Below the pieces are notes generated by a model. That model had not been told where the DNA came from, did not search any database, and saw only the letters and a program-made list of their open reading frames with translations. From an uncultured Pelagibacteraceae bacterium (GTDB lineage Bacteria > Pseudomonadota > Alphaproteobacteria > Pelagibacterales > Pelagibacteraceae), in contig CACKXF010000009.1 in the NCBI GenBank assembly GCA_902604065.1, positions 1 to 40,900 on the forward strand: a DNA stretch of 40,900 nucleotides, written 5' to 3'. A program made the translations under genes and the position numbers. Below are positions 1-40,900 of this stretch, piece after piece; within the stretch, counting starts at the first letter, position 1, and each line of letters opens with the position of its first letter.

Positions 1-867
1 ATCACTTTACCTTTAGGAGAAATTAAAATTAATAGAAAAGTACAAAGCTTAGATATTATATTGAAAACATGTACTTCGGTTAATTTAGTCACTCAAAATA
101 AAAAAAGAATATTCGAACAAGTAAAATCAGAATATACGTTTAGAACTATTAATTCGCTTATTAAAAGTTTGAAAAAAGCAGCTGAAAATACTGAAAAAGT
201 TATATTTCGAATCACTGTCATAGATTCTGGGTCTCATAAAAATGACTTAGAAAAAATGAATGATATTTTAAGAAAATCAAATTTTGAATTCAATTTAATC
301 AACTTAAATTTAAATGATTATTTGAATAGAATTAAAGTTATAAATAAAAATAACTTCCAAATTGAAAATAATATGAAGTCGACAATGGCAAGTATTATCA
401 AATCATTTGAAATCTCAAAAAATGCTAATGATTTAATTTACTTTGTTGAAGATGATTATATACATAAAATTGATAGTATTTCAGAAATGATAGCTGTTTA
501 TGAAAAGTTTTCAACAATACTTAAAGATGAAATTTTTATTGTTCCAGTAGATTATCCTTATTTATATCAAAAAAGTATTCCCACCGACATATTGGTTGGA
601 CAAAAGTATCATTGGAGATCTATCAAAGAGTCTTTGTTAACTTTTTTAACGAGTAAAAAAATGATTATTAAATACTATGACGATCTAATAAAGATGGGTG
701 AAGTAGAACATGAACCTTATGAAACTATACTACATAATATTTACGATAAAGAAAAATGTTTTTCTCCAATACCTTCTTTGGCACTTCATTGCACAAATGT
801 AAACTCAGTTTTTGGATTATCGCCAACTATAGATTTTAAAAAATTATGGGACAATAACAAGGTTTAA
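1..867 (+). CDS. Glycosyltransferase-like protein, 5' end outside the window
   Basis: The reading frame is open from the first base of the window, so this is the C-terminal part (at least 288 residues) of a longer protein. A TTG at position 61 is in frame but is not a convincing start, because coding continues upstream without a stop. The protein has alternating hydrophobic strands and an acidic motif, FVEDDY, near residue 145 counted from that TTG. This resembles the metal/nucleotide-sugar binding DxD-type motif of GT-A fold glycosyltransferases, with a preceding ITVIDSGS stretch typical of a family-2 N-terminal strand. A role in surface polysaccharide or glycolipid synthesis is inferred; no substrate can be named. 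It ends just before a strong hairpin and converges on the amt gene. Confidence 0.55.
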   Translation: MTLPLGEIKINRKVQSLDIILKTCTSVNLVTQNKKRIFEQVKSEYTFRTINSLIKSLKKAAENTEKVIFRITVIDSGSHKNDLEKMNDILRKSNFEFNLINLNLNDYLNRIKVINKNNFQIENNMKSTMASIIKSFEISKNANDLIYFVEDDYIHKIDSISEMIAVYEKFSTILKDEIFIVPVDYPYLYQKSIPTDILVGQKYHWRSIKESLLTFLTSKKMIIKYYDDLIKMGEVEHEPYETILHNIYDKEKCFSPIPSLALHCTNVNSVFGLSPTIDFKKLWDNNKV

Positions 868-870
868 GGT

Positions 871-899
871 ATAAGGCTCGATTTCTCGAGCCTTATTTT
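871..899 (+). terminator. Rho-independent terminator after the glycosyltransferase-like gene
   Basis: An 11-bp perfect stem (871-881 with 886-896, core aaggctcga/tcgagcctt), a 4-base loop and a short T-rich tail lie 3 bases after the stop codon. The hairpin also sits at the convergent junction with the amt gene, but the leftward side lacks a T tract, so it is best read as a rightward terminator. Confidence 0.75.
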
Positions 900-912
900 A
901 ATATTAGACTAA

Positions 913-2196
913 TTAATCTCTAATTGAATATGCTGATACTCCAACTTCAGCTTTGTCTGTTCCAAGTCTCTCAGCAGATTTACTTATTCTTAATCCAATT
1001 GTTTCTTTAAGAGTTCTAAAAATCGCATAGGATAATATAAAACTAAAAACACAAACTGAAACTACACCAACAAACTGTGTTCCAAAATTTGTATCGCTAT
1101 TACTTATTGGTACAACTAGAGTTCCAAAAATACCCGCAAACATATGTACTGGAATAGCTCCAACCACATCATCCAAGGCTAGGCTTTCTAAAAACTTAGT
1201 TCCAAAATACATTATAACTGCACCTATTGCTCCAATGCACATTGAAAGTATTGGTCCAGGTGTTAATGGTTCAGCTGTAATAGCAACTAATCCTGCAAGA
1301 GCACCGTTTAACATCATAACAATATCTGTTTTACCATTTAACAAACGTGTTAAAGCAGCACCGGTTACTGTTCCTGCCGCTCCAGCCAGATGGGTATTAA
1401 CAGCAATTTTACTTATTGCATTAACATCATCAAAAGTTCCCATAGCCAATTGACTAAAACCATTAAATCCAAACCAACCAAACCATAATAAGAATGTTCC
1501 TAGAGTTACTAATGGAATACTTGAAGCCGCAAAAGGTTCCATAGATCTTTTTTGGCCTTTTGGACCAAATCTTCCTTCTCGAGCTCCTAATACAATTATT
1601 CCTGCTAAAGCTGCAGCACCACCGCACGCATGAACTAATGTAGACCCAGCAAAATCAGAAAAACCAGCAGTACTTAACCAACCGCCTCCCCATTGCCATC
1701 CCATTGAAATTGGATAAATCAAACCCGCCATAAAAGCTGCAAATATGAAAAACGGCCAGATTTTTATTCTTTCCGCAACTGCACCAGAAACTATAGATGC
1801 TGTTGCACAAACAAACATTGTTTGAAAAAACCAATCAGAGTGTCCTGAATAACCAGTTCCCATCTCATTTCCATCGCTCCACATGGAGAATGAGCCAATA
1901 TATCCACCCTCTGGAATACCGTAAGCTAAATTATAGCCAACTAAGAAAAATACGATAGAACATATTGCAAATTTACCTATGTTTTTAGCTGCTATTGTAG
2001 AAACACTTTTTGTCGTAACTAGTCCGCTTTCTAACATGCAAAATCCAGCAGCCATAAAAGCCACTAATACTCCGCCAATATAAAATGCTAGTGAATTAAA
2101 AATGTATTGACCTTCTTCAGACATTGTAGTTTCAGCAAAACTAGATGTCGTAAAAATTGATAATAATATTAAGATTAATATTAAATTTTTTTTCAT
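913..2196 (-). CDS. amt: Ammonium transporter, Amt family (copy 1)
   Basis: This 427-residue Amt/Mep/Rh channel imports ammonium across the inner membrane. The N-terminus is a signal peptide (residues 1-21, ending SSFA), followed by about eleven membrane segments. The pore features of the family are present: WFFQ before the first Phe gate region, the Asp of FSDFAGS (D181), and the twin histidines H189 (STLVHA) and H351 (AIPVHM). The start has a G-rich Shine-Dalgarno (gaggggg) a few bases upstream. A second amt gene lies immediately upstream on the same strand, separated by a terminator, so the two are probably independent transcripts. No glnK/glnB PII gene is adjacent, unlike the usual glnK-amtB arrangement. 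Confidence 0.95.
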   Translation of the reverse strand: MKKNLILILILLSIFTTSSFAETTMSEEGQYIFNSLAFYIGGVLVAFMAAGFCMLESGLVTTKSVSTIAAKNIGKFAICSIVFFLVGYNLAYGIPEGGYIGSFSMWSDGNEMGTGYSGHSDWFFQTMFVCATASIVSGAVAERIKIWPFFIFAAFMAGLIYPISMGWQWGGGWLSTAGFSDFAGSTLVHACGGAAALAGIIVLGAREGRFGPKGQKRSMEPFAASSIPLVTLGTFLLWFGWFGFNGFSQLAMGTFDDVNAISKIAVNTHLAGAAGTVTGAALTRLLNGKTDIVMMLNGALAGLVAITAEPLTPGPILSMCIGAIGAVIMYFGTKFLESLALDDVVGAIPVHMFAGIFGTLVVPISNSDTNFGTQFVGVVSVCVFSFILSYAIFRTLKETIGLRISKSAERLGTDKAEVGVSAYSIRD

Positions 2197-2280
2197 TATT
2201 CCCCCTCGTTGATATGGCTATTACATTTTTAGGTGAGTTGTAAAATGATGACTATTTCATATCTCGTATGTTAATTTTGC

Positions 2281-2312
2281 ATAAAAAAAGGCCCAGCGGG
2301 GAGCTGGGCCTT
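2281..2312 (-). terminator. Strong Rho-independent terminator after amt copy 2
   Basis: Read leftward, a 10-bp G+C-rich perfect stem (2303-2312 with 2288-2297, aaggcccagc and its complement) with a 5-base loop is followed by a run of seven T. It lies about 40 bases downstream of the stop codon of the 2355-3647 amt gene and separates the two amt genes. Confidence 0.9.
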
Positions 2313-2354
2313 AAGTTTTCTCCAACTAACGAGGGAGGAGATAAGATAAGAAAT

Positions 2355-3647
2355 TTAGTCTCTTATACCGTAAGCGATAACTCCTATTTCAGCTTTATCA
2401 GTACCTAATCTTTCAGCTTCTTTACTGATTCTTAGACCGATTGTAGCTTTCATTATTTGGAATACTATTAAAGATACCACAAATACAAAGACTACGACTG
2501 AAAGTGTTCCTAGGAACTGAGCTCCAAAAGATACATCGCCATTAGTTAATGGAACAGCTAACGTACCCCAAACACCAGCAACTAAGTGTGCAGGAATTGC
2601 ACCAACAACATCATCTATTTTTAATTTAAATAGAAGTTTTGCAGAGAAGTACATAACAAGTCCACCAATTGCTCCAATAAATATTGCAGCTAAAGGACTT
2701 GGTGTTAATGGCTCTGCTGTAATAGCAACTAATCCTGCTATTGCACCATTAAGCATCATTACCACGTCTGTTTTTCCACCTATTAACCTTGAAATAATTG
2801 CAGCTGTTAACACTCCACCACCTGCAGCTAAATTGGTATTGATATAAATAGTTGCAACTGAAGAAACGTCTTCTAATGTTCCTGCGGCTAACTGTGAACC
2901 GCCGTTAAATCCAAACCAACCCATCCAAAGTATGAATACTCCGAGTGTAGCTAATGGAATTGAAGAAGCAGCAAAAGGTGCCATTGGTTTTGCTTCACCT
3001 TTACCGCCGAATCTTCCAGTTCTAGCACCAAGTACAATTGCTCCAGCTAGAGCAGCTGCTCCACCTGCTGCATGTACTAATGTTGAACCAGCGAAGTCAG
3101 AAAAACCTGCAGCTGATAACCAGCCACCACCCCACTGCCAACCCATTTCAATTGGATAAATTATTCCTGTTAGAATTGCCGCAAATAAGAAAAACGGCCA
3201 AATTTTTATTCTTTCAGCTAAAGTACCAGACACGATGGACATTGTTGTTGCACAGAAAACCATTTGGAAGAACCAATCTGATCCATCCGAATAGCCTGTT
3301 TCAAGTGATGATCCGTCACTCCATGGAGTAAAAGATCCAATGTAACCACCCTCTGGGATACCGTAAGCTAAATTGTAACCAACCAACCAGAACATTACTC
3401 CAGCGATTGAATAAAGACCTATATTTTTTGCACAAATTGCAGATACACTTTTAGATGTAACCAGGCCGGACTCTAGCATGGCAAAACCTGCTGCCATCCA
3501 CATTACTAAAAATCCAGACATCAAAAATAATAGGGTATTAAATATATATTGTACTTCCGCGGATACAGTCGTTTCTGCGTAACCTAATCCCGCAAAACCG
3601 AAATATAGAGCTGTTCCAGCAAAAAAGTAACCTAAGTATTTTTTCAT
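2355..3647 (-). CDS. amt: Ammonium transporter, Amt family (copy 2)
   Basis: This is a second Amt channel, 430 residues, clearly paralogous to the neighbour (shared AYGIPEGGYIGSF, FSDFAGSTLVHA and MMLNGA blocks). It begins with a signal-peptide-like segment (cleavage around GYAE, residue 24), then the membrane core. Asp184 and the twin histidines H192 and H352 are retained, so it should conduct ammonium. The start is supported by a GGGAG Shine-Dalgarno. The gene has its own terminator downstream and about 140 bp of upstream non-coding sequence that should hold its promoter. Differences between the copies lie mainly in the signal peptide, loop residues and flanking helices, which could reflect differing affinity or expression; that is inference. 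Confidence 0.95.
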   Translation of the reverse strand: MKKYLGYFFAGTALYFGFAGLGYAETTVSAEVQYIFNTLLFLMSGFLVMWMAAGFAMLESGLVTSKSVSAICAKNIGLYSIAGVMFWLVGYNLAYGIPEGGYIGSFTPWSDGSSLETGYSDGSDWFFQMVFCATTMSIVSGTLAERIKIWPFFLFAAILTGIIYPIEMGWQWGGGWLSAAGFSDFAGSTLVHAAGGAAALAGAIVLGARTGRFGGKGEAKPMAPFAASSIPLATLGVFILWMGWFGFNGGSQLAAGTLEDVSSVATIYINTNLAAGGGVLTAAIISRLIGGKTDVVMMLNGAIAGLVAITAEPLTPSPLAAIFIGAIGGLVMYFSAKLLFKLKIDDVVGAIPAHLVAGVWGTLAVPLTNGDVSFGAQFLGTLSVVVFVFVVSLIVFQIMKATIGLRISKEAERLGTDKAEIGVIAYGIRD

Positions 3648-3745
3648 AAAACTCCCTTGTTTGATTGAAGTGAGTTTATAAAATTTAAAAAATTAAATGA
3701 GGAGTGATTTGTCTTAAAATGAGCTATGCAGTTTTTGCAAGTAGT

Positions 3746-3780
3746 TTAGCCCTTATTTGATTTAATCAAATAAGAGCTAA
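3746..3780. repeat. Inverted repeat between HU gene and amt copy 2
   Basis: Two 15-base arms (3746-3760 and 3766-3780, ttagcccttatttga and its complement with one mismatch) flank a 5-base loop. It lies just after the HU stop codon, where a leftward terminator would be expected, but no T tract follows in the leftward direction. It could be a weak terminator for the HU gene or part of the amt promoter region. Confidence 0.5.
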
Positions 3781-3789
3781 AAATAATGT

Positions 3790-4065
3790 TTATTTATTAA
3801 ACATTTCTTTTAAGCTTTTAGCAGGTAAAAACTTAACTTTTTGAGAGGCGCTTATTTGTATGGACTCTCCTGTTCTTGGATTTCGACCTACTCTAGCTTT
3901 TCTTTTAGCTACTTTATAAGTTCCAAATCCTGCAATTTTAACAGTATCGTCGTTCTTTAGCGCATCTAGAATAATAGTCGTTATTGAGTCAAAAGTTCTT
4001 TCGGCATCAGCCTTGCTTTGGCCCAATGTGGACGATATTTTTGCTACTAATTGTTTTTTATTCAT
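3790..4065 (-). CDS. hup: HU-family nucleoid DNA-binding protein
   Basis: This 91-residue HU/IHF family protein bends and compacts DNA as a dimer in the cytoplasm. The N-terminal helices (MNKKQLVAKIS, then the TLGQSKADAE helix) are followed by the beta-arm saddle. The diagnostic signature GFGTYKVAKRKARVGRNP (about residues 47-64) contains the RNPRTGE proline that intercalates into DNA. Length matches the family exactly. GRNPRTGESIQI is more HU-like than IHF-like, but assignment to a specific subunit cannot be made from this sequence. It is a single-gene unit: 142 bp separates it from rseP upstream and 142 bp from amt downstream, with a ggggc element as ribosome-binding site. Confidence 0.95.
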   Translation of the reverse strand: MNKKQLVAKISSTLGQSKADAERTFDSITTIILDALKNDDTVKIAGFGTYKVAKRKARVGRNPRTGESIQISASQKVKFLPAKSLKEMFNK

Positions 4066-4200
4066 TTTGCCCCTATGGTTAATTCTAATCTCAACAAAAA
4101 CTAAGGAAAATCAACATTTTTATTAGTATATTTTAAAAGTATTAACACTAAATATGGTGTTTAAATAAGTATTGATTTTACTAGCTTTTTGCAATGTAGA

Positions 4201-4219
4201 AAACGGCTTAAAATAAGCC
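4201..4219 (-). terminator. Weak hairpin terminator at the rseP stop codon
   Basis: Read leftward, a 6-bp stem (ggctta/taagcc, 4214-4219 with 4205-4210) with a 3-base loop overlaps the rseP stop codon and is followed by GTTTTC. The stem is short and the T run only four long, so termination efficiency is uncertain. Confidence 0.4.
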
Positions 4220-5323
4220 TAAATCCTTAAGATCATTAAATGTTGTAAAAAACATTAAAGAAAGTAACAAAAACAACCCGATTCGAAAAAAACCTTCTTG
4301 GGTTTTTTGAGTTAAAGGCTTTCCTAGTACTTTTTCAAATGCATAAAACATTAAGTGTCCACCATCTAATAATGGAATTGGAAAAAGGTTTATTAAGCCA
4401 AGGCTAATTGAAATATAAGCCATAATGCTTAAAAAGGCGATAATGCCAAACTGTGCAACTTGCCCTGTTATTTTTGCAATTCGTATTGGCCCTCCTAATT
4501 GTGAACTATCACCTTTTCCTTGAAACATCGAACCAACAAATTTTAAAGTTGTTTTAGTAACAAACCATGTTTCACCTACAGCATAATAAATAGCTTTAGT
4601 CGGTCCTAATTTTTGTTTATTAAACTCATTGTTTAAAGGTGATATTTTAATACCAATAATTTTTCTTTTGACTTTATTGCCTAAATTATCTTCGCTTAAA
4701 ACCTCTGTAGGCATAATTTCAAACGATAATTCTTTTTGATTTCTTAAAACTTCTATTTCAATGCTGTCTTTTGTTGATGCATTTATATGAGTAGAAACTT
4801 CTAATACGCTTCGTATTGTGCTATTATTGATTGATATAATAACATCGTTAACTTGCAATCCTGATGAAGATGCTGGACTATTTTCTTGTACCTCAGATAT
4901 TTTTGCTGGGGTAAAATCTTTACCGGAAAACATATAGATAAAAGCAAAAATAACTATAGCCAGTATATAATTAGCTAATGGGCCTCCAAAAACAATTAGA
5001 GATCTTTGATAAAGTGGCTTAGTTACAAAAAGTTTATTTCTATCATTTTTGTTGTATTTTTTTAAAAGTTCTTCTTGTTCTGCTTGACTAAAAACATTTC
5101 GATCACCAAAAAATTTTACGTACCCACCTAAAGGTATCAAACAAAATTTCCATCTTGTCCCATTTTTGTCGTTTATACCAAATATCTCTTTACCAAAACC
5201 TATTGAAAAATCTGTAACACCTACTCCATACTTTCTTGCAAAATAATAGTGGCCATATTCGTGGACAAAAACTACAACAGTGAGCAAAATAATAAATGGT
5301 ACTATAAAATTTAAAACTTCCAT
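4208..5323 (-). CDS. rseP: RseP-type site-2 intramembrane zinc metalloprotease (M50)
   Basis: This 371-residue membrane protease of the S2P family cleaves transmembrane segments of substrates such as anti-sigma factors and remnant signal peptides. The zinc site HEYGH (H21, E22, H25) is in the first membrane helix. One PDZ domain spans about residues 120-195 (SPASSSGLQVNDVIISINN). The third zinc ligand region LFPIPLLDGGHLMF is near residue 320, and a hydrophobic C-terminus closes the protein. Length is somewhat short for the family because only one PDZ domain is present, as in many alphaproteobacteria. Its start overlaps the end of the LysR gene by 13 bp, so it is translated from the folE-acuI-lysR transcript. 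In many proteobacteria rseP lies between dxr and bamA; here those neighbours are absent. Confidence 0.9.
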   Translation of the reverse strand: MEVLNFIVPFIILLTVVVFVHEYGHYYFARKYGVGVTDFSIGFGKEIFGINDKNGTRWKFCLIPLGGYVKFFGDRNVFSQAEQEELLKKYNKNDRNKLFVTKPLYQRSLIVFGGPLANYILAIVIFAFIYMFSGKDFTPAKISEVQENSPASSSGLQVNDVIISINNSTIRSVLEVSTHINASTKDSIEIEVLRNQKELSFEIMPTEVLSEDNLGNKVKRKIIGIKISPLNNEFNKQKLGPTKAIYYAVGETWFVTKTTLKFVGSMFQGKGDSSQLGGPIRIAKITGQVAQFGIIAFLSIMAYISISLGLINLFPIPLLDGGHLMFYAFEKVLGKPLTQKTQEGFFRIGLFLLLSLMFFTTFNDLKDLGLF

Positions 5324-6201
5324 TCATTTACCTTACTAAAAATAAAATTTCTGAAAGCTACTAATCTAGCATTATTCTTAAGTGACTCAGGATAAACAAA
5401 ATGTGTCTCAGTAGGTTTTCCAGGTTCAGTTGGTAAAATTTTAGTTATACCGCTTACATTATGTGCTATATAGTCTGGTAGCGCTGCTAATCCAACTCCA
5501 CTCTGAACTGCTAATAATAATCCATAAACACTGTTTACTTTCAGTAAAGATCTTCTTTTTTTTCCATCTTTTGTTCCTACTTTTAATACCCAATCTGGAT
5601 TGTAAACAGGAGATGGGGCACCCTTTCCATAGGTAATGAATTTATGTTTATCCAAATCTTTAAGAGATTTTGGATAACCATTTTTTTCTAAATATTCATT
5701 TGATCCATAAATATGATAATTAAAATCGACAAATTTTTTTTGAATTAAATTAAGCTGTTTTGGTCGTCTCATTCTGATGGCTACGTCGGCTTGACGAGTT
5801 GCCAAATCAAGTTCTTTGTCATCAAATATTAATTCTATTTCAATACCTGGGTTAAGATCCATAAACTCTTTTATTCTAGGGGTTAGCCAGGTAGTTCCAA
5901 AACTTACAACGGTTGTAACCACAAGTTTTCCAATCAACTTATCTTTTTCTTCACTTAGATTAGATTCGACAGCTTTAAGTTTTGAAATTACCTCATGAGC
6001 TGTTTGAAAAAGGTACTTACCATTATCAGTAAGAGCCAATCCTCTAGCGTGTCTTTCAAAAAGCTTTATTTTGAGGTCGTTTTCTAATGATTGGATTTGC
6101 CTACTAATTGCAGACTGACTAAGATTTAAAATAGTTGATGCCTTCGTAAAGCTACTTGCTTCTGCAACTGTATGAAAAATTTTTAATTTATCCCAATCCA
6201 T
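5311..6201 (-). CDS. LysR-family transcriptional regulator
   Basis: This 296-residue LysR-type regulator has an N-terminal winged helix-turn-helix (residues 2-60, with SQSAISRQIQSLE as recognition helix) and a periplasmic-binding-protein-like effector domain (about residues 90-290, VVTTVVSFGTTWLTPRIKEF at its start). It lies 16 bp downstream of an acrylyl-CoA-reductase-type gene and overlaps rseP. The start MDWDKLKIFHTV is the conventional LysR start. LysR regulators often control a linked gene, which would point to acuI here, but it is co-directional rather than divergent, so the target is unknown. The effector cannot be read from the sequence. Confidence 0.93.
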   Translation of the reverse strand: MDWDKLKIFHTVAEASSFTKASTILNLSQSAISRQIQSLENDLKIKLFERHARGLALTDNGKYLFQTAHEVISKLKAVESNLSEEKDKLIGKLVVTTVVSFGTTWLTPRIKEFMDLNPGIEIELIFDDKELDLATRQADVAIRMRRPKQLNLIQKKFVDFNYHIYGSNEYLEKNGYPKSLKDLDKHKFITYGKGAPSPVYNPDWVLKVGTKDGKKRRSLLKVNSVYGLLLAVQSGVGLAALPDYIAHNVSGITKILPTEPGKPTETHFVYPESLKNNARLVAFRNFIFSKVNEWKF

Positions 6202-6217
6202 TAGAGTGAATTATAGA

Positions 6218-7219
6218 TTATTTGTTAGGATTTACTATAGCTCTTCCAAAGAACTTGCCTTCTAGAAGTTTTGGATAAATGTTTAAAAGTTCAGTAAAAG
6301 ATAGCTCTTTTGTTAATGACTTTAATTTATTAAAATCTATTAATTTTTCAGCTTCATTCCAAAGAAATTCTCTTCTTTTAATTGATGCTCCTGATGAGTC
6401 TATACCCCATAGTTTTACACCTCTTATAATAAAAGGCATAACAGTTGTGTTTATTTTTATTCCACCAGCATTTCCACAGGAAGCTACTATTCCATTCGGT
6501 TTAACTTGTGCTAAAATTTTAGTTAAAGACGGACCTCCAACAGTATCTACAACACCATCCCAAGTTCCTTTTTCCAATAACTTACTTTCGCCTTCAAAAT
6601 CTTTTCTATCAATGATATTTTTTGCACCTAAATCTTTTAAGTAATCATTTTTATCTTTTTTTCCTGTAACAGCATGAACATCATATCCCATTTTCGATAA
6701 AATCATTACTGCTATACTACCAACTCCACCTGTAGCACCGGTGACTAAAACATCTTTTACTTTTTCACCTAATAAAAGTTCTTCTCTAGCTTTAATAGCA
6801 AATGAACACTGTAATGCAGTAAAGCCTGCCGTACCTAACATCATAGATTTTTTACTATCGATGTTTTTTGGATTTTTTATTAAAAAGTTTGAATCAACTT
6901 TTGCATATTGTGAAAAGCCTCCATAATACGCTTCGCCAACTCTAAATCCTGTACAAATTATATTTTCATCTTTTTTAAATCTATCATCTTCGCTTTCAAC
7001 AACTTTTCCAGAAAAATCTATTCCTGGCACAAAGGGAAATTTTCTAACTATTCTACCGCCGTCTTTTAAAATCATAGCATCTTTATAATTTAGACTAGAA
7101 TAATCTATTTTAATTAAAACGTTCCCATCTTTTAAATGGCCGCTATCTATTTCTTTTATATCTCTTGTGAACTTTTCGTTTTGATTATCTATAACAACTG
7201 CTTTCAATTTCACAGTCAT
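6218..7219 (-). CDS. acuI: YhdH/AcuI-type NADPH-dependent acrylyl-CoA reductase
   Basis: This 333-residue medium-chain dehydrogenase/reductase of the YhdH/AcuI group reduces acryloyl-CoA to propanoyl-CoA with NADPH. Family marks are DYSSLNYKDAMILKD near the N-terminus, FPFVPGIDFSGKV (about residues 61-73), TAGFTALQ, and the nucleotide-binding VTGATGGVGSIAV (about 160-172). The zinc-binding residues of alcohol dehydrogenases are absent, as expected. In marine bacteria AcuI detoxifies acrylate from DMSP cleavage, which fits a SAR11-like organism, but no DMSP lyase or demethylase gene is in the window. Its ATG shares one base with the folE stop codon (TAATG), so translation is probably coupled. 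Confidence 0.85.
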   Translation of the reverse strand: MTVKLKAVVIDNQNEKFTRDIKEIDSGHLKDGNVLIKIDYSSLNYKDAMILKDGGRIVRKFPFVPGIDFSGKVVESEDDRFKKDENIICTGFRVGEAYYGGFSQYAKVDSNFLIKNPKNIDSKKSMMLGTAGFTALQCSFAIKAREELLLGEKVKDVLVTGATGGVGSIAVMILSKMGYDVHAVTGKKDKNDYLKDLGAKNIIDRKDFEGESKLLEKGTWDGVVDTVGGPSLTKILAQVKPNGIVASCGNAGGIKINTTVMPFIIRGVKLWGIDSSGASIKRREFLWNEAEKLIDFNKLKSLTKELSFTELLNIYPKLLEGKFFGRAIVNPNK

Positions 7220-7854
7220 TATCTTCCTATATGCTTCAAATATCTATTTTGAAGTGAAAGGTCATCTTTAAATGAACCTAGAAAATAGTTTGTAAGTGTT
7301 GTCGCTTTTTCTTTTTTAATTCCTCTCATAGTCATACATTGATGAGAAGCGTCTATTGTTACAGCTACTCCTTTTGCCTCTAATCCGCTCATCAAAGTTT
7401 TTGCTATTTGCATATTTAACCTTTCTTGAGTTTGTAGTCTTTTGGCATACACTTCTACTGTTCTTGCCAATTTACTTAACCCTACAACTTTTTTATTTGG
7501 TATGTATGCAATATGAACCACACCAATAATGGGAGCCATATGATGTTCACAATGACTATCGAATGAGATATTTTTTTCAATTACCATATCGTCATAACCA
7601 TCTACATCAGCAAATGTTTTATTTAGTGCCTCGCTAGCATCTTTGTGATAACCACCAAAATATTCTTTAAACGCTTTTACTACTCTTTTAGGTGTATCTT
7701 TTAATCCTTCTCTATCAGGATTTTCACCTATCCACCTGAGGATAGTTGTAAAAGCCTTTTCAGCTTCTTTGTCGGTAACACCGCTTTGATTAATTGACGT
7801 TTTTTCTAAATCTTTGACTAATTTCATAAATTTTTTAACATTATTATAGGACAT
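7219..7854 (-). CDS. folE: GTP cyclohydrolase I
   Basis: This 211-residue enzyme converts GTP to 7,8-dihydroneopterin triphosphate, the first step of tetrahydrofolate synthesis, in the cytoplasm. Zinc ligands are visible as C102 and H105 of SHCEHH and C173 of SHQCMTMRG. The conserved GLSKLARTVEVYAKRLQTQE helix region is at residues 125-144, and GENPDREGLKDTPKRV is near residue 45. An alternative start ten residues in (MKLVKDLEK) is possible. It is the first gene of a leftward run ending in rseP and is divergent from hisI with about 50 bp between starts. Folate supply is relevant to the glycine cleavage system encoded further on, but the two are not linked here. Confidence 0.96.
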   Translation of the reverse strand: MSYNNVKKFMKLVKDLEKTSINQSGVTDKEAEKAFTTILRWIGENPDREGLKDTPKRVVKAFKEYFGGYHKDASEALNKTFADVDGYDDMVIEKNISFDSHCEHHMAPIIGVVHIAYIPNKKVVGLSKLARTVEVYAKRLQTQERLNMQIAKTLMSGLEAKGVAVTIDASHQCMTMRGIKKEKATTLTNYFLGSFKDDLSLQNRYLKHIGR

Positions 7855-7905
7855 AATTTGTTAATGCAAATTGCTATTTTGTCTTTTTTTCACTATTTTA
7901 GCTAC

Positions 7906-8373
7906 ATGTTTAAAAAAAGAGACAGTGTTTTTGAAGTGGAAGAAGGGAAATTATTATCTCCAAAATTTGATGATAAGGGCTTAATACCAGTAGTCACAAC
8001 TGACAGTAAAACTGGCGAGGTCTTAATGCATGGCTATATGAATTCAGAGGCTTTAAAAAAAACTATAGAAACTAAGGAAGCTCACTACTGGAGTAGATCA
8101 AGAAAGGCTATATGGCATAAAGGAAAAACAAGTGGTTTTTCTCAAAAAGTAATTCAGATAAGAATAGACGATGATCAAGATTCTATTTGGTTAAGTGTTG
8201 ATATAGGAGATGGTGCTAGTTGCCACGTAGGTTATAAGTCATGTTTTTACAGATCAATTCCTCTAGGAAAGATTAATGAAACTCAAAAAGTTGAAATGAA
8301 ATTTGAGGAAAAAGAAAAAAAATTTGATCCTGAAAAAGTTTACAAAGGACAACCTAATCCAACAAAACTTTAA
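7906..8373 (+). CDS. hisI: Phosphoribosyl-AMP cyclohydrolase
   Basis: This enzyme opens the adenine ring of phosphoribosyl-AMP, the third step of histidine synthesis. The protein from the ATG at 7906 is 155 residues. A TTG at 7858 and an ATG at 7864 also extend the frame, but the extra residues are a hydrophobic stretch not expected in the family. Diagnostic motifs are VLMHGYMNSEAL, HYWSRSRKAIWHKG, and the metal-binding DIGDGASCHVGYKSCFYR with two cysteines. Only the HisI domain is present; there is no fused HisE pyrophosphohydrolase. One base separates its stop from the following DUF2237 gene. Confidence 0.93.
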   Translation: MFKKRDSVFEVEEGKLLSPKFDDKGLIPVVTTDSKTGEVLMHGYMNSEALKKTIETKEAHYWSRSRKAIWHKGKTSGFSQKVIQIRIDDDQDSIWLSVDIGDGASCHVGYKSCFYRSIPLGKINETQKVEMKFEEKEKKFDPEKVYKGQPNPTKL

Positions 8374-8374
8374 A

Positions 8375-8752
8375 ATGCCACAAGAAATTCAAAAAAATGT
8401 TTTTGGCGAACCTTTAGAACCTTGTTCAAAAGATCCTCTAACTGGTTGGCTGAGAGATGGATGCTGTAATACAGATAAAAATGATCGTGGTATTCATACT
8501 GTGTGCGCTAAAGTTACTGATAAATTCTTAGAATGGTCAAAAAAAGTTGGTAATGATTTAATTACTCCTCATCCTGAGTTTGGGTTTCCTGGGTTAAAAG
8601 ATGGAGATTGCTGGTGTGTTTGTGCAACTTGGTATGCAAGATCAATAGAGGAAAATACTGCGTGTACAATTTTTTTAAAAAAAACAAACATTAAAACACT
8701 TGAGCTGATACCTATTGAAAAATTGAAAAAATTTGCAGCTGATTTATCTTAA
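8375..8752 (+). CDS. DUF2237 family protein
   Basis: This 125-residue cytoplasmic protein belongs to DUF2237, a conserved family of unknown function. The signature is clear: NVFGEPLEPCSKDPLTGW, then RDGCCNT, HTVCAKVT and PEFGFPGLKDGDCWCVCA. The many cysteines (CC, VC, CWCVC) are a family feature and suggest a metal or thiol role, which is unproven. The ATG at 8375 starts one base after the hisI stop, so the two are co-translated. A longer frame from 8303 overlaps hisI and is not needed. Its stop codon overlaps that of the convergent TPR gene in the palindrome TTAA. Confidence 0.85.
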   Translation: MPQEIQKNVFGEPLEPCSKDPLTGWLRDGCCNTDKNDRGIHTVCAKVTDKFLEWSKKVGNDLITPHPEFGFPGLKDGDCWCVCATWYARSIEENTACTIFLKKTNIKTLELIPIEKLKKFAADLS

Positions 8753-9237
8753 TAAATTTTTGTCCCTCGAGTTTTGATTATCAACTCAAGTTCTTGATAT
8801 TCTTCACAATTACAGTTTTTAAGGACTTCTAGTCTTTCTTTGGCTTTATCGATTCTGTTAGTTTGAACATAAAGTTCGCCAAGATATTCGTTTATACCAT
8901 TATGCTTTGGGTTCAAACTTAAACCTTTTAGGTAAAATTTTTCTGCTTCATCAAAGTTTCCAGACTTTCTAGATGTGAAACCCATGTAATTTAATATGTC
9001 TGGATTGTCTTTGTCTTTTTTATTCGCTTTTTCCAATTTGCTAAAAGCTTCTTTATAAAGCTTAACTGCTTTATCTGTCTTATTTTTTTTTTCTAGTTTT
9101 CCTGCCCTTTTAATTAATTTTACAGCCTCATCATACATTGAAGCTTTGGTCGAGCTACTACCACTATCTCCACCAGCAGCTAAAGCAAAATTATTAATAA
9201 GAATAAACGCAGAAATTAGAATTATAATTTTTTTCAT
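8749..9237 (-). CDS. Secreted tetratricopeptide-repeat protein
   Basis: This 162-residue exported protein has a signal peptide (residues 1-20, FALAAGG boundary). It is followed by a low-complexity Gly/Ser linker and about three TPR motifs (KAVKLYKEAFSKLE, PDILNYMGFTSRKSGNFDEA, NGINEYLGELYVQTNRIDKA). TPRs mediate protein-protein contacts, so a periplasmic scaffold role is inferred; the partner is unknown. A conserved NCNCEEY near the C-terminus places two cysteines together. It is 31 bp downstream of the SDR-like gene on the same strand and probably co-transcribed with it. Confidence 0.8.
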   Translation of the reverse strand: MKKIIILISAFILINNFALAAGGDSGSSSTKASMYDEAVKLIKRAGKLEKKNKTDKAVKLYKEAFSKLEKANKKDKDNPDILNYMGFTSRKSGNFDEAEKFYLKGLSLNPKHNGINEYLGELYVQTNRIDKAKERLEVLKNCNCEEYQELELIIKTRGTKIY

Positions 9238-9268
9238 GTCTGTAAATTAATTGTTTTTTTAAAAATTA

Positions 9269-9979
9269 TCATGCGACAGATGATCTTCCTCCATCTACTC
9301 CGATAATCTGTCCTGTCATCCAAGAGCTATCTTTGCTTAATAAAAAGCTAACCATAGACGAAAAGTCATCTCCTTCACCAATTCTTTTGAGTGCGTGCAT
9401 TTTTGCAATGCTTTCAGCCATTTTTTCATTTTTTAACATTGGTGCGGCCATCTTTGATTGGGATAAACTTGGAGCTATACAATTCACTCTAATGTGAGGT
9501 GCAAATTCTGCTGCTAATGCAACTGTCAATCCTTCAACTGCAGCTTTGGCTGAACTAATAATACTGTGGTTTAAAAATCCTTTTCTTGCCGCCACTGTTG
9601 AGAATAGAACGATGGAACCTTTATTTTTTTTTAACTTTTCGTAACTTGCTCTAATAATTTCTGTTGCAGAAATTAAATTTAAATTAAAACATTGCATGTA
9701 ATCACTTTTCTTTGTTAATTTTAAGGGTTTAAGATCTATTGAACCTACACAAAAAGCTAATCCATCTATCTCCTCATCTCCTAAATCTTTGATTATTTTA
9801 TCGCTGAAATTTTCATTTAGCACGTCAGCTACAGTAAAAGTTGAGCCTATTTCACCAGCTAGTGATGAGATTTCTTCTTTATTTCTTCCAACTAAATGAG
9901 TTTTTCCCCCACTTTTTTGAATATTTCTAGAAACTGCAGAGCCGATTGATCCAGTAGCTCCTATTATTAATTTTTTCAT
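9269..9979 (-). CDS. SDR-fold protein lacking the catalytic tyrosine
   Basis: This 236-residue short-chain dehydrogenase/reductase-fold protein starts at MKKLIIGATG; an ATG 15 bases further upstream is possible but adds only MVSII. The Rossmann motif GATGSIGSA (residues 7-15), the active-site-type Ser127 in LFSTVAARKG, the VDGGR C-terminus and Lys145 are present. The position four residues before Lys145, normally the catalytic Tyr of YxxxK, is Ile141 (HSIISSAKAAVEG). Ordinary SDR catalysis is therefore doubtful; it may bind NAD(P) in a regulatory or altered catalytic role. It is divergent from the photolyase gene, sharing an 85-bp promoter region with it. Confidence 0.85.
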   Translation of the reverse strand: MKKLIIGATGSIGSAVSRNIQKSGGKTHLVGRNKEEISSLAGEIGSTFTVADVLNENFSDKIIKDLGDEEIDGLAFCVGSIDLKPLKLTKKSDYMQCFNLNLISATEIIRASYEKLKKNKGSIVLFSTVAARKGFLNHSIISSAKAAVEGLTVALAAEFAPHIRVNCIAPSLSQSKMAAPMLKNEKMAESIAKMHALKRIGEGDDFSSMVSFLLSKDSSWMTGQIIGVDGGRSSVA

Positions 9980-10027
9980 AATGATAGATACCATGATCTC
10001 AAAAATTGCATAGCCTAATAATGACGC

Positions 10028-10049
10028 GTGTATTTTGTAACAAATACAC
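10028..10049. promoter_or_regulatory. Operator-like palindrome upstream of the photolyase gene
   Basis: Perfect 8-base arms gtgtattt (10028-10035) and aaatacac (10042-10049) are separated by 6 bases in the divergent SDR/photolyase promoter region. The octamer ttgtaaca also occurs twice, at 10035-10042 and 10056-10063, with starts exactly 21 bp apart (two helical turns). Together they look like binding sites for a dimeric regulator. TGTA/TACA-type half-sites recall light-responsive MerR-type (LitR/CarH) operators, but that identification is a guess. Confidence 0.45.
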
Positions 10050-10064
10050 TATAAATTGTAACAT

Positions 10065-11546
10065 ATGAAACTATTCATAATTCTTGGCAATCAGCTTTTC
10101 AATCCAAAGTATTTAAGCCCATACAAAGATCATATATTTTTTATGGCAGAAGACTATAACCTTTGTACCTTTGAAAAGCACCATAAACTTAAGATCCTCC
10201 TTTTTTTATCATCTATGAGATCTTTTAAAGATGAACTAAAGTCTAAAAATTTCAATGTAGTATACAAGGATGTAAATAAAGATTTTAAAGTTTCTTATGA
10301 AAAAAAACTTGAAAAGATAATTAAAGATAAAAAAATAAGAGAAATTTCATTTTTTGATATCGAAGATAAATTTTTTGAAAAAAGAATATTAACCTTAATC
10401 AAAAAAAATTCATTAAAAGTAAATCAAATAAAATCTCCTATGTTTTTAATGGATAGAAGCGAATTTAAGAATTATCTGTCAAAGAACAAAAGACCTTTTA
10501 TGGCTAATTTTTATAAAATAGTTAGAACAAAGATGAACTTGTTAATGAATAAAAACGGTTCTCCTAAAGGTGATAAATGGAGTTTTGATGAAGATAATAG
10601 AAAAAAATTACCAAGCTCTATTAAAATTCCAATAATTTCAAAAATTAAAGAAACAAAAGAAACTTTAATACTTAAAAAATTTATAGGATCAAATTTTAAT
10701 AGTCACCCAGGAAATCTCGATCAATTTTGGTTTCCAACTACTAGAAAAGATGCAAATAAATGGCTAGATGAATTTTTAAAAGAAAGAATTAAATTGTTTG
10801 GTGATTATGAAGATGCTGTCACAGATAAGTCTAACACAGTCTTTCATAGTGCTTTAAGTCCATTAATTAATTTAGGGTTAATAACGCCAGGTGAAATTAT
10901 AGAAAAATTAAGAAAGTTAGAAAATAAAGTTCCAATAAATTCTTTAGAAGGTTATATAAGACAAATTATCGGCTGGAGAGAATTTATGAGAGGAATTTAC
11001 CAAAATTATGATCAGAGATTAGAAAAAACAAATTTTTTTAACCATAAAAGAAAAATGAAAAATTCATGGTATGATGGAACTACTGGTTTAGATCCACTTG
11101 ATCACGCAATTAATAATGCAAAAAACTTTGGATGGTCACATCATATAGAAAGATTAATGATATTAGCCAATATAATGAATCTTTGCGAAATAAACCCTAA
11201 GCAGGTTTATAAATGGTTTATGGAAATGTTTGTGGACTCTTCTGACTGGGTAATGTCTCCAAATGTTTATGGAATGGGATTGTTTAGTGACGGAGGAATA
11301 TTTGCTACTAAACCGTATATTTGTGGATCAAGTTATTTTTTAAAAATGATGCATTTTAAAAAAGGTCCATGGTGCGATGTAATGGACGGACTTTACTGGA
11401 AATTTATTGAAAGACATAAAAAATTTTTTTTAAAAAATCCACGCCTTGCAATGATGGTTAGAATTTTAGAAAAAATGAATAAAGAGAGAAAAATGAGAAT
11501 TTTTAAAGCTGCAAATAATTTTATAAAAGAAAATACTAATGGTTAA
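10065..11546 (+). CDS. Cryptochrome/photolyase family protein (FeS-BCP / PhrB class)
   Basis: This 493-residue flavoprotein belongs to the bacterial cryptochrome/(6-4)-photolyase class (COG3046 type), which binds FAD and repairs UV lesions or senses light. The N-terminal antenna domain covers about residues 1-130 (LFIILGNQL start). The FAD domain contains HSALSPLINLGLITP, YIRQIIGWREFMRG, GWSHHIERLMILANIMNL and SPNVYGMGLFSDGGIFATKP. Class members use four cysteines for a [4Fe-4S] cluster. Here C374 (LCEINP) and C437 (PWCDVM) remain, but the C-x2-C pair expected between GGIFATKPY and LYW is absent; C420 is nearby. The downstream DCC gene overlaps by 8 bp, then DUF2256 follows. Confidence 0.88.
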   Translation: MKLFIILGNQLFNPKYLSPYKDHIFFMAEDYNLCTFEKHHKLKILLFLSSMRSFKDELKSKNFNVVYKDVNKDFKVSYEKKLEKIIKDKKIREISFFDIEDKFFEKRILTLIKKNSLKVNQIKSPMFLMDRSEFKNYLSKNKRPFMANFYKIVRTKMNLLMNKNGSPKGDKWSFDEDNRKKLPSSIKIPIISKIKETKETLILKKFIGSNFNSHPGNLDQFWFPTTRKDANKWLDEFLKERIKLFGDYEDAVTDKSNTVFHSALSPLINLGLITPGEIIEKLRKLENKVPINSLEGYIRQIIGWREFMRGIYQNYDQRLEKTNFFNHKRKMKNSWYDGTTGLDPLDHAINNAKNFGWSHHIERLMILANIMNLCEINPKQVYKWFMEMFVDSSDWVMSPNVYGMGLFSDGGIFATKPYICGSSYFLKMMHFKKGPWCDVMDGLYWKFIERHKKFFLKNPRLAMMVRILEKMNKERKMRIFKAANNFIKENTNG

Positions 11547-11889
11547 AGTTTTTTTTAATAATTCTTGTAATATATGTAGAACAGAGATTAATCATTATAA
11601 AAAACATTGCGATGATAATATAATATGGATTGATGTTACTGACAATCAAGATGCACAAAATATAACATCAAAATCATACGAAGAACTTTTAAGAAGAATG
11701 CATGTTATACAAGACGGCAAGGTGATTGATGGAGCTGAGTCTTTTCTAATTATCTGGAAAAATATACCAAAATATAATTTTTTATATAATATTTTTAAGA
11801 TAAAACCCCTATTTTTTTTTCTAAATATATTTTATGAAATTGCCGCTTATTTTTTATTTCTAAAAAATAAACACCTTTTAAAAAAATGA
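11539..11889 (+). CDS. DCC-family (DUF393) thiol-disulfide-type protein
   Basis: This 116-residue protein has the DCC family layout: an N-terminal beta strand leading into a thioredoxin-like CxxC (FFNNSCNICRTE, residues 5-16), a central IDVTDNQ strand, a GAESFLIIW segment, and a hydrophobic C-terminal half. The family's usual leading Asp (DG.C..C) is Asn here. Function is unproven; redox activity is predicted from the CxxC. It overlaps the photolyase gene by 8 bp and the DUF2256 gene by 4 bp (ATGA), so the three are translationally coupled. DCC genes are often found beside photolyase genes in bacteria (established association, recalled rather than checked). Confidence 0.82.
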   Translation: MVKVFFNNSCNICRTEINHYKKHCDDNIIWIDVTDNQDAQNITSKSYEELLRRMHVIQDGKVIDGAESFLIIWKNIPKYNFLYNIFKIKPLFFFLNIFYEIAAYFLFLKNKHLLKK

Positions 11890-12020
11890 AAAAAACCCAA
11901 CTTCCAAAAAAAATTTGTCCAATATGCAATAGATCATTTACTTGGCGAAAAAAATGGAGACTCAATTGGGAAAAAGTAAAATATTGTTCTAAAAAATGCT
12001 CTAGATCTAACTCAGTTTAA
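11886..12020 (+). CDS. DUF2256 zinc-ribbon-like small protein
   Basis: This 44-residue gene is easily missed because of its size. It reads MKKTQLPKKICPICNRSF at the N-terminus, then TWRKKWRLNWEKVKYCSKKC. This matches the DUF2256 pattern: LPxKxC, CxxC, FTWRKKW, then YCSxxC. The four cysteines (two CxxC-like pairs) suggest one bound zinc ion. Its ATG overlaps the DCC stop (ATGA). DUF2256 genes are typically next to cryptochrome/photolyase genes, which is the case here, but no biochemical role is known to me. Its last 14 bases overlap the 3' end of the convergent short photolyase gene. Confidence 0.88.
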   Translation: MKKTQLPKKICPICNRSFTWRKKWRLNWEKVKYCSKKCSRSNSV

Positions 12021-13146
12021 AAGTTGATAATATTATTGGTATATTTGATTTAAAATTAAAATACCCTTTATTGGAGAATTTCCAACAAAATTCGTCCTCT
12101 TTTCGGGTTTTAAAATTTATATTGAGATCGTTATTTTTTACTAATTTTTTTAAAAATGAAAAATTTTCTCCGATAGATGGGTAAATAGCATCAAATGATT
12201 TATAAGTTTTAATAAAGTTTATTAAACCATTTTCATCTAATAATTCAGCTTCAAAATTCAATTCTTTAAGTTGGGATTTGATGACGTTTGTTTTAAAATC
12301 CATTACTTTTGTAGATAATTTTATTGATCTACTTTTATTGTCTAGCAAAACAAAATAAATTTTTTTATATTTTTTACACTCAAGAAAATCAATATGCATT
12401 TCATTTTCAAACACAATTAAATGTTCATTTAAATCTTCTCTCTTACTAATTTGAACAGGAGAAATTTTATATTCCCTTTTGTCTATAATTGGCAAAGCAG
12501 TCTCATTTAGCTTAATATTTTTATATTTATTATTTGTAAATTTGCTTATATTCCAAGATTGAGCTAAATAGTTTTTTCCTTTTGTCTGTATTCCTGCAAC
12601 CCAGCGCCAACTTAAAGTGTTAGAAGCCGCATCTCCGTCATATAAGTGTTTCATAAAAAATTCTGCCCCCTTTTGCCAAGGCAACCCTAAGGTAAATATC
12701 CAAATACTTGCGAACAACATTCGGGTATGATTATGAAGATAATTAAAATTTTTCAATTCTTTTACCCAGTCGTTAAAACATTCGATTTCTGTTTCACCAT
12801 TTATTGCTTTCAAAAAATTTTCATCTTCTTTAATTGTTTTGATATCTTCTATAAAGTCACCCCAAACTTTGGGTCTTTGTTCAAGCCAGCCTTTCCAATA
12901 AATTCTCCAAAATATTTCTTGAATAAACTTATCTACTTTTTTAAAAGGATATTTTTTTAAGACAAGTTTTACAGTTTCATACTCAATAATTAGTCTATGA
13001 GTTATATAAGGTGACAAACAAGAAACATTACTTCTATTAGTTACACCGAAGTCAAAGCTTCTTTTAGTGTTGTAATTAGAGATGTCACTTTCCAAAAATT
13101 TATTGAGCTTATTTAAAGCTTCTGATCTAGAAGTTACAAAATGCAT
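12007..13146 (-). CDS. Short photolyase-like FAD protein with C-terminal antenna-like domain
   Basis: This 379-residue protein starts directly with the photolyase FAD-binding domain. SCLSPYITHRL (residues 42-52), IFWRIYWKGWLEQRP, NYLHNHTRMLFASIWI (135-150) and LYDGDAASNTLSWRWVAG (168-185) are the FAD-pocket signatures, including N176 near flavin N5. No N-terminal antenna domain precedes them. Instead residues 240-375 look like that alpha/beta domain placed at the end (EHLIVFENEMHIDFL, KIYFVLLDNKSRS, FCWKFSNKGYFNFKSNIP). The protein could be a light-dependent DNA repair enzyme or a photoreceptor. It is the last gene of the msrA operon; its ATG shares one base with the stop of the small membrane protein gene. 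Confidence 0.8.
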   Translation of the reverse strand: MHFVTSRSEALNKLNKFLESDISNYNTKRSFDFGVTNRSNVSCLSPYITHRLIIEYETVKLVLKKYPFKKVDKFIQEIFWRIYWKGWLEQRPKVWGDFIEDIKTIKEDENFLKAINGETEIECFNDWVKELKNFNYLHNHTRMLFASIWIFTLGLPWQKGAEFFMKHLYDGDAASNTLSWRWVAGIQTKGKNYLAQSWNISKFTNNKYKNIKLNETALPIIDKREYKISPVQISKREDLNEHLIVFENEMHIDFLECKKYKKIYFVLLDNKSRSIKLSTKVMDFKTNVIKSQLKELNFEAELLDENGLINFIKTYKSFDAIYPSIGENFSFLKKLVKNNDLNINFKTRKEDEFCWKFSNKGYFNFKSNIPIILSTFKLS

Positions 13147-13346
13147 TAATCTTCGTCATCCCTCCAGTCATCGATATATAATTTCCAGCAAGCAAAAGTT
13201 ACACAAATTATTCCAACTGAAAAACCTAAAAGAACTCCGTTTTCTTTTCCAAAGTATATAGAACCATAATGAGCGCTTAGAATTGGAGGTCCTACAAGAA
13301 TCATTCCTACAATTAAATATCTAAAAATAAAAGGGGGACGTTTCAA
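13146..13346 (-). CDS. Small two-helix membrane protein of unknown function
   Basis: This 66-residue protein has two predicted transmembrane helices (about residues 9-27 and 34-53), a basic N-terminus (MKRPPF) and an acidic C-terminal tail (WRDDED). I do not recognise the family. Translation is coupled on both sides: it overlaps the DUF4864-like gene by 4 bp and the short photolyase gene by 1 bp (TAATG). That tight packing between msrA and a photolyase relative is the best argument that it is a real gene with a role in the same process. Confidence 0.7.
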   Translation of the reverse strand: MKRPPFIFRYLIVGMILVGPPILSAHYGSIYFGKENGVLLGFSVGIICVTFACWKLYIDDWRDDED

Positions 13347-13798
13347 ATAGTATTTCCTTGATCAAATGGTTGTGAAACAGCGGATGTAAACCAACAATTA
13401 CTGCAATCTTTATTGCTACCTTTTTGAACATGCCACTCATAAAAAAATAATTTCTTATCATTATCAAGTATTTCAACACCATAGATAAAAGTATTAGGGC
13501 TGTTACTTATCAAATTTATTTTATGGGATGAATGGTTTAAAAGAAATTTATATTGCTGACCGAGAATCATACCTTTAAATCTTTCATATGGACCAGTATA
13601 TTTTTTATTATCTGGATGAGCAAAAAGCCATGTTTGTTTTATTCCATCATTGAGTTTATTATTATTTTTTAATGCCTCTAGCTGAATTTTCACTATATCG
13701 TAAGCAGATAGATTTTTTGATGGTTTTATCATTTCTGCATTTAAAGTTTTAAACGAAAATATAAAAATAATAATTAAAAATATTTTTTTTAGTTCCAT
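13343..13798 (-). CDS. Exported DUF4864-like protein
   Basis: This 151-residue protein has a signal peptide (residues 1-21, LNAEM boundary) and a single compact domain resembling DUF4864, an NTF2/SnoaL-like fold. Recognisable positions are IVKIQLEALKNN, TWLFAHPDNKKYTGPYERF (about residues 56-74), MILGQQYKFLL and a C-terminal WFTSAVSQPF. A DCSNC motif near residue 131 gives a potential disulfide. Family function is unknown; similar proteins occur in cyanobacteria and plants, as far as I recall. It overlaps msrA by 10 bp upstream and the small membrane protein gene by 4 bp downstream. Confidence 0.65.
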   Translation of the reverse strand: MELKKIFLIIIFIFSFKTLNAEMIKPSKNLSAYDIVKIQLEALKNNNKLNDGIKQTWLFAHPDNKKYTGPYERFKGMILGQQYKFLLNHSSHKINLISNSPNTFIYGVEILDNDKKLFFYEWHVQKGSNKDCSNCWFTSAVSQPFDQGNTI

Positions 13799-14364
13799 AT
13801 TTTTTTAAGAGTTTCTTCTCTTTTACAGCCGTTTTTATACAATAGATAACGAATAAAGTTTTTTTCGTAATAATCCTGGTGATAATTTTCAGCTGGATAA
13901 AAAATTTCAAATTTCCAGACTAAAGTAACTATTTTTTTATCAAACTTTTTCTCAATCTTTTTAAATGATTTATCAATAAGTGCTTGTTGAATCTTATTTT
14001 CAAAAAAAATTACTGACCTATAACTTTTGCCTTTATCACAGAATTGTCCTTTAGAGTCAAAAGGATCAATATTTTTCCAGTATACCTCTAGCAAATTCTT
14101 ATAACTTACAATAGAGGAATCATAAGTAACTTCAATAACTTCTACATGACCGGTGTCTTTATAAATAACGTCTTCATATTTTGGATTTTTAAGATGACCT
14201 CCTGAATATCCAGAAATGGAAGATACAACTCCTTTTATTTGATCAAAAGATTCTTCCATACACCAAAAGCAACCCCCAGCAAAATATGCTTTTTTAAGAT
14301 TATCCTCGGCAACTAAATATGAGTAAAAATTTAATGTGACAATAATAGTTAATAAAAATTTCAT
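13789..14364 (-). CDS. msrA: Peptide-methionine (S)-S-oxide reductase, exported
   Basis: This 191-residue MsrA reduces methionine-S-sulfoxide in proteins. The start MKFLLTIIVT at 14364 is chosen because it gives a normal MsrA with a signal peptide (residues 1-19). The reading frame continues 61 codons further upstream, but those would overlap the divergent gene and are not MsrA-like. The catalytic motif GGCFWCMEE (C32), GYSGGH, KYEDV, GQFCDKGKSYRS and NYHQDYY are all present; C35 and the GQFC cysteine are candidates for disulfide relay. A periplasmic MsrA repairs envelope proteins after oxidative or photo-oxidative damage. It is the first gene of an operon ending in the short photolyase. Confidence 0.93.
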   Translation of the reverse strand: MKFLLTIIVTLNFYSYLVAEDNLKKAYFAGGCFWCMEESFDQIKGVVSSISGYSGGHLKNPKYEDVIYKDTGHVEVIEVTYDSSIVSYKNLLEVYWKNIDPFDSKGQFCDKGKSYRSVIFFENKIQQALIDKSFKKIEKKFDKKIVTLVWKFEIFYPAENYHQDYYEKNFIRYLLYKNGCKREETLKKIWN

Positions 14365-14382
14365 TATTTGATATAATAACTC

Positions 14383-14697
14383 ATGTTTCCAAATAATTAT
14401 ATTGTCATAGAAGGCACACATAAAAACCCTAATGATATTAAAACAATAGATAAAACAACTGAGAAAATCTATGGGCCTTTTACTGAAAGCAAAGCAAACG
14501 AGTTTGCCAAGTCTTTGATTCAAAAAAATGTTGATAATTTTTACCATAGAGCTTGGGTTGTAATAGATAATTCTAAGGTTGATAATATTTGCGAAGAATG
14601 TATGAAAGAAAATGAGAGCGTCTCTCAGAACTTAATAATGCATAGCTATAAAATATGTAATAGCTGTAAAATATCAAAAACTATATTTCCTATTTAG
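14383..14697 (+). CDS. Uncharacterised protein with two CxxC motifs
   Basis: This 104-residue protein is of no family I recognise. The N-terminal half (NYIVIEGTHKNPNDI, then KIYGPFTESKANEFAKSLI) reads like a small alpha/beta domain. The C-terminal half carries two CxxC pairs (ICEECM and ICNSCK, about 20 residues apart), as in zinc-ribbon or rubredoxin-like knuckles. It begins 18 bp from the divergent msrA start, so its promoter must lie inside the msrA gene or vice versa. Its TAG stop overlaps the stop of the convergent Yip1 gene by 4 bases. Confidence 0.65.
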   Translation: MFPNNYIVIEGTHKNPNDIKTIDKTTEKIYGPFTESKANEFAKSLIQKNVDNFYHRAWVVIDNSKVDNICEECMKENESVSQNLIMHSYKICNSCKISKTIFPI

Positions 14698-15215
14698 AAA
14701 TTTCTGAATAGCATTAGTATTGCTAACAATAAAATAGCTTGGAGCAACCAAGCAACAACAACTACACCCAATGTTCTCCAAAGAGATTTATAATCTAAAG
14801 CCGCTCTAACCCCTACAACCATGCAAGCTAACATCCAAAAAGCTGAACCAATAAAAGTTACTGCCATCAAATCTGGTGTTATTCCAAAAACTCTAATTAA
14901 GCCTGGGGCGCTAGAAAATCCTATTGTTCTCAATAACTCTCCGTGATTACTTTTTGTATTTTTTTCAGGAAACATTTTTACTCCAACAAAATAAATAATA
15001 TAAGCCCAAACATACCAACTAATCAAAGATGCTATTGGAGCTAATAGAAAATTTGATGCACCTAGGTTTAATGCTCCTACTCCTGCAGCTAAACTAGATA
15101 ATATAACTACTACAGCGGCCTGTATGGTTGCTGACTTATCTTTTTCAACCTCCTCATAGAGTTCTACGTCAATTTTTATAGCTCTAAATATTCTGCTGAT
15201 TAAGTTTTTAAACAT
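14694..15215 (-). CDS. Yip1-family integral membrane protein
   Basis: This 173-residue protein has a cytoplasmic N-terminus (about 30 residues, FKNLISRIFRAIKIDVELY) and five predicted membrane segments. The pattern matches bacterial Yip1-domain proteins: Y.EV..D, then ISWYVWAYIIYFVGVKMFP and LLRTIGFSSAPGLIRVFG. The role of bacterial Yip1 proteins is unknown. It is 7 bp downstream of the IMPase/HisN-type gene on the same strand. Confidence 0.75.
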   Translation of the reverse strand: MFKNLISRIFRAIKIDVELYEEVEKDKSATIQAAVVVILSSLAAGVGALNLGASNFLLAPIASLISWYVWAYIIYFVGVKMFPEKNTKSNHGELLRTIGFSSAPGLIRVFGITPDLMAVTFIGSAFWMLACMVVGVRAALDYKSLWRTLGVVVVAWLLQAILLLAILMLFRNF

Positions 15216-15222
15216 TTTAAAT

Positions 15223-16005
15223 TTAATTCTTTAATATCTTTAATAATTTATAATGCAATTTTTTATTTGAAGTTGCTAATATATTTCCACCTTTTTCTGC
15301 ATTTTTGTTATTCCAAGTTGTAATTAAACCACCCGCATTTTGCACTATTGGAACAATCGGAGCAACGTCATAAATCTTCAAATCAGACTCGATTACTGCG
15401 TCTATTTTACCTTCTGCTAACAAGCAATAGCTAAAGGCATCCAAAGTGATTCTACTTATATTGTTACTAAATTTAATTAATTTTTTATAATGTTTTTGAT
15501 TTTTATTTTTTTTATGAAAATTACAGAATATTTTTGAATTTTTTAAATTATTTGTGGCACCTATTTTTAATTTAATTTTTCTTTTCTTTTCAAGACTATA
15601 TGAGGTATCATTATAACTAATATAAGTTTTTTTTAATTCAGGAAAATTAGCCATCCCAACTAGAGATTTTTTTTTATACATTAGGCCAACTAAATTTGAC
15701 CAAGTTGGAAGTCCTGCAACAAAAGCCTTCGTTCCATCTATTGGATCAATTATCCAGCAATTATTATTTTTGCCTTTTTTTTCTTTAAATTCCTCTCCTA
15801 TTATACCATCAAGAGGGAATAATTTGATAATATTTGTTCTTATCATCTTTTCGAAATTTTTATCAAAATTAGTCACCGGATTAAATAATTTTTTTCTTTT
15901 TGATTTATTATTAATAATTAATTTTTTATTATAATTTAGTCTATAAAACTTGTTAAGTTTTGAGGACAATTTGTATAAAAATTTAATAACTTTATTGTGG
16001 TCCAT
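15223..16005 (-). CDS. Inositol-monophosphatase family phosphatase, HisN-like
   Basis: This 260-residue Mg-dependent sugar-phosphate phosphatase starts at MDHNKVIKF. An upstream ATG at 16053 would overlap the start of the divergent HPP gene and adds a non-family segment. Metal-binding motifs are visible: GIIGEEF (Glu), IIDPIDGTKAF (Asp-x-x-Asp-Gly-Thr) and YDVAPIVPIVQNAGG (third Asp, with Tyr in place of the usual Trp). The subgroup resembles alphaproteobacterial histidinol-phosphate phosphatase (HisN), which would complement the hisI gene in this window, but inositol-1-phosphatase or CysQ-like activity is not excluded. Lysine and asparagine content is very high. Confidence 0.82.
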   Translation of the reverse strand: MDHNKVIKFLYKLSSKLNKFYRLNYNKKLIINNKSKRKKLFNPVTNFDKNFEKMIRTNIIKLFPLDGIIGEEFKEKKGKNNNCWIIDPIDGTKAFVAGLPTWSNLVGLMYKKKSLVGMANFPELKKTYISYNDTSYSLEKKRKIKLKIGATNNLKNSKIFCNFHKKNKNQKHYKKLIKFSNNISRITLDAFSYCLLAEGKIDAVIESDLKIYDVAPIVPIVQNAGGLITTWNNKNAEKGGNILATSNKKLHYKLLKILKN

Positions 16006-16039
16006 ATAAGTATATAACTTAAATAATAGATTTTTAAAT

Positions 16040-16510
16040 ATGAAAATTGACAAGAAGTATATCCCGATTGTTTTAGGAATATCAGCAGCGCTAATTATAG
16101 GCGTCTTAGCCTTTTTAAGTCTTGAGACTTCTCTAGGATATTGGCTAATATTCTCATTTGGTGCTACGACTTTTAGTGTTTTAGTATTTTATAAAGCTGA
16201 TATGGCCCAACCTAAAAATGTTTTTTTTGGTCATCTCATATCTATAATAATAGGTATCTTATTTAATGAAATTTTTGGCATGTCCTTTATTACTTTAGGC
16301 TTAGCAGTTGGATTTGCTTTAGCGCTAATGATGTATTTCAAAGTTGAACACCCTCCAGCAGCTGCAAATCCTTTAATAGCTCTCTTGTCAGATGTATCAT
16401 TTGAATTTATTTTTTTACCAGTAGCTAGTGGAACAGTGGTTATAATTATTTTGTCTATTTTGATTAATAGATATTTATTAAAAAGGAATTACCCTACAGG
16501 ATTTCATTAA
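16040..16510 (+). CDS. HPP-family membrane protein
   Basis: This 156-residue protein has four hydrophobic segments and the family's name-giving motif HPPAAANPLIAL (about residues 109-120), preceded by FGATTFSVLVFYKADMAQPKN. HPP proteins of cyanobacteria and plastids have been linked to nitrite transport; for this homolog the substrate is unknown. It starts 34 bp from the divergent IMPase gene, and its stop codon overlaps the tspO stop within TTAA. Confidence 0.82.
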   Translation: MKIDKKYIPIVLGISAALIIGVLAFLSLETSLGYWLIFSFGATTFSVLVFYKADMAQPKNVFFGHLISIIIGILFNEIFGMSFITLGLAVGFALALMMYFKVEHPPAAANPLIALLSDVSFEFIFLPVASGTVVIIILSILINRYLLKRNYPTGFH

Positions 16511-16968
16511 TTGTAAATAAAAATATAGCTATTAAGAATTAGAGCATAAGAGCTCCATAAAAAATAAGGTATCATTAAATAATAGCTAATTTTATCTTTC
16601 TTAAAGTACTCTTTTAAAAGAAAGACAATGAAGCCTAAAATAATAATCAGATTTATTAACGCTAAGCCCACTTGGTGAAATCCAAAAAAAACAACACTCC
16701 ATGTTCCATTAAAAAAAAGGTGAATGAAATAAATCTTAATAATTTTTTTATCTCTTGTATTATGCCAAATTTTCCAAATAGCTGCTGACATCAAGATATA
16801 TAAGATTGTCCAAACAGGTCCAAAGACCCATGCTGGAGGATTAAAAGGTGCTAGTATTAATTTTGAGTACCAAGGCTCTTTAAAAACTGAGGTAGTATAA
16901 CCCCCAATTGCAGAGGCTAAAAAAGTAATGGTTAATATTATAAATAGTGATAAATATTTATTATTCAT
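16507..16968 (-). CDS. tspO: TspO/MBR tryptophan-rich sensory protein
   Basis: This 153-residue inner-membrane protein of the TspO/peripheral benzodiazepine receptor family has five membrane helices and binds porphyrins. Signatures are WYSKLILAPFNPPAWVFGPV (about residues 33-52), WTILYILM, the FNGTWSVVFFG helix and the C-terminal PYFLWSSYALILN. In purple bacteria TspO tunes pigment and stress gene expression and may handle photosensitising porphyrins. That fits its place in a light/redox gene region. Its start is 20 bp from the divergent SDR gene; it converges on HPP. Confidence 0.92.
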   Translation of the reverse strand: MNNKYLSLFIILTITFLASAIGGYTTSVFKEPWYSKLILAPFNPPAWVFGPVWTILYILMSAAIWKIWHNTRDKKIIKIYFIHLFFNGTWSVVFFGFHQVGLALINLIIILGFIVFLLKEYFKKDKISYYLMIPYFLWSSYALILNSYIFIYN

Positions 16969-16988
16969 AATTGAAATATAAACTTTAT

Positions 16989-17741
16989 ATGTCGGAAAAA
17001 CAAAAAAAAATTTGGATTACTGGTGCAAGTAGTGGAATAGGAAAAGCTGTAGCTGAAAAATTTGCAAAAGAGGGTTGGAAAGTTGCTGTATCAGCTAGAA
17101 GAAAAGAGTTGCTTGATATAATGGCAAAAGACTCAAATATATTTTCTTTTCCTCTCGATGTAACTCAAAAAGATCAAATAGCCATAGTTTTTAAAAATAT
17201 AGTAAAAGATTTTGGCGACTTGGATATTTGTTTATTCTCAAGCGGGACATACGACCCAAAAACCGAGCAAAAAATTGATCCAGAAAAAATAAAGAATGTA
17301 ATTAATGTCAATTTTTTTGGAGTTGTAGACTGTGTAAAAACAGTAGAAGACTATTTTAAAAGTAAAAAAAATGGACAGATTTCAATCGTTTCTTCTATAG
17401 CAAGTTACAGAGGGTTGCCTAATTCAAGTGGTTATGGACCATCAAAAGCAGCTTTAACAAATTTTACTGAAAGTATTTATTTTGATTTTAAAAAACATAA
17501 TATTAAAATTTCATTAATCTCTCCTGGATTTATTCAAACACCTCTGACAGACAAAAATGATTTTTCTATGCCATTTTTAAGATCTCCAGAATTTGCAGCG
17601 CAAAAAATTTACAAAGGACTTGTGAATTCAAATGCATTTGAGATACATTTTCCTAAACAACTTACTTTGATATTGAAGTTCTTAAGAATTTTACCTTATA
17701 GAATTTATTTGTTTTTAGTTGATAAACTGGTCAAGCGTTAA
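16989..17741 (+). CDS. Short-chain dehydrogenase/reductase (classical, YxxxK intact)
   Basis: This 250-residue classical SDR is chosen from ATG at 16989 (MSEKQKKIWITGASSGIG); a TTG six codons upstream is less likely. The cofactor motif GASSGIG, NVNFFG, the active-site Ser in SIVSSIASYRG and the catalytic YGPSK (Tyr and Lys) are intact, followed by SPGFIQTPLT. The C-terminal 60 residues are basic and hydrophobic (LTLILKFLRILPYRIYLFL), suggesting membrane association. The substrate is unknown; many similar SDRs cluster with the DUF1365/CFA-like genes found here and may act on modified lipids. Its stop overlaps that of the convergent DUF3833 gene (TTAA). Confidence 0.88.
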   Translation: MSEKQKKIWITGASSGIGKAVAEKFAKEGWKVAVSARRKELLDIMAKDSNIFSFPLDVTQKDQIAIVFKNIVKDFGDLDICLFSSGTYDPKTEQKIDPEKIKNVINVNFFGVVDCVKTVEDYFKSKKNGQISIVSSIASYRGLPNSSGYGPSKAALTNFTESIYFDFKKHNIKISLISPGFIQTPLTDKNDFSMPFLRSPEFAAQKIYKGLVNSNAFEIHFPKQLTLILKFLRILPYRIYLFLVDKLVKR

Positions 17742-18262
17742 TCTTTAATAAACATTACAGTAAGCTCAGCGACTTTTATTCCAAATTTTGTCATAGTAGC
17801 TCTATTGATAGCTACTCTTTCGTCTTGCATAAAAATCCAATCATCAAAGGTGATTTTGATATTTTTACCTTTTACCGGGACCAGTAAAACATATTCAAAT
17901 TTAAATGCTGGTCCGTATGAATAACCTATGGCTTTACCTACTACATCTGATGCAGTACCCTCATAATTATGCTCGTCAATTTTTTTTATTGTCCATTTTC
18001 GGGTTTGTTTTTCACCATCATTCCAATTAAATAATTCATCTAATATTAGAGTGTTACCATCCCATTTTCCATTTAAATCAGCTTTAAATTGTCTTGTAAC
18101 TTTACCTGATCTATTTTGTAAAACACCCCAAGCTTTAACATTTCCCTGTAAATAATCTTCAATAATTAATCTTGGTTTTTGATTTTTAAAATCCGTTGGT
18201 TTCATATCTTTTGCACACCCTGCTAAAAAAATTGTAAATATTATTATAAATATTGTTTTCAT
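17738..18262 (-). CDS. DUF3833 family lipoprotein
   Basis: This 174-residue protein has a lipoprotein signal peptide with lipobox LAGC (Cys16), so it should be membrane-anchored in the periplasm. The body matches DUF3833: PRLIIEDYLQGNVKAWGV, then LDELFNWNDGEKQTRKW, and a YVLLVPVKGKNI...FDDWIFMQD segment. It resembles a lipocalin-like beta structure that could carry or shield a lipid; function is unproven. It lies 3 bp after the CFA-like methyltransferase and is the last gene of the leftward set that may begin at gcvT. Confidence 0.87.
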   Translation of the reverse strand: MKTIFIIIFTIFLAGCAKDMKPTDFKNQKPRLIIEDYLQGNVKAWGVLQNRSGKVTRQFKADLNGKWDGNTLILDELFNWNDGEKQTRKWTIKKIDEHNYEGTASDVVGKAIGYSYGPAFKFEYVLLVPVKGKNIKITFDDWIFMQDERVAINRATMTKFGIKVAELTVMFIKD

Positions 18263-18265
18263 AGT

Positions 18266-19447
18266 TTACTTATTAGACATTGAAAATTGTATCAAGTCTA
18301 TATTTTTAGACTTAAAGCCTGCCTCACAATATGATAGGTAAAATTCCCAAATTTTTCTAAAAGTATTGTCAAACCCTAAGGGTAAAATATTCTTCCAGGA
18401 GTCATAAAAGTTTTTTCGCCATATTGATAATGTTCTGGCGTAGTGTTCTGAATAGGAATTAACCCTTTCCAGATGAAGATTGTTTTTTTTGGTTAAATCT
18501 TTAATGGAATTTAAAGAAGGTAGAAACCCACCTGGAAAAATATATTTTTGTATAAAATCCTCATTCATCCTATATCTGTCAAATAAATCATCTTTAATTG
18601 TAATGCCTTGTATAGCTGCTAAACCGCCTTCGTTCAAAGATTTTTTAATAGTTTGAAAGTATTGATTAAGATATTTTTCTCCAACAGCTTCTATCATTTC
18701 AATAGAGGCAACCTTATCGTATTTATTTTTGATGTCTCTGTAATCAAGAAACTTAACGTTAACTTTATTATTTAAACCTGAAAGAAAAATTCTTTTTTTT
18801 GCATATTCAAATTGTTTTTTTGAAATAGTAATGCAATCGACTGAGACATCATATTTTTTTGCAACAAATTCGGAGAAGCCTCCCCATCCACATCCTATTT
18901 CCAATACTTTGTCTCCGTTCTTTAAATTAAGCAGGTCTATTAATTTTTTATATTTGTTTTTTTGCGCAGTTTCTAAATCGTCATTTTTATTTTCATATAT
19001 CGCGCTAGAATAAGTAAGTGATTTATCAAGCCATTTTGCAAAGAATTCATTTCCTAAATCATAGTGCTTTGAAATATATTTTAGACTTTTTGATCTTGTA
19101 TTGGGCATAAATATTTTTTTTAATAAATTTTTAACTATTTGTAATTTTGCACTCCCTGAAAAGGTATATATCAGTTGAATATTTCTTGCTGTTATTTCTA
19201 TTAATTTTGTTAGGTCACTTGTTTCAAATTCTTTGTTAACGTAGGCTTCTCCAAGAGCTGAGCTACCGCCTAATATAATGTTCAAGTAAAATTTATTATT
19301 TTTTATTTTTATGTCTGCATTAAGAAGACTATTATTACTGCCAAAATTAAATTCTTCACCATTGTAATTAGATAATTTTAACTGCCCGTTTTTCAATTTC
19401 TTTAATTTGTTAAGTACAAATTTTTCAGCAATTCTATATATGCTCAT
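18266..19447 (-). CDS. Cyclopropane-fatty-acid-synthase-like SAM methyltransferase
   Basis: This 393-residue SAM-dependent lipid methyltransferase of the CFA synthase family acts on unsaturated acyl chains in membrane phospholipids. An N-terminal lipid-binding domain (1-110) precedes the methyltransferase core: HYDLGNEFF (128-136), VLEIGCGWGG (181-190), IEMIEAVGEKY (249-259), YIFPGGFLPS (302-311). Compared with E. coli Cfa as I recall it, the bicarbonate-ligand positions read Ser148 (for Cys139), Glu253 (Glu239 kept), Gln280 (for His266) and Tyr336 (Tyr317 kept). The changed residues and the DUF1365/FAD-oxidoreductase context suggest a relative that makes a methylated or furan-precursor lipid rather than a plain cyclopropane. 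Confidence 0.85.
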   Translation of the reverse strand: MSIYRIAEKFVLNKLKKLKNGQLKLSNYNGEEFNFGSNNSLLNADIKIKNNKFYLNIILGGSSALGEAYVNKEFETSDLTKLIEITARNIQLIYTFSGSAKLQIVKNLLKKIFMPNTRSKSLKYISKHYDLGNEFFAKWLDKSLTYSSAIYENKNDDLETAQKNKYKKLIDLLNLKNGDKVLEIGCGWGGFSEFVAKKYDVSVDCITISKKQFEYAKKRIFLSGLNNKVNVKFLDYRDIKNKYDKVASIEMIEAVGEKYLNQYFQTIKKSLNEGGLAAIQGITIKDDLFDRYRMNEDFIQKYIFPGGFLPSLNSIKDLTKKNNLHLERVNSYSEHYARTLSIWRKNFYDSWKNILPLGFDNTFRKIWEFYLSYCEAGFKSKNIDLIQFSMSNK

Positions 19448-20202
19448 TATTCCTCATAACTAAAATTATTTTTTATTTTATTGTCTCTAGATCTATATTT
19501 TGCCCCTTTTTTCCATAATCGTAAAGCTTCATAATGTATCGCTCCAATTATTTTTAAAGTCATTAATGGATAAAAAACAAAATTTATTAACAATTGTTTC
19601 ATATTAAACTCTTTTTTCACTCCTTTTTGCACAGCTGTTAATACGATTCCATCTTTATCGCTCTGTTTAATTAATACTGATAAATTTTCGTCAGGGTTTA
19701 AAAGTTCAAATTTATATTGTGTCTCCATATCCATAAATGGAGATACGTAAAATTTTTTTTTGCATGATTGAGATATTATATTATCTGATTTTACCTTAAA
19801 AATGTAAGTATGTTGTTCATTAAAAGTATTTTTGACTTCGTACATAACTGCTCTAAGATTTGTATTTTCATAACAATAAAAAATACTAAGTGGATTAAAT
19901 ACGTATCCAAATATTCTTGGATAACATAAAAGTTTAATATTATTTACATCTTTGTTTATATCAAATTTTTTGAGCTTATTTAAAACCCAATTTTTAAGAC
20001 ATAATCCATCTCTATCTCCATGGTCTTTATTAAAAAAACTAAAAATATTAAATCTATTGAATGAAAAGATGAAATTATTTTTTGAGAGATTTTCTATCTC
20101 ATCTAAATCAATAAATAATGAAAAAGTATTATATTTTAAAGAATGTTTAATCGGTTTGAATCTGGTGTGACTAACATAACCATTATAAATGCAAGAGTTC
20201 AT
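19447..20202 (-). CDS. DUF1365 family protein
   Basis: This 251-residue protein belongs to DUF1365, usually encoded between an FAD-dependent amine-oxidase-like protein and a CFA-synthase-like methyltransferase, exactly as here. Recognisable motifs are YNGYVSHTRFKPIKHSL at the N-terminus, DHGDRDG (about residues 75-81), LLCYPRIFGYVFNPLSIFYC (about 107-126), NTFNEQHTY and FYVSPFMDM. A conserved basic C-terminus follows a hydrophobic segment. Its biochemical function is unknown; a role in modifying or binding acyl chains for the neighbouring enzymes is inferred. It overlaps the oxidoreductase by 4 bp and the methyltransferase by 1 bp. Confidence 0.9.
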   Translation of the reverse strand: MNSCIYNGYVSHTRFKPIKHSLKYNTFSLFIDLDEIENLSKNNFIFSFNRFNIFSFFNKDHGDRDGLCLKNWVLNKLKKFDINKDVNNIKLLCYPRIFGYVFNPLSIFYCYENTNLRAVMYEVKNTFNEQHTYIFKVKSDNIISQSCKKKFYVSPFMDMETQYKFELLNPDENLSVLIKQSDKDGIVLTAVQKGVKKEFNMKQLLINFVFYPLMTLKIIGAIHYEALRLWKKGAKYRSRDNKIKNNFSYEE

Positions 20203-21437
20203 TTTACATTAAATCTTTTAATTAATTCTAATGAAGATTTCAAACCATCTTCATGAAATCCATAACCAAAATAACTTCCACAAAACCATGTGTTCTGTTT
20301 TCCTTGAAGTTCTTTAAGTTTTTTTTGTAATTTAAATGCTTTAAGATCAAAATTAGGGTGAGTAAATTTAATCTTTTTTATTATTTTTTTGGGATTTATT
20401 TCTTTAATCGGGTTAAGCGTTAAAAAATAATTTGTATCGGCATTTAAATTTTGAAGTTTATTCAACCAATATGTTACACATGTTTTAGATGTATCTTTGT
20501 TTGAGATTGCATTCCAGCTAGACCAGGCATTTATTCTTTTTGGCATCAAATTTTGATCCGAATGCAAATAAGCATTATTTTCTAAATATTTAAAGTTTTT
20601 TAAAATCTCTGACTCGTAGGGAGACTTTTCTATTAATTTTAATGCTTGGTCTGCATGACAAGCAAGCACAACATGATCATATTCTAAATATTCTTCCCCA
20701 GGACCAACCAATACTCTGATATTGTTATTCTTTCTTACGATTTTTTTTACTTCGTAATTTTTATAAACTTCTCCACTAATATTTTTTAAAACTTTATTAA
20801 CATAAGTTTTACTTCTATTTTTTACCGTAAACCACTGAGGTCGATTTTTAAGTTTAAATAAACCGTGATTAGAAAAAAATTCTACAAATAATTTAAATGG
20901 CATATTTTTAGCTTCACCATAAGGCATTGACCATATTGATGCTACCATTGGAATTATATGATAATTTACAAAATAATTTGATAATTTTTTTTTTGAAAGG
21001 TATTCACCTAATGTCATGTTTTCTGTCTCTATATTAATTTCAAATGGAACTTTTTTATAAAAATTTATTATCTCGAAAATCATTTTTATAAAATTTAAAT
21101 TAAAAAGATTTTTTTTGTTTGAGAAAATACCTTTTAAACCACTTCCGCTATATTCTACCTCTGTATCATTTACACTTACAGCAAAAGACATATTACTTTT
21201 TTCATATTCTACATCTATTTCATGAAAAAATTTTATTAGATTGGGATAGGTTAATTCGTTAAAAACTATAAAACCAACATCAACAGCTAAACTTTTTTTA
21301 TCATTTTTAATTTCTACAGTATGAGAATGTCCTCCAAAATGATCTTCTTTTTCATAAAGATCAACGTGATATTTTTTTGATAAATAATATGCGGCGGATA
21401 AACCAGAAATACCTGAGCCGATTACAGCTATTTTCAT
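20199..21437 (-). CDS. FAD-dependent oxidoreductase, amine-oxidase-like (COG2907 type)
   Basis: This 412-residue flavoprotein has an N-terminal dinucleotide-binding motif GSGISGLSAAYYL (residues 7-19) and the GGHSHTVEI continuation typical of COG2907. It also has HVVLACHADQALKLI (about residues 255-269) and a C-terminal FAD motif FCGSYFGYGFHEDGLKSS. In related clusters this protein is thought to oxidise or desaturate lipids alongside the CFA-like methyltransferase; that is inference. It begins only 3 bp after the gcvP stop codon without a recognisable ribosome-binding site or terminator in between, implying read-through from the gcv operon. Confidence 0.9.
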   Translation of the reverse strand: MKIAVIGSGISGLSAAYYLSKKYHVDLYEKEDHFGGHSHTVEIKNDKKSLAVDVGFIVFNELTYPNLIKFFHEIDVEYEKSNMSFAVSVNDTEVEYSGSGLKGIFSNKKNLFNLNFIKMIFEIINFYKKVPFEINIETENMTLGEYLSKKKLSNYFVNYHIIPMVASIWSMPYGEAKNMPFKLFVEFFSNHGLFKLKNRPQWFTVKNRSKTYVNKVLKNISGEVYKNYEVKKIVRKNNNIRVLVGPGEEYLEYDHVVLACHADQALKLIEKSPYESEILKNFKYLENNAYLHSDQNLMPKRINAWSSWNAISNKDTSKTCVTYWLNKLQNLNADTNYFLTLNPIKEINPKKIIKKIKFTHPNFDLKAFKLQKKLKELQGKQNTWFCGSYFGYGFHEDGLKSSLELIKRFNVK

Positions 21438-21440
21438 TAT

Positions 21441-24308
21441 TTATGCAGCTTCATCTTTATATTCATCCATAGATGGACAAGAACATACAAGATTTCTATC
21501 TCCATAAACATTATCAACTCTAGCAACAGGGGCCCAATATTTATAGTCTTTTAAATATTTTTTAGGAAATGCGGCTTGTTGTCGTGTATAAGAATGCTTC
21601 CAATCATCAGCAGAAAGCTCAGTATAAGTATGTGGAGCATTTTTAAGGGGATTATCTTCCTTATTAAATTTGCCATTATCAACATTGTCAATTTCATTTT
21701 TAATACTTAACATTGCATCACAAAATTTATTAATTTCTTCAAGATTTTCACTTTCTGTTGGCTCAATCATAATTGTTCCAGCAACTGGCCAGGACATCGT
21801 AGGTGCATGAAAACCATAATCAATTAATCTTTTAGCTATATCTTCTTCGGATATTCCCGTCTTTTCCTTAATTGGTCTTATATCGATTATACACTCGTGA
21901 GCAACATTTCCATTTTTCCCTGTATATAAAACTTTATATTTTTCAGATAATTTTTTTGCGATATAATTTGCATTTAGTATTGAAACTTCCGACGCTAATT
22001 TTAAGCCTTCTGCTCCCATCATTTTAATATACATCCAAGAGATTGCTAAAATACTTGCACTTCCCCAAGGTGCAGCAGATACTGCTCCCATACCTTTGTG
22101 GGAATTTTTACCCTTTAAGTGATGATGCGTTGGTAGAAAATCTTTAAGATGTTTCGCGCAAGCTATTGGCCCCATTCCTGGGCCACCTCCCCCATGAGGT
22201 ATACAAAAAGTCTTATGTAAATTTATGTGACAAACATCTGGACCGAATTCACCAGGTTTTGCAATTCCTACCAAAGCATTTAAATTAGCCCCATCCATAT
22301 AAACTTGACCACCCTCTTTATGAATTATTTCACATATTTCTTTTATTTTTTCTTCAAATACACCATGAGTTGATGGATATGTAACCATAAGCGCAGCAAG
22401 ATTTTTTTGATGTTTTTGGGCCTTATCTTTTAAATCTTTTAAATCAATATTTCCACTTTCATCACAATTTACAACAACTACCTTCATACCTGACATTTGA
22501 GCGCTTGCTGGATTGGTGCCATGAGCAGAGTTTGGGATCAAACATACGTCTCTGTGGCCTTCATTGTTATTTTTGTGATAGCTCCTGATAGTCATAAGTC
22601 CGGCATATTCCCCTTGCGCTCCTGAATTTGGTTGTAGAGATACAGCATCAAAACCTGTTATCTCTTTTAGATCATCAATTAAATCTTTGAATATTATTTG
22701 GTATCCTTTCATTTGATCGTATGGAACAAAAGGATGTGGTAAAGATAGTTCTTGCCAAGAAATAGGTATCATTTCAGCTGTAGCATTCAACTTCATCGTG
22801 CAAGATCCTAAGGCAATCATAGATCTATTAAGAGCTATATCACTATCTTCAAGTCTTTTAAGATATCTTACCATTTCTGTTTCTGAGTGGTATTTGTTAA
22901 AAACTGGATGTGTTAAATATTGGGATGACCTTGTTAAATTTTTTGGAATATTATTTAAATTTACGTTAACAGATTTGTCTATTTTTTTTTCTACTCCAAA
23001 AACATTTAATAATAAATTTACATGTTCTATTCTTTTTGCCTCATCAAAAGCAACTGACAATGTATTTTCGTCAACTTTTCTCAAATTGATTTTTTCTGAT
23101 AATGCTTTTTTGAAAATATCATTTGTTTTTTCATTTGTTTTAATAGTAACAGTATCAAAAAAATTTTGTGAATATAGTTTATATCCTGCTAATGAAATAC
23201 TATCTGCAAAAGCTTTTGCTAGTTTTGTAGTTCTATTTGCGATTTCAAGCACACCATCAGGTCCATGATAAATAGTATAAGCAGCAGAGACAATTGCGAG
23301 AAGAGCTTGGGCTGTACAAATATTACTCGTAGCTTTATCTCTTCTTATGTGTTGCTCTCTTGTTTGTAAAGAAAGTCGGTAAGCCTTTTTTCCATATCTA
23401 TCTACTGATACACCAATAATTCTTCCTGGCATTGATCTTTTGTATTCTTCTTTAGTTGCAAAAAAAGCTGCATGAGGGCCACCGTAACCCATTGGCACTC
23501 CAAATCTTTGTGCTGAACCTACAGCAACATCAGCTCCTAGCTCCGCTGGTGTTTTTAATTTAGTTAAAGCTAGTAAGTCACAAATTAAAATAGCTTTTCC
23601 TTTTTTTTTGTGAATTAAACTGATTGCTTCACTAGGATCATCAATATCTCCAAAGGTATCTGGGTAAGCAAGCACTCCACAAATTAAATCTCCATCTATA
23701 TTCTTTAAAAAATCTTTTGTGTTCCCAATTAAAAGCTCTAATCCAAATGGTTCAGTCCTAGTTTTTATCAGGTCTAAAGTTTGTGGATTACAGTTTTCTG
23801 AAATAAAAATTTTTTTTGAATTAATCTTATTTACTCTTTGTGCCATTCCAACTGCCTCAGCTGCAGCGGTAGATTCATCTAATAAAGAAGCATTAGCTAT
23901 ATCCATTCCAGTGAAATCAATGATCATTTGCTGAAAGTTTAAAAGCATTTCTAATCTTCCTTGGGCAACTTCAGGTTGGTAAGGAGTATAGGAAGTATAC
24001 CAACCTGGATTTTCTAAGATATTTCTTATAATTACGTTTGGAGTTATACAATTATAATAACCCATTCCAATAAAATTTCTAAAAGTTTCATTTTTTTTTG
24101 ATATTAATTTTAGTTTTTTAAGAGCGTCACTCTCAGACATAGATTGATTAATTTTAAGTTTTTCTTTAAGAAGAATATTATTGGGAACAGTATCAATCAT
24201 TAACTGTTCAATGGACTTACTACCTATATAATTTAATATTTTTTTCTGGTCTTGTTCAGAAGGACCGATATGTCTTTTAATAAATTCTTTTGATGTATCG
24301 TCGATCAT
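21441..24308 (-). CDS. gcvP: Glycine dehydrogenase (decarboxylating), P protein
   Basis: This 955-residue full-length PLP enzyme decarboxylates glycine and passes the aminomethyl group to the lipoyl arm of GcvH. Both halves of the single-chain P protein are present: RHIGPSEQDQ and YTPYQPEVAQGRLEML in the first, and MIALGSCTMKLNA, LQPNSGAQGEYAGL and NLHKTFCIPHGGGG in the second. The PLP-binding lysine is in that last motif, near residue 697. The C-terminus includes YWAPVARVDNVYGDRNLVC. Its ATG directly follows the gcvH stop (TAAATG). Length is normal for the family. It is followed after 3 bp by the FAD oxidoreductase gene. Confidence 0.98.
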   Translation of the reverse strand: MIDDTSKEFIKRHIGPSEQDQKKILNYIGSKSIEQLMIDTVPNNILLKEKLKINQSMSESDALKKLKLISKKNETFRNFIGMGYYNCITPNVIIRNILENPGWYTSYTPYQPEVAQGRLEMLLNFQQMIIDFTGMDIANASLLDESTAAAEAVGMAQRVNKINSKKIFISENCNPQTLDLIKTRTEPFGLELLIGNTKDFLKNIDGDLICGVLAYPDTFGDIDDPSEAISLIHKKKGKAILICDLLALTKLKTPAELGADVAVGSAQRFGVPMGYGGPHAAFFATKEEYKRSMPGRIIGVSVDRYGKKAYRLSLQTREQHIRRDKATSNICTAQALLAIVSAAYTIYHGPDGVLEIANRTTKLAKAFADSISLAGYKLYSQNFFDTVTIKTNEKTNDIFKKALSEKINLRKVDENTLSVAFDEAKRIEHVNLLLNVFGVEKKIDKSVNVNLNNIPKNLTRSSQYLTHPVFNKYHSETEMVRYLKRLEDSDIALNRSMIALGSCTMKLNATAEMIPISWQELSLPHPFVPYDQMKGYQIIFKDLIDDLKEITGFDAVSLQPNSGAQGEYAGLMTIRSYHKNNNEGHRDVCLIPNSAHGTNPASAQMSGMKVVVVNCDESGNIDLKDLKDKAQKHQKNLAALMVTYPSTHGVFEEKIKEICEIIHKEGGQVYMDGANLNALVGIAKPGEFGPDVCHINLHKTFCIPHGGGGPGMGPIACAKHLKDFLPTHHHLKGKNSHKGMGAVSAAPWGSASILAISWMYIKMMGAEGLKLASEVSILNANYIAKKLSEKYKVLYTGKNGNVAHECIIDIRPIKEKTGISEEDIAKRLIDYGFHAPTMSWPVAGTIMIEPTESENLEEINKFCDAMLSIKNEIDNVDNGKFNKEDNPLKNAPHTYTELSADDWKHSYTRQQAAFPKKYLKDYKYWAPVARVDNVYGDRNLVCSCPSMDEYKDEAA

Positions 24309-24689
24309 TTAACTAGGGTTCTCCTTTTTAAATTTTTCATATTCTGTACTAGACATTAAAGAGTCTAGTTCTGATTTATTCTTAATTTTAATCTTAAAAA
24401 ACCATCCTTCTCCTTCAGGATCAGCATTTACTTTGGATGGATCATCAGCAATAGATTTGTTACTCTCAACCACCTCACCAGATATAGGTGAATACACATC
24501 ACTTGCTGCTTTTGTAGACTCAACAACAGCGGTTTGACCATTAATTTCCACTGTTTTACCTGACTCTGGTACTTCAACAAAAACTATATCACCCAACATT
24601 TCTGTAGCATGCTTTGTTATCCCTATTACTGCAGTGTCTCCCTCAGTTTTAACCCATTCATGATTTTTTGAAAATTTTACTTCGCTCAT
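24309..24689 (-). CDS. gcvH: Glycine cleavage system H protein
   Basis: This 126-residue lipoyl carrier shuttles the aminomethyl and dihydrolipoyl intermediates between GcvP, GcvT and the L protein. The lipoylated lysine is K60 in [13 protein letters not shown]. The N-terminal [14 protein letters not shown] and the GEGWFFKIK segment are canonical. A Shine-Dalgarno aaggaggtga (24696-24705) fully complementary to the typical 16S rRNA 3' end sits six bases before the ATG, inside the final codons of gcvT. Such strong initiation fits the higher amount of H protein that the complex needs. Confidence 0.98.
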
Positions 24690-24691
24690 TT

Positions 24692-25795
24692 TTATTCACC
24701 TCCTTTAAAATGATTTTTTTTATAGAAAGGTAATTTACAAATTTTTGCATTGTAAATTTTATCTCTTACTTTAACATTTACAGCTGTTCCTTCTTTTGAA
24801 TATTTTGTATCTATATATCCCATAGCCACTGGTTGATTTAAACTTGGTCCAAAAGAACCGCTTGTAATTTTCCCAATTTCTTTTTCATCTTCTGAAAATA
24901 TTTTTACTCCTTCTCTAGCTATTATTCGTCCTTCAGGAATTATACCAACTCTTATTTTTGAAGTTCCATTCTCCAAATCTTTTTTAATAATATTAAATCC
25001 ATTAAAGCCACCTTCAGTTCTCCTTCTTTTACTTATTGCCCATTTAAGGTTTGCCTCTATGGGATTTATATTTTCATCAAGATCATGACCATATAAACAC
25101 AAACCAGCCTCCAGCCTTAAAGTATCTCTAGCGCCTAAACCTATAGGTTTAACATTATTTTCAATAAAAAAATTAATCAAATTTTTAACTTTTTTGTTAT
25201 CAATTGATATTTCAAACCCATCTTCTCCGGTATAGCCAGATCTTGTTACGTAAGAGACACTGTCTTCATATCTAAACTCACCACCTTGCATAAATTTTAA
25301 TTGTATTACTCCTTTAAAAATTTTTTCTAAAATTTCAGCAGATTTTGGTCCTTGCAAAGCAATTAGTGAATTTTTTCGATCTAGCGAATATCTAATTGAT
25401 TTATCTAAAAATTTTGAGATTTGATTTATATCTTTATCTTTACAAGCAGCATTTAAGATTATTAAAAAACCTTTACTTCTTTTTGTTATAATTAAATCGT
25501 CAATTACTCCACCTTTATCATTTAATAAAAATGAATATTTTGAATGATTTAGTTTTAATTCCTTTAGATCTGCAGGAATAATTTTTTCTAAGGTTTTCGA
25601 AAGATTTTCATTCCCTTGAATAAATAATTGCCCCATATGAGACACATCAAAAAATCCTGCTCCTGTTCTAGTATATATATGTTCTTTTACAATTCCGTCT
25701 TTGTATTGAATTGGCATTTCATAGCCAGCAAATGGAACAAACTTTGCTCCTAAGCTTTTGTGTAAATCATATAATGCTGTTTTTTGCACACCCAT
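24692..25795 (-). CDS. gcvT: Aminomethyltransferase, glycine cleavage T protein
   Basis: This 367-residue folate-dependent enzyme releases ammonia from the H-protein-bound aminomethyl group and forms 5,10-methylene-tetrahydrofolate. Family motifs are [45 protein letters not shown] (about residues 191-200), [20 protein letters not shown] and a C-terminal beta-barrel domain ([12 protein letters not shown]). It is the first gene of the gcvTHP operon, preceded by a tandem glycine riboswitch. Glycine breakdown feeds one-carbon units, which matters in SAR11-like cells known for glycine/serine dependence. Confidence 0.98.
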
Positions 25796-25881
25796 AATAA
25801 CTCTTTTTTACCCCATCTGTTTTGAAACCTGAGAGATTTACTCCTTCGGTGAGGCATAGCCTGCTTTCCAGAGTTATTACG
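25793..25881 (-). promoter_or_regulatory. Riboswitch expression platform: RBS/AUG-sequestering helix
   Basis: In the RNA, bases complementary to 25870-25881 (CGUAAUAACUCU) can pair with those of 25793-25804 (AGAGUUAUUAUG): 12 consecutive pairs with a single G-U. This buries the AAGAG ribosome-binding site and the gcvT AUG itself. The upstream strand overlaps the 5' side of aptamer 2 P1 (UCUG, 25869-25872, pairing with CAGA, 25816-25819). Glycine-stabilised P1 and the sequestering helix therefore compete. The sequence supports a translational ON switch; function is inferred. Confidence 0.65.
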
Positions 25882-25955
25882 ATAACGGTCCTTTTGCCTG
25901 AGAGTTTCCGGGGTGGTTGCTCCTTCGGCGCTATTTAAAAATAGTCTCTCCCGTT
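25814..25955 (-). ncRNA. Tandem glycine riboswitch
   Basis: Read leftward, two glycine aptamers lie between the gcvT start and the promoter. Aptamer 1 (about 25887-25955) has the consensus cgggagag, gccgaaggagcaa and actctcaggcaaaaggac. Aptamer 2 (about 25814-25873) is smaller: ctggaaagcaggc, caccgaaggagtaa and atctctcaggt, with almost no variable third stem and one mismatch in the gaaag/ctctc helix. Such tandem elements turn on glycine cleavage genes when glycine is abundant, and are established in front of gcvT in SAR11. Confidence 0.96.
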
Positions 25956-25957
25956 AC

Positions 25958-25992
25958 TTTTTGATTCTCTTTCATTATATAAAAAATGTCAA
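25958..25992 (-). promoter_or_regulatory. Candidate promoter of the gcvTHP operon
   Basis: Read leftward, TTGACA (25987-25992) matches a sigma-70 -35 box and spans the stop of the DMT gene. After 17 bases comes GAGAAT (25964-25969), a 4/6 match to a -10 box, which would start transcription at the riboswitch. A perfect TATAAT (25974-25979) lies only 7 bases from TTGACA and would need another -35, so the exact start is uncertain. Confidence 0.4.
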
Positions 25993-26864
25993 TTACTTAT
26001 GTCGCTAATTTTTGTTTTATTATCTAGGCTTTTGATTATCACTGCAAATATTATGATCGATCCTCCAATAAATACACTTAAAGGTGGTACTTCGTTTAAA
26101 AAAATCCAAACCCAAATAGGTGCGCAAATTGTTTCTAACAACATCAGTAAGCCTACAGTAACAGCTTGAGTTGTTTTTGATCCTATAGTTACGCAAATAA
26201 ATCCAAAAGCTAACTGAGGTACACCTAACAAAAAACCCATTAATATATCATTAGATGAAAAGTTTAAATCACCAGCTAAAATAAGTCCGTAAATACCACT
26301 AAAGATCCCTGAATAAAAAATGGCCGGAACCATATCTAACTTTGGAAACTTTCTTATAATCATAACCAGAATAGTAAAGTTTATAGGTATGGCAAATGCC
26401 ACTAGATTTCCAAAAAGAGTTCCTTGATTAATTGAGTCTCCTACCATTACAACCATACCAATTAATGCCAAGATAATTGCAAACAAACCGTGTGATGAGA
26501 TTTTTTCTTTAAGAAATAAATAAGCAAAAAAAGCTAAAAATATTGTTTGGGTACTTATAATAAATACTACATTAGCTACTGTGGTTTCGGACATAGAAAC
26601 AACATAAGCAACAAAACTTAAGGATAAAAAAATACCTCCAATAATAGCTGGAAAGCCTGATTGTTTGATTATTTGAATGGTATTTTTTTTATATGTTAAA
26701 ATTAAAAAAATTGTTAAGGCACTAATAAAAAAAAACGATCTTATTGTGAGGATTTTCCAAATATCATTGGTGTCAAACAACCGTATAATAAGTCCGCCCC
26801 AGCTTAAGAAAAAACCACCTAGTAAACAAAGAATATATCCTGGTATTTTATAAATTATATTCAT
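25989..26864 (-). CDS. EamA/DMT-family transporter
   Basis: This 291-residue inner-membrane protein has ten predicted helices in two EamA repeats (the first around residues 10-140, the second around 150-285). A PAIIGGIFLSLSFVAYVVSM helix, a FIISTQTIFLAFFAYLFLKEK pattern and a matching QAVTVGLLMLLETICAPIWV in the second repeat are typical of drug/metabolite transporters. The substrate is unknown; many marine homologs export or import amino acids or nucleosides. Its start overlaps the MATE gene stop by 4 bp, making a two-gene transporter unit just upstream of the gcv promoter. Confidence 0.88.
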   Translation of the reverse strand: MNIIYKIPGYILCLLGGFFLSWGGLIIRLFDTNDIWKILTIRSFFFISALTIFLILTYKKNTIQIIKQSGFPAIIGGIFLSLSFVAYVVSMSETTVANVVFIISTQTIFLAFFAYLFLKEKISSHGLFAIILALIGMVVMVGDSINQGTLFGNLVAFAIPINFTILVMIIRKFPKLDMVPAIFYSGIFSGIYGLILAGDLNFSSNDILMGFLLGVPQLAFGFICVTIGSKTTQAVTVGLLMLLETICAPIWVWIFLNEVPPLSVFIGGSIIIFAVIIKSLDNKTKISDISN

Positions 26865-28195
26865 TTAAATTTACGTAAAATATTTGAAAAATAAAAATGT
26901 AAAGTTGATGCTCGTAAAATCATAAAAATTAATAAAGAGAACCAAATCCCGTGATTATCTAATTTTTGAGTTAAAAATAAAGATAAAGCTAAGTATAAAG
27001 TTACTGAAAAAATCATGCTATTTCTCATCTCTTTGGTTTGAGTTGCACCTATAAAAATACCATCTAATTGATAACAAAAAGCAGCTACCGGAGGAATAAT
27101 AATTATCCATATTAAATATTTAAAAGTCAAATATATTAAATAATCTAAATCAGTTAAAATGTTTACGATTTCTCTCGAAAAAAAAACATAAAAAATACTT
27201 ATTAACAAACCGGTAATAAAACTGAGTGTTATTGAATTTTTTACAGCTGTTGAGAACATTTTGATTGATCTCTTCCCTATAGAGTAGCCAATAATTCCTT
27301 CTGTTGAAAAGGCATATGCATCTAAAAAAAAGGAAGATATGATTATAAGTTGAATTAAAATAGAATTTATTGCGATATACTGCTCTCCGAGGGTTGAGCT
27401 TAAATAAGTTATCCAGAAAAATGAGAATGTTAAAAGAATTGTTCTTATAAAAATATTAAAGTTGATATTTAAAAGTTTAATTAATTTTTTAAAATTAATT
27501 ATTTTTTTTTGATTTATTCTTGGAATTACTTTAAATTTTTTAATGATAAATTGATATGTAAAAAATGAAAATACAATTATTGTTAAATATGATGATAAAA
27601 CTGTACCTAATGCAACTCCCTTCACATCTAAATTTAATATCATTACAAAATAAATGCTTAAAATAATATTTAAAATACTAAAAGTTATAATCAACAGACT
27701 TGAGATAAATGTTCTTTGTATGCCTAAGTAAAAACCAACTAAGACATAAATAACTAATTCAGCTGGAGCTGAGAACAACCTAATCGAAATATATTCATTA
27801 ACAAATATTTTAGTTTGGCCGGTAGTTGAAAAAATTTGATTTACTACGTTCAAAAGAAAGGGTTTAAAAACTATTATTAATAAAGAGATTAATAATGCAA
27901 TTAGTAAATTTCTGAATATTATATTTACTAACTCTCTATAATCACTTTTTCCTAAAGCTTGAGAAATAAGTCCAACTGTGCCCATTCTTAAAAAGCCAAA
28001 ACTCCAAAGAATCATTGTTAAAAAAGTAGAAGATATGCTTACGGCTATAAGATAATTTTCATTCTCCATGTGCCCCATTAAACCTGTATCAACTAGTCCA
28101 ACCAGTGGTATGGCTAAATTTGAAAAGAAAATAGGTATAGATAGTCTAAATATTTGCCATTTTGTTATATTTGAAGTAATCCTCAAATTTGACAT
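26861..28195 (-). CDS. MATE-family efflux transporter
   Basis: This 444-residue inner-membrane antiporter has about twelve helices and the MATE repeat structure. WQIFRLSIPIFFSNLAIPLV and GLVDTGLMGHM are near the N-terminus, GTVGLISQALGKSD closes the first helices, and the second half repeats the pattern (AFSTEGIIGYSIGKRS). It resembles the DinF-like branch of MATE proteins. It probably exports cationic or organic compounds with sodium or proton exchange; the substrate is unknown. Divergent from the TerC gene with 60 bp between starts. Confidence 0.9.
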   Translation of the reverse strand: MSNLRITSNITKWQIFRLSIPIFFSNLAIPLVGLVDTGLMGHMENENYLIAVSISSTFLTMILWSFGFLRMGTVGLISQALGKSDYRELVNIIFRNLLIALLISLLIIVFKPFLLNVVNQIFSTTGQTKIFVNEYISIRLFSAPAELVIYVLVGFYLGIQRTFISSLLIITFSILNIILSIYFVMILNLDVKGVALGTVLSSYLTIIVFSFFTYQFIIKKFKVIPRINQKKIINFKKLIKLLNINFNIFIRTILLTFSFFWITYLSSTLGEQYIAINSILIQLIIISSFFLDAYAFSTEGIIGYSIGKRSIKMFSTAVKNSITLSFITGLLISIFYVFFSREIVNILTDLDYLIYLTFKYLIWIIIIPPVAAFCYQLDGIFIGATQTKEMRNSMIFSVTLYLALSLFLTQKLDNHGIWFSLLIFMILRASTLHFYFSNILRKFK

Positions 28196-28255
28196 ATCAA
28201 ATGAATAAATTATTCTTTCATATGAAACAATTAAATTATATAAGAATTCTATAAA

Positions 28256-28876
28256 ATGTTAGAACAATTCGTAATTTCAATTCAAATTATTCTTATAGAT
28301 ATTGTAATGGCTGCTGATAACGCGATTATTATAGGATTAATCGCAGCAAATTTTGCCCCACAAAATAAAAAGAAAATTATTGCTTGGGGTATCGCAGGAG
28401 CTTTTATTTTTAGAATATTTTTTGCTTTTGGAACAGATATAATGCTTGAATATGCCTGGATCAAAATTGTAGGCGGTGTATTGTTATTATGGATAGTTAA
28501 TAATATTAGACAAGATTTATTTGGAAAAAACAAAGTAAAATCACCAGTTATCAAATCAAAAGAACCTGTTTCATTTGGTACAGGCGTATATAGAATATTA
28601 ATTGCTGATATAACTCTAAGTTTTGATAATGTTTTGGGTGTAGTTGGAGCAGCAAAAGATTATTACTATTTAATGATTACTGGTCTCTTACTATCAGTTT
28701 TTTTAGTAGCAACTTTAGCTACTTATTTTGCTAATTATATCAAAGATCATAAATGGTTAGGCTATGTTGGAATTTTCGTAATAATTATAGTTGCGCTTCA
28801 ATTAATTATAGGCGGATTAGTTAATATGGAAATATTAACGATAAAAGAGCAATACGAGTTTCTGTTCAGCGTATGA
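28256..28876 (+). CDS. TerC-family (YjbE-type) integral membrane protein
   Basis: This 206-residue protein has about seven membrane helices in two halves. Each half carries the TerC signature: MAADNAIIIGLIAANF (residues 18-33) and ITLSFDNVLGVVGAAKD (about 118-134), whose Asp-Asn pairs line the presumed metal pathway. Bacillus relatives export manganese and help load metal onto secreted enzymes, so divalent metal export is the likely role here. The end overlaps the next gene by 4 bp (ATGA). Confidence 0.87.
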   Translation: MLEQFVISIQIILIDIVMAADNAIIIGLIAANFAPQNKKKIIAWGIAGAFIFRIFFAFGTDIMLEYAWIKIVGGVLLLWIVNNIRQDLFGKNKVKSPVIKSKEPVSFGTGVYRILIADITLSFDNVLGVVGAAKDYYYLMITGLLLSVFLVATLATYFANYIKDHKWLGYVGIFVIIIVALQLIIGGLVNMEILTIKEQYEFLFSV

Positions 28877-29841
28877 TCGATTATTGTATTCTGGGCTCTG
28901 GTATATCAGGCTCTACAATAGCAAATCTTCTATCAAAAAAACACTCTGTGGTCGTTGTAGATAAGTCTAAAGGCATAGGCGGCAGAACATCAAATAAAAG
29001 ACTTAAAACATTTAGTTTTGATCATGGGTTACAATACTATTCATCAAAAAATAAACAATTTGAAAAATTTTTAAATTTATTGATGAAAAAAAAGGTCTTA
29101 AAATATTGGAATGGCAATCATTTAGATTTTACTTTTAAAAAAAAAATTGTTTCTAGGAAAATTATTGGCACAAATGGAAATAATAATCTGTGTAAATTCT
29201 TATTAAATAATATTAATAAAATATTAGATACTGAAATTTTATCAATAAAATATAAAGAGAAAAAATGGATAATTAAAAGTAAACATAAATTAATTTTAGC
29301 TAAAAATGTTATTATTACCTTTCCATTCCAACAAACCGTTTCCCTAGCGAAAAAATTTTTAAAAAAAAATATTTTAGATTTAAAAGTGAAGATGGAACCA
29401 AATTTAACTTTATTAGTATCAGAGAACAATGCCAAAAGAATTCCAATTAGTTCTATCAAATTATCAAACTCCATTTTATCTTGGATATCCAATGAAAATA
29501 GTAAAGAAAGATTTATTTCAAATAAAAATTTATGGACTATTCAAACGAATTATGAGTTTTCAAAAAAAAATATAAATTTTTATAAAAAAAAAAGAGCTTA
29601 TTATTCAAAATTAATTTTAAATGAATTTGTGAAAATTACAGGTATTGAAAAGAAAAAATTGAAAATAATTAAAATTCACGGGTGGAAATATTCATATAAT
29701 CGAAATAAAACTAAATTTAAATCTTATTGGGATAATAATATAGGATTTGGTTTATGTGGTGATTGGTTAATTGGTCCTAATGCGGAGTCTGCTTGGTTAA
29801 GTGCATCAAATTTATATTCACAAATAAAAAAACCCGCCTAA
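28873..29841 (+). CDS. Renalase-like FAD/NAD(P)-dependent oxidoreductase
   Basis: This 322-residue flavoprotein has an N-terminal GSGISGSTIANLLSKKHSVVV dinucleotide fold (GxGxxG, residues 8-13) and VDKSKGIGGRTSNKR, where the GGR motif contacts FAD. The FDHGLQYYS segment is typical of the renalase/amine-oxidase group. The C-terminus, GFGLCGDWLIGPNAESAWLS, matches the family's second FAD contact. The substrate is unknown; bacterial renalases oxidise isomeric dihydro-NAD(P). The central part is extremely lysine/asparagine-rich. It is coupled to the TerC gene, and its stop lies inside the terminator stem. Confidence 0.85.
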   Translation: MIDYCILGSGISGSTIANLLSKKHSVVVVDKSKGIGGRTSNKRLKTFSFDHGLQYYSSKNKQFEKFLNLLMKKKVLKYWNGNHLDFTFKKKIVSRKIIGTNGNNNLCKFLLNNINKILDTEILSIKYKEKKWIIKSKHKLILAKNVIITFPFQQTVSLAKKFLKKNILDLKVKMEPNLTLLVSENNAKRIPISSIKLSNSILSWISNENSKERFISNKNLWTIQTNYEFSKKNINFYKKKRAYYSKLILNEFVKITGIEKKKLKIIKIHGWKYSYNRNKTKFKSYWDNNIGFGLCGDWLIGPNAESAWLSASNLYSQIKKPA

Positions 29842-29868
29842 TAATTTGTTAGGCGGGTTCAATTTTTT
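29824..29868. terminator. Bidirectional Rho-independent terminator
   Basis: A perfect 11-bp stem (29831-29841 aacccgcctaa with 29849-29859) and 7-base loop are flanked by an A run on the left and caattttttt on the right. It therefore has a T tract in both directions. It serves the convergent renalase-like gene and the outer-membrane protein gene. The stop codon of the rightward gene is part of the stem. Confidence 0.92.
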
Positions 29869-29881
29869 TAAAGTTTAAACT

Positions 29882-30568
29882 TTAAAACTTATAGCCTAAT
29901 GATACTTTAAATTGTGATACATCTAAGTCAGCTTCGATTAAGTTATTTGAAGTAACTCCTGATCTAGCTACTGATGATCTTAAACTTATATCATCGTAGT
30001 CAGTATATGTGTATTCACCTCTCATGAATGTATTTGCTGCTACATCCCCTTGAACACCAAAACCAAGTGTGTATCCATCTAATGTTTCATTACCATATTT
30101 AGATCCTGTTCCTAAGCTTTCAGTAGTTGTTAAATCAGCATTTACATAACCTGCTTTTACATAAAACCCTGGTGTGAGTTCGTATGTAGCATAAAATGTA
30201 AAGTGTTGATCTATCTCAGCTTGAGCTTTTTGAGATCTAGAAGTAGTTGTTTCTGCAGCAGTATCTGTAACTGAAGTTTCAACGTCTGTTCTTGATTTAA
30301 CGTTTTCACTTACGTCAGCTGAACCTGGAATATAATCTAATCCAAAAGTTACGCCTGAAAAAGTGTATTCAGCAAAAATTGAAGCTACACCGAAATTGTG
30401 ATCAATTTCAGTACTAGTTTTCTCTTTACCGTTACCTTCAGTCTCTGAACCTGATGCATCTAACAAAGCATAAGCCCCAGTCACTCCGAAAGCCATTTCT
30501 GAATGGGCTGTTGTAGCTCCAAAAAGAGATAGCAAGAATGCTGCGATTAATGTTTGTAGTTTTTTCAT
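29882..30568 (-). CDS. Outer-membrane beta-barrel protein
   Basis: This 228-residue protein has a signal peptide (residues 1-23, cleaved about AHSEM) and amphipathic beta strands alternating with charged turns. It ends in the terminal phenylalanine typical of outer-membrane barrels (VSLGYKF). About eight strands are plausible (GVTGAYALLDA, ASIFAEYTFSGVTFGLDYI, HFTFYATYELTPGFYVKAGYV, YTLGFGVQGD, FMRGEYTYTDYDD). A long Thr/Ser/Glu-rich segment (about 85-115) would be an external loop. The start has a strong AAGGAGT Shine-Dalgarno, and codon use is less poly-A than the neighbours, suggesting high expression. Function: structural or porin-like; not determinable. Confidence 0.85.
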   Translation of the reverse strand: MKKLQTLIAAFLLSLFGATTAHSEMAFGVTGAYALLDASGSETEGNGKEKTSTEIDHNFGVASIFAEYTFSGVTFGLDYIPGSADVSENVKSRTDVETSVTDTAAETTTSRSQKAQAEIDQHFTFYATYELTPGFYVKAGYVNADLTTTESLGTGSKYGNETLDGYTLGFGVQGDVAANTFMRGEYTYTDYDDISLRSSVARSGVTSNNLIEADLDVSQFKVSLGYKF

Positions 30569-30731
30569 TTTTACTCCTTAAGTAAATTGCAATTAACTAA
30601 GGAAAATCTTTAAGGTATTTCGTTATCAGAGTCTACTTAAATAAGCTCAGGTTTAGAGGCGTTATTAAAAAAAATGGCTATTTTTCGAGGTTTTTGTGTG
30701 ACAAAAATGACACTAACTATAATAATATAAC

Positions 30732-32237
30732 CTAAAAAATACCCCTTTTTGAGGAAACTTTCTTTTGTAAATTTCTTAAAATATTAGGCGTTAAATACTT
30801 TAAGTCTTTATTTTTGATATTTCTTAAATTTTGAACGACCCTTAAAAATCTTTCTGATTCCTTTTTAGAGATTATCCCATCAGTCAATATATTAAACTTA
30901 TTAATATACTCCTTTCTTTTAAAAGGTCTTCTTCCTGACGGATGAGCGTCTGCTAGATATATCTCTTCTGAAATGGGTGGTCCTTTCTTCATTTTTATAA
31001 TTACTCTTCCTCCAAAAGATTTTTTTTTAGGGTTTCTATCATGGTACTTTTTTGTCCATTTTTTCTTTTCACAAGTTTTAATTTTATGCCAAAGCTTAAT
31101 TGTACTTTTTCTTCTTGCTCTTTGAGGTTTATAAGAATTTACATGGTGCCAAGCTCCATCTTCTAACGCTACAGCAAATATATACATAATAGAATGGTCT
31201 AAAGTTTCTCTGCTTGCGTAAGGATCCATTTTTTGAGGATCATTAGCACCAGTGCCTATGACGTAGTGAGTGTGATGACTCGTTTCAATAATAATTTCTT
31301 TAATGTTTGATAAATCTTTTACTTTTTTATTCAAACTTATTGCTAGGTCTATTAATGCTTGTGATTGGTATTCTGCTGAGTGTTCTTTTGTATAAGTTTC
31401 TAAAATTGCTTTTTTTTGTTCATTAATTTTTGGAAGAGGAACAATATATTTTTTTTTGGGTCCTCCTAAAACATATGCAATTACACTATCTTCTCCTTCA
31501 TAAATCGGGCTTGGAGCTCCTTCGCCTCTCATACATCTATCAACTGCTTCTATCGCAAGTTTACCTGCATGCGCTGGGGCAAATGCTTTCCAACTAGATA
31601 TTTCCCCTTTTCTTGATTGTCTTGTAGAAATAGTTGTGTGTAGAGCTTGTTGAATAGACTGGTAAATAGTATCTGTTTTTAATTTTAGTAGGCTACCGAG
31701 TCCTGCAGCCACACTTGGGCCAAGATGCGCAATGTGATCTATTTTATGCTCGTGTAAGCAAATTCCTTTAACTAAATTTACTTGTACTTCATACCCAGTA
31801 ATAATTCCTCTGATCAAATCCATTCCGCTACAACCTTTTTGTTGTGCTACTGCGAGAATTGCGGGAATATTATCTCCTGGATGACTGTAATCAGCAGCTA
31901 AAAAAGTATCGTGATAATCTAATTCTCTAACAGCTGTTCCATTTGCCCAAGCAGCCCATTCACAATCTACTTTTATTTTTTGACTTAATCCAAAAACATT
32001 TGCTCCATTTTTTCTTGAATGAGCTAACGCCATTTGTCTTGCAGATTTAACAGGATTTCTATCATAAGATGCTATTGCAACAGAAGCATTATCAATAATT
32101 CTATTAATCACCATCTCAATAGCATCTTTATTAACTTTTGCTTTATCAGATGCTATCTCAGCTAATTTCCAGGCCAATTGATCTTTTTTTTTTAAATTAG
32201 CTTTTGATGAGTGTACTTTTACAATTATATTCCTCAT
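30732..32237 (-). CDS. prpD: MmgE/PrpD family protein, probable 2-methylcitrate dehydratase
   Basis: This 501-residue protein of the MmgE/PrpD family dehydrates 2-methylcitrate (and often citrate) to the aconitate. Motifs include [15 protein letters not shown], the core [18 protein letters not shown] (about residues 97-114), [14 protein letters not shown] (about 119-132), a GYEVQVNL helix, [18 protein letters not shown], and a swivelling small C-terminal domain. It starts at the last base of the acnA stop (TAATG), so it is translated after aconitase. PrpC and PrpB are absent from the window, so its use in a complete propionate/methylcitrate cycle cannot be judged here. No terminator is visible downstream; about 160 bp separate it from the outer-membrane protein gene. 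Confidence 0.87.
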
Positions 32238-34909
32238 TAATTTAGCATATTTCTAAGAACGTACTGAAGAATTCCGCCGTGCTTATAATACTCAATTTCA
32301 TTTTGTGTATCAATTCTACAAAGCACTTTAATAGTTTTACTTGTCCCATCTTTATATTTTATTTCGCAAGAAACTTCTTCTCTTGGTTTAACACCTTTGT
32401 CTATATCAACTACAGTGATTAGTTCAGAGCCGGTAATTTTCAGTTTTTTTCTATCATAACCCTCTTTAAACTGGAGTGGTAAAACACCCATTCCAATTAG
32501 ATTAGATCTGTGAATTCTCTCAAAACTCTCAGCAATTACAGCTTTTATACCTAATAGTTTTGTGCCTTTAGCAGCCCAATCTCTTGAAGATCCTGTTCCA
32601 TATTCTTTTCCTGCCATTACGACTAGATCATTACCTCTTTTTTTATATTCAATAGCAGCGTCGTAAACACTCATAATTTTTCCTTCAGGGTGTAAAGTGG
32701 TAAACCCACCTTCAGTGCCTGGCGCCATTTCATTTCTAATTTTGATATTACCAAAAGTACCTCTCATCATTACTTCGTGATTTCCTCTTCTAGCTCCATA
32801 CGAATTAAAGTCTTTTTGTTGTACTTGATTTTTCATAAAATAATCGCCAGTAGGACTATCTTTTTTTATATTCCCAGCAGGAGAAATGTGATCTGTGGTA
32901 ACAGAGTCAGCTAATAAAAGTAACAGTCTAGCATCTTGAATTGATTTAAATCCTTCTGGTTGATCTGGTAAATCATCAAAGAAAGGAGGTTTTTTTACGT
33001 AGGTAGAATTATCTTCCCAATTATAAATGCTGCTATCAACCGTTTTGATAGCACTCCATTCTTTAGGTCCTTTTGAGACATTAGAATAGCGATTGATAAA
33101 CATTTCTGCATTAATAGATTTTAACATTATATCCTCAATTTCTTTATTGCTCGGCCAGATATCTTTTAAAAAGACTTCTTTGCCTACTTTATCCTTACCA
33201 AGAGAATTTTTGTACATATCAAAATTCATATTACCAGCTAGAGCAAAAGCAACTACTAGCGGAGGTGAAGCAAGATAATTAGCTTTAACATCTGGGCTTA
33301 TTCTTCCTTCAAAATTTCTATTTCCCGATAAAACAGAAACTGCATATAAATTTTCTTTGTGTATCGCATCAGAAATATTCTTATTTAGTGGACCAGAGTT
33401 TCCAATGCATGTTGTACAACCATAACCAACTAGGTTAAAACCTAATTGATCTAAATATTTATTTAAACCTGCTTTTTCTAAATAGTCTGTAACTACTTTA
33501 GATCCAGGGGCTAAAGAAGTCTTAACCCATGGTTTAATTTTTAAACCCCTCTCTATAGCTTTTTTCGCCAGTAGTCCTGCTCCAATCATCACGCTTGGAT
33601 TTGAAGTATTAGTACAAGAAGTAATAGCTGCTATCACAATATCCCCATCAGTAATTTTAAAATCTGATCCAGTCACGTTTGCTTTAACAGGTTTTTCTCT
33701 TTTGGTATTTTCTTTATAAACTTTTGCAAATCCCTTAGAGGACTCAGTTAATAAAACTTTATCTTGAGGTCGTTTAGGACCAGACACACTTGGAACTACC
33801 GTACTGATATCTAAGGATAAGGTGTCAGTAAACTCCATTCCTTCACTCTCCCAAAGACCTTGTGCCTTTGAATATTTTTCAACAAGCCCTATAGTTTTAT
33901 TATCTCTACCTGAAAGTCTCAAATATTTTAATGTTTCTTCATCTACAGGAAAAAAACCACATGTTGCGCCATATTCTGGTGCCATGTTAGCTATAGTTGC
34001 TCGATCAGCTAAAGTAAGGTTTTTTAAACCCTCTCCATAAAATTCTACAAATTTTCCTACAACTCCTTTTTTTCGAAGCATTTCTACGATAGCTAAAACC
34101 AAATCTGTAGCGGTTAATCCTTCAAGTAATTTTCCTTTTATTTCTACACCTACTACTTCTGGAATCAACATTGAAATTGGTTGACCAAGCATAGCTGCTT
34201 CGGCTTCTATCCCGCCAACACCCCATCCTAAAACTGATAAACCATTTACCATAGTTGTATGACTGTCTGTTCCTACTAATGTATCTGGATAAGCATAAAG
34301 ATCATCTCCACTTTTGGATGACCAAACTACTTTGGCTAAGTATTCTAGGTTTACTTGATGACAAATTCCTGTTCCAGGAGGAACAACTCTGAAATTATCA
34401 AAAGCTTTTTGACCCCATTTAAGAAAAGCATATCTCTCACCATTTCTTGAAAATTCCTTTTCAACATTTTGATTAAATGATTTTCCAGATGCGTATTCAT
34501 CTACCATAACTGAATGGTCAATTACCAAATCCACAGTTGATAAAGGATTAATCTTATTAGGATCTTTGTTTTTTTCTTTAACAGCGTCTCTCATTGCTGC
34601 AAGATCTGCTATAGCTGGAATACCAGTATAATCTTGCAGTAAAGTTCTTGCAGGCCTATAAGCAATTTCAGTTCTCGATTTTCTATTTTTCAGCCAGTCT
34701 TTTAAAGCTAAAATTTGTTTTTTATCTACTGTTATATCATCCTCATATCTTAAGAGATTTTCCAGTAAAACTTTCAAAGATTTCGGTAATTTTGATATCC
34801 CTTCTAAGCCGTTTTTTTCAGCTTTTTTTAAATTGAAAATTTTGTAATCTATGCCTGAAGAATTGATCGTGTCTAAAGATTTAAAAGAATTTTTACTATT
34901 AAATTTCAT
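32237..34909 (-). CDS. acnA: Aconitate hydratase A
   Basis: This 890-residue monomeric aconitase of the AcnA/IRP1 type interconverts citrate and isocitrate with a [4Fe-4S] cluster. The cluster cysteines are in [17 protein letters not shown] (first Cys) and [14 protein letters not shown] (other two). [34 protein letters not shown] and the C-terminal swivel domain with [17 protein letters not shown] complete the family pattern. It shares a transcript with prpD downstream and starts 3 bp after the LysE-type gene. AcnA-type enzymes can also process methylaconitate, so the pair may work together. Confidence 0.97.
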
Positions 34910-34912
34910 GCG

Positions 34913-35500
34913 CTATACATAAAACAAAATTACACAAACGATAAGTAAAAAAGACATAGTATAATTGAAATTCTTAATAAATGTATCACTTGTGGCGAAT
35001 TTTCTCATGTATTTACCCATTAAACACCAGGCAGTCTGACTACCTACTGCCATACAAAACCAAACTGACGTTAAGATTATTGAGTCCCTTAAATAATTAT
35101 TTTGAGTGTCTATAAATAGAGAAATTGAAGTTAGTCCTACAATAATACTTTTAGGATTTACAAATTGAAACCAAAAAGTATTTAAAAAAGTTACTGGTTT
35201 TGGATCGATTTTCTTATCGTTAGATACTCCACCATAAGATAATTTATAGGCCATATATAAAAGATAGATTGACCCAAGAATTTTTATAGTAGTTTGAATA
35301 AATTGATATTTTTCAAACACTGCAGCGGATGTTAATTGAAGTAAAATAATTAAAAGAGTCCATCCAATAATTACTCCAAGCATTGTAGGTATAGCTTTTT
35401 TAAAACCAAAATTAAACGCGGTGTAAGATGTCATTATGTTATTTGGCCCTGGAGAAAAAGCTGTAGCAATACCAAATAAGATCAATGGAAGAATTTGCAT
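34913..35500 (-). CDS. LysE-family amino-acid exporter
   Basis: This 195-residue inner-membrane protein has six predicted helices and the LysE/RhtB signature FSPGPNNIMTSYTAFNFGFK (residues 16-35), GVIIGWTLLIILL, and a NTFWFQFVNPKSIIVGLTSI segment. The family exports amino acids such as lysine, threonine or homoserine. The gene is in a leftward series DUF411 - cytochrome c' - LysE - acnA - prpD with gaps of 3-5 bp, indicating a five-gene transcript. Confidence 0.88.
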   Translation of the reverse strand: MQILPLILFGIATAFSPGPNNIMTSYTAFNFGFKKAIPTMLGVIIGWTLLIILLQLTSAAVFEKYQFIQTTIKILGSIYLLYMAYKLSYGGVSNDKKIDPKPVTFLNTFWFQFVNPKSIIVGLTSISLFIDTQNNYLRDSIILTSVWFCMAVGSQTAWCLMGKYMRKFATSDTFIKNFNYTMSFLLIVCVILFYV

Positions 35501-35505
35501 TGTAT

Positions 35506-35943
35506 TTAGTGTGGAGCTCTAAATCTATTATGACACGATGAACAGTTATTCCACATTAATGTTTTCTGAATTTTTTGGAAATCTTCAACTGTGTCAATTG
35601 CTTTAGATAGTTTAATCATATCGTCTGAAGCTTTTTGCATTAATGCATTAAATTCATCTTTATTTTCCCAGATGCTTGGTAAAGCTTCTGTTTTAAAACC
35701 TTCTTTTGTATTTTCGGGAAAATAATTTAATAATTCTTTGTAATTACCTGAAATTTTTTCCATCAGAGGCTTGGCCTCTTCAATTTTTTTTGATTTCAGT
35801 AAAATTGATATTTTTTTTGCATTTTGATAGTTTTCACTAAACATGGCTTTTCTTCCTTTGATAATTTCCTCTACACTTTGGTTAGAATGCGATGGTATGA
35901 AAAAGCTTATAAAAAAGATTAATGTAAAAATTAATTTTTTCAT
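35506..35943 (-). CDS. Cytochrome c' (class II c-type cytochrome)
   Basis: This 145-residue periplasmic heme protein has a signal peptide (residues 1-20), a four-helix bundle and a C-terminal heme-binding CSSCH (C134, C137, H138), the class II arrangement. The helix pattern (EEIIKGRKAMFSENYQNAKK, SDDMIKLSKAIDTVEDF, TLMWNNCSSCHNRFR) fits family length exactly. Such proteins bind NO or serve in electron transfer. It is coupled to a DUF411 copper-type gene upstream and divergent, via that gene, from a cytochrome b561 gene, which suggests a small periplasmic redox unit. Confidence 0.88.
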   Translation of the reverse strand: MKKLIFTLIFFISFFIPSHSNQSVEEIIKGRKAMFSENYQNAKKISILLKSKKIEEAKPLMEKISGNYKELLNYFPENTKEGFKTEALPSIWENKDEFNALMQKASDDMIKLSKAIDTVEDFQKIQKTLMWNNCSSCHNRFRAPH

Positions 35944-35946
35944 ATT

Positions 35947-36429
35947 TTATATTGTCATGAAAACTGAGAATTTCCCATCAATTAGTTGATAAATAACATA
36001 AGGCTCTTCTTTCTTACCTGGCATTCCAGGTGTTCCAATTGGCATTCCTGGTAAAGCTATACCGTCTATACTAGGTTGTTCTTTAAGTAATTTGTTTATA
36101 GCCTCGAGAGGAACATGGCCTTCAATAAAATATTTACCTATAATAGTGGTATGGCAAGACTGCATTTCCACTGGAATATTGTATTTTTGTTTTATTGAGT
36201 GGAGGCTTCTCATATCTGTTTGTTTAACATTAAATTTTTCTTTTTCTAAAAACAAAACATATCCATAGCAACATCCACAAGATGGTGTTTTAAAGACTTC
36301 AACATTTAATTTGTTATTATAAACATTTGCTAATGCGCCCTTTTTATCTGTGACAAAATTATAAGTGTAAAAGAGTGACACAAATAAAATTAATATTATG
36401 GTCGATTTTAAAGAATTTTTTAAGAACAT
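35947..36429 (-). CDS. DUF411 metal-binding protein (CopG-like)
   Basis: This 160-residue exported or membrane-anchored protein has an N-terminal hydrophobic segment (about residues 10-27). The thioredoxin-like DUF411 domain follows: FKTPSCGCCYGYVLFLEK with CGCC near residue 51, MQSCHTTIIGKYFIEGHVP, GIALPGMPIGTPGMPG and VIYQLIDGK. These Cys/His/Met residues bind copper in characterised CopG-type relatives. A role in copper handling or delivery to a periplasmic redox protein is inferred from the family and from the adjacent cytochrome genes. It starts 18 bp from the divergent cytochrome b561 gene. Confidence 0.9.
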   Translation of the reverse strand: MFLKNSLKSTIILILFVSLFYTYNFVTDKKGALANVYNNKLNVEVFKTPSCGCCYGYVLFLEKEKFNVKQTDMRSLHSIKQKYNIPVEMQSCHTTIIGKYFIEGHVPLEAINKLLKEQPSIDGIALPGMPIGTPGMPGKKEEPYVIYQLIDGKFSVFMTI

Positions 36430-36447
36430 TTGTTATTATAAATAATA

Positions 36448-36978
36448 ATGAGAATATTTAATAGTACTAAAGAATATGGTCTAGTAGGCAAATTGTTCCA
36501 TTGGATTACTTTTTTAGCTCTTTTAGCACAAGTTCCATTTGGATTTTATTTAGTGGGTCTTGAATTTTCTAGTGAAAGGATAGAACTAGAAAACATTCAC
36601 ATATTCGTTGGCATTACAATTTTTTATTTTACTTTGTTTAGATTAATTTGGAAATTAATAAGCCCAAGCCCCTCTGAAACTAAAAGTGTTTTTAAAGGAC
36701 AGGTGCTTATTGGCAAAGCTAATCACTTTTTATTATACGTAAGTATATTAACTATCACTATTTCAGGAATACTTAAAAAAATGTATATGGGAGAAACACT
36801 TAATTTTATATTTTTTAAATATGGTTTTAAAAAAGATAACTTTATTTTAGCTGATGTTTATTACGATGTTCATGTTTACGCTAATTATTTGCTTTTAACA
36901 CTTGTAACGCTTCATATTCTTGCTGTAATAACTCATCATTTTATTTTTAAAGATAATATTTTAAAAAAAATATTATGA
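36448..36978 (+). CDS. Cytochrome b561 (bacterial type)
   Basis: This 176-residue inner-membrane diheme cytochrome has four helices. Candidate heme ligands are H18 (LFHWITF), H51 (NIHIFVG), H92 (ANHFLLY) or H141 (DVHVYANY) and H155 (LHILAVI). Such proteins oxidise quinol or scavenge superoxide and pass electrons to periplasmic partners. It is divergent from the DUF411 - cytochrome c' genes with 18 bp between starts. It ends 22 bp from the convergent csaA gene without a visible terminator. Confidence 0.87.
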   Translation: MRIFNSTKEYGLVGKLFHWITFLALLAQVPFGFYLVGLEFSSERIELENIHIFVGITIFYFTLFRLIWKLISPSPSETKSVFKGQVLIGKANHFLLYVSILTITISGILKKMYMGETLNFIFFKYGFKKDNFILADVYYDVHVYANYLLLTLVTLHILAVITHHFIFKDNILKKIL

Positions 36979-37000
36979 ATTTTAAAAGTAGTCTTATTTA

Positions 37001-37336
37001 TTAAGCAACATCCAAACCATTATCAGTTTTTTGAGAGGGGTGTACTAATACAACTTTTCCATCTTTTTCTATCGCTCCAAGCACCAATACCTCTGATACG
37101 ACGCCTGCTATATTTTTAGTTGGAAAATTACACACACCTATCACTTGTTTGCCTACTAGGTTTTCAGTATTATAATAATGCGTGATTTGTGCCGAAGATT
37201 GTTTAATACCAATTTCTTTTCCAAAATCCACTTTTATAACCAATGACGGTTTTCTAGCTTTTTCATTTTTCTTTACTTCTAATACTGTTCCAACTTTTAT
37301 TAAAACTTTTTTAAAATCTTCGTAACTTATTTCCAT
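37001..37336 (-). CDS. csaA: CsaA-type tRNA-binding-domain protein
   Basis: This 111-residue single-domain OB-fold protein of the EMAP-II/tRNA-binding (Trbp111/CsaA) family acts as a dimer and has been described as a secretion chaperone that may bind tRNA. Signature stretches are IKVGTVLEVKKNEKARKPSL, KVDFGKEIGIKQSSAQIT, GVCNFPTKNIAG and LVHPSQKTDNG at the C-terminus. The start is supported by an AAGGAGA Shine-Dalgarno just after the livK terminator, so it has either its own promoter or read-through expression. Confidence 0.94.
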   Translation of the reverse strand: MEISYEDFKKVLIKVGTVLEVKKNEKARKPSLVIKVDFGKEIGIKQSSAQITHYYNTENLVGKQVIGVCNFPTKNIAGVVSEVLVLGAIEKDGKVVLVHPSQKTDNGLDVA

Positions 37337-37350
37337 TTTATCTCCTTATA

Positions 37351-37374
37351 AAAAAAAGGGGGCTTGCGCCCCCC
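37351..37374 (-). terminator. Rho-independent terminator after livK
   Basis: Read leftward, a 6-bp pure G+C stem (37368-37373 with 37358-37363) with a 4-base loop is followed by seven T. It lies 24 bases downstream of the livK stop and immediately before the csaA ribosome-binding site. Confidence 0.9.
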
Positions 37375-37397
37375 AATTTAAATATCAAATTAAATAA

Positions 37398-38501
37398 TTA
37401 TAATTGTTTATAATTACCTTTGCTCCACTCATAGAAAACATAGCCAGGTAAACTTACATCACCTTTTTTATCAAAGCTTAATGTTCCAAGGACTGTATTA
37501 AATTTTCCTTTTTTCATCGCTTTAAGAACTTTTTTTCTATCAACTGATCCAGCGGCAGTTGCGGCTTGTTCAAACACTTGCAATGCAGCATAAGAATAAA
37601 GCACATAACCTTCTGGTTCAATTCCTGCAGCCTTGAATTTTTTAACTAAGGGTGCAGCTTCAGGATTATTTCTAGGATCTGGACTAAAAGTCATTAACGT
37701 ACCTTCACCAGCATCTCCAGTAATTTGCCAATACTCGGCAGTTACTAATGCATCTCCACTTATTAATTTAGTTTTCATACCTTGGTCTCTCATTTGTCTT
37801 ACTATTAGACCGCCTTCTGTATGATAACCTCCAAGATAAACTGCATCAATTCCGTTTGATTTTAATTTTGAAACCAAAGCAGAATAATCTTTTTCACCTG
37901 CTGTGAATGCCTCGTACATAGTTTCTTTTAACCCACCTTTATTCATATTTTTTTTTGTAGCGTCTGCTAAACCTTTTCCGTAAGCAGTTTTATCATGAAT
38001 AATTGCAACTTTTTTTCCACTGTATTCTTTAGCTAAAAAAGCTCCGGCAACTTCACCTTGTTGATCGTCTCTTCCGCAAACTCTAAATACATTTGGTCCA
38101 CCTTTATCAGTAAATGCCGGATTAGTTGAAGCTGGAGATACCTGAATAATACCTTCTTCAGTGTAGACTTTTGATGCTGGTATTGATGAGCCTGAGCAGA
38201 AATGACCTGCTACATAGGTAACACCTTGACCTGCAAATTTATTTGCTACAGCTACAGCTTGTTTTGGATCACAAGCATCGTCTCCTATTACTAATTTAAC
38301 TTTCTCTCCTAAAATTCCACCTTTTGCATTAACATCTTTCAACCACATCTCAGCACCAGCTTTAAGCTGAGCACCAAATGAAGCGTATTGTCCACTCATT
38401 GGTCCAGCAGAAGCAACTGTTACGTCTGCTTTAACTGTTACAGACATAAGGAAAAAGATTGAAGCAATAAATGATAGAGATTTTTTCATTATTCTAAACA
38501 T
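37398..38501 (-). CDS. livK: Branched-chain amino-acid-type ABC transporter substrate-binding protein
   Basis: This 367-residue periplasmic binding protein has a signal peptide (cleaved near VKADV, residue 26) and the type I LIV-binding fold. VTVASAGPMSGQYASFGAQ opens the mature protein, a disulfide pair is likely between GDDACDPKQ and GHFCSGSSIPAS, and KVAIIHDKTAYGKGL leads into the second lobe. The start at 38501 is kept because the AGAGGA Shine-Dalgarno is correctly spaced for it and too far from the internal Met5. It is downstream of livF, last in the transporter operon, and closed by a terminator. True ligands could be leucine/isoleucine/valine or other amides. Confidence 0.93.
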   Translation of the reverse strand: MFRIMKKSLSFIASIFFLMSVTVKADVTVASAGPMSGQYASFGAQLKAGAEMWLKDVNAKGGILGEKVKLVIGDDACDPKQAVAVANKFAGQGVTYVAGHFCSGSSIPASKVYTEEGIIQVSPASTNPAFTDKGGPNVFRVCGRDDQQGEVAGAFLAKEYSGKKVAIIHDKTAYGKGLADATKKNMNKGGLKETMYEAFTAGEKDYSALVSKLKSNGIDAVYLGGYHTEGGLIVRQMRDQGMKTKLISGDALVTAEYWQITGDAGEGTLMTFSPDPRNNPEAAPLVKKFKAAGIEPEGYVLYSYAALQVFEQAATAAGSVDRKKVLKAMKKGKFNTVLGTLSFDKKGDVSLPGYVFYEWSKGNYKQL

Positions 38502-38520
38502 ATGTTCCTCTTTTGTTGTT

Positions 38521-38536
38521 AATTAATTAATTAATT
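38521..38536. repeat. Short tandem repeat (AATT)x4
   Basis: Four exact copies of aatt occupy 38521-38536 in the 81-bp gap between livF and livK. The run is self-complementary and purely A+T. It could melt easily at a livK promoter, but it may also be simple drift. Confidence 0.6.
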
Positions 38537-38582
38537 CTCATTATTGAACACTACCTATGCTTTATTGTAAATGGGAAAATAA

Positions 38583-39302
38583 TTATTTTTTACCGCCGCC
38601 TTCAAGGTAAGCAGCTTGAATATCCTTGTTTTTTAATAGCTCTTGACCCGTTCCTTCCAAAGTAACATTGCCATTCACTAGTACGTAACCTCGATCAGCA
38701 AGTTCTAAAGCTTTTTTAGCGTTTTGCTCTACTAAAAAAATAGTTACTTTTTTTTGTTTATTAATATTTTTTATTGCGACAAATATTTGATTAACTAATT
38801 TAGGAGCTATACCTAAAGAAGGTTCATCTAGCAAAAGCATTTTTGGTCTGGCCATCATTGCTCTACCTATTGCTAACATCTGTTGTTCACCACCTGAAAG
38901 AGTTCCTCCTCTTTGGGTTAGTCTATCTTTAAGAACTGGAAATAAATCATAAACATCTTTTACATCAGTATCAAAATTTTTTCCTTTTTGATAAGCTGAT
39001 GCTCCAAGCCTTAAATTGTCTTCGACAGACAGTCTTGAAAAAATTCTTCTTCCTTCTGGCACTTGTGAAATTCCAAGATTTACTATGTCATGTGGAGGTA
39101 AGTCTTCTATGTGCTTATCATCAAAAATAATTTCACCAGAGGAAGCTTTGTTTACTCCACTGATCGTCATTAATAAAGTTGATTTGCCCGCTCCATTAGA
39201 CCCAATTAAAGCTACTATTTCCCCACTATTTACTTTTACATTTACACCTCTTAAAGCTTGTATGTTTCCATAAAAAGTTTCAACTTTTGATATTATCAAC
39301 AT
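38583..39302 (-). CDS. livF: Branched-chain amino-acid-type ABC transporter ATPase LivF
   Basis: This 239-residue ATPase has Walker A GSNGAGKST (about residues 34-42), the Q-loop, the signature LSGGEQQMLAIGRAMM (about 135-150), Walker B MLLLDEPSLG and the switch His region FLVEQNAKKAL. The PEGRRIF motif is characteristic of LivF rather than LivG. It pairs with LivG to energise import through LivH and LivM. It starts 2 bp after livG and is followed by 81 bp, then livK. Confidence 0.96.
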   Translation of the reverse strand: MLIISKVETFYGNIQALRGVNVKVNSGEIVALIGSNGAGKSTLLMTISGVNKASSGEIIFDDKHIEDLPPHDIVNLGISQVPEGRRIFSRLSVEDNLRLGASAYQKGKNFDTDVKDVYDLFPVLKDRLTQRGGTLSGGEQQMLAIGRAMMARPKMLLLDEPSLGIAPKLVNQIFVAIKNINKQKKVTIFLVEQNAKKALELADRGYVLVNGNVTLEGTGQELLKNKDIQAAYLEGGGKK

Positions 39303-39304
39303 AA

Positions 39305-40099
39305 TTATTCTTCGGTTCCTAAATATGCTTCAATTACTTCAGGACTGTTTTTGGTTTCTTTTGCTGATCCTTGAAAAATTTTTTTTCCATAATTTAAAAC
39401 CACTACATGATCAGAAATTTCCATTACAACGCTCATGTCATGTTCGATTAATAAAATGCCTGTTTTTTTTTCTTTTTTTATAAAAAGAAGTAATCTATTT
39501 AATTCAGCTGACTCTTTAGCATTTAATCCAGCAGCAGGTTCATCCAGGCATAGTAAATGTGGGTTGATACACATGGCTCTGACTATTTCAAGTTTTCTTT
39601 GATCTCCATAAGGTAAATCTCCAGCGTCATCATCTGCTCGGTGGGTGAGACCTATTATATCTAACCAATATTTAGAGATTTCTATTGCTTCTTTCTCTTT
39701 TTTAATAAATGAAGGTGAGTTAAATAATCCTAAAATGGTAAATCCTGAAGCATCCATTAATTTATTATGTTGAGCTACCATCAAATTTTCTAATACTGAC
39801 ATTTGAGGAAATAATCTTATATTTTGAAAAGTTCTTGCCACCCCAGCTTTTTGAGCAACTCTAAAATCAGAAAATTTTTTTAGATTTAATCTTTCATTTT
39901 CTTTGTTTAAAAACATTGAACCAGCTGTAGCTTTATAAAAGCCAGTTAAACAATTAAATACAGTCGTTTTTCCTGCTCCGTTAGGACCAATTATAGAAGT
40001 AATTTTATCTTTATCTGCTGAAAAAGATAAATCATCTATCGCCAACAGACCTCCAAATTTCATAGTTAAGTTTTCAACATCTAGTAATTTTTGCGTCAT
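39305..40099 (-). CDS. livG: Branched-chain amino-acid-type ABC transporter ATPase LivG
   Basis: This 264-residue ATPase has Walker A GPNGAGKTT (about residues 37-45), VARTFQNIRLFPQMSVLENL, the LivG-type signature LPYGDQRKLEIVRAMC and Walker B LLCLDEPAAGLN, ending with a C-terminal extension typical of LivG (SPEVIEAYLGTEE). Its start overlaps the livM stop by 4 bp. Confidence 0.96.
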   Translation of the reverse strand: MTQKLLDVENLTMKFGGLLAIDDLSFSADKDKITSIIGPNGAGKTTVFNCLTGFYKATAGSMFLNKENERLNLKKFSDFRVAQKAGVARTFQNIRLFPQMSVLENLMVAQHNKLMDASGFTILGLFNSPSFIKKEKEAIEISKYWLDIIGLTHRADDDAGDLPYGDQRKLEIVRAMCINPHLLCLDEPAAGLNAKESAELNRLLLFIKKEKKTGILLIEHDMSVVMEISDHVVVLNYGKKIFQGSAKETKNSPEVIEAYLGTEE

Positions 40100-40900
40100 T
40101 TCACTACCTCTTTTTTATGAAGAGTGATTGTAGGTTTTCTTGTTGCTAATATTCCTCTAGGTCTAAAAATCATTATAAGAACCATAGCGCCTCCAAAGGC
40201 AATCATTCTATAAGACTCAAAATCTCTAAAAACTTCTATAAGACCAATTAAAAAGACAGTAGCTAAGACTACACCTGTTTGAGAACCCATTCCCCCAAGT
40301 ACTACAATTGCTACTATTATTGCTGACTCAATAAAAGTAAAACTTTCAGGACTAATAAATGCTTGTCTTGTAGCAAAGAAAGAACCAGCAAAACCACCGA
40401 ACATCGCCCCTATTGCAAAGGCTGTTAATTTTGTATTTCTAGGATTAACTCCTAAAGACTTACATGCTATTTCGTCTTCTCTTAAAGCCTCCCATGCTCG
40501 TCCAATTGGTAACCTTCTTATTTTTATTGTAAAAAGATTTGTAATCAATGCTAGGACCAATATTAAATAATATAAGAATATTATTCTCTGCATAGGACTA
40601 TATTCTATTCCAAAAAATGTATGGAATGTTTGTTCTCCCTCTTCTGGAAAACTTTTAAACGGTAAGCCAAAAAATGATGGTCTAGGTATACCGGTAAGAC
40701 CATCTGGGCCTTTTGTTAGTTGATACCAATTTAATAAAAGAATTCTTATCATTTCACCGAATGCTAAAGTAACTATAGCAAGGTAATCTCCCCTAAGTCT
40801 TAAAACTGGAAAGCCTAATAAAACACCAAACATAGCTGCAAAAATCCCTGCGATTGGTAAACAAATCCAAAAAGACCAGCCAAAATGTATAGCAAATAAA
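40096..40900 (-). CDS. livM: Branched-chain amino-acid-type ABC permease LivM, 5' end outside the window
   Basis: This is the C-terminal part (at least 267 residues) of the LivM permease. The frame is open to the window edge; the in-frame ATG at 40833 is internal (upstream codons encode a membrane helix, FAIHFGWSFWICLP). The conserved LRLRGDYLAIVTLAFGEMIR (about where the LivM core begins), EDEIACKSLGVNPRNTKL (the EAA-type coupling loop) and the GGMGSQTGVVLATVFLIGLIEVFR segment are present. LivH should lie just outside. Confidence 0.95.
   Translation of the reverse strand, partial: LFAIHFGWSFWICLPIAGIFAAMFGVLLGFPVLRLRGDYLAIVTLAFGEMIRILLLNWYQLTKGPDGLTGIPRPSFFGLPFKSFPEEGEQTFHTFFGIEYSPMQRIIFLYYLILVLALITNLFTIKIRRLPIGRAWEALREDEIACKSLGVNPRNTKLTAFAIGAMFGGFAGSFFATRQAFISPESFTFIESAIIVAIVVLGGMGSQTGVVLATVFLIGLIEVFRDFESYRMIAFGGAMVLIMIFRPRGILATRKPTITLHKKEVVK

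Follow-up and report, generated by a model that had tools for sequence, protein, structure and literature searches.

A probable NewPHL-type photolyase in SAR11 bacteria, with the FAD domain first and an alpha/beta domain last, encoded beside a (6-4) photolyase gene

An uncultured Pelagibacteraceae bacterium carries a gene for a photolyase-like protein in which the FAD-binding domain comes first and an alpha/beta domain follows. The protein is very probably a member of the NewPHL class (Phr7 in Prochlorococcus), FAD photolyases that invert the usual domain order and act on cyclobutane pyrimidine dimers (CPDs), an assignment based on class descriptions in later papers and on the homologue of Ruegeria sp. 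TM1040 as a pairwise stand-in. The reversed order has been in print since 2020 as NewPHL; what is new here is the SAR11 member. SAR11 is a major group of the surface ocean, and the main value of our analysis is that it places NewPHL in this group, where the gene is common and is paired with a (6-4) photolyase gene. The literature searched contained no description of NewPHL in SAR11 and none of a circularly permuted photolyase, weak negatives since most subscription papers lay outside it.

The window is the whole stretch of DNA that we analyzed, 40,900 nucleotides. Its relevant features are:

10065 to 11546, plus strand: FeS-BCP-type (6-4) photolyase gene (PF04244 and PF03441), convergent with the NewPHL-type gene
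11539 to 11889, plus strand: DCC1-like thiol-disulfide oxidoreductase gene (PF04134), between the two photolyase genes
11886 to 12020, plus strand: DUF2256 gene (PF10013), whose 3′ end overlaps the 3′ end of the NewPHL-type gene by 14 bases
12007 to 13146, minus strand: NewPHL-type photolyase gene, 379 amino acids, with ATG at 13146 and stop at 12007-12009 (from the open reading frame, Pfam, phmmer and a check of the upstream frame)
12472 to 13146, minus strand: predicted N-terminal FAD-binding catalytic domain, residues 1-225 (from Pfam, phmmer and a structure match with best Z 15.4)
12010 to 12429, minus strand: C-terminal alpha/beta domain (Z-domain), residues 240-379, with an antenna-like fold in the AF2 model
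12049 to 12066, minus strand: C-terminal motif G-Y-F-N-F-K, residues 361-366, conserved in a 53-row alignment

The open reading frame that an earlier note on this DNA had placed at 12007-13146, giving no strand, proved correct and lies on the minus strand. Since a stop occurs three codons upstream of the ATG, no antenna domain precedes the FAD domain in frame, an arrangement that the earlier note had raised as a way its reading could fail. Across 40 homologous loci, the frame upstream of the aligned start is open for 0-58 codons; L012, one of the 40, is truncated where its contig stops. The stop rules out that an N-terminal antenna was missed through a wrong start. An assembly artefact or a frameshifted ordinary photolyase was also ruled out because the same architecture recurs, with matches below E 1e-80 in 60 of 121 genomes and further cases across Alphaproteobacteria.

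The N-terminal part contains the FAD-domain motifs that the earlier note had quoted. PF03441 (FAD_binding_7) covers residues 74-198 (Pfam scan, E 1.3e-17). Using phmmer, we aligned residues 2-193 with residues 199-395 of E. coli photolyase; thus, no counterpart of residues 1-198 of ordinary photolyases stands before the FAD domain. Model residues 1-225 match the FAD domains of solved photolyases (VIA-align, best Z 15.4), and the domain is shorter than usual, with 211 residues aligned over a 266-residue span in 1dnp. The best PDB sequence match was to an Agrobacterium photolyase (4u63, E 1.8e-14), over residues 8-187 only. Given this best match, a NewPHL structure seems to be absent from the PDB copy searched.

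In the phmmer alignment, E. coli R226, E274, W277, N341, and M345 correspond to R29, E77, W80, N139, and M143 of the SAR11 protein, and W359, N378, W382, and W384 correspond to W157, N176, W180, and W182; we take these to be the catalytic and substrate residues. R29, E77, W80, N139, M143, W157, N176, and W180 occur without exception in the 53 family rows, which include close relatives, and W182 is present in 51. By equivalence of numbering, N176 is presumably the FAD-contacting asparagine. NewPHL keeps such an asparagine, according to the accessible text of PMC12083526. The active site is of the CPD type and, as far as the alignment shows, is served by a Trp dyad, W180-W157. E107 takes the place of the triad's third Trp (E. 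coli W306), a position that is not conserved in the 53 rows, and a Trp occurs somewhere within residues 97-115 in 11 of the 53. The lack of the third Trp fits the “mere Trp dyad” ascribed to the Dinoroseobacter shibae NewPHL in the accessible part of PMC8948257. W127 (53/53 rows) or W95 (50/53 rows) might serve as a stand-in for the third Trp. The only cysteines are at positions 43, 123, 257, and 354; none lies between residues 190 and 240, where three short photolyase-like (SPL) proteins (L067, L068, and L207) carry a cysteine cluster.

Structure prediction supports the alpha/beta-like segment that had been read after the FAD domain. The full-length AF2 model (36 rows; pLDDT 88.2, pTM 0.89) has C-terminal strands at 242-246, 262-266, 300-303, 317-321, and 342-346, with helices between. 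The earlier note had also likened an opening strand and a closing segment to the ends of an antenna domain. The closing segment, CWKFSNKGYFNFKSNIP, was modelled as two helices (349-355 and 361-374). Within the G-Y-F-N-F-K motif, G361 and F363 are invariant (53/53 rows) and residue 366 is always K or R. Predicted alone, the C-terminal domain reached pLDDT 80.5 and pTM 0.71 (AF2, 21 rows). Foldseek and VIA-align searches with the whole model in effect probed residues 1-225; this domain was also searched by itself. The 16 best VIA-align rows were all photolyases or cryptochromes, 14 of them aligned wholly inside the N-terminal domain. The top row was 4dja residues 2-165 (Z 8.3, rmsd 3.8, 139 aligned) and the first other fold was 4a2i_V (Z 6.7); rows from Z 7.6 down are tied with that fold (within 1), and a Z of about 8 is close to the program's warning level for a possible common arrangement. 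Foldseek placed PhrB first (E 3.8e-3), with PPAT enzymes close behind from 4.6e-3. These scores, obtained with a predicted domain, are modest and speak to fold, not function. The separate comparisons that the earlier note had proposed gave a photolyase FAD domain and, at these modest scores, an antenna-like C-terminal domain; neither program ranked an unrelated fold first, and the reversed order stands on both sequence and structure prediction.

No sequence search linked the C-terminal domain to antenna domains. Beyond the FAD domain, Pfam returned no family at E up to 1, and none at E up to 10 when the segment was scanned alone. A scan of 21 aligned members at E up to 10 returned 13 families, with PF00875 and PF04244 absent; the best E was 0.0028, none was a photolyase family, and the HMMER filters drop most weak matches. 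An hmmsearch of the PDB with the domain yielded no photolyase chain, its single match being a glycosyltransferase (E 0.91). With hhalign and 53 rows, the domain scored 28.9 against the DPRP antenna domain (P 5.8e-4, probability 29%, co-linear over 109 columns), 19.4-20.7 against the class I antenna, 20.5 against USP, 18.2 against CTP_transf, and 11.2 against ETF. An earlier run with 31 rows gave 19.6 for DPRP, 0.5 for class I antenna, 9.1 for USP, and 1.6 for CTP_transf. The observed score was reached by none of 100 shuffled profiles each for DPRP, USP, and CTP_transf, by one for class I antenna, and by 23 for ETF; no reversed profile scored above 13.9. The profiles comprised 29 of 30 loci for class I antenna, 15 of 18 for DPRP (later 40 rows, with 25 of 25 more), 22 of 30 for USP, 27 of 30 for CTP_transf, and 25 of 30 for ETF, loci cut by a contig end or not entered having been dropped. 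Among reference pairs, class I antenna and DPRP, an accepted relationship, scored 33.4, and class I antenna and USP 34.4. Since ETF-USP (27.8) and CTP_transf-USP (27.4) score much like our domain and DPRP, a score near 28 is a mark of the wider superfamily and not of the antenna in particular. Together, fold and profiles point weakly to a HUP-like domain whose best likeness is the antenna domain of Fe-S (6-4) photolyases, and the profile link to DPRP is suggestive. A C-terminal profile built from SAR11 alone matched just residues 371-407 of the Ruegeria protein (one-sequence search, i-E 3e-5); except in the final 40 residues, the two C-terminal domains share little likeness.

We determined how widely the gene occurs. 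The 60 genomes with strong matches include the window's own and three with partial matches (G051, G026, and G072). In 44 of the other genomes the match is weaker and confined to the FAD part, mostly within frames of ordinary-photolyase length, and 17 show neither kind of match. At least 576 loci were confirmed in genome contigs. Among the best 80, one is titled SAR86 and 79 are titled Pelagibacteraceae or Pelagibacter; by these 79 titles, the window is SAR11. Nearly full length (53% identity over query residues 17-374), the SAR86 copy (L133) sits on a contig whose title, “uncultured SAR86 cluster bacterium”, names a gammaproteobacterium. The gene may have been transferred, or the contig may be a contaminant or belong to a single-cell genome with the wrong label. 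The conservation samples covered the host's class and phylum only. In the class-wide sample of Alphaproteobacteria, 31 of 288 genomes matched at E up to 1e-30, the window's own among them; 23 of these loci (L042-L064) have both FAD and C-terminal domains (379-428 amino acids with the starts that we chose), and six (L065-L070) are of the short, FAD-only SPL type; with the window's own, this classifies 30 of the 31. Among the matches listed for the phylum-wide sample (397 genomes), the 32 rows that span the whole profile are all Alphaproteobacteria; the others cover the FAD part, two of them continuing to profile positions 272 and 285 through a stop codon.

Mobile elements and divergent relatives were also represented. 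Of 164 matching plasmid records, six hold at least 80% of one homologue (L053) in one place. Five of the six are annotated, all as “FAD-binding domain-containing protein” (Ruegeria, Novosphingobium, Peteryoungia, and two Asticcacaulis). The homologue of Ruegeria sp. TM1040 (Roseobacteraceae) aligns end to end with the SAR11 protein (31% identity, E 7e-79). Ten phage records match the SAR11 protein at E up to 1e-5, none across 80% of its length. SAR11 relatives also encode a very divergent photolyase-like protein (L203, in genome G094; branch length 7.9) that by eye has an apparent N-terminal antenna domain, and similar weak matches, in frames of 487 amino acids, occur in G096, G106, G114, and G115.

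The NewPHL-type gene adjoins a second photolyase gene. In the window, the (6-4) photolyase, DCC1-like, and DUF2256 genes form a plus-strand run (10065-12020) that converges on it. Comparison of coordinates in the 24 genomes with the best matches among the 121, all of the window's genus, showed that 24 of 24 carry a PF04244 match on the same contig as the NewPHL match, in opposite orientation and at a distance of 0.95-1.3 kb. In a wider set of 91 loci, 47 have a (6-4) photolyase inside the stored flank, 32 lack one although each side extends for at least 2.5 kb, and the flanks of the other 12 are short.

We also asked which other photolyases these genomes encode. PF00875 was found in 0 of 12 genomes comprising the window's own and the 11 whose copies of the gene resemble it most (82-85% identity), and in six of the 12 genomes in the rest of the compared set. 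With genomes that are 60-90% complete, one absence on its own says little, but twelve of them carry weight. All 12 PF00875-negative genomes (G000, G001, G016, G025, G027, G033, G042, G051, G060, G062, G067, and G070) hold a PF04244 (6-4) photolyase in addition to the NewPHL gene. In the window's genome (75% complete), PF03441 finds two proteins only, the NewPHL-type enzyme and the (6-4) photolyase. These data suggest that the ordinary CPD photolyase was lost in this clade of 12 SAR11 genomes, and the NewPHL-type enzyme may be the sole CPD photolyase of the window's genome and its 11 closest relatives.

A mechanism can be proposed from the predicted domains. The N-terminal alpha-helical domain (1-225), with its complete CPD-type active site, would bind FAD; light-excited reduced FAD would pass an electron to a cyclobutane pyrimidine dimer, splitting it, and would be re-reduced via W180-W157, a dyad of the kind described for other members. 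The alpha/beta domain at the C-terminus (240-379) probably serves to close off the FAD pocket, not to hold an antenna pigment. In NewPHL, this domain reportedly seals the FAD site. By extension from other members, the SAR11 protein would repair CPDs in single-stranded DNA. An enzyme limited to single-stranded DNA is somewhat at odds with the absence of PF00875 from the nearest genomes: if it acted on single strands only, the clade would be without a dedicated photolyase for CPDs in double-stranded DNA. With apparently no other CPD photolyase in the clade, either NewPHL repairs double-stranded DNA there, or the cells use excision repair.

Could the protein instead be a degenerate or light-sensing relative, a cryptochrome-like protein that does not repair DNA? 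The loss of the third Trp of the usual chain and the noncommittal annotation of the plasmid homologues would fit, but the CPD-repair residues are invariant in 53 of 53 rows (51 of 53 at one position), the gene adjoins the (6-4) photolyase gene in all 24 genomes compared, and it is kept in all 12 genomes where a PF00875 photolyase was not found. We regard such a protein as very improbable. How the domain order arose is a separate matter, on which the earlier note had offered a circularly permuted photolyase or a short photolyase with a convergent C-terminal domain; the reversed order has held, and permutation as the event behind it is rivalled by fusion. Under permutation, a head-to-tail duplicated photolyase would have been trimmed so that the old antenna domain is now last and still holds pigment. 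The structural searches of the isolated domain (photolyases and cryptochromes in the 16 best VIA-align rows, led by 4dja at Z 8.3, and PhrB first in Foldseek at E 3.8e-3) speak for this event, as does the DPRP profile score of 28.9, unmatched by 100 shuffles and set against 20.5 for USP, 18.2 for CTP_transf, and 11.2 for ETF. However, the domain has no sequence match to PF00875, PF04244, or PDB photolyase chains, hhalign gives its pairing with DPRP a probability of only 29%, and scores are similar for other pairs of HUP or Rossmann domains. The class I antenna score (19.4-20.7) is reached by one of 100 shuffles, USP and CTP_transf likewise beat all 100, VIA-align rows at Z 7.6 and below tie with other folds, and PPAT enzymes trail PhrB closely in Foldseek. 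The FAD domain, moreover, is shorter than usual and nearest to antenna-less SPL in the larger of two trees. We consider a true permutation unlikely.

We favor over permutation the fusion of a HUP-type (USP- or antenna-like) domain onto the C-terminus of an SPL core, in which case the permuted look would be a convergent layout. The tree with short photolyase-like proteins that the earlier note had called for gave a divided answer. In an 82-row quick tree of FAD domains, with long branches flagged for L203 and FeS-BCP, the family forms one clade (SH-aLRT 99) that joins SPL (SH-aLRT 95). A 56-row quick tree, consisting of 47 of these rows plus nine FeS-BCP outgroup rows with L203 dropped, also carries a long-branch warning and leaves the order of SPL, ordinary photolyases, and the NewPHL-type family unsettled (SPL support 49), which disfavors a firm SPL origin. 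As the FAD domain joins SPL in one tree and is unsettled in the other, fusion of a domain to a short photolyase explains the data no less well than permutation. Fusion is also consistent with the stretch past the catalytic Trp, which is SPL-like by eye (NRENLDRNTDGR in L067 and NRDNLVKYTDGK in L068, against NIxKFTNGR in the family), with L206, from another class of the phylum, where a C-terminal extension of another kind follows an SPL-type FAD domain, and with the placement of Phr7 closest to Phr4/Phr6 (PMC9426592, accessible text). The antenna-like fold, on the other hand, need not be coincidence, and we hold independent fusion to be about evenly poised between right and wrong. If real, the likeness of the predicted C-terminal fold to the Fe-S (6-4) antenna bears on the source of the domain. 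A bolder proposal, that NewPHL combines a short-photolyase core with a truly homologous antenna domain from the Fe-S (6-4) photolyases, one of which is encoded next to it in SAR11, and took over all CPD photorepair, including that of double-stranded DNA, in the window's SAR11 clade, strikes us as distinctly doubtful. The antenna-origin idea is not wholly new, as the accessible text of PMC9426592 calls the Z-domain “an atypical, short photolyase domain”.

Among known systems, the SAR11 protein most resembles NewPHL/Phr7. As described in the accessible part of PMC9426592, Phr7 of Prochlorococcus consists of an N-terminal FAD domain and a C-terminal Z-domain and is without Fe-S cysteines. The SAR11 protein shares this layout, with no N-terminal antenna, together with the Trp dyad (W180, W157), the CPD-type active site, and the absence of Fe-S cysteines; its C-terminal domain was equated with the Z-domain of the literature via position, size, and the end-to-end Ruegeria homologue. 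“NewPHLs or SPLs” with inverted domain topology are named from four species, D. shibae, M. mesophilicum, E. litoralis, and R. centenum, in the accessible text of PMC13274461, and CPD repair in single-stranded DNA is reported for D. shibae and M. mesophilicum (Emmerich et al., 2020, NAR 48:12845, as cited by PMC9426592, in part accessible). Unlike the described NewPHLs, the SAR11 enzyme adjoins a (6-4) photolyase gene, its nearest genomes have no PF00875 match, and its activity is predicted only; unlike the Roseobacteraceae homologue, it has a strongly diverged C-terminal domain.

SPLs, short photolyase-like proteins without the N-terminal alpha/beta domain (Xu et al., 2021, per the accessible texts of PMC9649867 and PMC9178010), also lack what the SAR11 protein lacks, and its FAD domain is nearest to theirs in one tree. 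The SAR11 protein, however, continues beyond the FAD domain with an alpha/beta domain of 140 residues, whereas SPL-type proteins (L065-L070, L204, L205, L207, and L208) stop about 20-40 residues past their FAD domain with no C-terminal domain, L067, L068, and L207 having a cysteine cluster there. Phr4/Phr5 and Phr6 of marine Synechococcus and Cyanobium likewise place FAD first and the alpha/beta domain last, and the accessible part of PMC9426592 gives them reverse domain order and Fe-S cysteines; unlike the SAR11 protein, they have four such cysteines and a recognized DNA photolyase domain. L206 (genome G735; 415 amino acids) combines an SPL-like FAD domain at about 1-210 with a C-terminal extension that has no Pfam match at E up to 1, and no cysteine cluster was seen; the protein is possibly another C-terminal fusion, comparable to Phr6 of Cyanobium. 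Class I/III CPD photolyases carry a PF00875 antenna before the FAD domain, in contrast to the SAR11 protein, which has no PF00875. Finally, FeS-BCP (PhrB, 4dja; PF04244) has the opposite domain order and another class of FAD domain, yet its N-terminal antenna is, among those compared, the closest match to the SAR11 C-terminal domain in both fold and profile.
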